A stretch of 50,737 bases of DNA from Erysipelotrichaceae bacterium. Its GTDB lineage: Bacteria > Bacillota_I > Bacilli_A > RF39 > UBA660. The stretch's first letter is position 1; every line of letters begins with the position of its first letter. The translations under genes were made by a program, and so were the position numbers. Shown one piece after another: positions 1 through 50,737 of the stretch. The notes under the pieces are model-generated. The model made no database searches, had not been told where the DNA came from, and saw only the letters and a program-made list of their open reading frames with translations. The DNA lies in NCBI GenBank assembly GCA_022772985.1, contig JALEZJ010000103.1, forward strand, positions 1 to 50,737, given 5' to 3'.

Positions 1-732
1 TTTGATGGTACCCCGCTCTATTTCAATATTGGTAAGACAAGAATTATATTGGAATGTTCCTCCCATCTTGATAATTTTATCTCTCATATTCTTGACAACT
101 GTTCTTAATACATCTGTTCCTATGTGAGGATTATGAATATACATGATTTCAGGATCTGCTCCGCAAGTGATAAAAATTTCGAATACTTTTTTCATACGAT
201 AATCCTTATCTTTTACTAAGGTATTTAGCTTTCCATCTGAAAAAGTGCCTGCTCCGCCTTCTCCAAATTGAACATTAGAGTTTATATTTAATTTTCCAGT
301 ATTCCAAAAATTTTCTACGGTTTCTACTCTTTTTTCAACAGGTTCTCCTCTTTCTATAATTAAGGGGTGATAACCTAATTCTGCTAAGAGATAGGCACAA
401 AATAGTCCAGCTGGACCACTTCCAATAATAATGGGTCTAGTAAATAAATTTTTGTCTCCTATATTTGGTAAAATGTATTCTTCTTTTGGTGATAGAAAGA
501 TATCCTTATCTTTTGCCTTGTGTTTTAAAATAGATTGTTCATTATTCAGTTTGACATCTACTTCATAAATATAATAAAGATTAGGTTTTTGTCTAGCATC
601 TAAGGATTTTTTGGTAATTTTTACATCTTGAATATTCTGCTCTTTGGTATTTAACTTGGTAGCAATTTTATGTTTTAATTCTATTTCTGAATCTTTTTCA
701 ACTGGAATTTTAATCTGTCTTACTCTAATCAT
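1..732 (-). CDS. FAD-dependent dehydrogenase (COG2509-like), 3' part truncated by window edge
   Basis: Reverse-strand reading from ATG at 732 gives MIRVRQIKIPVEKDSEIELKHKIATKLNTK...RPIIIGSGPAGLFCAYLLAELGYHPLIIERGEPVEKRVE...NVQFGEGGAGTFSDGKLNT; Rossmann GSGPAGL motif; open to window edge. Not in the supplied ORF track because it is incomplete. Confidence 0.85.
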   Translation of the reverse strand, partial: MIRVRQIKIPVEKDSEIELKHKIATKLNTKEQNIQDVKITKKSLDARQKPNLYYIYEVDVKLNNEQSILKHKAKDKDIFLSPKEEYILPNIGDKNLFTRPIIIGSGPAGLFCAYLLAELGYHPLIIERGEPVEKRVETVENFWNTGKLNINSNVQFGEGGAGTFSDGKLNTLVKDKDYRMKKVFEIFITCGADPEIMYIHNPHIGTDVLRTVVKNMRDKIIKMGGTFQYNSCLTNIEIERGTIK

Positions 733-1963
733 GTTCTTCTCCTTTTTGGCTAGTTCCTGCTAAATAACCTGTTATCCAAGCAAAACTTAAATTATAACCA
801 CCACAATCTCCGTCGACATCTAGAAGTTCTCCAGTTAAATAAAGACCTTTTTCTTTAGTAGATTCCATGCTATATGGATTGATTTCTGATAAGGGGATAC
901 CTCCGGTACAAGTTTGGGCTTGTTCAAAGGAATTGGTCCCTGTAATATCAAGCATAAATTTTGTTAGATTCGTTCCTAATAAGTATTTTTCTTGCATAGA
1001 AAGATGATTCCAAGTAATATCTCTTTTTATTTTGGATAGTTTTAAAATTAAATTAATTAATTTATAATTCAAAATACCATCTAATAAGTTAGAGATAGTT
1101 CTTCCTACAACTATTTTGTTTCTTTTATTCATCCAAGTAATAAATTCTTCTTCCTTAGTAATTGAAAATGGATGTAAGAAATTAATTTGGATTTGTTCTT
1201 TTTTATGCTCTGATAATCCACGGGATACTCTACCACTTAAACAGAAGATGCAGATACCACTTACTCCATAGTCAGTTAATTGAATTTCTCCTATTTGAGA
1301 GTCGATTAAATGGTTGTTTTCTATTAAGGAAACTTTGACATCACTGCGGATTCCATGCCATTCTTTTAGGTAGGTTGCGTTTGCTTTTAATTGGACTAAG
1401 GCTGGAAGTGGTTCTATTATGGTATGCCCTAGATTTTTAGCGAATTTATATCCTATTCCATCGCTTCCAGTTTTAGGGCATGCCTTAGATCCTGTTGATA
1501 AAATTACTTTGTTTCCTATAAACTCCCCTTTAGTTGTAGTTATTTTAAAGTTATCTTTTTCTTTTTCGATATTTAAAACTTCTGTTTCTGTAATTATTTC
1601 TACTCCTTGTAGTTCTGCTTCTTTGATTAGGGCAGTTTGAATACTCGTTGCTTGGTTAGAATATGGATAATAGTATCCATCTTTTATTTTAGGGATGATT
1701 CCTAATTTATTAAAAAATGATAATATTTCTTCTTGATTCTTTTTGGTTATCATTTTTTCTAGGAGCTCAGGATTTTTCGTGTGATAGTGAGTTAAGAATT
1801 GATCAACATTCCAATAATTACATTTTCCATTTCCAGTAATTAAGATTTTTTTACCTGGATTTGCATTTTTTTCAATTAAGGTTACTTTTCTTCCAGATTT
1901 TGCTGCATAAATGGATGCTACTAATCCAGATGCTCCTCCTCCTATTACAATAATATCTTTCAT
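725..1963 (-). CDS. NAD(P)/FAD-dependent oxidoreductase, BaiN/HI0933 (YhiN) family flavoprotein
   Basis: N-term VIGGGASGLVASIYAAKSGRKVTLIEKN, GKKILITGNGKCN, C-term GLYLTGELLDVDGDCGGYNLSFAWITGYLAG are typical of the family; 8-nt overlap with the next FAD gene. Confidence 0.9.
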   Translation of the reverse strand: MKDIIVIGGGASGLVASIYAAKSGRKVTLIEKNANPGKKILITGNGKCNYWNVDQFLTHYHTKNPELLEKMITKKNQEEILSFFNKLGIIPKIKDGYYYPYSNQATSIQTALIKEAELQGVEIITETEVLNIEKEKDNFKITTTKGEFIGNKVILSTGSKACPKTGSDGIGYKFAKNLGHTIIEPLPALVQLKANATYLKEWHGIRSDVKVSLIENNHLIDSQIGEIQLTDYGVSGICIFCLSGRVSRGLSEHKKEQIQINFLHPFSITKEEEFITWMNKRNKIVVGRTISNLLDGILNYKLINLILKLSKIKRDITWNHLSMQEKYLLGTNLTKFMLDITGTNSFEQAQTCTGGIPLSEINPYSMESTKEKGLYLTGELLDVDGDCGGYNLSFAWITGYLAGTSQKGEEHD

Positions 1964-2104
1964 ATATACACCTCTTCATACTCATTTATTATATCATTTT
2001 TTCTATTAAATATCTTCTTTTTATTATTTTAAAATACTTATTCAGTGATAACCTTGTATTATTCTTATACTCTGTATGAGATATTATATCTAATATAAAT
2101 AAGA

Positions 2105-2136
2105 AAAAATATGCTTACTTTAATTGGCATATTCTT
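2105..2136. terminator. Probable intrinsic terminator hairpin
   Basis: aatatgc-N12-gcatatt hairpin with A-run on one side and T-run on the other, so terminator-like on both strands. Confidence 0.45.
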
Positions 2137-2411
2137 ATTTTTTTCTTGATAATACTTCTTTAATAGATTTTGTTAAGGTATTACTATAATATTTATCCAC
2201 CCTTCTTTTTGATTATTTGGATGAATTGTATTTTCAAATTTTATATCAATATCATTATGTGTTCTATAGTCATTACTTAGTAATTGTGAGTAAAAAATAC
2301 ATTGTTTATTTGTAATAACTGTAACACTTCTTACTCTCCTTTTTTTATTACAATATTGAAAGTATTCATAAGGATTTAATTATAGACTTCTTTTATCTAT
2401 TTCTTAGACAT
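2135..2411 (-). pseudogene. Decayed small protein gene
   Basis: Minus strand reads (ATG 2411) MSKx EIDKRSL*LNPYEYFQYCNKKRRVRSVTVITNKQCIFYSQLLSNDYRTHNDIDIKFENTIHPNNQKEG, then a frame change into VDKYYSNTLTKSIKEVLSRKK* (stop 2135). Protein-like composition broken by an in-frame stop and at least one frameshift. Confidence 0.5.
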
Positions 2412-2662
2412 TTTTTAATCCTTTTGAAATTATTTTTTGATTTTAGTATATTATATTTTCTATTACTTACTGATTTATTCTTTTATTATTTTACTAGAAA
2501 TAGACACTTTATTTTATATTCTTTCCTGTTTCAGTATTTTTGATATCAAAAAAACTTACCTTCTCTTTTCAATTTAGAGCAGAGTTTTAGAAATTTATAC
2601 CTATGTGAAATTAAAATATAGTGATATTCTAGTGATTACTAATAAGGATATTCTCAAAATTT

Positions 2663-2688
2663 AAAAATCCACTACTGTGTGGAATTTT
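2663..2688 (-). terminator. Intrinsic terminator downstream of the 101-aa ORF
   Basis: Minus strand AAAATTCCAC-ACAGTA-GTGGATTTTT, immediately after the stop at 2692. Confidence 0.6.
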
Positions 2689-2691
2689 CTT

Positions 2692-2997
2692 TTATATGCA
2701 TTGTTTTAAAATATTTTCAATCGTTTTACTATTATAGATAATATTATCATCTATACTATACATTTTAAATTCATTTTTTAATAAGTCAAATACTAAAAAA
2801 TTATTATCCAAACAATCTATCAGAGGAATGATATCCTCTTTCATAATACCTAATTCTTCCTTATAATTAATAATTTCGCTTTCACTTAGTAATCTTTGTT
2901 CTCCATAAAATGTAGGTTCTATATCTATTTTTTTTAATAATTGTAACAATTCTTTATTATTGATGGTTTTGTATTTATTTAATAATAACTTGCTCAT
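2692..2997 (-). CDS. Hypothetical protein, possibly SMI1/KNR4 (SUKH)-like
   Basis: 101 aa; segment IPLIDCLDNNFLVFDLLKNEFKMYSIDDNI resembles the SUKH core by eye; followed by a terminator. Confidence 0.65.
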   Translation of the reverse strand: MSKLLLNKYKTINNKELLQLLKKIDIEPTFYGEQRLLSESEIINYKEELGIMKEDIIPLIDCLDNNFLVFDLLKNEFKMYSIDDNIIYNSKTIENILKQCI

Positions 2998-3012
2998 AAC
3001 TTCTCCCTATCT

Positions 3013-3219
3013 TTATCTTAGTTTTCCCTTGGTTTTATCAGTAATTGGACCTTCTCTAACTTCTGTAATTGATACATAAGTATAATTTGGCTTTTCTAAC
3101 TTCTTTTTATCGCTTTCTTTAATGGGATCGGCTTTCATATATTTATATTGGGTATTTTTGTTAAGTGATGATTTTTCAGTATTTTTTATTTCATTTACTT
3201 CATTTATTCTAAATTTCAT
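3013..3219 (-). CDS. Hypothetical small polar protein
   Basis: 68-aa ORF, 15 nt upstream of the 101-aa ORF and same strand; no recognised family. Confidence 0.5.
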   Translation of the reverse strand: MKFRINEVNEIKNTEKSSLNKNTQYKYMKADPIKESDKKKLEKPNYTYVSITEVREGPITDKTKGKLR

Positions 3220-3389
3220 TTTCTCATCCTTTCTCTTTTCAATTTCTTTTATTTAAAAGTAACATAAAATTATGTTTATTTCAATTTTTTATCAGTCATT
3301 TTACACTGCTTTTTGATTTCAGTTAACTATATTACTAGAAATTTTTTAAATAAGAACTATTATTAAGAAGCAATTGCCCCAAAAGAAAA

Positions 3390-3407
3390 GAGTAACCTAA
3401 GTTACTC
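3390..3407 (-). terminator. rpoC intrinsic terminator overlapping the stop codon
   Basis: Minus strand GAGTAAC-TTAG-GTTACTC followed by TTTTCTTTT; the rpoC TAA (3402-3404) is inside the stem. Confidence 0.8.
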
Positions 3408-6400
3408 CATAAATTCTTCTTCTAGAACTTCTGATGGTTCTTCATCATAAAATTCTTTTTCTAGACTATAGCCAATATCCATATATTCTTTGGCGCCTGT
3501 TCCAGCAGGGATTAATTTTCCAATGATAACATTTTCTTTTAATCCATGTAATTTATCGGTTGCTCCTTTGACAGCAGCCTCTGTTAGTATTCTTGTTGTT
3601 TCTTGGAAGGATGCAGATGATAGGAAGGAATCTGTTTGTAATGCAGCTTTGGTAATACCAAGTAGAATTGGTTGTCCTATTGCTGGTTTCTTTCCTTGAA
3701 TGATGACATCTCTATTTCCATTTGTAAAGTCAGAGATAGATACTACTGTACTTGGTACAAAATTGGTATCTCCAGCGTCTTGGACTCTAATTAGAGAGAT
3801 CATTCTCTTAGCAATTAATTCTACGTGTTTATCATTAATATCAACACCTTGTGATCTATATACTTTTTGTACTTCTTTTAAGATGTATTGTTGGACTGTA
3901 TTTGGATCAGTTACTGCTAATAATTCTTTTGGAGAGACACTACCTTCTGTTAATTGGTCTCCTGCATTAATTTTATCTCCTTTTTCTACTTTAAGTTTTG
4001 CACCATACATTGTTAAGTGTTCTCTAACTTCTTTGTCATTCTTGACGTAGATCTTAAATCTACCATTGGCATCTTCAATTTTTTGAACGGTTCCATCGAT
4101 TTCAGAGATGGTTGCTTTTCCTTTTGGAATACGTGCTTCAAATAACTCTTCAACACGTGGAAGACCTTGAGTAATATCGGTTCCAGCTACTCCACCAGTG
4201 TGGAATGTTCTCATGGTTAACTGGGTTCCTGGTTCTCCAATTGATTGAGCTCCCATAATACCTACGGCTTCTCCAATTTCTACTAGATTTCCGGTTGCTA
4301 AGTTTCTACCATAACATTTTTGACAAACACCATGTGCAGTACGACATGTTAAGACGGTTCTGATTTCCACTGCCGTAATTCCGGCTTTGATAATCTTATC
4401 TGCAATATTTTCGGTAATATAAGTATCTTTTTCACAAATTACTTCTTTTGTTTCTGGATTTATTACTTTTTTGTTAGTAAATCTTCCTAAAATTCTATCA
4501 TAAAGTGGTTCAATAATGCCATCTTTATCGTCTGTAAATGCTGTTACTAGAGATCCTTGAGTAGTTTTACAATCACTTTCTCTTACAATCATATCTTGGG
4601 CTACATCTACTAAACGTCTAGTCATATATCCAGAGTCAGCTGTTTTTAAAGCTGTATCGGCACTACCTTTACGAGCACCGTGAGTAGATAAGAAGAATTC
4701 TGATACTGATAATCCATCATTGAATGATGATAGGATTGGAATTTCTACTGGGTCTCCGTTTGGTTTTGCCATGATACCACGCATACCAGCTAATTGAACA
4801 AAGTTAGAAATAGATCCACGAGCTTTAGAGTTCATCATGATGAAGATTGGATTATCTTCATATTCTTTGGATGCGGCATATTCACTTAATTCTGTTTCGA
4901 TATCTTTTTTGGCTTTGTTCCATACTTCTATTACAAGATCAAGTCTTTCTTTTTCAGTAATTAAACCTCTTTGGAATTGTTTGTTAATTTTCTTAACTTC
5001 TTTGTTACTTGCTTCTACTATTTTTTCTTTGTTTTTACTAGTTACAATATCAGAGTAGGCAATTGTAATTCCAGAGTAAGTGGAATATTTGAATCCTTGG
5101 TCTTTTAATTTGTCAAGGAAAATAGAAGTTTCGGTTGTTCTATAACGTTTGAACATTTGGGCGATAATTTTTTCAAGAGCACCTTTATTGAATGGTTTTG
5201 CTCTTTTCATATTTTTAATTTCTTCTTTAATATCTTTTCCATAATCAATAAAATATTTTGCTGGTGTTACCCCTTCAATATTTTCTGATGATGGTTCATT
5301 TAGATATGGGAAGGAATCTGGTAAGATTTCATTAAAGATAATTTTACCTGGTGTTGTTACTAAATATTTATTTTTATAAGTATCTAAGAATACTTTGTGT
5401 TTAAATGAGTTGACTGGAATAGCAATTCTAGTATGAAGGGTAATCTCTCTTCTTTGATATGCCATAAGAGCTTCATTGGTATTTTTGAAGATTCTTCCCT
5501 CTCCTTCTAATCCATCTTTTTCCATTGTAATATAATAGTTTCCTAAAATCATATCCTGTGATGGAGTTACGATAGGGGATCCATCTTTTGGACTTAAGAT
5601 GTTATTAGCACCTAACATTAAAATTCTTTCTTCGGCTTTGGCTTCTTCTGATAGAGGTACGTGAACAGCCATTTGGTCTCCATCGAAGTCAGCATTAAAT
5701 CCTGTTGTTACTAATGGATGCAAACGAATTGCTTTTCCTGAGATTAGTTTTGGTTCAAAGGCTTGAATACCAAGTCTGTGCAATGTTGGTGCACGGTTTA
5801 GCATTACTGGGTGCTCTTTGATTACTTCTTCTACAACATCCCATACTTTTTCATCTTTATTTTCAATCATTTTTTTAGCTGCTTTGATATTGTTAGCTAA
5901 TTCTTTTGCTACTAAGCCATTGATAACATGTGGTTTGAATAGTTCTAGAGCCATATCTTTTGGAATTCCACATTGATACATTTTTAAGTCTGGTCCTACT
6001 ACGATAACAGAACGACCTGAGTAATCAACACGTTTTCCAAGTAAGTTTTGACGGAAACGTCCTTGCTTTCCTTTTAGCATGCTAGATAATGATTTTAAAG
6101 CACGATTTCCTGCTCCTGTTACACTTCTACCACGACGTCCATTATCGAATAGGGCATCTACGGCTTCTTGTAACATACGTTTTTCATTTTGAATGATAAT
6201 AGATGGAGCTCCTAATTCAATTAGTTTCTTTAAACGATTGTTACGATTGATGACACGTCTATATAAATCATTTAAGTCAGATGTTGCAAAACGTCCACCA
6301 TCTAGTTGAATCATTGGGCGAAGTTCTGGTGGGATGACTGGTAAAGCTTCTAAAATCATCCATTCTGGTTTATTTCCTGAGGTTGCAAATGCATTTAGAA

Positions 6401-7034
6401 CGTCTAATCTTTTTACTAATCTGATTCTTCTTTGTCCTGTTGCATTTTCTAACTCTTTTTGTAATTCTTCTAGTTCTTTATTTACATCTACTTCACTTAA
6501 TAATTGTTTAATAGCAGCAGCACCCATACCTACTTTAAAGGTATTTCCGTATTTTTCATAATAAACACGATATTCTTTATCAGATAGGGTTTGTTTTTTT
6601 ACTAATGTAGTTGCTCCTGGATCTAGAACAACGTAAGATACAAAATAAATTACTTCTTCTAGATCTCTAGGAGACATATCTAGGCACAATCCAATATAAG
6701 ATGGTATTCCTTTTACGTACCAGATATGACTAACAGGAGTTGCAAGTTCAATATGCCCCATTCTTTCACGTCTAACTTTAGATTTTGTTACTTCTACACC
6801 ACAGCGATCGCAGACGATACCTTTATATCTTAGTCTTTTATATTTTCCACAGTTACATTCATAATCTCTGGTTGGTCCAAAGATTTTTTCACAAAATAAT
6901 CCGTCTCTTTCAGGTTTTAAAGTTCTGTAATTGATGGTTTCTGGTTTTTTAACTTCTCCATAAGACCAATCACGAATTGTTTCAGGAGAAGCAATTCCAA
7001 TTTTTAAAGCTTTAAAATTATTTGCTTCTACCAT
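3402..7034 (-). CDS. rpoC: DNA-directed RNA polymerase subunit beta'
   Basis: 1210 aa; [26 protein letters not shown] zinc site, catalytic [37 protein letters not shown]. Confidence 0.99.
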
Positions 7035-10000
7035 TAGAACTCACCTCCTATTTCTTCGTCATCAAAATCTTCATCGATTTCTTCTAATTCTTCATACTCT
7101 TCTTCTGAAGTTTCATCATTTTCTAACTCTTCTTCTTCGATATCCTCATATTCATCTTCTAATTCATCTACATCATCCATAGCAGCTTTTATATTTGATG
7201 GAGTTTTATCATCAGATACTTCTTCTATTAATGGGGTATCATCCTCTTCTTCATCTTCTGTCATTTCTAATTCTTTAAATCCGACAACTTCATCATGATT
7301 ATTAATAACAGAAATATCTAAACCTAATGCTTGGAATTCTTTAATTAATACGCGGAAAGCTTCTGGAATTCCTGGACTTGGTAGTGGATTTCCTTTTACG
7401 ATAGATTCATATACTTTTACACGACCTACTACATCATCTGACTTATAAGTTAAGATTTCTTGTAGAACATGTGATGCTCCATATGCTTCTAGTGCCCAAA
7501 TTTCCATTTCTCCAAATCTTTGACCACCAAATTGAGCTTTTCCACCTAATGGTTGTTGTGTTACTAATGAGTATGGTCCAGTTGATCTTGCATGCAATTT
7601 ATCATCTACCATGTGATGTAATTTTACGAAATACATCACACCTACACTGATTCTGTGATCAAATGGTTCTCCAGTTCTTCCATCATATAGAACGGTTTTT
7701 CCATCTTCATCCATGCCAGCTTCTCTCATCATTGCTTTGACATCTTCGGTTGAAGCTCCGTCTAATACTGGAGTTGCTACATGAACACCTAGTTTTTTAC
7801 AAGCCATTCCCATATGTAATTCAAGTACTTGTCCAATATTCATACGAGATGGAACACCTTGTGGATTTAACATAATATCAATTGGTGTACCATCTGGTAA
7901 ATAAGGCATATCTTCTTCTGGTAAGATTAGGGAAATAACACCTTTGTTGCCATGACGTCCTGACATTTTATCACCAATTTGAATCTTACGTTTTTGAATG
8001 ATATAAACTCTTACTACTTTACTTACTCCACTAGGTAAATCTTCATTGTCTTCTTTCGTGTATACTTTTACATCATGAACAATTCCTTCTCCACCATGTG
8101 GTACTGTTAGAGAAGAATTACGGACTTCTCTTGTTTTTTCTCCAAAGATGGCATGTAATAATTTTTCTTCGCTTGTTAAGTCTGCCATTCCTTTTGGTGT
8201 TACTTTACCTACTAGAATGTCACCTTCTTTGACTTCAGTTCCAATTCTAATAATACCATTTTCGTCTAGGTTTTTACGAGCATCTTCACTAACGTTTGGA
8301 ATATCTCTCGTGATTTCTTCTGGTCCTAATTTGGTATCGCGACATTGGGTTTCATAATCTTCAATGTGTAGTGATGTATATACATCTTCTTTGACTAATC
8401 TTTCATTCATGATTACAGCGTCTTCGAAGTTATAACCATTAAATGTCATGAAGGCAATTGTCATGTTTTTACCTAAAGCTAGTTCTCCTTTATCTGTACT
8501 TGGTCCATCGGCAATAATTTGTCCACGTCTTACTTTATCTCCCGCTCTAACGATTGGTCTGTGGTTTGCTGTTTCGCCTTGGTTTGATCTTTCAAAAGTA
8601 GCAAGTTCATAAGTATCAGTTCCTTTGGCATTTTTTACAACAATTTTCTTTGCATCCACATAATCTACTATACCTTCTGCATGTGATACTACTACAGCTC
8701 CACTATCTCTTGCTGCTACATATTCTACACCAGTTCCAACATATGGTGCTTCTGTTGTTAATAGTGGTAATGCTTGACGTTGCATGTTTGCTCCCATTAG
8801 GGCACGAGTTGCATCATCGTGTTCTAGGAATGGGATTAAGCTTGTTGTAACTGATACTACTTGTTGTGGTGATACGTCAATATAATCTACTTGTTCTGCT
8901 GGAATGATAACATTTTCACCATTAAATCTACCAGCAACAGTTGCGTCAGTAATTTCCATATCATCATTTACGTTTACTGTTGCTTGTGAAATATAGTAAT
9001 CTTGTTCTTCATTCGCCGTTAAATATTCTACTTTATCTGTTAATTTTTTATTTTCTACTTTACGATATGGAGTTTGAATAAATCCATATTCATCAATTTT
9101 GGCATAGCTTGCTAGAGAAGTAATTAGTCCAATATTTTGTCCTTCTGGAGACTCGATTGGACAAATTCTTCCGTAGTGAGAAGCATTTACATCACGTACT
9201 TCCATTCCAGCTCTATCACGAGATAATCCGCCTGGTCCTAAGGCAGATAATCTTCTTTTGTGAGTAAGTTCTGCAATTGGGTTTACTTGATCCATAAATT
9301 GTGATAGTTGGCTTGAACCAAAAAATTCTTTGATTACAGCAGTTACTGGTCTAATGTTAATTAAAGTTTTAGGGGTAACTGTTTCAATGTCTTGAGTAGT
9401 CATTCTTTCTCTTACTACTCTTTCCATTCTAGATAGTCCAATTTTTAATTGATTTTGTAATAATTCTCCTACTTGTCTTACACGTCTATTTCCTAAATGA
9501 TCAATTTCATCATCATGTCCAATTCCATCAAGTAAATTTAAATAGTAAGAAATTGATGCATAAACATCGGAAATAGTTAGTGTTCTTATATCTAGAGTTT
9601 GATCATTTCCAATCAATTTAACTTTTTTTGTTGGATCTTTTGGTGAATAAACATATAATACTTGAACTGTTTTGTGATTATCTAATTCTTCATTTACTTT
9701 TACATCTTCATAGCCATAACCATTATCTAATAGTTCTTGTAATTTTGTATATACTTCTTTCGTTATTTTGGTACCATCTGTAAATATTGTTTCTCCATCT
9801 ACTACAATATCCTGAGCTAAGACATTATTTAAAAGCCTATCTGTAATATTTAATCTCTTATTAAATTTATAACGACCAACACGTGCTAAATCATAACGAA
9901 AGTTATCAAAGAATCTCGTAATCAATTGATTTTTTGATGAGTCTAACGTGGTTGGTTCTCCTGGTCTTAATTTCTCGTAAATTTCGATTAAGGCTTCATC

Positions 10001-10687
10001 GGTATTCTTAGTTGAATCTTTTTCAATTGTATTTTTTAAGTAAACGTTGTTATCAAATACTTCTAAAATATCTTCATCAGTAGAAAGTCCAAATGCTCTT
10101 AATAGAGTCGTAACAGGTACTTTTCTAGTTCTATCAATTCTAACATAGATAACATCTTTTGCATCTGTTTCATATTCTAGCCAAGTTCCACGTGTTGGTA
10201 TTACTTTGGCTGCAAATACCGGTTTTCCATTTTTGTCTAATTCTTTTGAGTAATATACACTTGGTGATCTTACTAATTGAGATACAATTACTCTTTCTGC
10301 TCCATTAATAATGAAGGTACCACTTTCTGTCATTAGTGGCATATCTCCTAAAAAGATTTCTTGTTCTTTTACTTCTCCTGTTTCATTGTTAAATAATCTT
10401 GTTTGTACTTTTAAAGGAGATGCATAGGTAATCTGTCTATCTTTACATTCCTTTAAGGAATATCTTGGTGTATCAAATTCGTATTCTCCGAATTCTAGTG
10501 ATAGACTACCTGAAAAACTTTCAATTGGGAATAAGTCTTCAAAAACTTCTTTGATCCCTGTTTTTACGAACCATTGATATGATTCTTTTTGAATTTGTAA
10601 TAAATTATCAAGTTCTAATGAATTTTTGATCATAGAAAAATTTCTTCTTTTTCTATAATCGCCACTTTGCTTTAATTTATAAGCCAT
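7034..10687 (-). CDS. rpoB: DNA-directed RNA polymerase subunit beta
   Basis: 1217 aa; [66 protein letters not shown] overlap with rpoC. Confidence 0.99.
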
Positions 10688-10755
10688 TAAATTTCACCCC
10701 TATGCCTAGTTTTTTCGCTATTCCACGTCAAAAAGAGACGCGTTTCCAATATATA

Positions 10756-10784
10756 ATGTTAGCATCTCTTCTTTGAATTGTCAA
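10756..10784 (-). promoter_or_regulatory. Sigma-A-type promoter of rpoBC
   Basis: Minus strand TTGACA (10784-10779), 17-nt spacer, TAACAT (10761-10756), with extended -10 TGC. Confidence 0.8.
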
Positions 10785-10852
10785 TGAAAAAAGCTAATAA
10801 AAATTAACTTTTTCCCACAATTTTGTTGATAATTATTTTTCTCATTTATGAA

Positions 10853-11128
10853 TTAAATTTCTGTATCTTCTAAATCCTCTTTTAAAAGATTTAAAAATAA
10901 CTTTGATAATTCTTTTAGTCTATTTTCGTCCGTTTCTTCTTGGATCATTATTTTTTCTTCTTTTTTGATTGCTTCTACAATTTTAACATTTTCCATATCT
11001 GGATTTTCTTCTTTATCAATAGGTGCGATTAAATAATATTTTTTTCCGGAGTATTCTAACATTTTTAGAATTGTATATTCACTTTCATCTCCAAGTGTAA
11101 TAATATCATATAATTCTATTTCTTTCAT
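10853..11128 (-). CDS. DUF1292 (YrzB-like) family protein
   Basis: 91 aa; DIITLGDESEYTILKMLEYSGKKYYLIAPIDKEENPD is the DUF1292 pattern; overlaps the upstream gene by 4 nt. Confidence 0.75.
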   Translation of the reverse strand: MKEIELYDIITLGDESEYTILKMLEYSGKKYYLIAPIDKEENPDMENVKIVEAIKKEEKIMIQEETDENRLKELSKLFLNLLKEDLEDTEI

Positions 11129-13206
11129 CTTTGCATTCCTTTCACATTTTGATTTGCAATATCATTGACATTGTACCATCCTTCTGCATAGGCGTTTATT
11201 TCAGCATTTATTAGTGGAGAACTTCCATCATAATCTTGAAGATACTTTTCTTGATTGGCAGTTAGAATACTTACCACTTCGCCACCATTTTTAATTAATT
11301 CATCTATTTTTTGGTTGGCTAATTCATCACTGGCATAGATTTGGTTCATTCCGTTTTCATTTAAAATTGCTACTCCTAAAATAACTCTTTTATCTGTATT
11401 CTTATAATATGCAGAATAAGAATTTTCACCTAAATAAGCATCATATTCATTATTATATATTCTAGTTCCTTCATTTAACTTAATATTTCCGCCAATTTTT
11501 ATAAAAGATTCTTCTTTATTTTCAATATTTTCATCTTCTAGTATCGTTAAATTTTCTGGACTTGATTCTTTTTCGTCATTACTTTGATTAGATTGCTGTG
11601 ATGTCGTATCTTGCTTTTCCGTTTCATTTGTTGTCTTTTCTTGACTAGATGTTTTATCTACATTTTCCGCTTTAGTAACTATATCATCCCCAGCTTTTAT
11701 TTGATAAGGATTTTCTAAATCATTTAAACTTTTTTCAATTTCTTTTTCTAAATCGGTGTTTTTAACATCATTTTCTGAAACACTTTCTGTTGTTGCTTTT
11801 GCTGACTTTGACTCTTTTCTATTGTTTATTAATTCGCTAGCTCCAACACTTGTTAATCCTAATATTAACGTAGCTGCAATAACTCCTATTCTGACTTTTA
11901 TTTCTTTATCCATATTTTTTAATGATTTTCTTATCTTCGTTACGATGCCAGAAATTGGTTTTTTGGTATTATTTTTTTGAAGAATTGGTTGGTTTTCATC
12001 TGAAATAAGTTCTTTTACTGGTACAGATTTATTTTTTATATCATCATTATTTCCAATTGATATGTATTCTTCTTTTGACCATGGTGCTTTGTTAATATCT
12101 TCTGCTTTTGCTTCTTCATATATATCATTCATAAATAAGCCATTTATATTTTGATATGAGCTAGGTTCATTAAAATTATCTTGAGCTATTTTTTTCTGTT
12201 GGATTGGAGCTACATAATCAGGAGAATTAATCGTTGGGGTAGCTTTTTCCATTATCTGGTTCCAACTATTGGCTGCTTTTTCAAAATTTGGTGTATATGG
12301 TGGAATATCGCTCAAAGATTCTTTGCTGGAAATAGATTTTTCTATTTCTTCATAATAATCATCTTTTGGTTCTTCTATTCCAGCTTGATTTCTAATATTC
12401 TGCCACAATTTTTGAGAATTTCTAAAATTTACGGATTTAGATGATAAATTTTGATTTTCATCTCTTTCTTCAAAAAGAGGTAGTGGATATGGTTGATTTG
12501 ATTTATTTAATAAATCATCTGGTTCATTGGTCTTTTTAGAATCATTTTGTTCTATAGAAAACTCTGTTTCGATTGGTTTTGGTATTTCTTGTTTTTTCGA
12601 ATAAAATTGATCAAAATGATCTTCATTTTCACTTATTACTGCTGATTCGGGAGATGGTTGTTTTGTTTCATTTAATTTTTTTCTTTCGTCTTCTGATAAG
12701 TAATCCATCATTAATCTATTAATTAATTGTTTTTCTAAATCGGTATCGGTTGATGAATTCATCTCGTGCATTGAAACTTCACTCTTACTATCTTTTAGTA
12801 AATCATCCATAATCGGTTCTAATGGGGGATCTTCCGCTAGATCTTCTTGTTTCTTTTGTTCAGAAATGTTTTCCTTATTTAATAATGTTTGAGCCATAAT
12901 TTGAGCAACGATATCTTCTTCATCCGTTACTGAACTATTTGATAATGACTGTGCATTTTTCATTGTACTTAGATTTTCATTTTCTACTACTGAATTATCT
13001 TTTGATTCTTTTATAACTTCTGTACGGAAATTTGCCATATTACTGATACTATTAGAAATAGCCTTTTGCATGATTTTTAATTCCTGTAATGCTTTTTCGT
13101 CATCTTCTTCTCTTGGGGTTTTGGAATTTTGATATTTTGATACATTTTCATCTATCTTTCTTTTTATTTTTTCTAATTCTTGGTATATTTCCCTTACATC
13201 TTTCAT
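11125..13206 (-). CDS. Large single-pass membrane protein with long acidic/low-complexity cytoplasmic region
   Basis: ORF track starts at 13236, but ATG at 13206 (MKDVREIYQELEKIKRKIDENVSKY) is preceded by AGAGGTG. One TM (VRIGVIAATLILGLTSVGASELI), then a C-terminal extracytoplasmic domain. Confidence 0.85.
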   Translation of the reverse strand: MKDVREIYQELEKIKRKIDENVSKYQNSKTPREEDDEKALQELKIMQKAISNSISNMANFRTEVIKESKDNSVVENENLSTMKNAQSLSNSSVTDEEDIVAQIMAQTLLNKENISEQKKQEDLAEDPPLEPIMDDLLKDSKSEVSMHEMNSSTDTDLEKQLINRLMMDYLSEDERKKLNETKQPSPESAVISENEDHFDQFYSKKQEIPKPIETEFSIEQNDSKKTNEPDDLLNKSNQPYPLPLFEERDENQNLSSKSVNFRNSQKLWQNIRNQAGIEEPKDDYYEEIEKSISSKESLSDIPPYTPNFEKAANSWNQIMEKATPTINSPDYVAPIQQKKIAQDNFNEPSSYQNINGLFMNDIYEEAKAEDINKAPWSKEEYISIGNNDDIKNKSVPVKELISDENQPILQKNNTKKPISGIVTKIRKSLKNMDKEIKVRIGVIAATLILGLTSVGASELINNRKESKSAKATTESVSENDVKNTDLEKEIEKSLNDLENPYQIKAGDDIVTKAENVDKTSSQEKTTNETEKQDTTSQQSNQSNDEKESSPENLTILEDENIENKEESFIKIGGNIKLNEGTRIYNNEYDAYLGENSYSAYYKNTDKRVILGVAILNENGMNQIYASDELANQKIDELIKNGGEVVSILTANQEKYLQDYDGSSPLINAEINAYAEGWYNVNDIANQNVKGMQR

Positions 13207-13226
13207 AGTATTCACCTCTCGGTAAT

Positions 13227-13255
13227 ATATTAACATATTATTTATGGTTATTCAA
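13227..13255 (-). promoter_or_regulatory. Putative sigma-A promoter of the 703-aa ORF
   Basis: TTGAAT-N17-TAATAT with upstream TGT; if used, the annotated start at 13236 would be at or upstream of the transcription start. Confidence 0.55.
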
Positions 13256-13275
13256 CACCTTTGTTTTTTGTTGAC

Positions 13276-13325
13276 AAAAAAAGAAAAGAAAATGTCATTT
13301 CCAGACATTTTGCTTTTCTCTTTTC
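13276..13325 (-). terminator. Intrinsic terminator after rplL
   Basis: Minus strand AAAATGTC-TGGAAAT-GACATTTT followed by CTTTTCTTTTTTT. Confidence 0.85.
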
Positions 13326-13333
13326 TACTTTTA

Positions 13334-13702
13334 TTATTGAAGTTCTACAGTAGCGCCAGCTTCTTCTAATTGTGCTTTTAAAGCTTCTGCTTCTTCTTTT
13401 GCAATTCCTTCTTTGATTGCTCCACCATTATCAGCGATTTCTTTTGCTTCTTTTAATCCTAATCCAGTTACTTCTTTAATAATTTTAATAACTGGTAATT
13501 TGTTAGCACCTGCTGCAGTTAAAACAACATTAACTTTAGAAGGTCCTTCTTCTACAGCTGCTGCAGCTGGTGCTGCTGCTACTGCTACTGCACTTGGATC
13601 TACTCCAAATTCCTCCTTCATTGCATCTACTAATTCTTTTACTTCAAGAATTGTCATTTCTTTTAAAGCACTGATAAATTCGTCTCTTGTTAATTTTGCC
13701 AT
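13334..13702 (-). CDS. rplL: 50S ribosomal protein L7/L12
   Basis: 122 aa; VNVVLTAAGANKLPVIKIIKEVTGLGLKEAKEIADNGG. Confidence 0.99.
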   Translation of the reverse strand: MAKLTRDEFISALKEMTILEVKELVDAMKEEFGVDPSAVAVAAAPAAAAVEEGPSKVNVVLTAAGANKLPVIKIIKEVTGLGLKEAKEIADNGGAIKEGIAKEEAEALKAQLEEAGATVELQ

Positions 13703-13730
13703 TATATTTTCCTCCTTAATTTTTATTTTT

Positions 13731-14225
13731 TTAGTTTTCTTCTTTATCTTTTGTGTATAAATCTAAGCAGATTGATAAATCTCTAATTGTTGCTATCATT
13801 CCACCTGCTAACATTGTTAACAATCCTTCTCTAGATGGAATAGCTGCGTATGATTTTAATTCCTCTAGTGTTACAACACGACCTTCTACTACTCCTGCTT
13901 TTAATTCTAAAGCTTCATGATTTTTAGCAAACTCACTAATAATCTTTACAGGAGCTAGTTCATCGCTAGAGAATGAAATTGCAGTTGGTCCTTCTAAATA
14001 GCTATCTAATTCTAATCCAGAATCTTTGATAGCTCTTTTTGCTAAAGTATTTTTATATACTTTGTAATCAGAACCTGATTCTCTTAAACTTCTTCTTAAT
14101 TCTGTTACTTCAGATACCTTTAAGCCACGTGGGTCAAATAATACCACTGATGAAGCATTAGAAAATTTTTCTTTAATTTCATCAATTACTGCTTGTTTTT
14201 GTTCTAATATTTTTGCATTTGCCAC
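13731..14225 (-). CDS. rplJ: 50S ribosomal protein L10
   Basis: 164 aa; ANAKILEQKQAVIDEIKEKFSNASSVVLFDPRGLKVSEVTELRRSLR. Confidence 0.98.
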   Translation of the reverse strand: MANAKILEQKQAVIDEIKEKFSNASSVVLFDPRGLKVSEVTELRRSLRESGSDYKVYKNTLAKRAIKDSGLELDSYLEGPTAISFSSDELAPVKIISEFAKNHEALELKAGVVEGRVVTLEELKSYAAIPSREGLLTMLAGGMIATIRDLSICLDLYTKDKEEN

Positions 14226-14249
14226 CTATAACAACTCCTTTCTTTCATT

Positions 14250-14373
14250 CATGCCATAATAAAACCCTCGTTTTAGTTACGAGGGATAAAAAGGTTAGTG
14301 CTTTTTTATTCCTCGGTAAGATTTTCAAACGTCATTCACGTCCTTACTGTCTTTGGCATAAATTCTGCATTCG
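14250..14373 (-). ncRNA. Ribosomal protein L10 leader (autoregulatory 5' UTR of rplJL)
   Basis: Minus strand GCCAAAGACAGTAAGGACGTGAATGACG...CTTACCGAGG matches the L10-leader signature; ends in hairpin CCCTCGT-N7-ACGAGGG (14265-14285) followed by TTTTATTA. Confidence 0.85.
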
Positions 14374-14379
14374 GGTTTT

Positions 14380-14408
14380 ATTATATAACAACTATGATTA
14401 TTTGTCAA
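14380..14408 (-). promoter_or_regulatory. Consensus sigma-A promoter for rplJL, overlapping the rplA 3' end
   Basis: TTGACA-N17-TATAAT; the -35 lies in the last codons of rplA (TTT GAC AAA TAA). Confidence 0.85.
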
Positions 14409-15093
14409 ATGAATTTAAATCAATTTTAATTCCAGGACCCATTGTAGAAGAAATAGAAATATTTTTTACATAGTTTCCTTTAGCAGTTGTTGGTTTTGCT
14501 TTTAAGATTACTTCAATAAAAGCTTTTAAATTAGCTACTAATTTTTCATCTTCAAAGCTTGCTTTTCCAAAAATTCCATGAACATTTCCAAAACTATCCG
14601 TACGGTAATTTACTTTACCTTTTTTAGTCTCTTCAATTGCACGTACCACATCTGTTGTAACAGTTCCTGTTTTAGGGTTTGGCATTAAACCTTTTGGTCC
14701 TAATAATTTACCAATTTTACCTAACATAGGCATCATTTCTGGTGTTGCGATAATTACATCATAATCAAACCAATTTTCGTGTTCAATTTTGGCAATCATG
14801 TCAACATCTCCAACATAGTCAGCTCCAGCGTTTTTAGCTGCTGTTGCTTGTTCTCCTTTCGCTAAAACAAGAATTGTTTTGCTTTTTCCTGTTCCATATG
14901 GTAATACTACTGCTCCACGTAACTGTTGATCGGCTTTTTTTACATCTAAGTTTAAATTCATAGCAACTTCTAAAGTAGCATCAAATTTTGCATTAGATGT
15001 TTTCTTTGCTAGAGCAATTGCATCTTCTATAGAATAAGCTTTATTTTTATCTATTTGTTCTAAATTAGCAATATGTCTTTTGCTTTTTTTCAT
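14398..15093 (-). CDS. rplA: 50S ribosomal protein L1
   Basis: 231 aa; [26 protein letters not shown]. Confidence 0.99.
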
Positions 15094-15104
15094 TTTTTTA
15101 CCTC

Positions 15105-15170
15105 CTTTGTGGTCTATAGCGGACTTGTAATCCTTCCACGGATAGGTGATTACACCTATTAGGAATTATT
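15105..15170 (-). promoter_or_regulatory. Candidate L1-binding operator in the rplK-rplA intergenic region
   Basis: Minus strand TAGGTGTAATCACCTATCCGTGGAAGGATTACAAGTCCGC: hairpin TAGGTGtaatCACCTA followed by GTGGAAGG; the motif recurs in the rplK leader. Confidence 0.5.
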
Positions 15171-15195
15171 CGATTTTTGATTCTATTATTTTCAA

Positions 15196-15615
15196 TTAGT
15201 CTTTAATTTCGATTCCCATGTTACGGGCTGTACCTTCTATAATTTTCATTGCATCTTCAATATCATAAGCATTTAAATCGGGCATTTTAGTTTCAGCAAT
15301 TTCTCTTAATTGTTCACGAGTAATTGTTGCAACTGTTTCTCCTTTGGTAGCACCTTTCCCAATCTTAGCAATTTTTTTTAATAAGAATGCTGCTGGTGGA
15401 GTTTTTAATGCAAGATCAAATGTTCTATCTTCATAAATTGTGATCTCAACTGGTAAAATATCTCCCATTTTATCTCTTGTTGCATCATTGAATTTGGTAC
15501 AAAATTCTTGTAAGTTAATTCCTGCAGGTCCTAATACTGTTCCAACTGGTGGAGCAGGTGTAGCACGTCCAGCAGGGATTTGTAATTTAATTTTCTTCGT
15601 AATTTCTTTTGCCAC
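15196..15615 (-). CDS. rplK: 50S ribosomal protein L11
   Basis: [42 protein letters not shown] start at 15615 is better than the track start (15624), which lies in the AGGAGGTG RBS. Confidence 0.98.
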
Positions 15616-15624
15616 GAAAAACAC

Positions 15625-15752
15625 CTCCTATTAATTATTAATATTATTTTTTCGCGAGTGGTTCAAACGGGTTAGAAAAGTTCAGTTTGGCGTCCGCTTT
15701 ACTTCCTTTCCTTCTTTCTCCTTCCACTTATTAAACCTAATATCTGGTTGCG
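15625..15752 (-). promoter_or_regulatory. rplK leader with candidate L1 operator
   Basis: About 130-nt leader with minus-strand AAGTGGAAGGAGAAAG and AAGCGGAC, echoing the rplK-rplA intergenic motif. Confidence 0.5.
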
Positions 15753-15758
15753 GTTATA

Positions 15759-15787
15759 ATCATAGCATAAAAAATCTCGCTTTTCAA
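15759..15787 (-). promoter_or_regulatory. Sigma-A promoter of rplKA
   Basis: TTGAAA-N17-TATGAT with extended -10 TGC. Confidence 0.8.
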
Positions 15788-15819
15788 CTGTTTTTTGTTT
15801 TTATTTTATATTAATTTTA

Positions 15820-16356
15820 TCATTCAATACTTGCAATATCGGTGAAATCGACTTCTACTTTGGTCACTTGTCCAAATAAATCCACATTAACATTTAGTTT
15901 TTGAGTCTTCATATCGGCACTTTCAATAGTTCCTTCCATATCTTTGAATGGTCCATCTAAAATCTTTACTCTTTTACCAGGTTCTAGTTCCTTCGTTACA
16001 TCAATCCTACTTAATCCCATTGAACCTAAAATGTTATCTACTTCATGGGGTAATAATGGAATTGGTTTTGCTCCTTTTCCAGAAGATCCAATAAATCCTG
16101 TTACTCCTTGCGTATTTCTCACAATATACCATGCTTCATCTGACATTACCATTTCAACTAGTACATATCCTGGAAACATCTTTTTAACTTTTTCTTTTTT
16201 TACTCCATTTTTTACTTCAATAATTTTTTGTTCTGGTACTACAACACGATAAATATTATTATGTAATTCCATAGAATTAATCATCATTTCTAACTTTTCT
16301 TTTACTTTATATTCATATCCTGTAACTGTATTTACTACATACCATTCTTTTTTCAT
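15820..16356 (-). CDS. nusG: Transcription termination/antitermination protein NusG
   Basis: KKEWYVVNTVTGYEYKVKEKLE..., MFPGYVLVEMVMSDEAWYIVRNTQGVTGFIGS, KOW region VKILDGPFKDMEGTI. Confidence 0.99.
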   Translation of the reverse strand: MKKEWYVVNTVTGYEYKVKEKLEMMINSMELHNNIYRVVVPEQKIIEVKNGVKKEKVKKMFPGYVLVEMVMSDEAWYIVRNTQGVTGFIGSSGKGAKPIPLLPHEVDNILGSMGLSRIDVTKELEPGKRVKILDGPFKDMEGTIESADMKTQKLNVNVDLFGQVTKVEVDFTDIASIE

Positions 16357-16544
16357 TATGCAACACTCCTTAATAAAGATACTAACATATCAATCGCATA
16401 GAAATATACTCCTAAACATATCATAAATGTTACTGTTGTAATAGAGTATTTGACTAATTCTTTGCCACTTGTCCATCTAATACGTCCGATTTCTTTTTTT
16501 ACGCCTTTAAAATATTTGGTTATTCCATTTAATATTTTTTTCAT
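16356..16544 (-). CDS. secE: Preprotein translocase subunit SecE
   Basis: 62 aa, YFKGVKKEIGRIRWTSGKELVKYSITTVTFMICLGVYFYAIDMLVS; adjacent to nusG with TAATG overlap. Confidence 0.95.
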   Translation of the reverse strand: MKKILNGITKYFKGVKKEIGRIRWTSGKELVKYSITTVTFMICLGVYFYAIDMLVSLLRSVA

Positions 16545-16599
16545 ATATCCTCCTATTACAAATATTTGATTAAAATAAAAACACCTTCGTGTTGCTTTA

Positions 16600-16628
16600 A
16601 ATATAGCACTTCAGGAGCTTTATGTCAA
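16600..16628 (-). promoter_or_regulatory. Sigma-A promoter of secE-nusG
   Basis: TTGACA-N17-TATATT with extended -10 TGC. Confidence 0.85.
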
Positions 16629-16879
16629 TCATTTCTTGTAGTTTTTATCTTTTTTGAAGAAAAAATACTTCTATATATTTTTCTTCTTTTTTTATCTTTT
16701 CGATGGTAAAAAATGCTGAGTTTATTTAATTTCTATGTATTGCAATCTTTTTTATTAAATATAAGCATATTTTAATATTTTTTGGTAATAATATTATCAT
16801 ATTTGGTGATATTTTATTCATTATATTTTTGTTCTATAATTATTGTTTATAATTAGAATGAATGGATGGGTGATAATTC

Positions 16880-17212
16880 ATGGACTTTGGCAGTAAAATA
16901 CAGATGCTTAGAAAAAATCACAATTTATCTCAAGAAAAGTTGGCTTCTATTTTAAAAATTAATCGTAATTATTTATCTAGGATAGAAACTGGTAAGTCCG
17001 AGCCTTCTTTATCTGTAATTCGTGATATTGCTCAGTATTTTCATATTGATATTGCTACGTTAATGGATATTCAGATGAATGGAAGTAATGCAGAAGAAAA
17101 AATTCAAAAAATTGTGGAAGGTTGTCAATATTTAATGGATGATGATTTGGATTTTCTTATTCGTGTGATATCTGTTATGAGGGAAGAATATGTAAAGAGG
17201 GATTTTGATTAA
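16880..17212 (+). CDS. XRE/Cro-CI family helix-turn-helix regulator
   Basis: GSKIQMLRKNHNLSQEKLASILKINRNYLSRIETGKSEPSLSVIRDIAQYFHIDI. Confidence 0.92.
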   Translation: MDFGSKIQMLRKNHNLSQEKLASILKINRNYLSRIETGKSEPSLSVIRDIAQYFHIDIATLMDIQMNGSNAEEKIQKIVEGCQYLMDDDLDFLIRVISVMREEYVKRDFD

Positions 17213-17486
17213 CTTCTTTTTTTATGCTATAAAAGTTCTTGTATGTTTTATCTTTTAAATATTTTTATATCAGATATTTGTATTTATTCAATTGAATCAT
17301 ACAATTTTATCTAATTCAATTTATCTAGTTAAAAATATTATTTTTCAACAACTTTGTGGATAATTTATTAGTTTTTTTATATCAATGGTCTTTCTACAAT
17401 TCAGTACTTTTTGTCAATAAAGATTAGATTGCTTTTTTTGATATTCAATATTATAATTGTGTTATATTTAGAAACGGAGGTAGTTT

Positions 17487-18347
17487 ATGCGTATTAGTCA
17501 GGATTGGGAAGATTATCAATGTCTTGCTAGTGGAGATGGAGAAAAGATTGAAAAATGGGGAAATATTATTTTAAGAAGACCTGATCCTCAAATTATTTGG
17601 AAAAAATCAAATAGTCAAATTTGGAATGAATGGGATGGCTTTTATCATCGTAGTAATAAGGGTGGTGGTAGTTGGGAATTTAAAAAAAAGATTCCTGATG
17701 AATGGAAGGTTCATTATAAAGAATTGACATTTCAGGTAAGTCCTACTAATTTTAAGCATACTGGTATTTTTCCAGAGCAAGCTGTGAATTGGGATTATGT
17801 GATGAAGAGAATTCGTAATGATAATCGAGTTGAATTTAGAGTATTGAATTTATTTGCTTATACAGGTTGTGCTACGATGGCGGCTTCCATGGCAGGTGCT
17901 AGTGAAGTTGTTCATGTAGATGCTTCTCGTGGTATGATTGAATGGGCAAAGAAAAATAGAGATTTATGTGGACTTACGAATCATAAAATTCGTTTTATTG
18001 TGGATGATGTTATTAAATTTTTGGAACGAGAAAAAAGACGAGGTCGAACTTATCATGGGATTATTATGGATCCTCCTAGTTATGGGAGAGGCCCTAATGG
18101 AGAGGTATGGAAGTTAGAGGATAATTTACAAGAATTACTTTTTAAGGCTAGAGATGTATTAGATAAGGATTATTCTTTCTTATTAATTAATTCTTATACT
18201 ACTGGTGTATCTCCTACTTCTTTAAATAATATATTGAAATTGACATTTTCTAATAATCAAGTAGAAACAGGAGAAATAGGACTTCCAATTTTAGAAAATA
18301 ATTTGGTACTTCCTTGTGGTATTTATGGCAGAGTTACCAAAGATTAA
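17487..18347 (+). CDS. Class I SAM-dependent methyltransferase (RlmI/RlmK-like, COG1092)
   Basis: GIFPEQAVNWDYV, VLNLFAYTGCATMAASMAGASEVVHVDASRGMIEWAKKN, IIMDPPSYGRGPNGE. Confidence 0.9.
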   Translation: MRISQDWEDYQCLASGDGEKIEKWGNIILRRPDPQIIWKKSNSQIWNEWDGFYHRSNKGGGSWEFKKKIPDEWKVHYKELTFQVSPTNFKHTGIFPEQAVNWDYVMKRIRNDNRVEFRVLNLFAYTGCATMAASMAGASEVVHVDASRGMIEWAKKNRDLCGLTNHKIRFIVDDVIKFLEREKRRGRTYHGIIMDPPSYGRGPNGEVWKLEDNLQELLFKARDVLDKDYSFLLINSYTTGVSPTSLNNILKLTFSNNQVETGEIGLPILENNLVLPCGIYGRVTKD

Positions 18348-18993
18348 TATATTATACGAAGATAATCATTTACTGGTAGTAGAGAAACCTGTTTATATGC
18401 CAGTATGTGAGGATGAATCCCATGATTTAGATTTATTGAGTGTGCTAAAAAATTATTTGAAAGAGAAATATCAAAAGCCAGGAAATGTTTATTTGGGGCT
18501 TGTTCACAGACTTGATCGTCCCGTTGGTGGGGTGATGGTATTTGCTCGTACTAGTAAGGCTGCTAGTAGGTTGAGTAAAGAGATCGTGAATCATGAATTA
18601 GAGAAAGTATATTTGGCAGTGGTAGAGGGAGAGGTACTAGAGTCGGGAGAAATGTTTGATTATTTAGTTAAGGATCAAAAGAAGAATCAGTCTTACGTTA
18701 CGGATAAACAGCATGGAAAAGAAGCAAGATTACATTATAAAAGATTAGGTTATAGAAATGGCTTTAGTTTAGTGGAAATACATTTAGAAACCGGAAGAAG
18801 TCATCAGATTCGAGTACAATTTTCATCACGTGGATTTCCATTAGTTGGAGATGCAAAGTACAATCCACATCATGATGGGAAAACTAGTATTGCTTTATTT
18901 GCTAAAAAGTTATCTTTTTATCATCCTGTTACCAAAGAAAAGTTAAGTTTTAAGTTAGATGTGCCAAAAAGATACCCTTTTAATTTGTTTTAG
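18325..18993 (+). CDS. RluA-family pseudouridine synthase
   Basis: LVHRLDRPVGGVMVFARTSKAA, LETGRSHQIRVQF; overlaps the preceding MTase. ATG 18325 preferred over GTG 18316. Confidence 0.93.
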   Translation: MAELPKINILYEDNHLLVVEKPVYMPVCEDESHDLDLLSVLKNYLKEKYQKPGNVYLGLVHRLDRPVGGVMVFARTSKAASRLSKEIVNHELEKVYLAVVEGEVLESGEMFDYLVKDQKKNQSYVTDKQHGKEARLHYKRLGYRNGFSLVEIHLETGRSHQIRVQFSSRGFPLVGDAKYNPHHDGKTSIALFAKKLSFYHPVTKEKLSFKLDVPKRYPFNLF

Positions 18994-19252
18994 GGGATCT
19001 TTTTTTATTAATTAGCGTTAATTGGTAATTTTCTTTTATATGGGTTTCCTAAATAAGAGACTAAACAATTGACTAGTTATTATGAAAAATATACTTATAT
19101 TGATAATGATTTACCTATTTTCATTTTTCTGATAATTGATAATCAAAAATTTAAAATGTTGTTTTTCTTGTATAATTTAACATTATTCTAGCTTTTTTTT
19201 ATTTTCTCATGATATAATATCTTATACCAACAAAAGGAAGGGGATAGAATTT

Positions 19253-19897
19253 ATGGCACTTACAACTACATTAAATGATTTAGAATGGCAAAGGGTTCAA
19301 CAGATTATACAAAATGTCTTATTTAAAAGAAAATTTCGTTTTAATGAAAAAACAATTAGGAAGGTAATTGGGGAACATCTGAAGCAATTTGGAATGGATA
19401 GTACTATTATGGAATGTTCTTATTTTCAAATTTTATTTTTAAATACTTTGGATCAATTTGTTGAAGAAGGAATTTTATATTATATGGATGGAATTTATAT
19501 TCCTTCATCTTATATGGTATTGCATGAATATGATACTAAATGGGCAGATTTATTATATTTATATGATGATAATTCTCAATCTCCTGTTTATATTAATATT
19601 CATACTTTAAAGGATACAAAGATTCGAAAAAAAAGAGATATTCTTCTAACTGGTGGTTATATGGATCAAGATAATAGTAAGTTATTACCGCCTAATCTTT
19701 CTTTACAGGAAATTGCTTATTTATATCATTCTTTTTTAAAGGAAGGAGCTAATAAGGAAGAAGCAATTTTACATGTTTTAAATTACTATCATATCAAAGT
19801 TTTGATACCAAAAGATGAAATTGGTCGTGCTGTTATTATTCAAAATAAAAAGGATGTTCAAAAGAAAATATTAAGAAAAGATCATCTTCTTAATTAG
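19253..19897 (+). CDS. Hypothetical protein
   Basis: 214-aa ORF with upstream AAGGAAGGGG; no family recognised. Confidence 0.75.
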   Translation: MALTTTLNDLEWQRVQQIIQNVLFKRKFRFNEKTIRKVIGEHLKQFGMDSTIMECSYFQILFLNTLDQFVEEGILYYMDGIYIPSSYMVLHEYDTKWADLLYLYDDNSQSPVYINIHTLKDTKIRKKRDILLTGGYMDQDNSKLLPPNLSLQEIAYLYHSFLKEGANKEEAILHVLNYYHIKVLIPKDEIGRAVIIQNKKDVQKKILRKDHLLN

Positions 19898-19925
19898 TAT
19901 CAATTTATTCATTTTGATAAATTTG

Positions 19926-19997
19926 AAAAAAGACAATTATATTAGAGATTATTCTTAAAGTTTGAGAATAAATCATTCATTTATAATTGTCTTTTTT
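19926..19997. terminator. Bidirectional terminator between convergent genes
   Basis: Long inverted repeat aaaaaagacaattata ... ttataattgtctttttt between convergent ORFs. Confidence 0.85.
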
Positions 19998-20001
19998 CAG
20001 T

Positions 20002-21390
20002 TTATTCCAAATTATTTTTATTTGTTTTCTTTTGTTTCGTTAGAATATAAGCTTTCTTAGTTTCGTTATCAGGTTTTACTAATGAAATATTTGAATACTC
20101 TCCAGCAAAAATTCTAAATAAACCGCTACCAATTTCATTATCAACAAGGGCTTGTAAACTTCGAGCACCACTTTGCTCGGCAATGGATAATTCGGTTATA
20201 TATTCAATAAACTCATCGTTAAACTCAAAATTAACTCCTAATATTTCAAAGAATTTTTTGTAAGTATTGAGTGGACTAAAATTTGATTCTTTTAATATTT
20301 TTTTGATATCTTCTTTCGTTAAGGGATTCATTGCAATCTTTTTTGAGAATCGTCCTATTAATTCTCTCATAATTCCATATTTTATAAAATCACTTGTTGT
20401 AAGGTGTTTATAATCATCTCCATTAGTAATCCCAGTAAAAGCTCCTACTCCTACAATGGTTAATTTTGATGTATCAAATTTTTGATTGTTAAAATAGAAT
20501 TCTGTTCCATCTAGTAACTTTAACAATGATCTTTGAACTCCTAATCTAGAAACATGAGATTGATTGTCTCCAGGTTTTTCTGCTAGTTTATCAAATTCAT
20601 CTATCACTAAAATTCCTTTTTTTGCAAGTTCAATATCTCCATTTGCTGCAAAACATAAATCTTCTAGCATATTTGTTATCTTTCTTCCTTCATAACCGGT
20701 TTCAGAAAGTGATGTAGCATCCTCTATCACGATTGGTATATTATAAAGTTTTGATATTCTTTTTAATATTTCAGTTTTTCCTGTACCGGTAGAACCATAA
20801 ATTAAAATATTTTCTTTTAACTTTGCTATTAAGTCCATATCTAAATTTGAATTAACAACTTTTTGATTTTTAAATAATGCTGTTAGGATTTGCATGATTT
20901 GTTCATCTTGCGATATAATTGTTTTTTTTATTGATATATACATAGATGATATATCTGTTGTTTTTTCAAATTCATCTTCAACATAATCTGAATCACCTTT
21001 TTTACTTTCTTTTTGTAAGTAAGATATTATGTCTTTATTCAATAACTTTGTCAATCCACTACCTTTATCGCTTCTTAAATAATATTTTGCAGTATTTGCT
21101 ATTTTCTTTTTTTTAATTTCTATAAAATCTACTCTATTTTCATTGTCTTTTATTACCCTATCTATATTATCACTTAAAAATACATATTCCCCTTCGTTTG
21201 CATTTTCATTCATGATACTTGCATATATTCCAGCATTACTTCCACTTAAAACATTACATATATTGTTATTGTTAGCATTTGTAAAACTAATTCCTGAAAC
21301 ATAGTCCATAAATTCAAAAATTTCATATTTTTTATTTTGATAAGTGATGTATTTTTTTTTGAATAAATATCCCATTCTTAAACTTGCCAT
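20002..21390 (-). CDS. ClpX-like AAA+ ATPase (divergent)
   Basis: Walker A GSTGTGKTE, IVIEDATSLSETGYEGRKITNML (ClpX DATTLTEAGYVG region), Walker B GILVIDEFDKLA, sensor/arginine region LIGRFSKKIAMNPLT, EQSGARSLQALVDN. N-terminal ~130 aa not recognised. Confidence 0.85.
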   Translation of the reverse strand: MASLRMGYLFKKKYITYQNKKYEIFEFMDYVSGISFTNANNNNICNVLSGSNAGIYASIMNENANEGEYVFLSDNIDRVIKDNENRVDFIEIKKKKIANTAKYYLRSDKGSGLTKLLNKDIISYLQKESKKGDSDYVEDEFEKTTDISSMYISIKKTIISQDEQIMQILTALFKNQKVVNSNLDMDLIAKLKENILIYGSTGTGKTEILKRISKLYNIPIVIEDATSLSETGYEGRKITNMLEDLCFAANGDIELAKKGILVIDEFDKLAEKPGDNQSHVSRLGVQRSLLKLLDGTEFYFNNQKFDTSKLTIVGVGAFTGITNGDDYKHLTTSDFIKYGIMRELIGRFSKKIAMNPLTKEDIKKILKESNFSPLNTYKKFFEILGVNFEFNDEFIEYITELSIAEQSGARSLQALVDNEIGSGLFRIFAGEYSNISLVKPDNETKKAYILTKQKKTNKNNLE

Positions 21391-21483
21391 AAAATTCCTC
21401 CAATATTGGAAGTTATTATATCATAATTTTACTTTTTAACCTAGTAAAAATTTAGATTGAGTTCATTATAATTTTAAGTAAAT

Positions 21484-21539
21484 AAAATACTTATCTAGTT
21501 TGATTCTTTTTATAAAGATATTTCTAGATAAGTATTTTT
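21484..21539. repeat. 56-bp palindromic repeat, copy A
   Basis: AAAATACTTATCTAG-N26-CTAGATAAGTATTTT (15-bp perfect arms); 53/56 identical to copy B at 25333-25388, loop included. Confidence 0.85.
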
Positions 21540-21595
21540 TATATAGTATATTGTTTGATGAAAAAGTTTAGAAAAGAAACAAAAAGGAATATTTT

Positions 21596-21802
21596 TTATT
21601 TGGGATAAGTTCTTTTTTTTACAAATCTGGCAATATTAGTTTCATTTACTTTTTCAGGAATAAATTCTACTTCATCTTGGGCTTGAAGGGGAGACTCTTT
21701 TTCAATGATGTTGGTATTTAAAAGTAAGTATTCTTGATTTTTTGATTCAATTTTTCCTCCATAACCGTTAAATTCGGTAATTTGACCTATTTGTGGCTTC
21801 AT
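21596..21802 (-). CDS. Small OB-fold / cold-shock-domain-like protein
   Basis: 68 aa: GQITEFNGYGGKIESKNQEYLLLNTNIIEKESPLQAQDEVEFIPEKVNETNIARFVKK follows the CSD layout; overlaps the upstream gene by 35 nt. Confidence 0.65.
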   Translation of the reverse strand: MKPQIGQITEFNGYGGKIESKNQEYLLLNTNIIEKESPLQAQDEVEFIPEKVNETNIARFVKKRTYPK

Positions 21803-24800
21803 ATCGTTGATACTCCTCCTTTTTTTTATTTAATATTTCTTTAGCAGTATTTAATTCCTGCATTATTCTATCATCATCTCTTGGGATATAAGCTTCCTGA
21901 ATTTGTAAGTTTGTATCCAGATATGCTATCCAATCTTCTCCGCTTAATAAGTATATTATGTTTTCTGTTTGTTCTGGTGGAATTAGTTCACACTCTTGAT
22001 ATATAGCTGGATTATTTTTTGTAATCATTTGATTTAAGAGATGGAATTTATTTAATTGAGTGGATATTTCTTCTTTCGTTTGGTATTCTCTTATATTATC
22101 TCTTAATACTCTATATTTTGGTAGATTTGTTTTATCTGTATTAATCTTTACATAATCCCTATCTTGTGAAGTTGTTGCTAATACAATTCCACTTCCTCGT
22201 AAATCAAAATGAAATGTTGGTAAATTTTCTTGGATATTTTCTTTTATTTCTATTGTTTTACTGGTTTTATCTTCTTTCATAGCATAATGATCAGTGATAA
22301 AAACGTTTTCAATTGGCAAGGGACTCTCTTTACTTTTTTCAATTAACATTTGAGCTACTTGTTTGATTGCGTCAATTACTTCTTCATCTGAATAAAGATC
22401 TTTTTCGACACTATATCTTAATTCATTTAGAAAGATAGAGTTTCCATTTCTAAATCCAGATACTCTACTAATGAATTTTCCTGTTTGAGAGTCCGTTAAG
22501 CGGATATGGAAAGCATTTTCATTTTCTTGACAGAAATTATATAAACTCTCTCCTACTCCCATAATTCTCATACATGATTTCGTTCTTTCTCCGTAAGTGA
22601 TATTTATTGGGTTAGTAAAATTTCCTAGATTAATATTTAATTTTTTACCATTTACTAAAATATCTTCATTTATGGGAGGAGTTGTTATTTCTTTTCTTTG
22701 ATACAATCTAACTAGATTTTCCACTGCTCGATCTAATCTGGAGTTTGAGTCTCCTATAACGGTTGCTGCATTGGGATTGGGATTTAATTTTATTACTTTG
22801 GCATTTTCTTTTCCTAATAGTACTTCATAGCGATTTGAACTACTAGATAAGACATTGGCATAGTTGATGATTTCTGGTAAATTTATTTCTTCCTTCTTGG
22901 CCTTTTTTTCTTCCATATATTTATAGATTTCATTGAATTTGGTTATCATTGCTGCTATATCATAACTTTCTAAAGATAAATTTGATTTTTCTAGTGATTC
23001 TTTAAAAGTACCCTGCCATTCTGGAAATTTATATTTTTGTAATAGAGATTTTAATGCTTGATATGCTTCTTCCTTGTAAAAAACAGTATCTTGTAATTCT
23101 TTTGGATTAATTTCTTGAAGGATAGAAAATATGGGAAAGTCATCATGGGGAACATGATAAATTTTTTTGACGTCGTAATTGCTATATTTTATTTGTGTTT
23201 TAATGTTTGGAGATATTTTTTCATCTTTTATCATGTATCTTAAAATTTCTTTTAACTTTGTTATATTTTGTTTTGTTTCTTTGGTATTGAACTCTTGTCC
23301 CTTTGATTTTAAAAATAATAGACATTCTTTTATTTTTTCTATATTTTCTTCGTTGGGATTAGATATAGAGTTTAAATTTTCTAAATGATAATATTCTATT
23401 GTGTTATATAAATCATCTATTGAAATAATCTCATTAGAATATGTTAATGAGCTTACTAAATCGGCAATTAAAATATTTAATAAGCTATTTTCATCATAAG
23501 TGTAATCTAATTTTAATTCTTTTTCATAATGATTGTTTTTTCTATATTCTTCTCTTTTCTTTCTTAAATATTGTCTATTTATTTCATAGATAATTGTTAA
23601 ATTTTTATCTACATCTTCTTTATTTTTTATTTTAGTATAAATATCTATTAAGAATTTTTGTGGATTTTGATTGAATTGATCTAACTCATTTTCTGGTATT
23701 ATTTTTAGTTTTTTTATCGTGTTTATATCTATTGCATTTGCTAAAATGGTTAAATCTTCTAATGGAACTGGCAAATTTGGCTCTATTAGGGAATTTTTTA
23801 TTCTAGTTAGACGATTAATGTCTATTTCATGTTCCTTTTTAAAACGGGCTTGTAATATTGAATCATAAATATTTTGGGCATTGGTTATATTTAATTTATC
23901 ATAGGAAAATAGACTCATATATTTGTTGAAGTCTTCTTCTTCTAAATTAATTGCTGTTTTTAGATTATCATTTTCTAAATAATATAAATATTTTGGTCCA
24001 AATCTATTTACGAATTGATCAAGATGTTCTAAGTTCAAGTGATACTCTTTTGCAAGAGGTATCTTCACTGTTTGATAGAATTCTTCATTGTACATATTTA
24101 ATAAATTTTCATGATGATTTATATATTCCATGATTATTAGTAGATTTTCTAAGTTATTTTCTGTTAATAATCCTAATAGTTCTTTATCTTCTTTTATTGT
24201 TTTTAAAATTAGAGCATCTTTGGATAGATTTGTTAATTTAAAGGGAAGTCCTTCTTTTAATTTCTTTTTAAATAAATCTAAGTTGTCTTCATATACTTCT
24301 TTATCACAATTATTTATATATTTAAGTTGGTTAGTTTCTAATAATACTTTTAAGAATTCAGAGTTTGTTATGAGAGGTCCAATACGTTCAAATTGATATC
24401 CTTCTTTTACTTTTTGAATAATTTTTTCCATATATGGTTCTAATTCTTTATTTGAAAAAATATCCACGAAATCTAGTTGATTCATATCTATCAGTAAGTT
24501 CATTAATTCTTGATCATCTTTAAAAGAATGCGTTTTATAATTATGTGTTATAGTTAATTTTTTTCCATTTCTAATGTGTTCTTTTATGATTGGTACTAAT
24601 TCTTGTATTTCTTGTTCATCTTCTATAAAATCTAAATTTTCTAAATAACCGGCTCCTATTAATGGTCTTATTAATTTATTTTTATATTCTTCTTTGGCGG
24701 AACCCCATAAGTTTATACCATAGCCTTCTTTTATGAGTTGTAAGGCTTTTTCTAGGTACTCTTCTTTATATTCAATAAAGTTTAGTATAGAAAGATTTTT

Positions 24801-25241
24801 GTTTTCCAAACAATAATTGATAAATTTTTCGTTTTCTTTAAATTCTTTTGGTAAATTTTTTATTTGATAATTGGGATCTTTTATTTTTTCCATAAAAATG
24901 GAGGTTAAATCTTCTAATTCTTCGTTTGAAATATTAAAATTTGCCATTTCTGTACTATCTATGAAAATTCCCACATTAATGTAGTTTTGAAGTATTTTTA
25001 ATACAATTTTTTTGTTTTCAGCTATTTTATTGTATCCAAATGCAGAAGCTAGAATTCCTAATATATTATCTACTTCTTCTTCCGTTTCTAGAAGGGGTAT
25101 TTCCATATAAGTTTCTAATAGTTTATCTTTTAAATCACTATTTTTTATGATGGGGTAATCTCGTAATTCTCCTATTTTATCAAATTCTTTTTTTTCGATT
25201 ATTTCTTTTAATTCATTGTATCTTTCTAAATTATAATCCAT
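21768..25241 (-). CDS. Large helical-repeat protein with distinct C-terminal domain, function unknown
   Basis: 1157 aa continuous ORF; N-terminal ~800 aa helical-repeat style; C-terminal NITYGERTKSCMRIMGVGESLYNFCQENENAFHIRLTDSQTGKFISRVSGFRNGNSIFLNELRYS looks like a separate folded domain. Confidence 0.9.
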   Translation of the reverse strand: MDYNLERYNELKEIIEKKEFDKIGELRDYPIIKNSDLKDKLLETYMEIPLLETEEEVDNILGILASAFGYNKIAENKKIVLKILQNYINVGIFIDSTEMANFNISNEELEDLTSIFMEKIKDPNYQIKNLPKEFKENEKFINYCLENKNLSILNFIEYKEEYLEKALQLIKEGYGINLWGSAKEEYKNKLIRPLIGAGYLENLDFIEDEQEIQELVPIIKEHIRNGKKLTITHNYKTHSFKDDQELMNLLIDMNQLDFVDIFSNKELEPYMEKIIQKVKEGYQFERIGPLITNSEFLKVLLETNQLKYINNCDKEVYEDNLDLFKKKLKEGLPFKLTNLSKDALILKTIKEDKELLGLLTENNLENLLIIMEYINHHENLLNMYNEEFYQTVKIPLAKEYHLNLEHLDQFVNRFGPKYLYYLENDNLKTAINLEEEDFNKYMSLFSYDKLNITNAQNIYDSILQARFKKEHEIDINRLTRIKNSLIEPNLPVPLEDLTILANAIDINTIKKLKIIPENELDQFNQNPQKFLIDIYTKIKNKEDVDKNLTIIYEINRQYLRKKREEYRKNNHYEKELKLDYTYDENSLLNILIADLVSSLTYSNEIISIDDLYNTIEYYHLENLNSISNPNEENIEKIKECLLFLKSKGQEFNTKETKQNITKLKEILRYMIKDEKISPNIKTQIKYSNYDVKKIYHVPHDDFPIFSILQEINPKELQDTVFYKEEAYQALKSLLQKYKFPEWQGTFKESLEKSNLSLESYDIAAMITKFNEIYKYMEEKKAKKEEINLPEIINYANVLSSSSNRYEVLLGKENAKVIKLNPNPNAATVIGDSNSRLDRAVENLVRLYQRKEITTPPINEDILVNGKKLNINLGNFTNPINITYGERTKSCMRIMGVGESLYNFCQENENAFHIRLTDSQTGKFISRVSGFRNGNSIFLNELRYSVEKDLYSDEEVIDAIKQVAQMLIEKSKESPLPIENVFITDHYAMKEDKTSKTIEIKENIQENLPTFHFDLRGSGIVLATTSQDRDYVKINTDKTNLPKYRVLRDNIREYQTKEEISTQLNKFHLLNQMITKNNPAIYQECELIPPEQTENIIYLLSGEDWIAYLDTNLQIQEAYIPRDDDRIMQELNTAKEILNKKKEEYQRYEATNRSNYRI

Positions 25242-25332
25242 TGTTCTCTACCTCTAATTTAAGATTAACATAAATATTTTGATAAATAAATAATTTTTTT
25301 AGCTGTTGACAATTCTTTAATGATATTTAAGT

Positions 25333-25388
25333 AAAATACTTACCTAGTTTGATTCTTTCTATCAAGATATTTCTAGATAAGTATTTTT
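25333..25388. repeat. 56-bp palindromic repeat, copy B (probable dnaE terminator)
   Basis: AAAATACTTACCTAG...CTAGATAAGTATTTTT, 3 mismatches to copy A, ending 9 nt from the dnaE stop. Confidence 0.85.
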
Positions 25389-25396
25389 AATATCTT

Positions 25397-28336
25397 TTAG
25401 TTTTGATTCTTTTTTTCTAATATTTTTAGATTATTTACGATAATTTGATATTGATCAAATCTTTTTTCGACACGTCCATAAATTTTAATGATATCTTTTT
25501 TATCAATATTATTATGTTCTTTATATATTTTAGGAAACAGTGTTAGAGATATTTGTCCATATTCGTCGGATGCTGTCACAAAAGCCATGATGTCGTTTTT
25601 CTTTGTTGTTACTTCTTTTATTTGATCAATGGATAAAACTAGAGTGATGGTTTTATCAAAATTTTCTTCTATCGATCTGGTGTCTAGATCATAAGCAGTT
25701 TTGTAAATATTAGTAGGATGATTGCTTAAATAGAAGCCAAAGATAGTTAGTTGGTTTTCAATTTTTTCTTCTTTGGTATAATCATCATAAGGTACTAGGG
25801 TTGGGATAGATAGTTCAATTAGTCCTGCATCTTTTGTCAGATCAGCATAATTAATAATATTGTCAAGGTTGTTGATTAATGTTAATTCATTTGTACCAAA
25901 AGAATTAAAACATCCTGCTTTAATTAAAGAGATTAAGACTTTTTTGTTGATGCCAATGGAATAGGTTCTTATGACAAAGTCAATAAAGTCTTTGTAGGGA
26001 GAATTTTCTCTTTTTTTGATAATTTCTCTAGAGATTAGTGTGCCAACATTGTTAATGATAGATAATGGGCAACGAATTGAATCCTCTTGCACCTCATATT
26101 TATCTGTGCTAACGTTTATATCTGGGGGTAATATTTTGATATTATTTTGTCTTATTTCAGCAAGATAAATTTTGGTTTTTGTATCGTTTCCTATGACATT
26201 ATTTAAAATGGCGGTTTCAAAGTATTTAAAAAAGTATGTTTTTAAGAAAGCCATTTTGTAGGCAACAGTAGCGTAACCTACGGAGTGGGATTTATTAAAT
26301 CCATAGTTGGCAAATTTTAGGATTAAATCATAGATTTTTTCGGCTGTTTTAGCTGTATATCCGTTTTGAATGCTTTTTTCTATGAACTTTGGTTTTTCTT
26401 TTAATAAAATTTCTTCTTTCTTTTTTGAGATTGCTCTTCTTAAGATATCGGCCTCTCCTAGAGAGTATCCGGCTAGGGTTCTAGCAATTTCTAGGATTTG
26501 TTCTTGATAAATGATAATACCATAGGTTGATTTTAAGATAGGTTCTAGGGATTTATCTGGGTATTCGACTAATTCTTGTCCATTTTTTCTTCTAATATAA
26601 TTATCAATAAAGTCCATTGCTCCTGGACGATATAGAGCTAAGGCAGCAATGAGGTCGTCAAAAGAGGATACTTGTAATTTTTCTAGAAATCTTCTCATAC
26701 CGGCAGACTCGAATTGGAAGATCCCATCGGTTTTTACTTTTCTAAATATTTCTAGTGTTTTTTTATCATCTAATGGAATATTTGAAAAAGTGATATTTAA
26801 GTTTTCATTTTTCTTAATATTAGTAATTACTTCTTGAATTAAGGTTAAGTTAGAAATCCCTAAGAAGTCCATTTTTAATAAACCTAATGGTTCTAGATAA
26901 TTCATGGAATAAGCTGTGGTATAAATTCCTCGATTGTTTTTATAAAGAGGAATGGTTTCGTCAATGTCACGGTGGCTCATGACGATTCCTGATGCATGTA
27001 TTCCAATGTTTCGAGGTAAGCCTTCTAAATGTATGGAAATGTCAAATAGGCGCTGATACTTGGGATTTTCGTCAATTAGACGTTTTAATTTGATATTATT
27101 TTTAATCGTTTCGGATAGAGTTTCTTTCGAGGATAATAGCTTCGTTAGATAATCTGTGTCTGATGGACTTATTTCTAAGATTCTTGCAACATCTCTTACG
27201 ACTTGTTTTGCGGCTAGGGTATCAAAAGTAATAATTCCTGCTACTTTTTTTTCTCCGTATTTTTCTATTACATAATTGATGACGTCTTGTCTTCTTTCAC
27301 TATCGAAATCAACATCAATATCAGGCATGGTAATTCGTTCTGGATTTAAGAATCTTTCGAATAGTAAATCATATTTGATTGGATCAATATCAATAATTCC
27401 TAGGGTATAACTAACTAAGCTACCTGCTGCAGATCCTCTTCCTGGTCCTACTAAAATATTATTTTGTTTGGCATATTTTACATAGTCCCAAACAATTAAA
27501 AAATAGTTACAGAAATCCATTTGTTTTATAATAGATAATTCTTTTTCTAGTCTTTTTATATATACTTCTGGAACGTTGTCTTTTAATCTTCTTTTTAAGC
27601 CTTTATTACATAGATATTTTAAGTAGGTATAGGCATCTATTTTTTCATCATAGACTGGTAAAAGACCTTTTTCGTATGATAATTCAACATTACAGAGATC
27701 AGAAATTAACTTGGTTGTATTGATATCTATTTCGGTAGTTAAATCCATTAATTCTTCTTTTGCTAAGAGATGTTTTCCTTGATGGGTATTTAATTCGTAT
27801 TCTCCTAAAACTTTTAATTCTTTTATCATGTAAAGATAATCTAAGTATTTATAGTCTTCTTTATATAAATAAGAAACATCATTTATTAATACTTTGTCTT
27901 CTTTTATTTTTTCTCTTTGTTCTTTGTTGCGATAACCTATATAATGGTTGGGATAGATTTGATAGATAGTATTATCAAAATCATCATATGGCATAATTAA
28001 AAGAATTCCTTCTTTATAGAAATTTAATTCTTCTTTGGTTAAGGAGTGTTCTGATACTAGAGTTGATAATTTGATTAGATTTTTATAACCTTGCTGATTC
28101 ATTGCATAGAGAAGTATTTTTTTGTTCTCTATGTTAAGTTCTATTCCAATAATTGGTTTGATATGGTTATTTTTACATTCTTGATAAAATTCTGGTACAC
28201 CAAACATATTATTTACATCAGTTATCGCTAGTGAGGTATAGCCTAAAGATACGGCACGAGCAACTAATTTTTTGATTTCGTTTAGGCTTTGTAATAGAGA
28301 ATAGCTTGTTTTTACTTGTAAGGCTGTATAGTTCAT
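25397..28336 (-). CDS. dnaE: DNA polymerase III subunit alpha
   Basis: PHP start NYTALQVKTSYSLLQSLNEIKKLVARAVSLGYTSLAITDVNNMFG; VGPGRGSAAGSLVSYTLGI; MPDIDVDF; C-terminal OB region. ATG 28336 follows AGAGGTG; the track start 28345 is a GTG in the RBS. Confidence 0.97.
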   Translation of the reverse strand: MNYTALQVKTSYSLLQSLNEIKKLVARAVSLGYTSLAITDVNNMFGVPEFYQECKNNHIKPIIGIELNIENKKILLYAMNQQGYKNLIKLSTLVSEHSLTKEELNFYKEGILLIMPYDDFDNTIYQIYPNHYIGYRNKEQREKIKEDKVLINDVSYLYKEDYKYLDYLYMIKELKVLGEYELNTHQGKHLLAKEELMDLTTEIDINTTKLISDLCNVELSYEKGLLPVYDEKIDAYTYLKYLCNKGLKRRLKDNVPEVYIKRLEKELSIIKQMDFCNYFLIVWDYVKYAKQNNILVGPGRGSAAGSLVSYTLGIIDIDPIKYDLLFERFLNPERITMPDIDVDFDSERRQDVINYVIEKYGEKKVAGIITFDTLAAKQVVRDVARILEISPSDTDYLTKLLSSKETLSETIKNNIKLKRLIDENPKYQRLFDISIHLEGLPRNIGIHASGIVMSHRDIDETIPLYKNNRGIYTTAYSMNYLEPLGLLKMDFLGISNLTLIQEVITNIKKNENLNITFSNIPLDDKKTLEIFRKVKTDGIFQFESAGMRRFLEKLQVSSFDDLIAALALYRPGAMDFIDNYIRRKNGQELVEYPDKSLEPILKSTYGIIIYQEQILEIARTLAGYSLGEADILRRAISKKKEEILLKEKPKFIEKSIQNGYTAKTAEKIYDLILKFANYGFNKSHSVGYATVAYKMAFLKTYFFKYFETAILNNVIGNDTKTKIYLAEIRQNNIKILPPDINVSTDKYEVQEDSIRCPLSIINNVGTLISREIIKKRENSPYKDFIDFVIRTYSIGINKKVLISLIKAGCFNSFGTNELTLINNLDNIINYADLTKDAGLIELSIPTLVPYDDYTKEEKIENQLTIFGFYLSNHPTNIYKTAYDLDTRSIEENFDKTITLVLSIDQIKEVTTKKNDIMAFVTASDEYGQISLTLFPKIYKEHNNIDKKDIIKIYGRVEKRFDQYQIIVNNLKILEKKNQN

Positions 28337-28380
28337 ATGATTCACCTCTATTTGTTAAAAATGCTTATTTTTTGTCATTC

Positions 28381-29454
28381 CTATTTATTTCCTAGGGTTT
28401 CCATTAATTTTATTGTATCATCTATTACAGAATCAAATTTACGATCTCCTTTTACAATTACGTTACATTTAGAAACGACAATATCTAGGCCACTACTAAT
28501 TTTAATATTATCTTTTGTATTTATTTCTTTTAAAGCAATCTCTTGATTTAATTTTTCTCTTTCCATTAGTCTTTTGATTCTAATATCTTTAGGTACTTTT
28601 ATATAAATTGAGAATACTTCATTATTTTCTTTTATAAAATCTAGTATTTCATCTGATACTAAGCCATCTAGGATGAAGAATTTGTTGTTTTTTCTAAATT
28701 TTTCTATTACTATAGGTAGTTTTTCTTTTACTAGTTGGTCATAGCTTTCTATTCCATTTTTTGAAACATATTCTCGTGATTTTTTAAATCCGGCTTCATT
28801 TATAATTTTAGTAACTTCTTTTCCATATTGAAAGACAGGAATATTTAATGTTTGACTAATATATTGGCATAGGGATGATTTTCCACTTCCGCTGTAACCT
28901 ACGATACAAACGATTAAATTTTTGGTAATTTCATTACAAAATAAGTTTTTAGCATGGGTAAGGTCTTTTTTGTTGGTAATTTCATATTTACAATGGGGAA
29001 AAATTTCTTCTATTCCACAATATTTTTTCATATTATCTCGTTTGTTTAGTCCCTCGATTAATTCTTCTTTATTAGTAATTCCCGCTCTAATAGCTAGACG
29101 GTTTAAGCGATCTTGATATTTGGAGTGAAATGAAATAAGTTGCATTTGGGGAAATATTTTTATTAGTTTATTATAAATATCTATATCAAATATATCATCA
29201 ATTATTAAGTTTTCATTACGGGGTAATTGTTTTTCAATATAATCTAGAACTGCTTTTTTACTGTCTTTTCGATATTGTTTTAATCCTACTTTGGTGTAAT
29301 ATTCTGTTACTCCATTATATCCTCTTTTAAAAGCTTCATTTTTATATATTTGGGGTAAATCAATAAATGTATAATCTTTTGTATCTATCATTTCTTTTAT
29401 AATTGTAGATTTTCCATTGCAGGCATATCCTACTAATCCAAAAATTCTTTTCAA
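28381..29454 (-). CDS. Tandem P-loop kinase-like protein (two NMP/dephospho-CoA-kinase-like domains)
   Basis: Two Walker A motifs: FGLVGYACNGKST near the N-terminus and VCIVGYSGSGKSS mid-protein, each followed by kinase-like segments. Confidence 0.8.
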   Translation of the reverse strand: MKRIFGLVGYACNGKSTIIKEMIDTKDYTFIDLPQIYKNEAFKRGYNGVTEYYTKVGLKQYRKDSKKAVLDYIEKQLPRNENLIIDDIFDIDIYNKLIKIFPQMQLISFHSKYQDRLNRLAIRAGITNKEELIEGLNKRDNMKKYCGIEEIFPHCKYEITNKKDLTHAKNLFCNEITKNLIVCIVGYSGSGKSSLCQYISQTLNIPVFQYGKEVTKIINEAGFKKSREYVSKNGIESYDQLVKEKLPIVIEKFRKNNKFFILDGLVSDEILDFIKENNEVFSIYIKVPKDIRIKRLMEREKLNQEIALKEINTKDNIKISSGLDIVVSKCNVIVKGDRKFDSVIDDTIKLMETLGNK

Positions 29455-29625
29455 AAGAACACCTCCTAATTTTATAAGAATCCTATATTATTTTATTTTA
29501 TAGTTTATCTTTTAGAATTTTATCCTAAAAATTTATGACTCTTTATTTTTATTCTTTTTTAGTATTTTTCATGAATGAAAAAAAGACTATACTTGTTCTA
29601 TCAAAATGTTTTCCTAGATGGTAAG

Positions 29626-29904
29626 TTATAATCTCCACATTAGAAATGCAATTGCAATAGCACCTAGTACGATAATTAGGGCTAAGGTAAAGATTGGAGC
29701 GAAACCTTCACTTTTTACACCAATATCTGATGTAAAAGTTCCTTTTCCTTTGGCACCTTTTTTCATATATTTGTTATTTGTATCTGGTCTTTGTAATTTA
29801 TAGTTTGGTTTTAGATTGACCTTTTCATTACTATCTGATGTTATAATTAGTTCTGATTTATTTCCTTTCTCATCTACAAAATCTTGGGTAACACTATTTT
29901 TCAT
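29626..29904 (-). CDS. Small C-terminally membrane-anchored protein
   Basis: 92 aa, C-terminal hydrophobic segment APIFTLALIIVLGAIAIAFLMWRL; overlaps the dnaI 3' end by 11 nt. Confidence 0.7.
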   Translation of the reverse strand: MKNSVTQDFVDEKGNKSELIITSDSNEKVNLKPNYKLQRPDTNNKYMKKGAKGKGTFTSDIGVKSEGFAPIFTLALIIVLGAIAIAFLMWRL

Positions 29905-30838
29905 TCTTTTTTCCTCCTACTCTTTTATTTTCACTTATTAAAGTCATTTCAATGGTTAGTTGGTTTATTCTTTCAATGATCCGTTTAGCTTTTACTTTTT
30001 CAATTCCTTTGGTAGAAATACTAAAATGTTCTTCTAGATCTTTGATGGTTAGGTTTGATGTAAAGAATGTTGTTAGGCCTTCTTGCATTCGATATTGAAG
30101 TATGGTTCCTAGAACTTCATCTCTACTCCACTCTGTCATTGTTTCTGCTCCAATATCATCTATTAATAATACTTCTGCTTTTTTTATTCTTTTAAATTTT
30201 TCATTATAGGTTTCTGGATCACTAAAGGATTCTTTTAAGCTTCTTAAAAATTCTGGATAATAAATGATGGCTATTTTATGATCTTTTTTGGCTAATTCAT
30301 TTAAGGCTGCAGAGATTAAGTAAGTTTTTCCACATCCAAAATTTCCTGTTAAATATAATCCTTTCATTCCAATTCCTGGTCTATAGTCATCTAAAAACTT
30401 TTTTAGCCATTTGATAATTTGGAAGCGATCAGGATCATCTAAGTCAATATTTTTCATACTTGCTTCTTTGATTTCTTTTGGTACTTCAAATAGATAAATA
30501 TTGCTTTTATATTTGTTTCGTTCATCTAATTCTTTTTTATATTTACAAGGGACATAATCAAAGACTAGATTGCCGTTTAATACTTCTGGATAAAATACAT
30601 ATCCTTTATAAGATGTTTTACATTCTAAAATATTTTTACATTTTTTACATTGTGCTAATTCTTTGGCAGATTCTTCTAGTGATGTTGTATATTTCATGAG
30701 ATAAGTTTTTGGAAGATTTAAAGATGTTACTAATTTTTTAAAGGTAGCATTTTTTTCTAATACAAGGTTATAGTCAGTCTCTAGTTTGGATGGATTATAG
30801 GCATAGTTTTCTTTTATGATATTACTGATACTTTTCAT
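29894..30838 (-). CDS. dnaI: Primosomal protein DnaI (helicase loader)
   Basis: CKKCKNILECKTSYKGY, GMKGLYLTGNFGCGKTYLISAALNELAKK, VLLIDDIGAETMTEWSRDEVLGTILQYRM. Confidence 0.95.
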   Translation of the reverse strand: MKSISNIIKENYAYNPSKLETDYNLVLEKNATFKKLVTSLNLPKTYLMKYTTSLEESAKELAQCKKCKNILECKTSYKGYVFYPEVLNGNLVFDYVPCKYKKELDERNKYKSNIYLFEVPKEIKEASMKNIDLDDPDRFQIIKWLKKFLDDYRPGIGMKGLYLTGNFGCGKTYLISAALNELAKKDHKIAIIYYPEFLRSLKESFSDPETYNEKFKRIKKAEVLLIDDIGAETMTEWSRDEVLGTILQYRMQEGLTTFFTSNLTIKDLEEHFSISTKGIEKVKAKRIIERINQLTIEMTLISENKRVGGKKNEK

Positions 30839-30848
30839 CTTTTCCTCC

Positions 30849-32150
30849 TTATCGATATTCTTTTAGTAAGTCTTGCATCGCTTCTTGTTCTTCTTGAGAT
30901 GCTTGTTGTTTTTCTATTTTTTTATCGAACCAATCTGGGATTTTTTCTTCTTTTACTATCTTTTGTTTCGTTGTAGGAGTGCTGTTATTTTTTCGATATT
31001 TTTTATGTTCTTTTTCAGCTACTCGCATGGCTTCATCTACTGTTTCAATATTTAATCTCATCCATTGTCCTGCGATGGTTTCAGCTAAGTTTCTAGTTAA
31101 TTTGTTATTATTGGTTTTTAAGATATAATCAATTAAAACATTTACAACTCCTGGTTTTAGTCCATAGCTGATGATTAGGTCTTCTGCTAATTTTAAATCT
31201 CTAGTTGTTGGTTCTGAACCATTGTTTTTGCTTTTTAATAATTCATATGGACTGATAGTTTCAAAAGTATAGATCATTTTAGCTCTTTTGGAAGTATCTC
31301 CTACTGGTTCTTTTAGATATTCTGGTTGATTATTATAAACAACACTAGGAAGAAGTCCATGATTATCAAATTGATAAAAATTACGGCAAGTTTTTCTTAA
31401 TTCTTCTTTATTAATGGTACCTCGTTCTGTTATACAAATAGGAATAATATCTTGCATTTTAATTACATCTAGTTGGTAGAGAAAAGATAGTTGTAAAATT
31501 AGTTCTTTGATTTCTTTTGTAAAAATTTTATTTTTATCTAGACTACTCGGAAGGGAATCTGCTAAGAAAGCAAAATCAAAATTAGTATCAATATTTAATT
31601 TTTGAATATTTTTCTTTCTAATATCTTCATTCAATACTTCATAGGAAGTTAATGGGACTGAGGTAAATACTTCTGAAAAAGAGACTGTAATATCTTGATA
31701 ACTAGAGGTATTAATTCTAGGAGTTTTGAAATAATTTTTTAATTTATCATATTCTTTTTTTCCTAAGTTATTATATAAAACAACATTTAGAATAGGATGA
31801 TTAAAGAAATCACTTGCTTTGATTGGAGAATACAACTGATAAATATAGTTATTGATATTTTCTTCTTTAAAGAAGGTCTTTAAAAGGCCAATTGCTTCTA
31901 ATTTTTGTCTTGCTTCTAGGATTTCGGTTAACGATATTTGCATGTTTGTTACTAGATGGTGATGGGTATATTCTGTACTCATTAATTCCATTTTATCTAA
32001 GTCTGACCATAAAGAAAAATATAGCATAATGGAAAGAGGTCCGATGATTGGTTGGTATAACATGGTTAATATGTTTCTGTCTTCTGCTGTAATAATACTT
32101 TTATTTACAACAATATAAGTGTCCGCTGGGGAGATATTTAATTCTTTCAT
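30849..32150 (-). CDS. dnaB: Replication initiation/membrane attachment protein DnaB (Firmicutes primosome)
   Basis: 433 aa directly upstream of dnaI; ILTMLYQPIIGPLSIMLYFSLWSDL; DnaD-like C-terminal domain LKLAEDLIISYGLKPGVVNVLIDYILKTNNNKL. Confidence 0.92.
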   Translation of the reverse strand: MKELNISPADTYIVVNKSIITAEDRNILTMLYQPIIGPLSIMLYFSLWSDLDKMELMSTEYTHHHLVTNMQISLTEILEARQKLEAIGLLKTFFKEENINNYIYQLYSPIKASDFFNHPILNVVLYNNLGKKEYDKLKNYFKTPRINTSSYQDITVSFSEVFTSVPLTSYEVLNEDIRKKNIQKLNIDTNFDFAFLADSLPSSLDKNKIFTKEIKELILQLSFLYQLDVIKMQDIIPICITERGTINKEELRKTCRNFYQFDNHGLLPSVVYNNQPEYLKEPVGDTSKRAKMIYTFETISPYELLKSKNNGSEPTTRDLKLAEDLIISYGLKPGVVNVLIDYILKTNNNKLTRNLAETIAGQWMRLNIETVDEAMRVAEKEHKKYRKNNSTPTTKQKIVKEEKIPDWFDKKIEKQQASQEEQEAMQDLLKEYR

Positions 32151-32234
32151 ACAACCACTGTCCTCTTAAATACATTTTATAATAAATAAGGGGAAAAGTA
32201 AAGGGAAATTGATGGGTTTTAAAATAGTAAAAAA

Positions 32235-32253
32235 AGGAACGTTTTAGGTTCCT
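32235..32253 (-). terminator. Intrinsic terminator after the 563-aa ORF
   Basis: AGGAAC-CTAAAAC-GTTCCT followed by TTTTTTTACT on the minus strand. Confidence 0.8.
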
Positions 32254-32299
32254 AGAGTCGTTTAAAATACTTATTTTTTTCTTTTCTTTTTAGAGATAA

Positions 32300-33991
32300 T
32301 TATTTTTTAGATATCGTGTTTTCTTTTATTTTTCTTTTTACTTTGTTTAGTTCTTGGTTGTTTGAGGCTGGTAAATATTTTAATTCTTCTAATAGATTGT
32401 TTTGAAGAATTTCATGATTATTTTCTATTAAAGAAAGTGTTTGATTTAGTTCATATAATTCTTTTTCTAATTCTATTTGTTCTTCTTTTTGTTTTTGAAG
32501 TGATTCTATTGCTGTTTTTATACATCTAAGACGAATTTGGAATCTGTTGTTTAATAAAAATATTTCTAGACTTAATGCTCCCACCTCACTTATTGCTAAT
32601 AGGATTCCATATAATAAGTTATTTTGTTTTTGATAAATATTATCTAAATCATAATGAATTTCTGTAATTATGTATTGTGGTTCTTGATATACGTCTTCTA
32701 TATGTATATAGTCAGATTTTTCTTCTGTTACAGAGGGAGTATAGTCTTCTAAATTGATAGAAGCATAATCTCTTATATCTTCATAATTTAGAGAACTAAG
32801 ATCATAAGTTAATACTTCTTGATAGTAATCGTGAGATAATAATCCGTTTTCTTCTGTTTCTTTATCGTACCAAGGATTATATTGTTTTAGTATTCTACTA
32901 TCTGTTAATGTTAATATCCTTTTTAACCATATTTCCTTTTGTTCTTTCTTTACTTCGTCTTTATTTATATCATAAGTTGTTTTATGTTCGGAAACATAAT
33001 TTATAGTAGATACTTTTTTTGAAATAGCGTTTGCACCTATCATAGTTGTAATTACTAGAGCTAGTTGACCTATTATTAATGTTATATGTCTTATTAGATG
33101 ATTTTGGATTCTTTTTTTATTTATGCTTACTTCTTCTAGTTCTTTTTCTAAATTATTTTTTCTTATCTTTTTGTCTTTTATTTCCTTTTGTTGTTGTTCT
33201 AGATCTTGAACTTGGATTACTAATTTTTTTTCTAAAGTAGATAAATCTTTTTTATGATTATGAAATTTTAATAAATTTAATAATTCATCATCTAAAAAAT
33301 TATTATCGAGTCCTTTTGTTTTTAATTCATTATAACGTATTTTTATTTTTTCATTTTCATTTTTGGATAAATCTAGTGATTGGATTTCTTCTAATAAGTA
33401 TTTTTCTACATTAATTGTATTTAGATCACTTTTTTTGACTTCCTCTAATAATATACTTTTTCTTTTATAAATTAATTCTAGTTTTATTACTTGATATGTT
33501 AACTTATAAATCTGGTTTGCTAAGTATTCTTTTGATTTATCAATATTTTTTATAGAAAATAACAAACTTATCATTAATTCAATTGTAATAGTTAAGTTTT
33601 CTTCTGTTACGTCTTTTATTCTATTTTTTATTGTTTTCATATTATTATCTATTTCATGATAAAAGCCATCTTTTTTGATAGCATTATTATATTCTTCTTG
33701 GATTAGATTTTTTACTTTATCAAGTTTTGTAATCGCATTTCTATAGCACCATTCTATTCTTCCATCTTTTAATAAGTTATTGGTTAATTCTTCAGCACTT
33801 AAATTTTGATAAGATTCATCAATAGACTGCATCAGTTCTTGTTCTATTTTTGTTAGAATTAATTCTATTTTAGAGGTATCATTTCCTAGTTCTTGAATTA
33901 GTTTTAAATATTTTTTTATTTCTAATTTCTCTTTTAAATAGATTAATTTTTGTTCTTCTGTGATAGTCATTATCATCATCCTATTCTTCAT
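32300..33991 (-). CDS. Coiled-coil protein with two TM segments, paralog of the adjacent gene
   Basis: 563 aa; long N-terminal coiled coil, TM (HITLIIGQLALVITTMIGANAI), ~130-aa loop, second TM (LLYGILLAISEVGALSLEIFLL), C-terminal coiled coil. True start may be a downstream ATG (MTITEEQKL). Confidence 0.85.
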   Translation of the reverse strand: MKNRMMIMTITEEQKLIYLKEKLEIKKYLKLIQELGNDTSKIELILTKIEQELMQSIDESYQNLSAEELTNNLLKDGRIEWCYRNAITKLDKVKNLIQEEYNNAIKKDGFYHEIDNNMKTIKNRIKDVTEENLTITIELMISLLFSIKNIDKSKEYLANQIYKLTYQVIKLELIYKRKSILLEEVKKSDLNTINVEKYLLEEIQSLDLSKNENEKIKIRYNELKTKGLDNNFLDDELLNLLKFHNHKKDLSTLEKKLVIQVQDLEQQQKEIKDKKIRKNNLEKELEEVSINKKRIQNHLIRHITLIIGQLALVITTMIGANAISKKVSTINYVSEHKTTYDINKDEVKKEQKEIWLKRILTLTDSRILKQYNPWYDKETEENGLLSHDYYQEVLTYDLSSLNYEDIRDYASINLEDYTPSVTEEKSDYIHIEDVYQEPQYIITEIHYDLDNIYQKQNNLLYGILLAISEVGALSLEIFLLNNRFQIRLRCIKTAIESLQKQKEEQIELEKELYELNQTLSLIENNHEILQNNLLEELKYLPASNNQELNKVKRKIKENTISKK

Positions 33992-35615
33992 CTTCGTCGT
34001 TTTCTTGATTATTTTTTAATTTTTTCATTCGTTTTTTTATTGAATTATTTTCTTTTATTGCTACTGGAAGTTCGTTATATTCTTTTAGAATATTTTCTTT
34101 TAATTCTTGATATTGGATTAATAAATCTTCTAAATTTTTACTTTGTTCTAATAATTGTTGTTTTGCTTGTTTCAGTTCTTGTTTTGTTTGTTTTGTTTCT
34201 TTTTTTAAAGATGAAAAACTTTTTTTTATGACAGTAATTAATATTAATAAATCTAATATACTTAAAATAATCGCTTCTATTGTGAGACTTATGAGTAATT
34301 TTTTTTGACTTGGTTCTTCATGAGTATTTTCTAAATCTTGGACGACTTTTTTTATTTCATAAATATTTCCTATATATAAGTCTTCTTCTGCTACTTGTTC
34401 TTTTTCGTCTATCTCACTTGATATCGTAATTTCTTGATCTAATAATTCTTTGTTTAGATAATCCATGATATTGTCATACTCTATATTAGTAGCATCATAG
34501 GTATAAATTTCTCTTGTATATGTATCTCTGAAATAGCCTGGTTCTATCCATGGTAAATATTCTGTAATGATAGTTTTATTTGGTGTTTCTCCTAAATAGG
34601 AAGTTTCTTTTTCTATTTTTCCTGTTTGGGAATTATATGTTTCAGTGGTCGTTTGATAAGTTTTATCTACTGCAAGTGATTCTGTTAATTTATACAATCC
34701 TAGTGCTGATGCTGATACAGAAATGAAATTTCCTAATAAGAATAGACTTTTCTTTAATTTCTTTCTTTTGTAATATTTTCTTTGATCTAATAGTTCTTGC
34801 ATTTTTTTGGAAATATTTTCATTTTCTTTTTGAACACTTTTAATTTTAGTATCCTTTATTTCTACAATTGTACATTTATCTAAAAATGTTTCTTTTTTCT
34901 TATCAAATAGTTCTTCATTATTAATAAGAGATAATAACTTTAAAAATTCCGTTTCTAAAAATAGTGAATTATCAAGGCCTTTCTTTTTAATTTCTAAATA
35001 TTTTTGATGAAGTTCTTTATATATATTTGAATTTAGATCAATTGATTTTAGATCTTTTTCTATGTAACTACAGATATATGAACTACTAATGGAATTTTCT
35101 TTCATATAAGTTAATAATTCTTCTTTGGTGCTATAAAGGGATTCTAGTTTTAAAATTTGATAGGCTACATAATAGACTTTTTCTACTATATTTTCTTCTA
35201 GTTCATAATCTACTTGACTTGTTTCATTTATCTGTTTTATTAGTGTTTTAGCTTCTTTTATATAATTTGTTATGTTTTCTTCTGTTGCTTCTGTTAATTT
35301 TTCTTCTAGGGCTATACTTGCATAATATATCTTATAATATAAGTTATATTCTTGCTTTAAAAATTGGATTTCTCTGTTTAGTTTTTTTATGGCTTTTTCG
35401 TGAGTTTGAATCAATGTATCACTTAAAAAGGTATTTGTTTCTAAATTTTCAAATAAGTTATAATTATTCTTATTGGCTAAATCTACTATTTTTTCAATAG
35501 CTTCTACTTCTTTTTCTATTTTACTAGTATTAAAATCTATTTCTTTTATTTTTTTTATTAATGATTTGATTTCTTTTAGTTTAGATTGATATTCTATTGA
35601 TTTATCTTGATTCAT
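33981..35615 (-). CDS. Coiled-coil protein with two TM segments, paralog of the adjacent gene
   Basis: 544 aa; same architecture; YLPWIEPGYFRDTYTREIYTYDATNIEYDNIMDYLN aligns with YNPWYDKETEENGLLSHDYYQEVLTYDLSSLNYEDIRDYA in the neighbour. Confidence 0.87.
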   Translation of the reverse strand: MNQDKSIEYQSKLKEIKSLIKKIKEIDFNTSKIEKEVEAIEKIVDLANKNNYNLFENLETNTFLSDTLIQTHEKAIKKLNREIQFLKQEYNLYYKIYYASIALEEKLTEATEENITNYIKEAKTLIKQINETSQVDYELEENIVEKVYYVAYQILKLESLYSTKEELLTYMKENSISSSYICSYIEKDLKSIDLNSNIYKELHQKYLEIKKKGLDNSLFLETEFLKLLSLINNEELFDKKKETFLDKCTIVEIKDTKIKSVQKENENISKKMQELLDQRKYYKRKKLKKSLFLLGNFISVSASALGLYKLTESLAVDKTYQTTTETYNSQTGKIEKETSYLGETPNKTIITEYLPWIEPGYFRDTYTREIYTYDATNIEYDNIMDYLNKELLDQEITISSEIDEKEQVAEEDLYIGNIYEIKKVVQDLENTHEEPSQKKLLISLTIEAIILSILDLLILITVIKKSFSSLKKETKQTKQELKQAKQQLLEQSKNLEDLLIQYQELKENILKEYNELPVAIKENNSIKKRMKKLKNNQENDEDEE

Positions 35616-35838
35616 TGTAATTCTCCTTTAGTTATTTATTATAAACTGAATGACTTTTTTCTTATTTTTATTTTTTATATTCTTTTTTCAATATTTACTT
35701 TTTTTCTTTTGTAATTTTGATATTAATTCAGCTAATATTATCAAATTTCTTAATATTACTGGTTAAAAAGATTTTTTATTTTCTTTCAGTCTTTCTTACA
35801 ATATACTATAATTTTTTATAAATTTTTTTGTGATTTTT

Positions 35839-35867
35839 ATTATAGTAACCATTTCTTTTTTTGTCAA
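35839..35867 (-). promoter_or_regulatory. Consensus sigma-A promoter of the coiled-coil gene pair
   Basis: TTGACA-N17-TATAAT on the minus strand, about 215 nt upstream of the ATG at 35615. Confidence 0.8.
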
Positions 35868-35943
35868 TGGAATTGGAGTTTCTTTTATTTTCATTATGAT
35901 ACAAAAAAAGGAAAATTTTATTTTTCAGTATTTTAATAAAAAA

Positions 35944-35973
35944 AATAAGATAGTTATTAGATTCTATCTTATT
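35944..35973 (-). terminator. aspS intrinsic terminator overlapping the stop codon
   Basis: Perfect 10-bp stem AATAAGATAG-N10-CTATCTTATT followed by TTTTTTTATT on the minus strand; aspS TAG (35964-35966) is in the stem. Confidence 0.85.
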
Positions 35974-37709
35974 TTAATATGTAATTCTCTTAATTGTTGT
36001 TCTGTTAATTCAGAAGGGGATCCCATTAAATTATCAATACCACTGGCACTTGTTGGAAATGCTTGAACTTCTCTTAAGTTATCTACATCGTTTAATAGCA
36101 TTACCATTCGATCAATTCCAGGTGCCATTCCTCCATGAGGGGGAGCTCCATATTGGAAGGCATTATATAATGATTTGAATCTTTCTTTTACAACTTCTTT
36201 ATTGTATCCTACTTTTTCGAAGGCTAACTCTAAGCATTCTAAATCGTAATTTCTTAAAGCACCACTAGACATTTCATAGCCATTGCAGACGAAGTCATAT
36301 TGATAGGCTAAGATGTTATCTAAAATTTCTGTTTCAATAGCTTGTTTTCCACCTTTTGGCATGCTAAATGGGTTATGACAGAAATCATATTTTTTCTCTT
36401 CTTCATTATATTCAAACATTGGAAAATCATTAATAATACAAAATTCAAATTTATTTTTATCAATTAGATTACATTTGTTTCCTAAATAAGTTCTTATTTG
36501 TCCTGCGTATTTGGTAGCTAGTTTTTCTTTTTTATTAGCAATAAAGAATAAGACACTATTTGTTTTCAAGTTTGTTTCTTTAATTAGGTTTTCTCTTTCT
36601 TCTTTTGTCGAGAATTTGTCAATTGGTCCTTTTAGGGATCCATCTTCTATTAATGTTACATATCCAATTCCTGGCATTCCAATACTTGTTGCATAATCAA
36701 CTATTTCATTAAACCAACTATTTGAATTTGTTCCTATATCATCTACTTTAATGGCTCTAATAGTTGCTTTTTGAAATGGTTTAAATGTGGTTTCTTCAAA
36801 AAGTTTTGTAATATCCATAATTTCTAATGGATTTCTTAAATCAGGTTTATCTGTTCCATATTTTAGCATTGCTTCTTTATAGCAAATTCTTTTGAATGGT
36901 TTAGGAGATACTTCTTTCTCTGAAAAATGTGTAAAGATGTCATAGAAGATTTCTTCTCCTACTCTATAGATGTCTTCTTCTTCTACGAAAGCCATTTCAA
37001 AATCTAATTGATAGAATTCCATAGTTCTATCTGCTCTTGAATCTTCATCTCTAAAACATGGAGCAATTTGATAGTATTTATCTACTCCACCTACCATTAA
37101 AAGTTCTTTATAAATTTGTGGGGCTTGAGGTAGGGCATAAAATTTACCTGGATATTTTCTAGATGGAATTACAAAATCTCTAGCACCTTCTGGGGATGAA
37201 GCCGTAATGATTGGAGTTTGGACTTCTAAGAATCCTAAACTATCCATTTTGTTTCTAATAAATTTTAACAGTTCTGCTCTTTTTTGAATATTATTTCTAA
37301 CACGCTTATTTCTTAAATCTAGGTAACGATACTTTAGTCTAAGTTCTTCTGATACTAAATTAGATGTTTTAATTTCAAATGGTAAGACATTTACAGATTT
37401 ACTTAATACTTCTATTTTATTTACTAATAGTTCTATAGTTCCTGTTTTTAAGTTTGGATTATAATCTTCTTTGTCTCTTTTTCTGACAGTTCCGGTTACT
37501 GTTACAGTGGACTCTTTAGTAAGTCCTTGAAACATTCCGTCATCATTACTTACTAATTGGATGGTTCCTGTTTCATCTCTTAAATCTAAGAAAATAATTC
37601 CACCGTGATCACGGATATTTTCTATCCAACCTGATAAAGTTAAATTTTTATCTATATCTTTTTCTGTAATAGTACCACAGTAACTATTTCTATATTTGTT
37701 TGTTTGCAT
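35964..37709 (-). CDS. aspS: Aspartate--tRNA ligase
   Basis: YRNSYCGTITEKDIDKNLTLSGWIENIRDHGGIIFLDLRD, FREDESRADRTMEFYQLD-type motif 2, GAPPHGGMAPGIDRMVMLL. Confidence 0.98.
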   Translation of the reverse strand: MQTNKYRNSYCGTITEKDIDKNLTLSGWIENIRDHGGIIFLDLRDETGTIQLVSNDDGMFQGLTKESTVTVTGTVRKRDKEDYNPNLKTGTIELLVNKIEVLSKSVNVLPFEIKTSNLVSEELRLKYRYLDLRNKRVRNNIQKRAELLKFIRNKMDSLGFLEVQTPIITASSPEGARDFVIPSRKYPGKFYALPQAPQIYKELLMVGGVDKYYQIAPCFRDEDSRADRTMEFYQLDFEMAFVEEEDIYRVGEEIFYDIFTHFSEKEVSPKPFKRICYKEAMLKYGTDKPDLRNPLEIMDITKLFEETTFKPFQKATIRAIKVDDIGTNSNSWFNEIVDYATSIGMPGIGYVTLIEDGSLKGPIDKFSTKEERENLIKETNLKTNSVLFFIANKKEKLATKYAGQIRTYLGNKCNLIDKNKFEFCIINDFPMFEYNEEEKKYDFCHNPFSMPKGGKQAIETEILDNILAYQYDFVCNGYEMSSGALRNYDLECLELAFEKVGYNKEVVKERFKSLYNAFQYGAPPHGGMAPGIDRMVMLLNDVDNLREVQAFPTSASGIDNLMGSPSELTEQQLRELHIKIR

Positions 37710-37725
37710 GTGGATTCCTCCTTTT

Positions 37726-39183
37726 TTAGTTTTTTTCTAATTCTTGTTTTAATATTTTAGCAGTAAGTGCTGGATTTGCTTTTCCTCTTGTTTTTTTCAT
37801 GACTTGTCCAACAAAATAATCAAATAGTTTTGGGTTTTTCTTGTATGCTTCTAATTGAGGCTGATTTTCAGAGATTACTTCATCAATAATACTAGTTAGT
37901 TCTTTTTCGTCTGTAATTTGCGTAATTCCTAGTTCACTTACTAGTTTGACTGGGTCTTTTTCTTCTTCAAGGGCTTTCGTTAATACTTCTTTAGCTTGTT
38001 TGATTGAAATTTTATTTCCTTCTACTAAATCAATTAGTCCTTTTAACATTTTAGGAGTTAAGAATAACTCTTTGATACTAAGTTCCATTTTATTGATATG
38101 TCCTAAGATGATGCTGTTTAACCAATTTGCGACACTTTGTGGATTAGCTCCTAGAGAAATAGTTTCTTCAAAGTAGTCGGCTAATGGTTTTTCTTTTACT
38201 AATATTTTGGCATCTCTTGGAGTGATGTTATAGTCGTTTATATATTTTTCTTTTCTTTCACTAGCTAGTGGTGGAATAGATGATTTTATTTCTTCTAGCC
38301 AACTTTTATCTAATTTAAATTTTGGAATGTTTGGTTCTACAAAATATTTATAATCAATGGCATCTACTTTACTTCTCATATAAATGGTTGTTCCTGATTC
38401 TTCATCAAAGCGTCTTGTTTGTTGTTCCATTTTCTCATAGGTTCCATCTTCTTTTGCTTCTATTTGGCGATTTATTTCATAATTAATGGCATCTCTGACT
38501 CCACCAAAAGAGTTTACATTTTTAATTTCTACTTTTGTTCCCCAGTTTTTAGGGTCAGCTGCATCTAAGCCTTCTTCCATAATAGAAACATTGACATCAC
38601 ATCTAATTTGGCCTTTTTTAGAATCCGCTTCTGAAATACCGGCATATTGATAGATAGAACGCATAGTTTCTAGAAAAGCTACTGCTTCATCGGCACTATG
38701 AAAGTCTGGCTCTGTTACTAATTCTAGTAGTGGTACGCCTGCGCGATTATAGTTGATGGTAGTAGTATCTTCATGATGCGTAGAAGAAGCTGCATCTTCT
38801 TCTAGGTGAATATTGTTTACTCTAACTGTTTTTATTTCATCATTGCATTCATAAGATAGTTTTCCATAAATTCCAACTGGAGTAGGTTTTGTTTCTTGAG
38901 TAATTTGAAAGCCTTTTGGTAAGTCTGGATAATAGTAATTTTTTCTTTCAAAATAGATATATTCTGGTTGCTTGCAATTTAAGATAAGACTTGCCATTAA
39001 AGCTTTTCTTACAGCTTCCTTATTTACTACTGGAAGAGTTCCTGGAAAAGCCATGTCTACTGGTCTTATATTACTATTTGGAATGTCGTTATATGAATTT
39101 TCAGCTGTTGAAAAAACTTTTGTTTTTGTTTCACTTATTTCACAGTGCATTTCTAGGCCAATTAATGCTTTATATTTAGTCAT
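37726..39183 (-). CDS. gatB: Asp/Glu-tRNA amidotransferase subunit B
   Basis: YKALIGLEMHCEISETKTKVFSTAENSYND, YYYPDLPKGFQITQ, RAGVPLLELVTEPD. Confidence 0.98.
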   Translation of the reverse strand: MTKYKALIGLEMHCEISETKTKVFSTAENSYNDIPNSNIRPVDMAFPGTLPVVNKEAVRKALMASLILNCKQPEYIYFERKNYYYPDLPKGFQITQETKPTPVGIYGKLSYECNDEIKTVRVNNIHLEEDAASSTHHEDTTTINYNRAGVPLLELVTEPDFHSADEAVAFLETMRSIYQYAGISEADSKKGQIRCDVNVSIMEEGLDAADPKNWGTKVEIKNVNSFGGVRDAINYEINRQIEAKEDGTYEKMEQQTRRFDEESGTTIYMRSKVDAIDYKYFVEPNIPKFKLDKSWLEEIKSSIPPLASERKEKYINDYNITPRDAKILVKEKPLADYFEETISLGANPQSVANWLNSIILGHINKMELSIKELFLTPKMLKGLIDLVEGNKISIKQAKEVLTKALEEEKDPVKLVSELGITQITDEKELTSIIDEVISENQPQLEAYKKNPKLFDYFVGQVMKKTRGKANPALTAKILKQELEKN

Positions 39184-40642
39184 GGTTCCACCCCTTTGCT
39201 ATTTGATTTTTATAATTCATACTCTTTTCTATTGCATAAGCAATATTTAATACATTTTCATCATCATAACATTTGCCAGTGATATTTAGAGCAACTGGTA
39301 AGTTCTTGATGAAGCCATCTGGGATGGTGATAGATGGAAAACCACCGAAGTTTCCAATTTGTAAATGTTCTTCTAGAGCTTGTGTATCTTTATCTAAGAT
39401 ATCTTTAGATTCGTCTAAGTGTTTAGCTGGACCACTTCCAACTGGTAAAATTACGGCATCGTATTTTTCAAATAATTGATTCCATGTATCTACTAGTAAT
39501 CTTCTAACACGTTGGGCGTTATGGAAGTAGCGATCTTTATTTTGGGCTTGTAATACATAAGAACCTATTACAAATCTTCTTTTGATTAAAGGTGAGAAAT
39601 TTTTAGTACGATAATCTTTCATCATTTCAATATAATTATCTCCTTCTCCACGAGGGCCAAAGATAAATCCTGTTAAGTTAGACATATTAGATGTAGCTTC
39701 AGCACAAGAGATAACTACATATACAGATGCTAGAGCGTCTAATAAAGTTTTGTCCACTGATACTTCTTCTATTTCTATTCCTAATTTTTTTACTTGTTCT
39801 AATACTTGATGGAAATTTTCTAAATGTTGTTTTAGGGTATCCGTTGCTTCTTTGTACATAGAAATATCACATAATTCTTTGATGTAACATAATTTTTTTC
39901 CTTTTACTTCTCCGGTTAGTGAGTCTGCTAGATGAATATCTTTTGAATCCCAGGAAGTCATATCATTTTTGTCACGGCCTTTCATATTGTCTACGACAAT
40001 GGCAGCATCTTCAACTGAACGAGTAAGTACTCCACAATGATCTAGGCTTGATGCAAACGGAAATAGGCCATAACGAGAAATCATACCATAAGTTGGTTTA
40101 TATCCAACGACTCCACAATAAGCAGCTGGTTTTCTAATAGAGTCTCCTGTATCTGATCCTGTTGCATAAGGATATGCTCCAGCAGCTACAGCAGCAGCAG
40201 ATCCGGCAGATGATCCTGCACACATTCTAGTTTTATCCCATGGATTTCTAACAATTCCTGTGTGGCCGGTGGTTCCTGTTCCACCCATACCAAATTCATC
40301 CATTACGGTTTTGTTTACTGGGATCGCTCCTATTTTGGTTAAGTTCTCAATAGCAGTTGCTGTAAAGAATGGAATATAATCTTTTAAAGTATTTGATGAA
40401 CCTGTACTAAGAATTCCTTTGGTACTATAATTATCTTTTATTCCATAAGGAATACCTGATAATAGATTATCTGTTATTTCTGTTGGTTTAGCATCTTCTA
40501 ATATTGTTACAAAAGCATTACATTTTTCTTGAATTTCATGAGATTTTTGTAAGGATTCTTGAATTAATTCTTTACTAGTTACTTCTCCTTTGATTAAGGC
40601 TTCATGAATTTCTGTAATTGATTTATTCATATATTTTTTCAT
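39176..40642 (-). CDS. gatA: Asp/Glu-tRNA amidotransferase subunit A
   Basis: Amidase signature CAGSSAGSAAAVAAGAYPYATGSDTGDSIRKPAAYCGVVGYKPTYGMISRYGLFPFASSLDH. Confidence 0.98.
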   Translation of the reverse strand: MKKYMNKSITEIHEALIKGEVTSKELIQESLQKSHEIQEKCNAFVTILEDAKPTEITDNLLSGIPYGIKDNYSTKGILSTGSSNTLKDYIPFFTATAIENLTKIGAIPVNKTVMDEFGMGGTGTTGHTGIVRNPWDKTRMCAGSSAGSAAAVAAGAYPYATGSDTGDSIRKPAAYCGVVGYKPTYGMISRYGLFPFASSLDHCGVLTRSVEDAAIVVDNMKGRDKNDMTSWDSKDIHLADSLTGEVKGKKLCYIKELCDISMYKEATDTLKQHLENFHQVLEQVKKLGIEIEEVSVDKTLLDALASVYVVISCAEATSNMSNLTGFIFGPRGEGDNYIEMMKDYRTKNFSPLIKRRFVIGSYVLQAQNKDRYFHNAQRVRRLLVDTWNQLFEKYDAVILPVGSGPAKHLDESKDILDKDTQALEEHLQIGNFGGFPSITIPDGFIKNLPVALNITGKCYDDENVLNIAYAIEKSMNYKNQIAKGWNHD

Positions 40643-40947
40643 TATCCCACCACCGTTGGTACTTCTACTTCACGCATTGTATGTTCATCACAGTTTTGTA
40701 ATAATTCTTCAATTGGTATTGATTCTTCTTCTACATCTTCTCTTAGATCATAGATAAAGTTATCTAGGCAATGAGTCATTGGTTCTACTTTTTCAATATC
40801 TTTGATGTTATTTATTTTATTAATATTTTCATCTATAATAGAGAATTCTTCTAATACCATATTGGTTTCTTCTTCTGTTAGTCCGATTAAGAGTTTATCG
40901 GCATAATCTGTTACCATTTCTTTGGTAAAATTCATGTGTTCTTTCAT
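40642..40947 (-). CDS. gatC: Asp/Glu-tRNA amidotransferase subunit C
   Basis: 101 aa; position, size and the C-terminal LREDV pattern. Confidence 0.95.
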   Translation of the reverse strand: MKEHMNFTKEMVTDYADKLLIGLTEEETNMVLEEFSIIDENINKINNIKDIEKVEPMTHCLDNFIYDLREDVEEESIPIEELLQNCDEHTMREVEVPTVVG

Positions 40948-41024
40948 TCTTCCTCCTTTTAAAATACTGATAAATATTTTTCTTGTGTTAAAGTTTTTGT
41001 AAATAATTATCAGTTTTTTACAAC

Positions 41025-41305
41025 GAAAAACAGTAGTCTAATCCCTCACTCTTACAAGTTATAGGGACGAACTACTGTTAAAGTCCGCGGTACCACCCTT
41101 ATTATCATATGATTTATGATCTCTTTTACTGATTCTATCAAATCAGTTCAGTTTATAACGGTCTGTTTCCGGCTTAAGATACTATTTTTCCCAAAAGCAA
41201 CTCCAAAGTGTTCTTCATAATACATTTTATGTTAGCTCTCACCTATTCTAACTCTCTTTTATAAAAGTGGTATTATTACTTTTCTTTTTCTTCGTTGATA
41301 TGGAT
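41025..41305 (-). ncRNA. T-box leader upstream of gatCAB-aspS
   Basis: Minus strand contains AAGGGTGGTACCGCGG (T-box), stem I elements GGTGAGAGCTAAC and CACTTTGGAGTTGC, and terminator AACAGTAGT...ACTACTGTTTTT. Confidence 0.93.
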
Positions 41306-41310
41306 AAAAT

Positions 41311-41339
41311 TATAGTATAGAATATTTTAATTGTCAATA
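41311..41339 (-). promoter_or_regulatory. Consensus sigma-A promoter of the T-box/gatCAB-aspS operon
   Basis: Minus strand TTGACA-ATTAAAATATTCTATAC(17)-TATAAT. Confidence 0.85.
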
Positions 41340-41363
41340 AGTATTAATCATCAAAATATTTTT

Positions 41364-41666
41364 TTAATTACATGACTTAATATCTTTTATCGTTGTTTTA
41401 GTGTCTACATATTCTATATCACTAAATGAATAATCATTTAAATAATTAAATTTACTACTTCCTATTTCATCTTTAGAAATGTCATCTCCTTTCATATACA
41501 AATCTATTATTCTTTTATCATTATCTATATAAGTATTTTTACTATCTTGTAAATGTTTTGTTTTAATAAATTTTATTATAAAAATATTATTACTTATTAA
41601 ACTAAATTTATATGAATAAAATGATAAGATAAGTATTTTACTCTTGTAATTATTATAGGAATTAAA
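41364..41666 (-). pseudogene. Open frame directly downstream of and in frame with mntP; probable gene remnant
   Basis: About 100 codons without a stop after the mntP TAA: ...KTKHLQDSKNTYIDNDKRIIDLYMKGDDISKDEIGSSKFNYLNDYSFSDIEYVDTKTTIKDIKSCN*. First in-frame ATG only at 41495 and no RBS. Confidence 0.35.
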
Positions 41667-42218
41667 TTAGGGTTTAAGGATATAATAAAGGGCTAGTATT
41701 ATCATCATGATACCCCCGCTAATTGTTGCATAGGTTCCAAATTTATCACTTAGTTTATTTCCTAAATGAAGTCCTAAGTAAGTAAATGATGCACTTATTA
41801 TCATAAACATACTAGCTACTGCAAAATAATTGTTGCTAATTGCGGATAATCCGATTCCTGTTGTTAAGCTATCAATACTAACAGAAAGGCCAAATAATAA
41901 GAATCCTAGGAAACTAACTAATATTTTAACTTCTTCTTCTTTTTTACTAGAAATGATTAAATTTATCCCTATGATAGCAAAGATGATTCCTACTAATAAA
42001 TTTATATTTAAGATAAAATACTGATAAATCATATTGCCAAAGGATAGACCTATTAGGGGCATTATAAAATGGAATGTTCCTACAATGATAGATAGGGTTA
42101 TTTTTTGTTTTTTTGTTAAGCCGTAGGTTCCATAAATTAGGGCTAAAGAAAAGGCATCCATAGATAGGCTAATGCCAATTAAAAGGCATGTAAAAAAAAT
42201 ATTCATAATCATATTCAC
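41667..42218 (-). CDS. mntP: MntP/YtaF-family manganese efflux pump
   Basis: 183 aa, six hydrophobic segments; repeated SMDAFSLALIYGTYG and SVSIDSLTTGIGLSA motifs. Confidence 0.82.
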   Translation of the reverse strand: MNMIMNIFFTCLLIGISLSMDAFSLALIYGTYGLTKKQKITLSIIVGTFHFIMPLIGLSFGNMIYQYFILNINLLVGIIFAIIGINLIISSKKEEEVKILVSFLGFLLFGLSVSIDSLTTGIGLSAISNNYFAVASMFMIISASFTYLGLHLGNKLSDKFGTYATISGGIMMIILALYYILKP

Positions 42219-42251
42219 CTATTAAATATTATTATGAATATAAAATGTTAT

Positions 42252-42788
42252 TCAAAATATCTTTTCTAACATTTTTGTTACAAAAAATTGATATTCTACA
42301 TCACTTGTATCATTATCATTAGCTTCTAATAAGCATAATGGTGGAAATAAGACACACCACCAGTTGTCTCCTTCACCTTCTCCAATTGTTACTACTAATG
42401 ATTGATAGGCACCGGCTTCATAATGGACTCCTTTATAGTCTTTTTCTGGAAAGTAGTTGTCTCCAAAATGGATTAGGAACTCTTGATTATAGTTATTATT
42501 TTGAAATAATACTTCAATTTCTTGATTTAGTTGTTCTAGTTCGTTATTAATAATAGTTCTTGCTTCTTCTATACTTTCTACATCGATTAATTTTGGAGAG
42601 ATAGTTTTTTCTATGTATTCTTTTACTTTCATTTTCATACTTTGATCTTGGATGGTATTGGAGTTGGCGATGACTCTTACTCTAATGGCGGCTTCTGGAA
42701 TTATAATTTCATCTGTTTCGGCATTGACGTTAATATAGACTAAAAGTGCTACAACTACGGTTATTACGATTAATATGATTTTTTTCAT
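42252..42788 (-). CDS. spoIIR: Stage II sporulation protein R
   Basis: IRVRVIANSNTIQDQSMKMKVKEYI; HYEAGAYQSLVVTIGEGEGDNWWCVLFPPLCLLE are SpoIIR hallmarks; N-terminal TM/signal. Confidence 0.9.
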   Translation of the reverse strand: MKKIILIVITVVVALLVYINVNAETDEIIIPEAAIRVRVIANSNTIQDQSMKMKVKEYIEKTISPKLIDVESIEEARTIINNELEQLNQEIEVLFQNNNYNQEFLIHFGDNYFPEKDYKGVHYEAGAYQSLVVTIGEGEGDNWWCVLFPPLCLLEANDNDTSDVEYQFFVTKMLEKIF

Positions 42789-42831
42789 GGTATCACCCTT
42801 TCAATTTCATAATGGGTGAATTCTTACGTTT

Positions 42832-43587
42832 TTATACCAATTTTTTTCTTTTTTGTTGATGATAGACTATTTTTGTTAGTAAATTGGTTGGAATCATTTT
42901 TACTATAGCTTTTAAAAGTCTAATTTTAAAGCCAGGGATAATATAAAATTTGTTCTTTTTTAATTTTTTGATTGTGTATTTTGCTACTTGATCGCTATTA
43001 ATAGATTTTAGGCAAAATTCTACTCCTGCTCTTTTATTGAAATTGGTAGATACTGGTCCTGGGCATAAAATACTTAATTTTACATGAGATTTCTGTTTTC
43101 TTAGTTCTTCTTTTACTCCGGTTGTTAAACTTACTACATAATTTTTGCTGGCATAATAGGTACTCATTAGTGGTCCAGACATGAATCCTGCAATGGAAGC
43201 TACATTTAGAATTTTTCCTTGATCTTTTTTGATCATGTCTTGTAAATATAATTTCATTAAGGTATGAAGTGCTTTTATATTTAAATCAATCATTTGTAAT
43301 TCTTCTTCTAAGGACGTGGTGGAAAAATTTCCAAATAGACCAAATCCGGCATTATTGATTAAAATATCAATATGGGGAAATTTTTCATGTAGCTTTATAC
43401 AATTTTCTTGGTTTGTTAAATCTGTTGGATAAATTTCTACCTTCCCTTTAGGGGATAGTTCTTTTTTTAGTTCGGTTAATTTTTCTTTGTTTCTTGCTAC
43501 TAATATTAAATCGTAGTTTAATTTAGAAAATTCCATTGCTAGGCTTTTTCCAATTCCTGAACTGGCTCCGGTAATTAATACTTTCAT
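42832..43587 (-). CDS. Short-chain dehydrogenase/reductase
   Basis: VLITGASSGIGKSLAMEFSKLNYDLILVARN, DILINNAGFGLFG, STYYASKNYV. Confidence 0.95.
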   Translation of the reverse strand: MKVLITGASSGIGKSLAMEFSKLNYDLILVARNKEKLTELKKELSPKGKVEIYPTDLTNQENCIKLHEKFPHIDILINNAGFGLFGNFSTTSLEEELQMIDLNIKALHTLMKLYLQDMIKKDQGKILNVASIAGFMSGPLMSTYYASKNYVVSLTTGVKEELRKQKSHVKLSILCPGPVSTNFNKRAGVEFCLKSINSDQVAKYTIKKLKKNKFYIIPGFKIRLLKAIVKMIPTNLLTKIVYHQQKRKKLV

Positions 43588-43601
43588 GATAATTATCCTT
43601 T

Positions 43602-44243
43602 CTAGTAAGTATTATATTTTCTTGATTGTTCAATCGTCTTGATTAAGATTTGTTTCGTTTTTGGTTCAATATATTTTTTTTCTTGTTCCCATTCAATATT
43701 ATAATAAATAAATTCGCTATTTAATTTGCATTCGTAGTCAAAAGGATCAATATGAATCATTCCTGAATAATAATAGTCAATACAATTTGGATGAAATAAG
43801 ATTAAAGTATTTACTCCAAAAGTAGAAAATAGATTCATCTGTTCTATTTTTATATCTTTTGATAATGAAAATAAATTAATATAGATACCGTCGTAATCGT
43901 TGCTTAATTTTTCAAAACTAAATTTATCTCTTTCTTTCTGGTAATTTTGTAATAGATATTTGTATTGTTCTTTGGTGGATAAATAAAATATCTTAGCATT
44001 TTGTTTTAGAGTTATGATGGAACATGGTTGATGAAAAGGATTTTTACTTTTATTTTTATAAAATAGTATATAAGGGTGTTCTAGGATATAATCTACCCAA
44101 CAGTTATAAGTAGGTAAGTTTACATCAAATTCTGTCATCCATAATCCACCACTTGGTTTTATACTACTATTTAATATAGAATCTTGAATTGGAATAAAAG
44201 ATTTTTTTAATATTTCGCTTGTTCCTACGGTTAAATATGTCAT
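43602..44243 (-). CDS. Hypothetical protein, tentatively ADP-ribosyltransferase-like
   Basis: 213 aa; IKPSGGLWMTEF ... YDGIYINLFSL ... FHPNCIDYYYS pattern; no confident family. Confidence 0.7.
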   Translation of the reverse strand: MTYLTVGTSEILKKSFIPIQDSILNSSIKPSGGLWMTEFDVNLPTYNCWVDYILEHPYILFYKNKSKNPFHQPCSIITLKQNAKIFYLSTKEQYKYLLQNYQKERDKFSFEKLSNDYDGIYINLFSLSKDIKIEQMNLFSTFGVNTLILFHPNCIDYYYSGMIHIDPFDYECKLNSEFIYYNIEWEQEKKYIEPKTKQILIKTIEQSRKYNTY

Positions 44244-44332
44244 AATTTTCTCCTTGTGTGTTTTTTTATTTTTCTTTCTTGATATTTTTTAGAAGGAGAT
44301 ATTATTAATTAGTATTTTTTTGTATTATAAAA

Positions 44333-46717
44333 TTAATAATTTCTTACTTCGTAATCTTTATCTAATTTTTTTAATAGAAAGTCAATTCCTTTGTTTAATT
44401 TATCGAATATCCAAATGCTACAAATAGCAAATACGATATATAAAAGAACGGTATTGAAAGTTATTTGAGATAGATCAAAGAAATCATTTTGGAACATGAC
44501 AATATAGGTAAATAATAATACTAAAAATCCATATAAGGTTCCTCTAAACCAATTAAATGGTCTGCATAGTCGGTATAGATAAATGAATCCTGTGGTACCG
44601 GTCATGATAACAATTAGGGTTGAGGTTAAGTTTGGATCTATTGCGAACTGTTCTCTAAATAAGACGATCATTACCACATTAAATACTACTGTTAAAGCTG
44701 CTGGAACACTTTTTCCAACTACTTTTAGCATGAATTTTCCTTTTACTAAATTATGATTTGGTTCTAGGGCTAAGATAAAAGAGGGAATACTGATGGTACA
44801 GGTGGTAATTAGGCTAAGATGAATTGGTAAATAAAAGTATTCACTTTCCATAAAAATACAGATGATTACTAAGATACAGGTAAAGATAGTTTTGATTAAT
44901 AATAAGGAAGCTGATCTTTCTACATTATTGATGGTTCTTCTTCCTTCTGCGACTACTTCTGGCATAGATGCAAAATTAGAGTCAAGTAATACTAATTGAC
45001 TGACATTTTTGGCGGCGTCACTTCCACTTGCCATAGCAATACTACAGTCTGCTTTTTTTAAGGCTAGAACATCATTGACACCATCTCCTGTCATTGCAAC
45101 TGTATGTCCTTTTCGTTGTAAGCTTTCAATAATTAACTTTTTTTGGCTAGGGGTTACTCGACCAAAGACATCATATTTTTCTAACATTTCATCAATATTA
45201 TCTTCTGTTAATAGGGTGGCGTCCATTCCTTTTACGTCCTCTAAACCTGCACGTTTGGCAATATTACAAACGGTTTTAAAGTTGTCTCCACTGATAATTT
45301 TTACTTTGACACCTTGTTCTTTAAAATACTTCAAAGTATTTGGAGCTTCTTTACGGATTTTATCTTGTATTAATAAAAATCCTAATACTTTTAGATTCGT
45401 TGGTGTCTCAGTTAAAGCCTCTTTACTATAGGCGATTACTAGGATGCGATAATCACTATACTTCTCTACTTTTTCTTGATATTTATTAAAATCATTTTTT
45501 AATACAAATTCTGGTGCTCCTATGTAATAGCTACCTCTTTTATCAAAAGCTACTGCTGAAAATTTACGACTAGAGGAGAACTCTATTTTATTTTCAACAG
45601 ACCAAATTCCTTTATTTGGATAATATGTTTGCAATGCTTCCATAGTTGCATTGGTATTATCAAAGGCATAGCTTATATTGGATAGGACTTCATCTAGTCT
45701 TGTTGCATCAATTCCTTCTTCAGGAATTACTTGTGTTAATTCCATCGTTCCTTCAGTGATGGTCCCGGTTTTATCTAAGCAAATGACATCTACTCTGGCT
45801 AGGGTTTCAATACAGTATAATTGTTGGACTAGAACATGATATTTAGATAATCTTACTACGCTAACAGCCATAACGGAACTTGTTAGTAATAATAATCCTT
45901 CTGGTATCATTCCAATTAAGGCTCCTACGGTATTAAAAACGGATGCTGTAACATCATGATCTGTTACACTCCATTGATTTATAAATAATAAAATTCCAAC
46001 AGGAACAATGATTACAGATAGGACTTTTAATATTTTTTCAAATGAATTCATAATGACAGAATTCACTTTTTTTTCATATTTGGCTTCACTACTGATTTTG
46101 GAAATATAATTATCTTTTCCTATATTTTCTACTTTGGCATAGCAACTGCCACTTACGATAAAACTTCCGGATAAAATGGTATCTCCTACTTTTTTAGGAA
46201 TTGGATCTACTTCACCAGTTAAAAATGATTCATTTACCTCAACACTTCCTTCTAAGATGATGGAATCTGTTACTACTTGGTTTCCCATTTGAAAATGAAG
46301 AACATCATCTAAGACAATCTCTTCTATTCCTAATTTTTCTTCTTTTCCATTTCTAATACAAGCAACTTTTGCTTCGGCTAGAACTGATAATTTATCAATT
46401 GTTTTTTTGGAAATAATCTCTTGAATAATGCTAATTATACTATTACAAATAATTACTCCCATAAAGGTACAATTTTTTAAGGATTCAAAAAATTCTCCTC
46501 CATAAATACCTGCTATAATGATTGCACCGCCTAATATTAGGTTAATAAAATTAAAATAAGTAAAAAAATTACTTTTAATAATTTCTTTTATACTTTTTGT
46601 CGGGGGTTGATCATTATAATTTACTAAGTTATTTTGAATTCTTTCATTTACTTGACTACTATTTAATCCTTCTTTATAATTTGGTTGATATCTTTTTATA
46701 TCATTCATCATTATCAC
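44333..46717 (-). CDS. HAD-IC family cation-transporting P-type ATPase
   Basis: DKTGTITEGTMELTQ phosphorylation motif, VNESFLTGEVDPIPKK, VAMTGDGVNDVLALKKADCSIAM. Confidence 0.95.
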   Translation of the reverse strand: MIMMNDIKRYQPNYKEGLNSSQVNERIQNNLVNYNDQPPTKSIKEIIKSNFFTYFNFINLILGGAIIIAGIYGGEFFESLKNCTFMGVIICNSIISIIQEIISKKTIDKLSVLAEAKVACIRNGKEEKLGIEEIVLDDVLHFQMGNQVVTDSIILEGSVEVNESFLTGEVDPIPKKVGDTILSGSFIVSGSCYAKVENIGKDNYISKISSEAKYEKKVNSVIMNSFEKILKVLSVIIVPVGILLFINQWSVTDHDVTASVFNTVGALIGMIPEGLLLLTSSVMAVSVVRLSKYHVLVQQLYCIETLARVDVICLDKTGTITEGTMELTQVIPEEGIDATRLDEVLSNISYAFDNTNATMEALQTYYPNKGIWSVENKIEFSSSRKFSAVAFDKRGSYYIGAPEFVLKNDFNKYQEKVEKYSDYRILVIAYSKEALTETPTNLKVLGFLLIQDKIRKEAPNTLKYFKEQGVKVKIISGDNFKTVCNIAKRAGLEDVKGMDATLLTEDNIDEMLEKYDVFGRVTPSQKKLIIESLQRKGHTVAMTGDGVNDVLALKKADCSIAMASGSDAAKNVSQLVLLDSNFASMPEVVAEGRRTINNVERSASLLLIKTIFTCILVIICIFMESEYFYLPIHLSLITTCTISIPSFILALEPNHNLVKGKFMLKVVGKSVPAALTVVFNVVMIVLFREQFAIDPNLTSTLIVIMTGTTGFIYLYRLCRPFNWFRGTLYGFLVLLFTYIVMFQNDFFDLSQITFNTVLLYIVFAICSIWIFDKLNKGIDFLLKKLDKDYEVRNY

Positions 46718-46875
46718 CTGCTAACTAGCTTTATTTTATCATATTTTGTTTTATATTTACAGTGAATTTTTAGGATTTTGAAATATTCCATATTCTTCTT
46801 AAAAAAAAGCATTGAATCAGTATTTTTCAAAAGAAAAAAGCACTAAAATTTTGTTTCTTATCTACTATAAATATT

Positions 46876-47850
46876 TTAATTGTTAAATAGAATCTTTCTT
46901 TTTATATGTTCTTTCTTGATAATAGGATACATTGTGACAATATTTTTTGTGTTGGGAAAAGTAATTACTTTGACATTATTTGTCTTACAATTGTTAACTT
47001 CTCCTATTATTTCTTCACAATCGATTAAATATTTATCACAAAGGCTAAAATTATAGGGTTCTAAATCTTGAATTTTTTGAACTATTAATTGGTATAGATT
47101 AGATATATCGACTGTTTGAAAAAATCTAGTATGCTCCTTTTTTTGATTATTTGCTTCTAAATGTAACTGAATGTGTTCAATAGCTCTAGTTTCATCATAC
47201 TGGATTAATTGTTTCAAAAAGTAACTGGTTTGAATTTTCTCTTGATCATTTTCAGTTAAAATATTTAATTTGTATTTCAAATATAAATTAAGTTGGTTAA
47301 TATCACTTGCTTTAAATTTTTTTAATTCAGTAAATTCTAATAATTGTTGAAATAAAAGATACGCTTTTTTAAAATTTTCAAGCTTTATTTCAATAAATAT
47401 TCTTTGAAGCAAGGATTGGAATTGATACAAATTTTCAGGCTCTATATCTTTTTTTATAGAAATTTTTTCAAAATATTTTTTAGAGGTTTCTAAATTACCA
47501 AGATATTTTTCTATAAGCCCTAATTCTATTAGAGCGTTGTCATTATATTTACTACCAATTAAAGTTTTAAAATAATATTGGGCTAATGTAATATTACCAT
47601 TTATTTTTTCTAACTGTCCTAGAATAAACATAGCGTCTTTTCGTTTTTTAGTATCGAGTAAATCTTCTAATAGTGTTTTTCCTTCTTCTCTTGTTTTTTC
47701 TTGTCTTACTAATAAATGACCAAGTTCTATTTGTATATTTACACTAGTGGGATACTTTTTTAATAAATTTCTTAAGATAATTTCTCCTTGTTCTAATTGC
47801 CCATTTTTTATGAGCTTTTCAGCTTCATTAAGTTCTTCATAAAAAATCAT
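46876..47850 (-). CDS. TPR-repeat protein
   Basis: 324 aa; AEKLIKNGQLEQGEIILRNLLKKYPTSVNIQIELGHLL and further TPR-like units. Confidence 0.8.
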   Translation of the reverse strand: MIFYEELNEAEKLIKNGQLEQGEIILRNLLKKYPTSVNIQIELGHLLVRQEKTREEGKTLLEDLLDTKKRKDAMFILGQLEKINGNITLAQYYFKTLIGSKYNDNALIELGLIEKYLGNLETSKKYFEKISIKKDIEPENLYQFQSLLQRIFIEIKLENFKKAYLLFQQLLEFTELKKFKASDINQLNLYLKYKLNILTENDQEKIQTSYFLKQLIQYDETRAIEHIQLHLEANNQKKEHTRFFQTVDISNLYQLIVQKIQDLEPYNFSLCDKYLIDCEEIIGEVNNCKTNNVKVITFPNTKNIVTMYPIIKKEHIKRKILFNN

Positions 47851-47876
47851 ATTCCTCTCACACCTTTTCTTGGACT

Positions 47877-48620
47877 TTAATCTTTTTTCATAATAAAAAC
47901 AAATCTATTCCTATTTGAATAATCTTTTTCTATTTTTACTTCTATATTTTTTAAATATTGATAGGCTAAGTTTTTAACATCCTCTCCTTGTTTTTCTCCT
48001 ATTTCAAATGCTATTAAAAATTTATTTTCTAAGTAAAAATTTGCTTGATTTAATATTTTTTTGTAAAAGTATAGGCCATTTTCTTCTGCGTATAGAGCTA
48101 GATGAGGTTCATTATCTTTTACTACCTCTTCTATTTCTTCATCGTACCTAATATAAGGAGGATTACTAATGATGATATCAAATTTGCCTGTTACTTTAGA
48201 AAAAACATCACTTTGATATAGTGTTACTTCTACTTGATTATTATTTAGATTTTTTTTTGCTACTTTTAGGGCTTGATTGGAAATATCAATTCCTGTTATT
48301 TGGCTGTTTAATTCTTTTTTTAAAGTAATTGCAATACAGCCACTACCGGTACCAATATCTAATATTTTTAAATTAGATATTTTATCTTTTGGAAATAATT
48401 TTTGAATATACATGATGGTTTTTTCTACTAATAGTTCTGTTTCAAATCTAGGTATTAAAACATTTTTATTTACTTCGATGATATTTCCATAAAAATCGAC
48501 GTTTCCCACAATATACTGTGGAGAAATCCCTTTTTTTAGAAGTTTTATTCCTTCTTCTTGTTTTTCGGTTGGTAAATATTTTTTTAAATATTCTACATCT
48601 TTTTTTCTCATAAATACCAC
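47877..48620 (-). CDS. prmC: Peptide chain release factor N(5)-glutamine methyltransferase
   Basis: VLIPRFETELLVEK, ILDIGTGSGCIAITL, IIISNPPYIRYDEEIEEVVKDNEPHLALYAEENGL; next to prfA. Confidence 0.96.
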   Translation of the reverse strand: MVFMRKKDVEYLKKYLPTEKQEEGIKLLKKGISPQYIVGNVDFYGNIIEVNKNVLIPRFETELLVEKTIMYIQKLFPKDKISNLKILDIGTGSGCIAITLKKELNSQITGIDISNQALKVAKKNLNNNQVEVTLYQSDVFSKVTGKFDIIISNPPYIRYDEEIEEVVKDNEPHLALYAEENGLYFYKKILNQANFYLENKFLIAFEIGEKQGEDVKNLAYQYLKNIEVKIEKDYSNRNRFVFIMKKD

Positions 48621-48663
48621 TCTATTTCTAAATTATTAGGAAAAGATATTACATAAGGCTATT

Positions 48664-49734
48664 TTATGCAATATCTTTGTCATTTCCTTCTAATTTTCTT
48701 TTTTGATCTTCATTCATTAAGGCTTCTATTACGACTCCTAAATCTCCATCCATGATTCTATCTAGATTTATAGAAGTAAAACCAATTCGATGATCAGTAA
48801 GTCTATTTTGTGGATAGTTGTAAGTTCTTATTTTTTCACTTCTATCTCCTGTTCCAATTTTACTTCGGCGTTCTTTTCCTTCTGCTTCTTCTTTTTCTCT
48901 TAGTTTTAAATCATATAATCTAGTTTTTAAAATTTTAATAGCCATTTCTTTATTTTTGATTTGACTTCTTTCTACTTGAGAATATACAATAATTCCAGTT
49001 GGAATGTGGGTTAGACGAACGGCACTATCAGTGGTATTGACTCCTTGTCCTCCACACCCACTGCTTCTTGTAATATCAACACGTACTTCATTCATATCTA
49101 GTTCAAAGTCTAATTCTTCTGCTTCTGGCATTACTAGTACAGTTGCTGTTGAAGTGTGAACTCTACCTTGACTTTCTGTTGCAGGAACTCTCTGTACTCG
49201 GTGAGCACCACTTTCATATTTTAGTTTAGAATAGACATTTTCTCCTTTTACCATAAACTCAATATTGGTAAATCCACCAGCTGATCCTTCAATGCTGTTA
49301 GTTACATCTATTTTCCAACCTTCACGACTTGCATATTTCATATACATATCAAATAAATCTCCTGCAAAGATATTTGCTTCGTCTCCACCTGCTGCTCCTT
49401 TAATTTCTACTACAACATTTTTTTCATCATTTGGATCATGTGGTAATAGTAAAATCTCTAGTTGACTTTCTAATTTGCTCTTTTCTTCTTCTAGGGATAC
49501 TAGTTCTTCTTTGGCAAAAGCTCCTAGTTCACTATCTTTTGTAAGTTCTTTATCTTCTTCTATATTTTTTAATACTTGTTTATATTTATTATATAGTTCT
49601 ACTGTTTCTGATAGTCTCGTTTGTTCTTTCGATAATTCTGTCATTTTTTTTATATCTTGAATTATATCAGGACTAGATAATTGTTCTGTTATCTCTTGAT
49701 ATCTTTTTACGATGGCTTCTAATCTGTCTATCAT
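48664..49734 (-). CDS. prfA: Peptide chain release factor 1
   Basis: HRVQRVPATESQGRVHTSTATV (PAT-type RF1), RSSGCGGQGVNTTDSAVRLTHIPTG (GGQ). Confidence 0.98.
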   Translation of the reverse strand: MIDRLEAIVKRYQEITEQLSSPDIIQDIKKMTELSKEQTRLSETVELYNKYKQVLKNIEEDKELTKDSELGAFAKEELVSLEEEKSKLESQLEILLLPHDPNDEKNVVVEIKGAAGGDEANIFAGDLFDMYMKYASREGWKIDVTNSIEGSAGGFTNIEFMVKGENVYSKLKYESGAHRVQRVPATESQGRVHTSTATVLVMPEAEELDFELDMNEVRVDITRSSGCGGQGVNTTDSAVRLTHIPTGIIVYSQVERSQIKNKEMAIKILKTRLYDLKLREKEEAEGKERRSKIGTGDRSEKIRTYNYPQNRLTDHRIGFTSINLDRIMDGDLGVVIEALMNEDQKRKLEGNDKDIA

Positions 49735-49789
49735 ATCAATCGCTCCTTTTCTTTTTATTATTCTATCATATTATAAAGAAGAAGGCAAA

Positions 49790-49828
49790 AAATATTTAGA
49801 ATATTTTTTAGGTATTCTAAATATTTTA
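49790..49828 (-). terminator. Intrinsic terminator after the 49826 ORF
   Basis: AAATATTTAGAATA...TATTCTAAATATTT inverted repeat followed by a T-run on the minus strand. Confidence 0.75.
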
Positions 49829-50518
49829 TTTTCGTTTTCTTGCTTTTATAAAAATGCTGTTATCTCCAAGGATGGTAGTGTTATTTATACTTAACTCTTT
49901 CATATCTTTTGAAAAATAACAACTTCCAACTCCAATTATTTTAGAAAAATCATATTTTGTCACGACATCATAAGAAATAATTCCTTCTGTTAAAGCTAAT
50001 CTAAACATTTTTAAGTCATGTCTTTTCCAGGCGTTTAAAGATTTTTGGCCTTTTTCTTTGTATGATTCTAAAGCTTGTTCTACCATGGTAGACGAACATT
50101 TGGGCCAAAGATTTTCAAATGGCATACAATGAATAATTCCTTTGCCAATAAATTGTTGTGCTATCTCATTATAATTTGTTGCATCTAGTTCTCCTAATAA
50201 ACTAGTAAATAAAAGAATACTATTTAAATAAGTACATTGGATTTTTTCTTTTATGTATTCACAGTCATCTCCAGTACTAGAAGTAATATATTGATTCATT
50301 AAAGTATTTCCTTCTCTTATATAGCCTGTTTTTAATATGGATTTAAAACTAGCTAATCCTTCTTGAGTTGATATTTGGTAGTTATTTATGTCTTCTCTAT
50401 TTATTAGTTCGTCCCTTAATTCTTTTAATTCATCTCTTCTTTTTACTTTTAATTTTCCTACTAATAAAGTATTTTCTGTATCTTGTGTTATAATCATATC
50501 GCGTTTTTGTTGTTCCAT
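49826..50518 (-). CDS. Hypothetical protein
   Basis: ATG 50518 (MEQQKRDMIITQDTENTLLVGKLKVKRRDELKELRDELINRED...) with GGGGGAA RBS; the track start at 50578 falls in the -35 of the putative promoter. Confidence 0.8.
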   Translation of the reverse strand: MEQQKRDMIITQDTENTLLVGKLKVKRRDELKELRDELINREDINNYQISTQEGLASFKSILKTGYIREGNTLMNQYITSSTGDDCEYIKEKIQCTYLNSILLFTSLLGELDATNYNEIAQQFIGKGIIHCMPFENLWPKCSSTMVEQALESYKEKGQKSLNAWKRHDLKMFRLALTEGIISYDVVTKYDFSKIIGVGSCYFSKDMKELSINNTTILGDNSIFIKARKRK

Positions 50519-50549
50519 CACACTATTTCCCCCAATCAAAACGTTGTTT

Positions 50550-50578
50550 ATTTTAGCATATCTTTTTATTTCTGTCAA
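50550..50578 (-). promoter_or_regulatory. Sigma-A promoter of the 49826 ORF
   Basis: TTGACA-N17-TAAAAT with extended -10 TGC. Confidence 0.8.
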
Positions 50579-50737
50579 CTGTTAGTTATTTTTTGCCAGG
50601 ATAAATTCATAAACGTGGAAATAATAGATATTACTTATATAGTGTATTTATTATTTTTTCTATTTCATACTCAAAATCCATACTAATATTGAATCGAATT
50701 GAATTCATGCTTAACTTAGTTTGATTTTTGAATATTT

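Follow-up and report, generated by a model that had tools for sequence, protein, structure and literature searches.

What joins a protein of 1157 aa to one of 68 aa when a gut bacterium encodes them in overlapping reading frames, and what might the two do together? The question is raised by a locus in the window, i.e., the whole stretch of 50,737 nucleotides analysed here, which lies on contig C58 of an Erysipelotrichaceae bacterium draft genome (1.75 Mb in 210 contigs, with an estimated completeness of 89% and a contamination of 6%). The large gene (positions 21768-25241) and the small gene (21596-21802) are both located on the minus strand, and their frames share 35 nt (21768-21802). The two ORFs and their overlap had already been described in a first-pass annotation and were found again at the same positions. 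An AGGAGG ribosome-binding site for the small gene (21815-21820, minus strand) lies 12 nt 5' of its ATG and within the end of the large ORF. Since the reading frames and their pairing are kept in dozens of genomes, the observation exceeds what chance would produce.

Distribution and genomic setting of the gene pair

The initial statement that the large protein belongs to no named family was correct. Neither the large nor the small window protein gave a hit above cut-off in Pfam or any match to NCBIfam or to the PADLOC defence models, and the large protein is not covered by any PHROG family. A full-length match to a housekeeping family was looked for and none was found; sequence matches to the MTR4 helicase and to a 3-oxoacyl synthase were at chance level and were discarded. 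Limited literature searches likewise returned no description of this family or system. A single-protein search covering 98 relatives delivered matches in three other genomes with 33-45% identity, namely G024 (45%) and G006 (37%), both over the full length, and G031 (33%), all with open frames. Of 386 genomes from the same family, 42 match the profile built from these sequences, and they are spread over 30 of 150 genera. In a sample of the class 13 of 395 genomes matched, and in a sample of the phylum 4 of 392, and all of these matches fall inside this one family. A scan of a collection spanning 84,980 species gave no match with the single protein and 40 loci with an alignment as query, nearly all in draft genomes. 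These loci are mostly labelled as uncultured Bacilli, Bacillota, or Tenericutes, many of them, to judge by their titles, from rumen, rabbit, and other guts, and one belongs to Candidatus Coprovivens excrementavium. The hosts of the module all belong to a single family of uncultured gut Bacilli, in which its occurrence is patchy. An origin from phages or plasmids was rejected, as relatives are absent from IMG/VR, phage records, and plasmids. Across the family the large proteins range from 720 to 1740 aa and are only about 20% identical to each other. A second and distant member of 826 aa is encoded in the window's own genome (L099, contig C120, 6547-9027); it has no small partner and is adjoined by three mutually similar proteins of about 310-330 aa.

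The pairing of the two genes, whose lack of conservation would have spoken against a functional link, turned out to be kept. Among the near-clade members that an unbiased family scan brought up, the small gene is adjacent to the large gene in 18 of 24, and over all loci in 42 of 83 non-redundant members. The geometry was measured in 39 non-redundant pairs: the small gene is positioned downstream in 31, in every case with an overlap of 1 to 53 nt, and upstream in the remaining 8 with a spacing of -1 to 71 nt. Where the small-protein profile scores strongly at these loci, the match is either a neighbour of a large gene or part of a fusion. Such a natural fusion is present at L128, a protein of 1451 aa whose residues 1368-1438 form a small-type domain (E 2.3e-17). 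Furthermore, in one genome four large and three small genes follow one another in a tandem array (L136, 1-14454), which is useful for following the divergence of the module. Pairwise distances of the large and small proteins are correlated (Mantel r 0.62, 0 of 2000 permutations), a value to which kinship contributes and which it can inflate. Overlap, adjacency, fusion, tandem array, and distance correlation together argue that both products act together, and the coupled translation proposed at the outset is supported by the overlap in all 31 downstream pairs as well as by the fusion and the correlation. No recognizable small partner was seen near six near-clade members (L046, L053, L054, L055, L059, and L061) or near most of the distant-clade members, so the partner is not obligatory across the whole family.

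In the window, the pair is part of an islet of 6.4 kb (18994-25396) consisting of a 214-aa ORF, a ClpX-like AAA+ gene, the small gene, and the large gene. The islet is bordered by an RluA-type gene (ending at 18993) and dnaE (stop at 25397), so that dnaE is the upstream and the ClpX-like gene the downstream neighbour of the pair. In four other genomes of the genus (G002, G004, G005, and G006), the RluA-type gene and dnaE are immediate neighbours, and G003, a fifth one, carries another gene between them. The neighbours of the pair differ in almost every genus and are mostly housekeeping genes; L053 and L054, which share one site, are from sister genomes of one genus. No defence-island context was found around the pair. 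Its presence in 42 of the 386 genomes, its unrelated neighbours, and the lack of the islet between dnaE and the RluA-type gene in four same-genus genomes amount to accessory (gain-and-loss) behaviour. As to the other two islet genes, the AAA+ protein (20002-21390, 462 aa) scores 172 bits, far below the ClpX cut-off of 359, and is not ClpX-like in its N-terminal part, and the 214-aa ORF (19253-19897) has no Pfam or NCBIfam match.

The gene pair is bracketed by an 87-nt palindromic repeat that is present in two direct copies. The left copy (21469-21555) contains an internal inverted repeat of 15 nt, and the right copy (25318-25404) is 84% identical to it, or 92% over a core of 66 nt. A handful of dispersed copies occur elsewhere in the window genome. 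Flanking repeats as a general mobility signature of the module were dismissed, as they were seen at the window only and at none of 12 other loci. On contig C55 of the same genome (L198), copies at 1300-1367 and 4250-4314 bracket a different two-gene unit that encodes a 198-aa protein and a leucine-rich-repeat-like protein of 617 aa, which points to a MITE-like element that surrounds gene cassettes. Elsewhere in the window, positions 28381-29454 encode a protein of 357 aa whose two halves both resemble P-loop nucleotide kinases (AAA_18/AAA_17 twice), an unusual tandem, and ordinary regulatory RNAs are found in the form of a T-box leader (41060-41301) and a ribosomal protein L10 leader (14250-14374).

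Architecture of the two proteins

The N-terminal part of the large protein, about 783 aa (22893-25241, minus strand), is likely a helical solenoid, judging from its composition and from DUF4116 in relatives. Glycine and proline together make up about 5% of these roughly 780 residues. DUF4116 is a repeat that has been modelled as an alpha-solenoid (PMC8078820), and it was detected above its cut-off of 24.9 bits in the N-terminal part of two relatives, L056 (26.8 bits) and L063 (25.2 bits). The same part of the window protein matched neither DUF4116 nor any other family. The long helical-repeat region of the first-pass annotation is therefore confirmed in part: its helical character is likely, and a comparison of the window protein with itself gave no significant internal repeats (best off-diagonal E 0.037).

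The compact C-terminal domain proposed there was confirmed by AlphaFold, and it is larger than the stretch originally quoted, as it extends over about residues 784-1157 (21771-22892, minus strand). With 45 relatives in the alignment, it was predicted with a pLDDT of 94.4 and a pTM of 0.90. Among the PDB matches listed by Foldseek, the best are GNAT acetyltransferases, i.e., NatD (4u9w), HAT1 (1bob), and GCN5/PCAF. The best E-value, to NatD, is 3e-4 at a probability of 1.00, and the GNAT matches have identities of about 8-14% and TM-scores by target of 0.3-0.6. The order of elements, three strands in succession followed by a long helix and then a strand, fits GNAT, and in the predicted model the beta-alpha-alpha-beta-beta-beta-alpha-beta core of the fold appears to be present. 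Among the viral models of BFVD, the domain resembles A0A7G9A3X2 most closely (a 656-aa protein labelled "Bacteriophage sp.", E 1.8e-6); this match surpasses every PDB match, and phage records hold no sequence relative.

The family is recognized by two signatures, GERTxxCxRxxG and SRxSGFRNGN, within the C-terminal motif, which is its most conserved part. In the window protein, the first signature corresponds to YGERTKSCMRIMG (residues 883-895; 22557-22595, minus strand) with the invariant G884 and C890. The second, SRVSGFRNGNSIFLNELR (residues 925-942; 22416-22469, minus strand), forms a beta3-beta4 hairpin with the invariant N934. G884, C890, N934, and Y1043 are found in all 45 relatives, and R1047, G895, G933, and E1129 are kept in 44 of the 45.

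Enzymes of the GNAT superfamily transfer acyl groups from acyl-CoA or, in the FemX/LFT branches, use aminoacyl-tRNA. Their hallmark is a loop of the form Gln/Arg-x-x-Gly-x-Gly/Ala that connects beta4 with alpha3 (PMC4964394). This CoA pyrophosphate loop (P-loop) is present in none of the 43 testable members within 45 residues past the RNGN turn. The domain is thus GNAT-like in its fold and, by sequence, not a canonical acetyl-CoA enzyme. Some GNATs have atypical loops (PMC4964394), and the missing P-loop therefore rejects the label of canonical acetyltransferase and not the GNAT fold. As tRNA-dependent aminoacyl transferases also have this fold (PMC4964394), one may speculate that the domain uses an unusual donor.

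For the small protein, AlphaFold predicted a five-stranded barrel (pLDDT 93.7), and Foldseek returned the cold-shock domains of CspB, CspA, and Unr with TM-scores of about 0.8 and a probability of 1.00; the protein is very short, and no single E-value was below 0.004. The cold-shock-like layout that had been annotated is thereby borne out. By sequence, its profile matches the RNA-binding proteins Unr and CspB, with Unr CSD1-2 as the best PDB match (E 2e-4). The Pfam cold-shock domain (PF00313) stayed below cut-off, with a best E of 0.032 in 1 of 20 members. ThiS was set aside as a candidate, as its match was weak, below cut-off, and limited to one member, and the barrel predicted for the protein is of the cold-shock type.

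The annotation had gone further and suggested that the small protein is a nucleic-acid-binding partner, a claim that found no support when 42 members were aligned to the canonical cold-shock protein of the window genome, as little is left of the RNP1/RNP2 aromatic platform. In most of the members, W7 of the canonical protein is replaced by charged or small residues, F16 by various non-aromatic residues, and H28 and Y29 by mostly polar, non-aromatic ones. Y14 falls into a two-residue deletion of the RNP1 loop in 39 of the 42. F26 is the only aromatic RNP1/RNP2 position that is largely kept (F in 29 of 42). F61, E51, and D44 are newly conserved instead, and the net charge centres on zero. Nucleic-acid binding is thus not supported by the residues of the small protein. 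Non-canonical cold-shock domains (ncCSDs) of Unr, which show the same kind of residue loss, do not bind RNA by themselves and are in contact with proteins (PMC7383231). The small protein is likelier to be a protein-binding pseudo-cold-shock domain.

Proposed action of the pair and rival explanations

We consider it probable that the pair is an accessory module forming a two-subunit complex from coupled translation, with a pseudo-cold-shock subunit docked beside the GNAT-fold domain. Ribosomes ending the large gene would re-initiate on the small gene, and the small subunit would then dock close to the C-terminal end of the large protein, which is the fusion site in one relative, and stabilize or position the GNAT-fold domain. 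The helical N-terminus may recognize a target, on which the GNAT-fold domain would act as an acyl- or aminoacyl-transferase with an unusual donor site around the invariant C890, N934, and Y1043; alternatively, within the same reading, the domain could serve for binding. The earlier description of the large protein as a scaffold is incomplete, as it misses both the GNAT-fold domain as the conserved part and the accessory nature of the module.

One alternative, partly compatible with this proposal, is a dead (pseudo-)GNAT domain that is a structural or binding module only, the pair being a cytoplasmic scaffold. The missing P-loop points in this direction, as does a known protein whose central GNAT domain lacks the Gln/Arg of the loop and is inactive (PMC4964394). 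We regard it as rather unlikely, since C890, R931, N932, N934, Y1043, and R1047 are strongly invariant across members that share so little of their sequence otherwise, and these polar and reactive positions suggest an active or ligand-binding site. Distinctly improbable is a small protein acting as a nucleic-acid-binding chaperone that brings RNA or DNA to a large scaffold. The cold-shock fold is well supported, F26 is mostly retained, and the profile matches to Unr and CspB are to RNA-binding proteins; against this stand the loss of W7, Y14, F16, H28, and Y29 as aromatic positions, a charge near zero, and the inability of ncCSDs with the same losses to bind RNA alone (PMC7383231).

The overlap of a very small gene with its neighbour, together with a patchy, scattered, and tandemly duplicated occurrence, also recalls a type II toxin-antitoxin system in which the GNAT-fold protein would be the toxin and the small protein the neutralizing antitoxin. 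Known GNAT toxins share the fold, and the Foldseek matches include 7byy ("bacterial toxin"). Type II toxins are usually far smaller, and with 720-1740 aa the large proteins are far outside this range. Moreover, intact members occur without the small gene (6 of 24 in the near clade and nearly all distant ones), L128 fuses both parts into one protein, and the acetyl-CoA loop of GNAT enzymes is missing, which leaves this explanation a small chance of being right.

Returning to the two-subunit accessory module, its likeliest role is in genetic conflict or stress, as a defence-type accessory system rather than in housekeeping, a tentative suggestion to which we give somewhat less than an even chance; with no PADLOC match and no defence-island context, it is the distribution that speaks for such a role. 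A more specific version appears doubtful and is put forward as an unlikely one: a new kind of accessory system, spread as a two-gene conflict cassette, in which a target-recognizing helical solenoid is combined with a GNAT-fold transferase that works without the classical CoA site under the control of the pseudo-cold-shock domain. The donor would possibly be an aminoacyl-tRNA or another compound, with an essential cysteine.

The analysis unites about 80 large proteins in a family outside every library searched. Its hosts are gut and rumen bacteria known almost solely from draft metagenome genomes, and it can now be described by a fold, by a partner, and by its invariant residues. An active GNAT-fold domain would mean a transferase whose donor site is unusual. 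A small subunit that binds protein only would be a bacterial example, encoded on its own, of the pseudo-RNA-binding cold-shock domains of the Unr type.

Relation to known systems

The folds of the pair are already known, and no library searched contains the family, the combination, or the system. DUF4116 repeat proteins are the nearest counterpart of the N-terminal part, with a single repeat matched in each of the two relatives mentioned above. The C-terminal domain has the strand and helix order and the overall fold in common with GNATs such as NatD, HAT1, and GCN5/PCAF. Unlike these, the window domain has no P-loop after beta4, is embedded in a protein of more than 1000 aa, and carries its own signatures. 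PcfJ-like proteins (PF14284) show, by eye, a similar order of motifs, consisting of a Cys, an I/F-x-I-R strand, and R-x-x-G-x-x-N, and there is a weak structural match to one phage PcfJ-like protein. PcfJ was rejected, as a profile comparison with nine PcfJ proteins gave hhalign probabilities of 0.1-0.2%.

The small protein shares the five-stranded barrel with CspA and CspB (TM about 0.8 to CspB) and, like the ncCSDs of Unr, is without most RNA-binding motifs. In contrast to CspA, CspB, and the cold-shock domains of Unr, it falls below the Pfam cut-off, has the two-residue deletion in the RNP1 loop, and is itself encoded by a separate partner gene.
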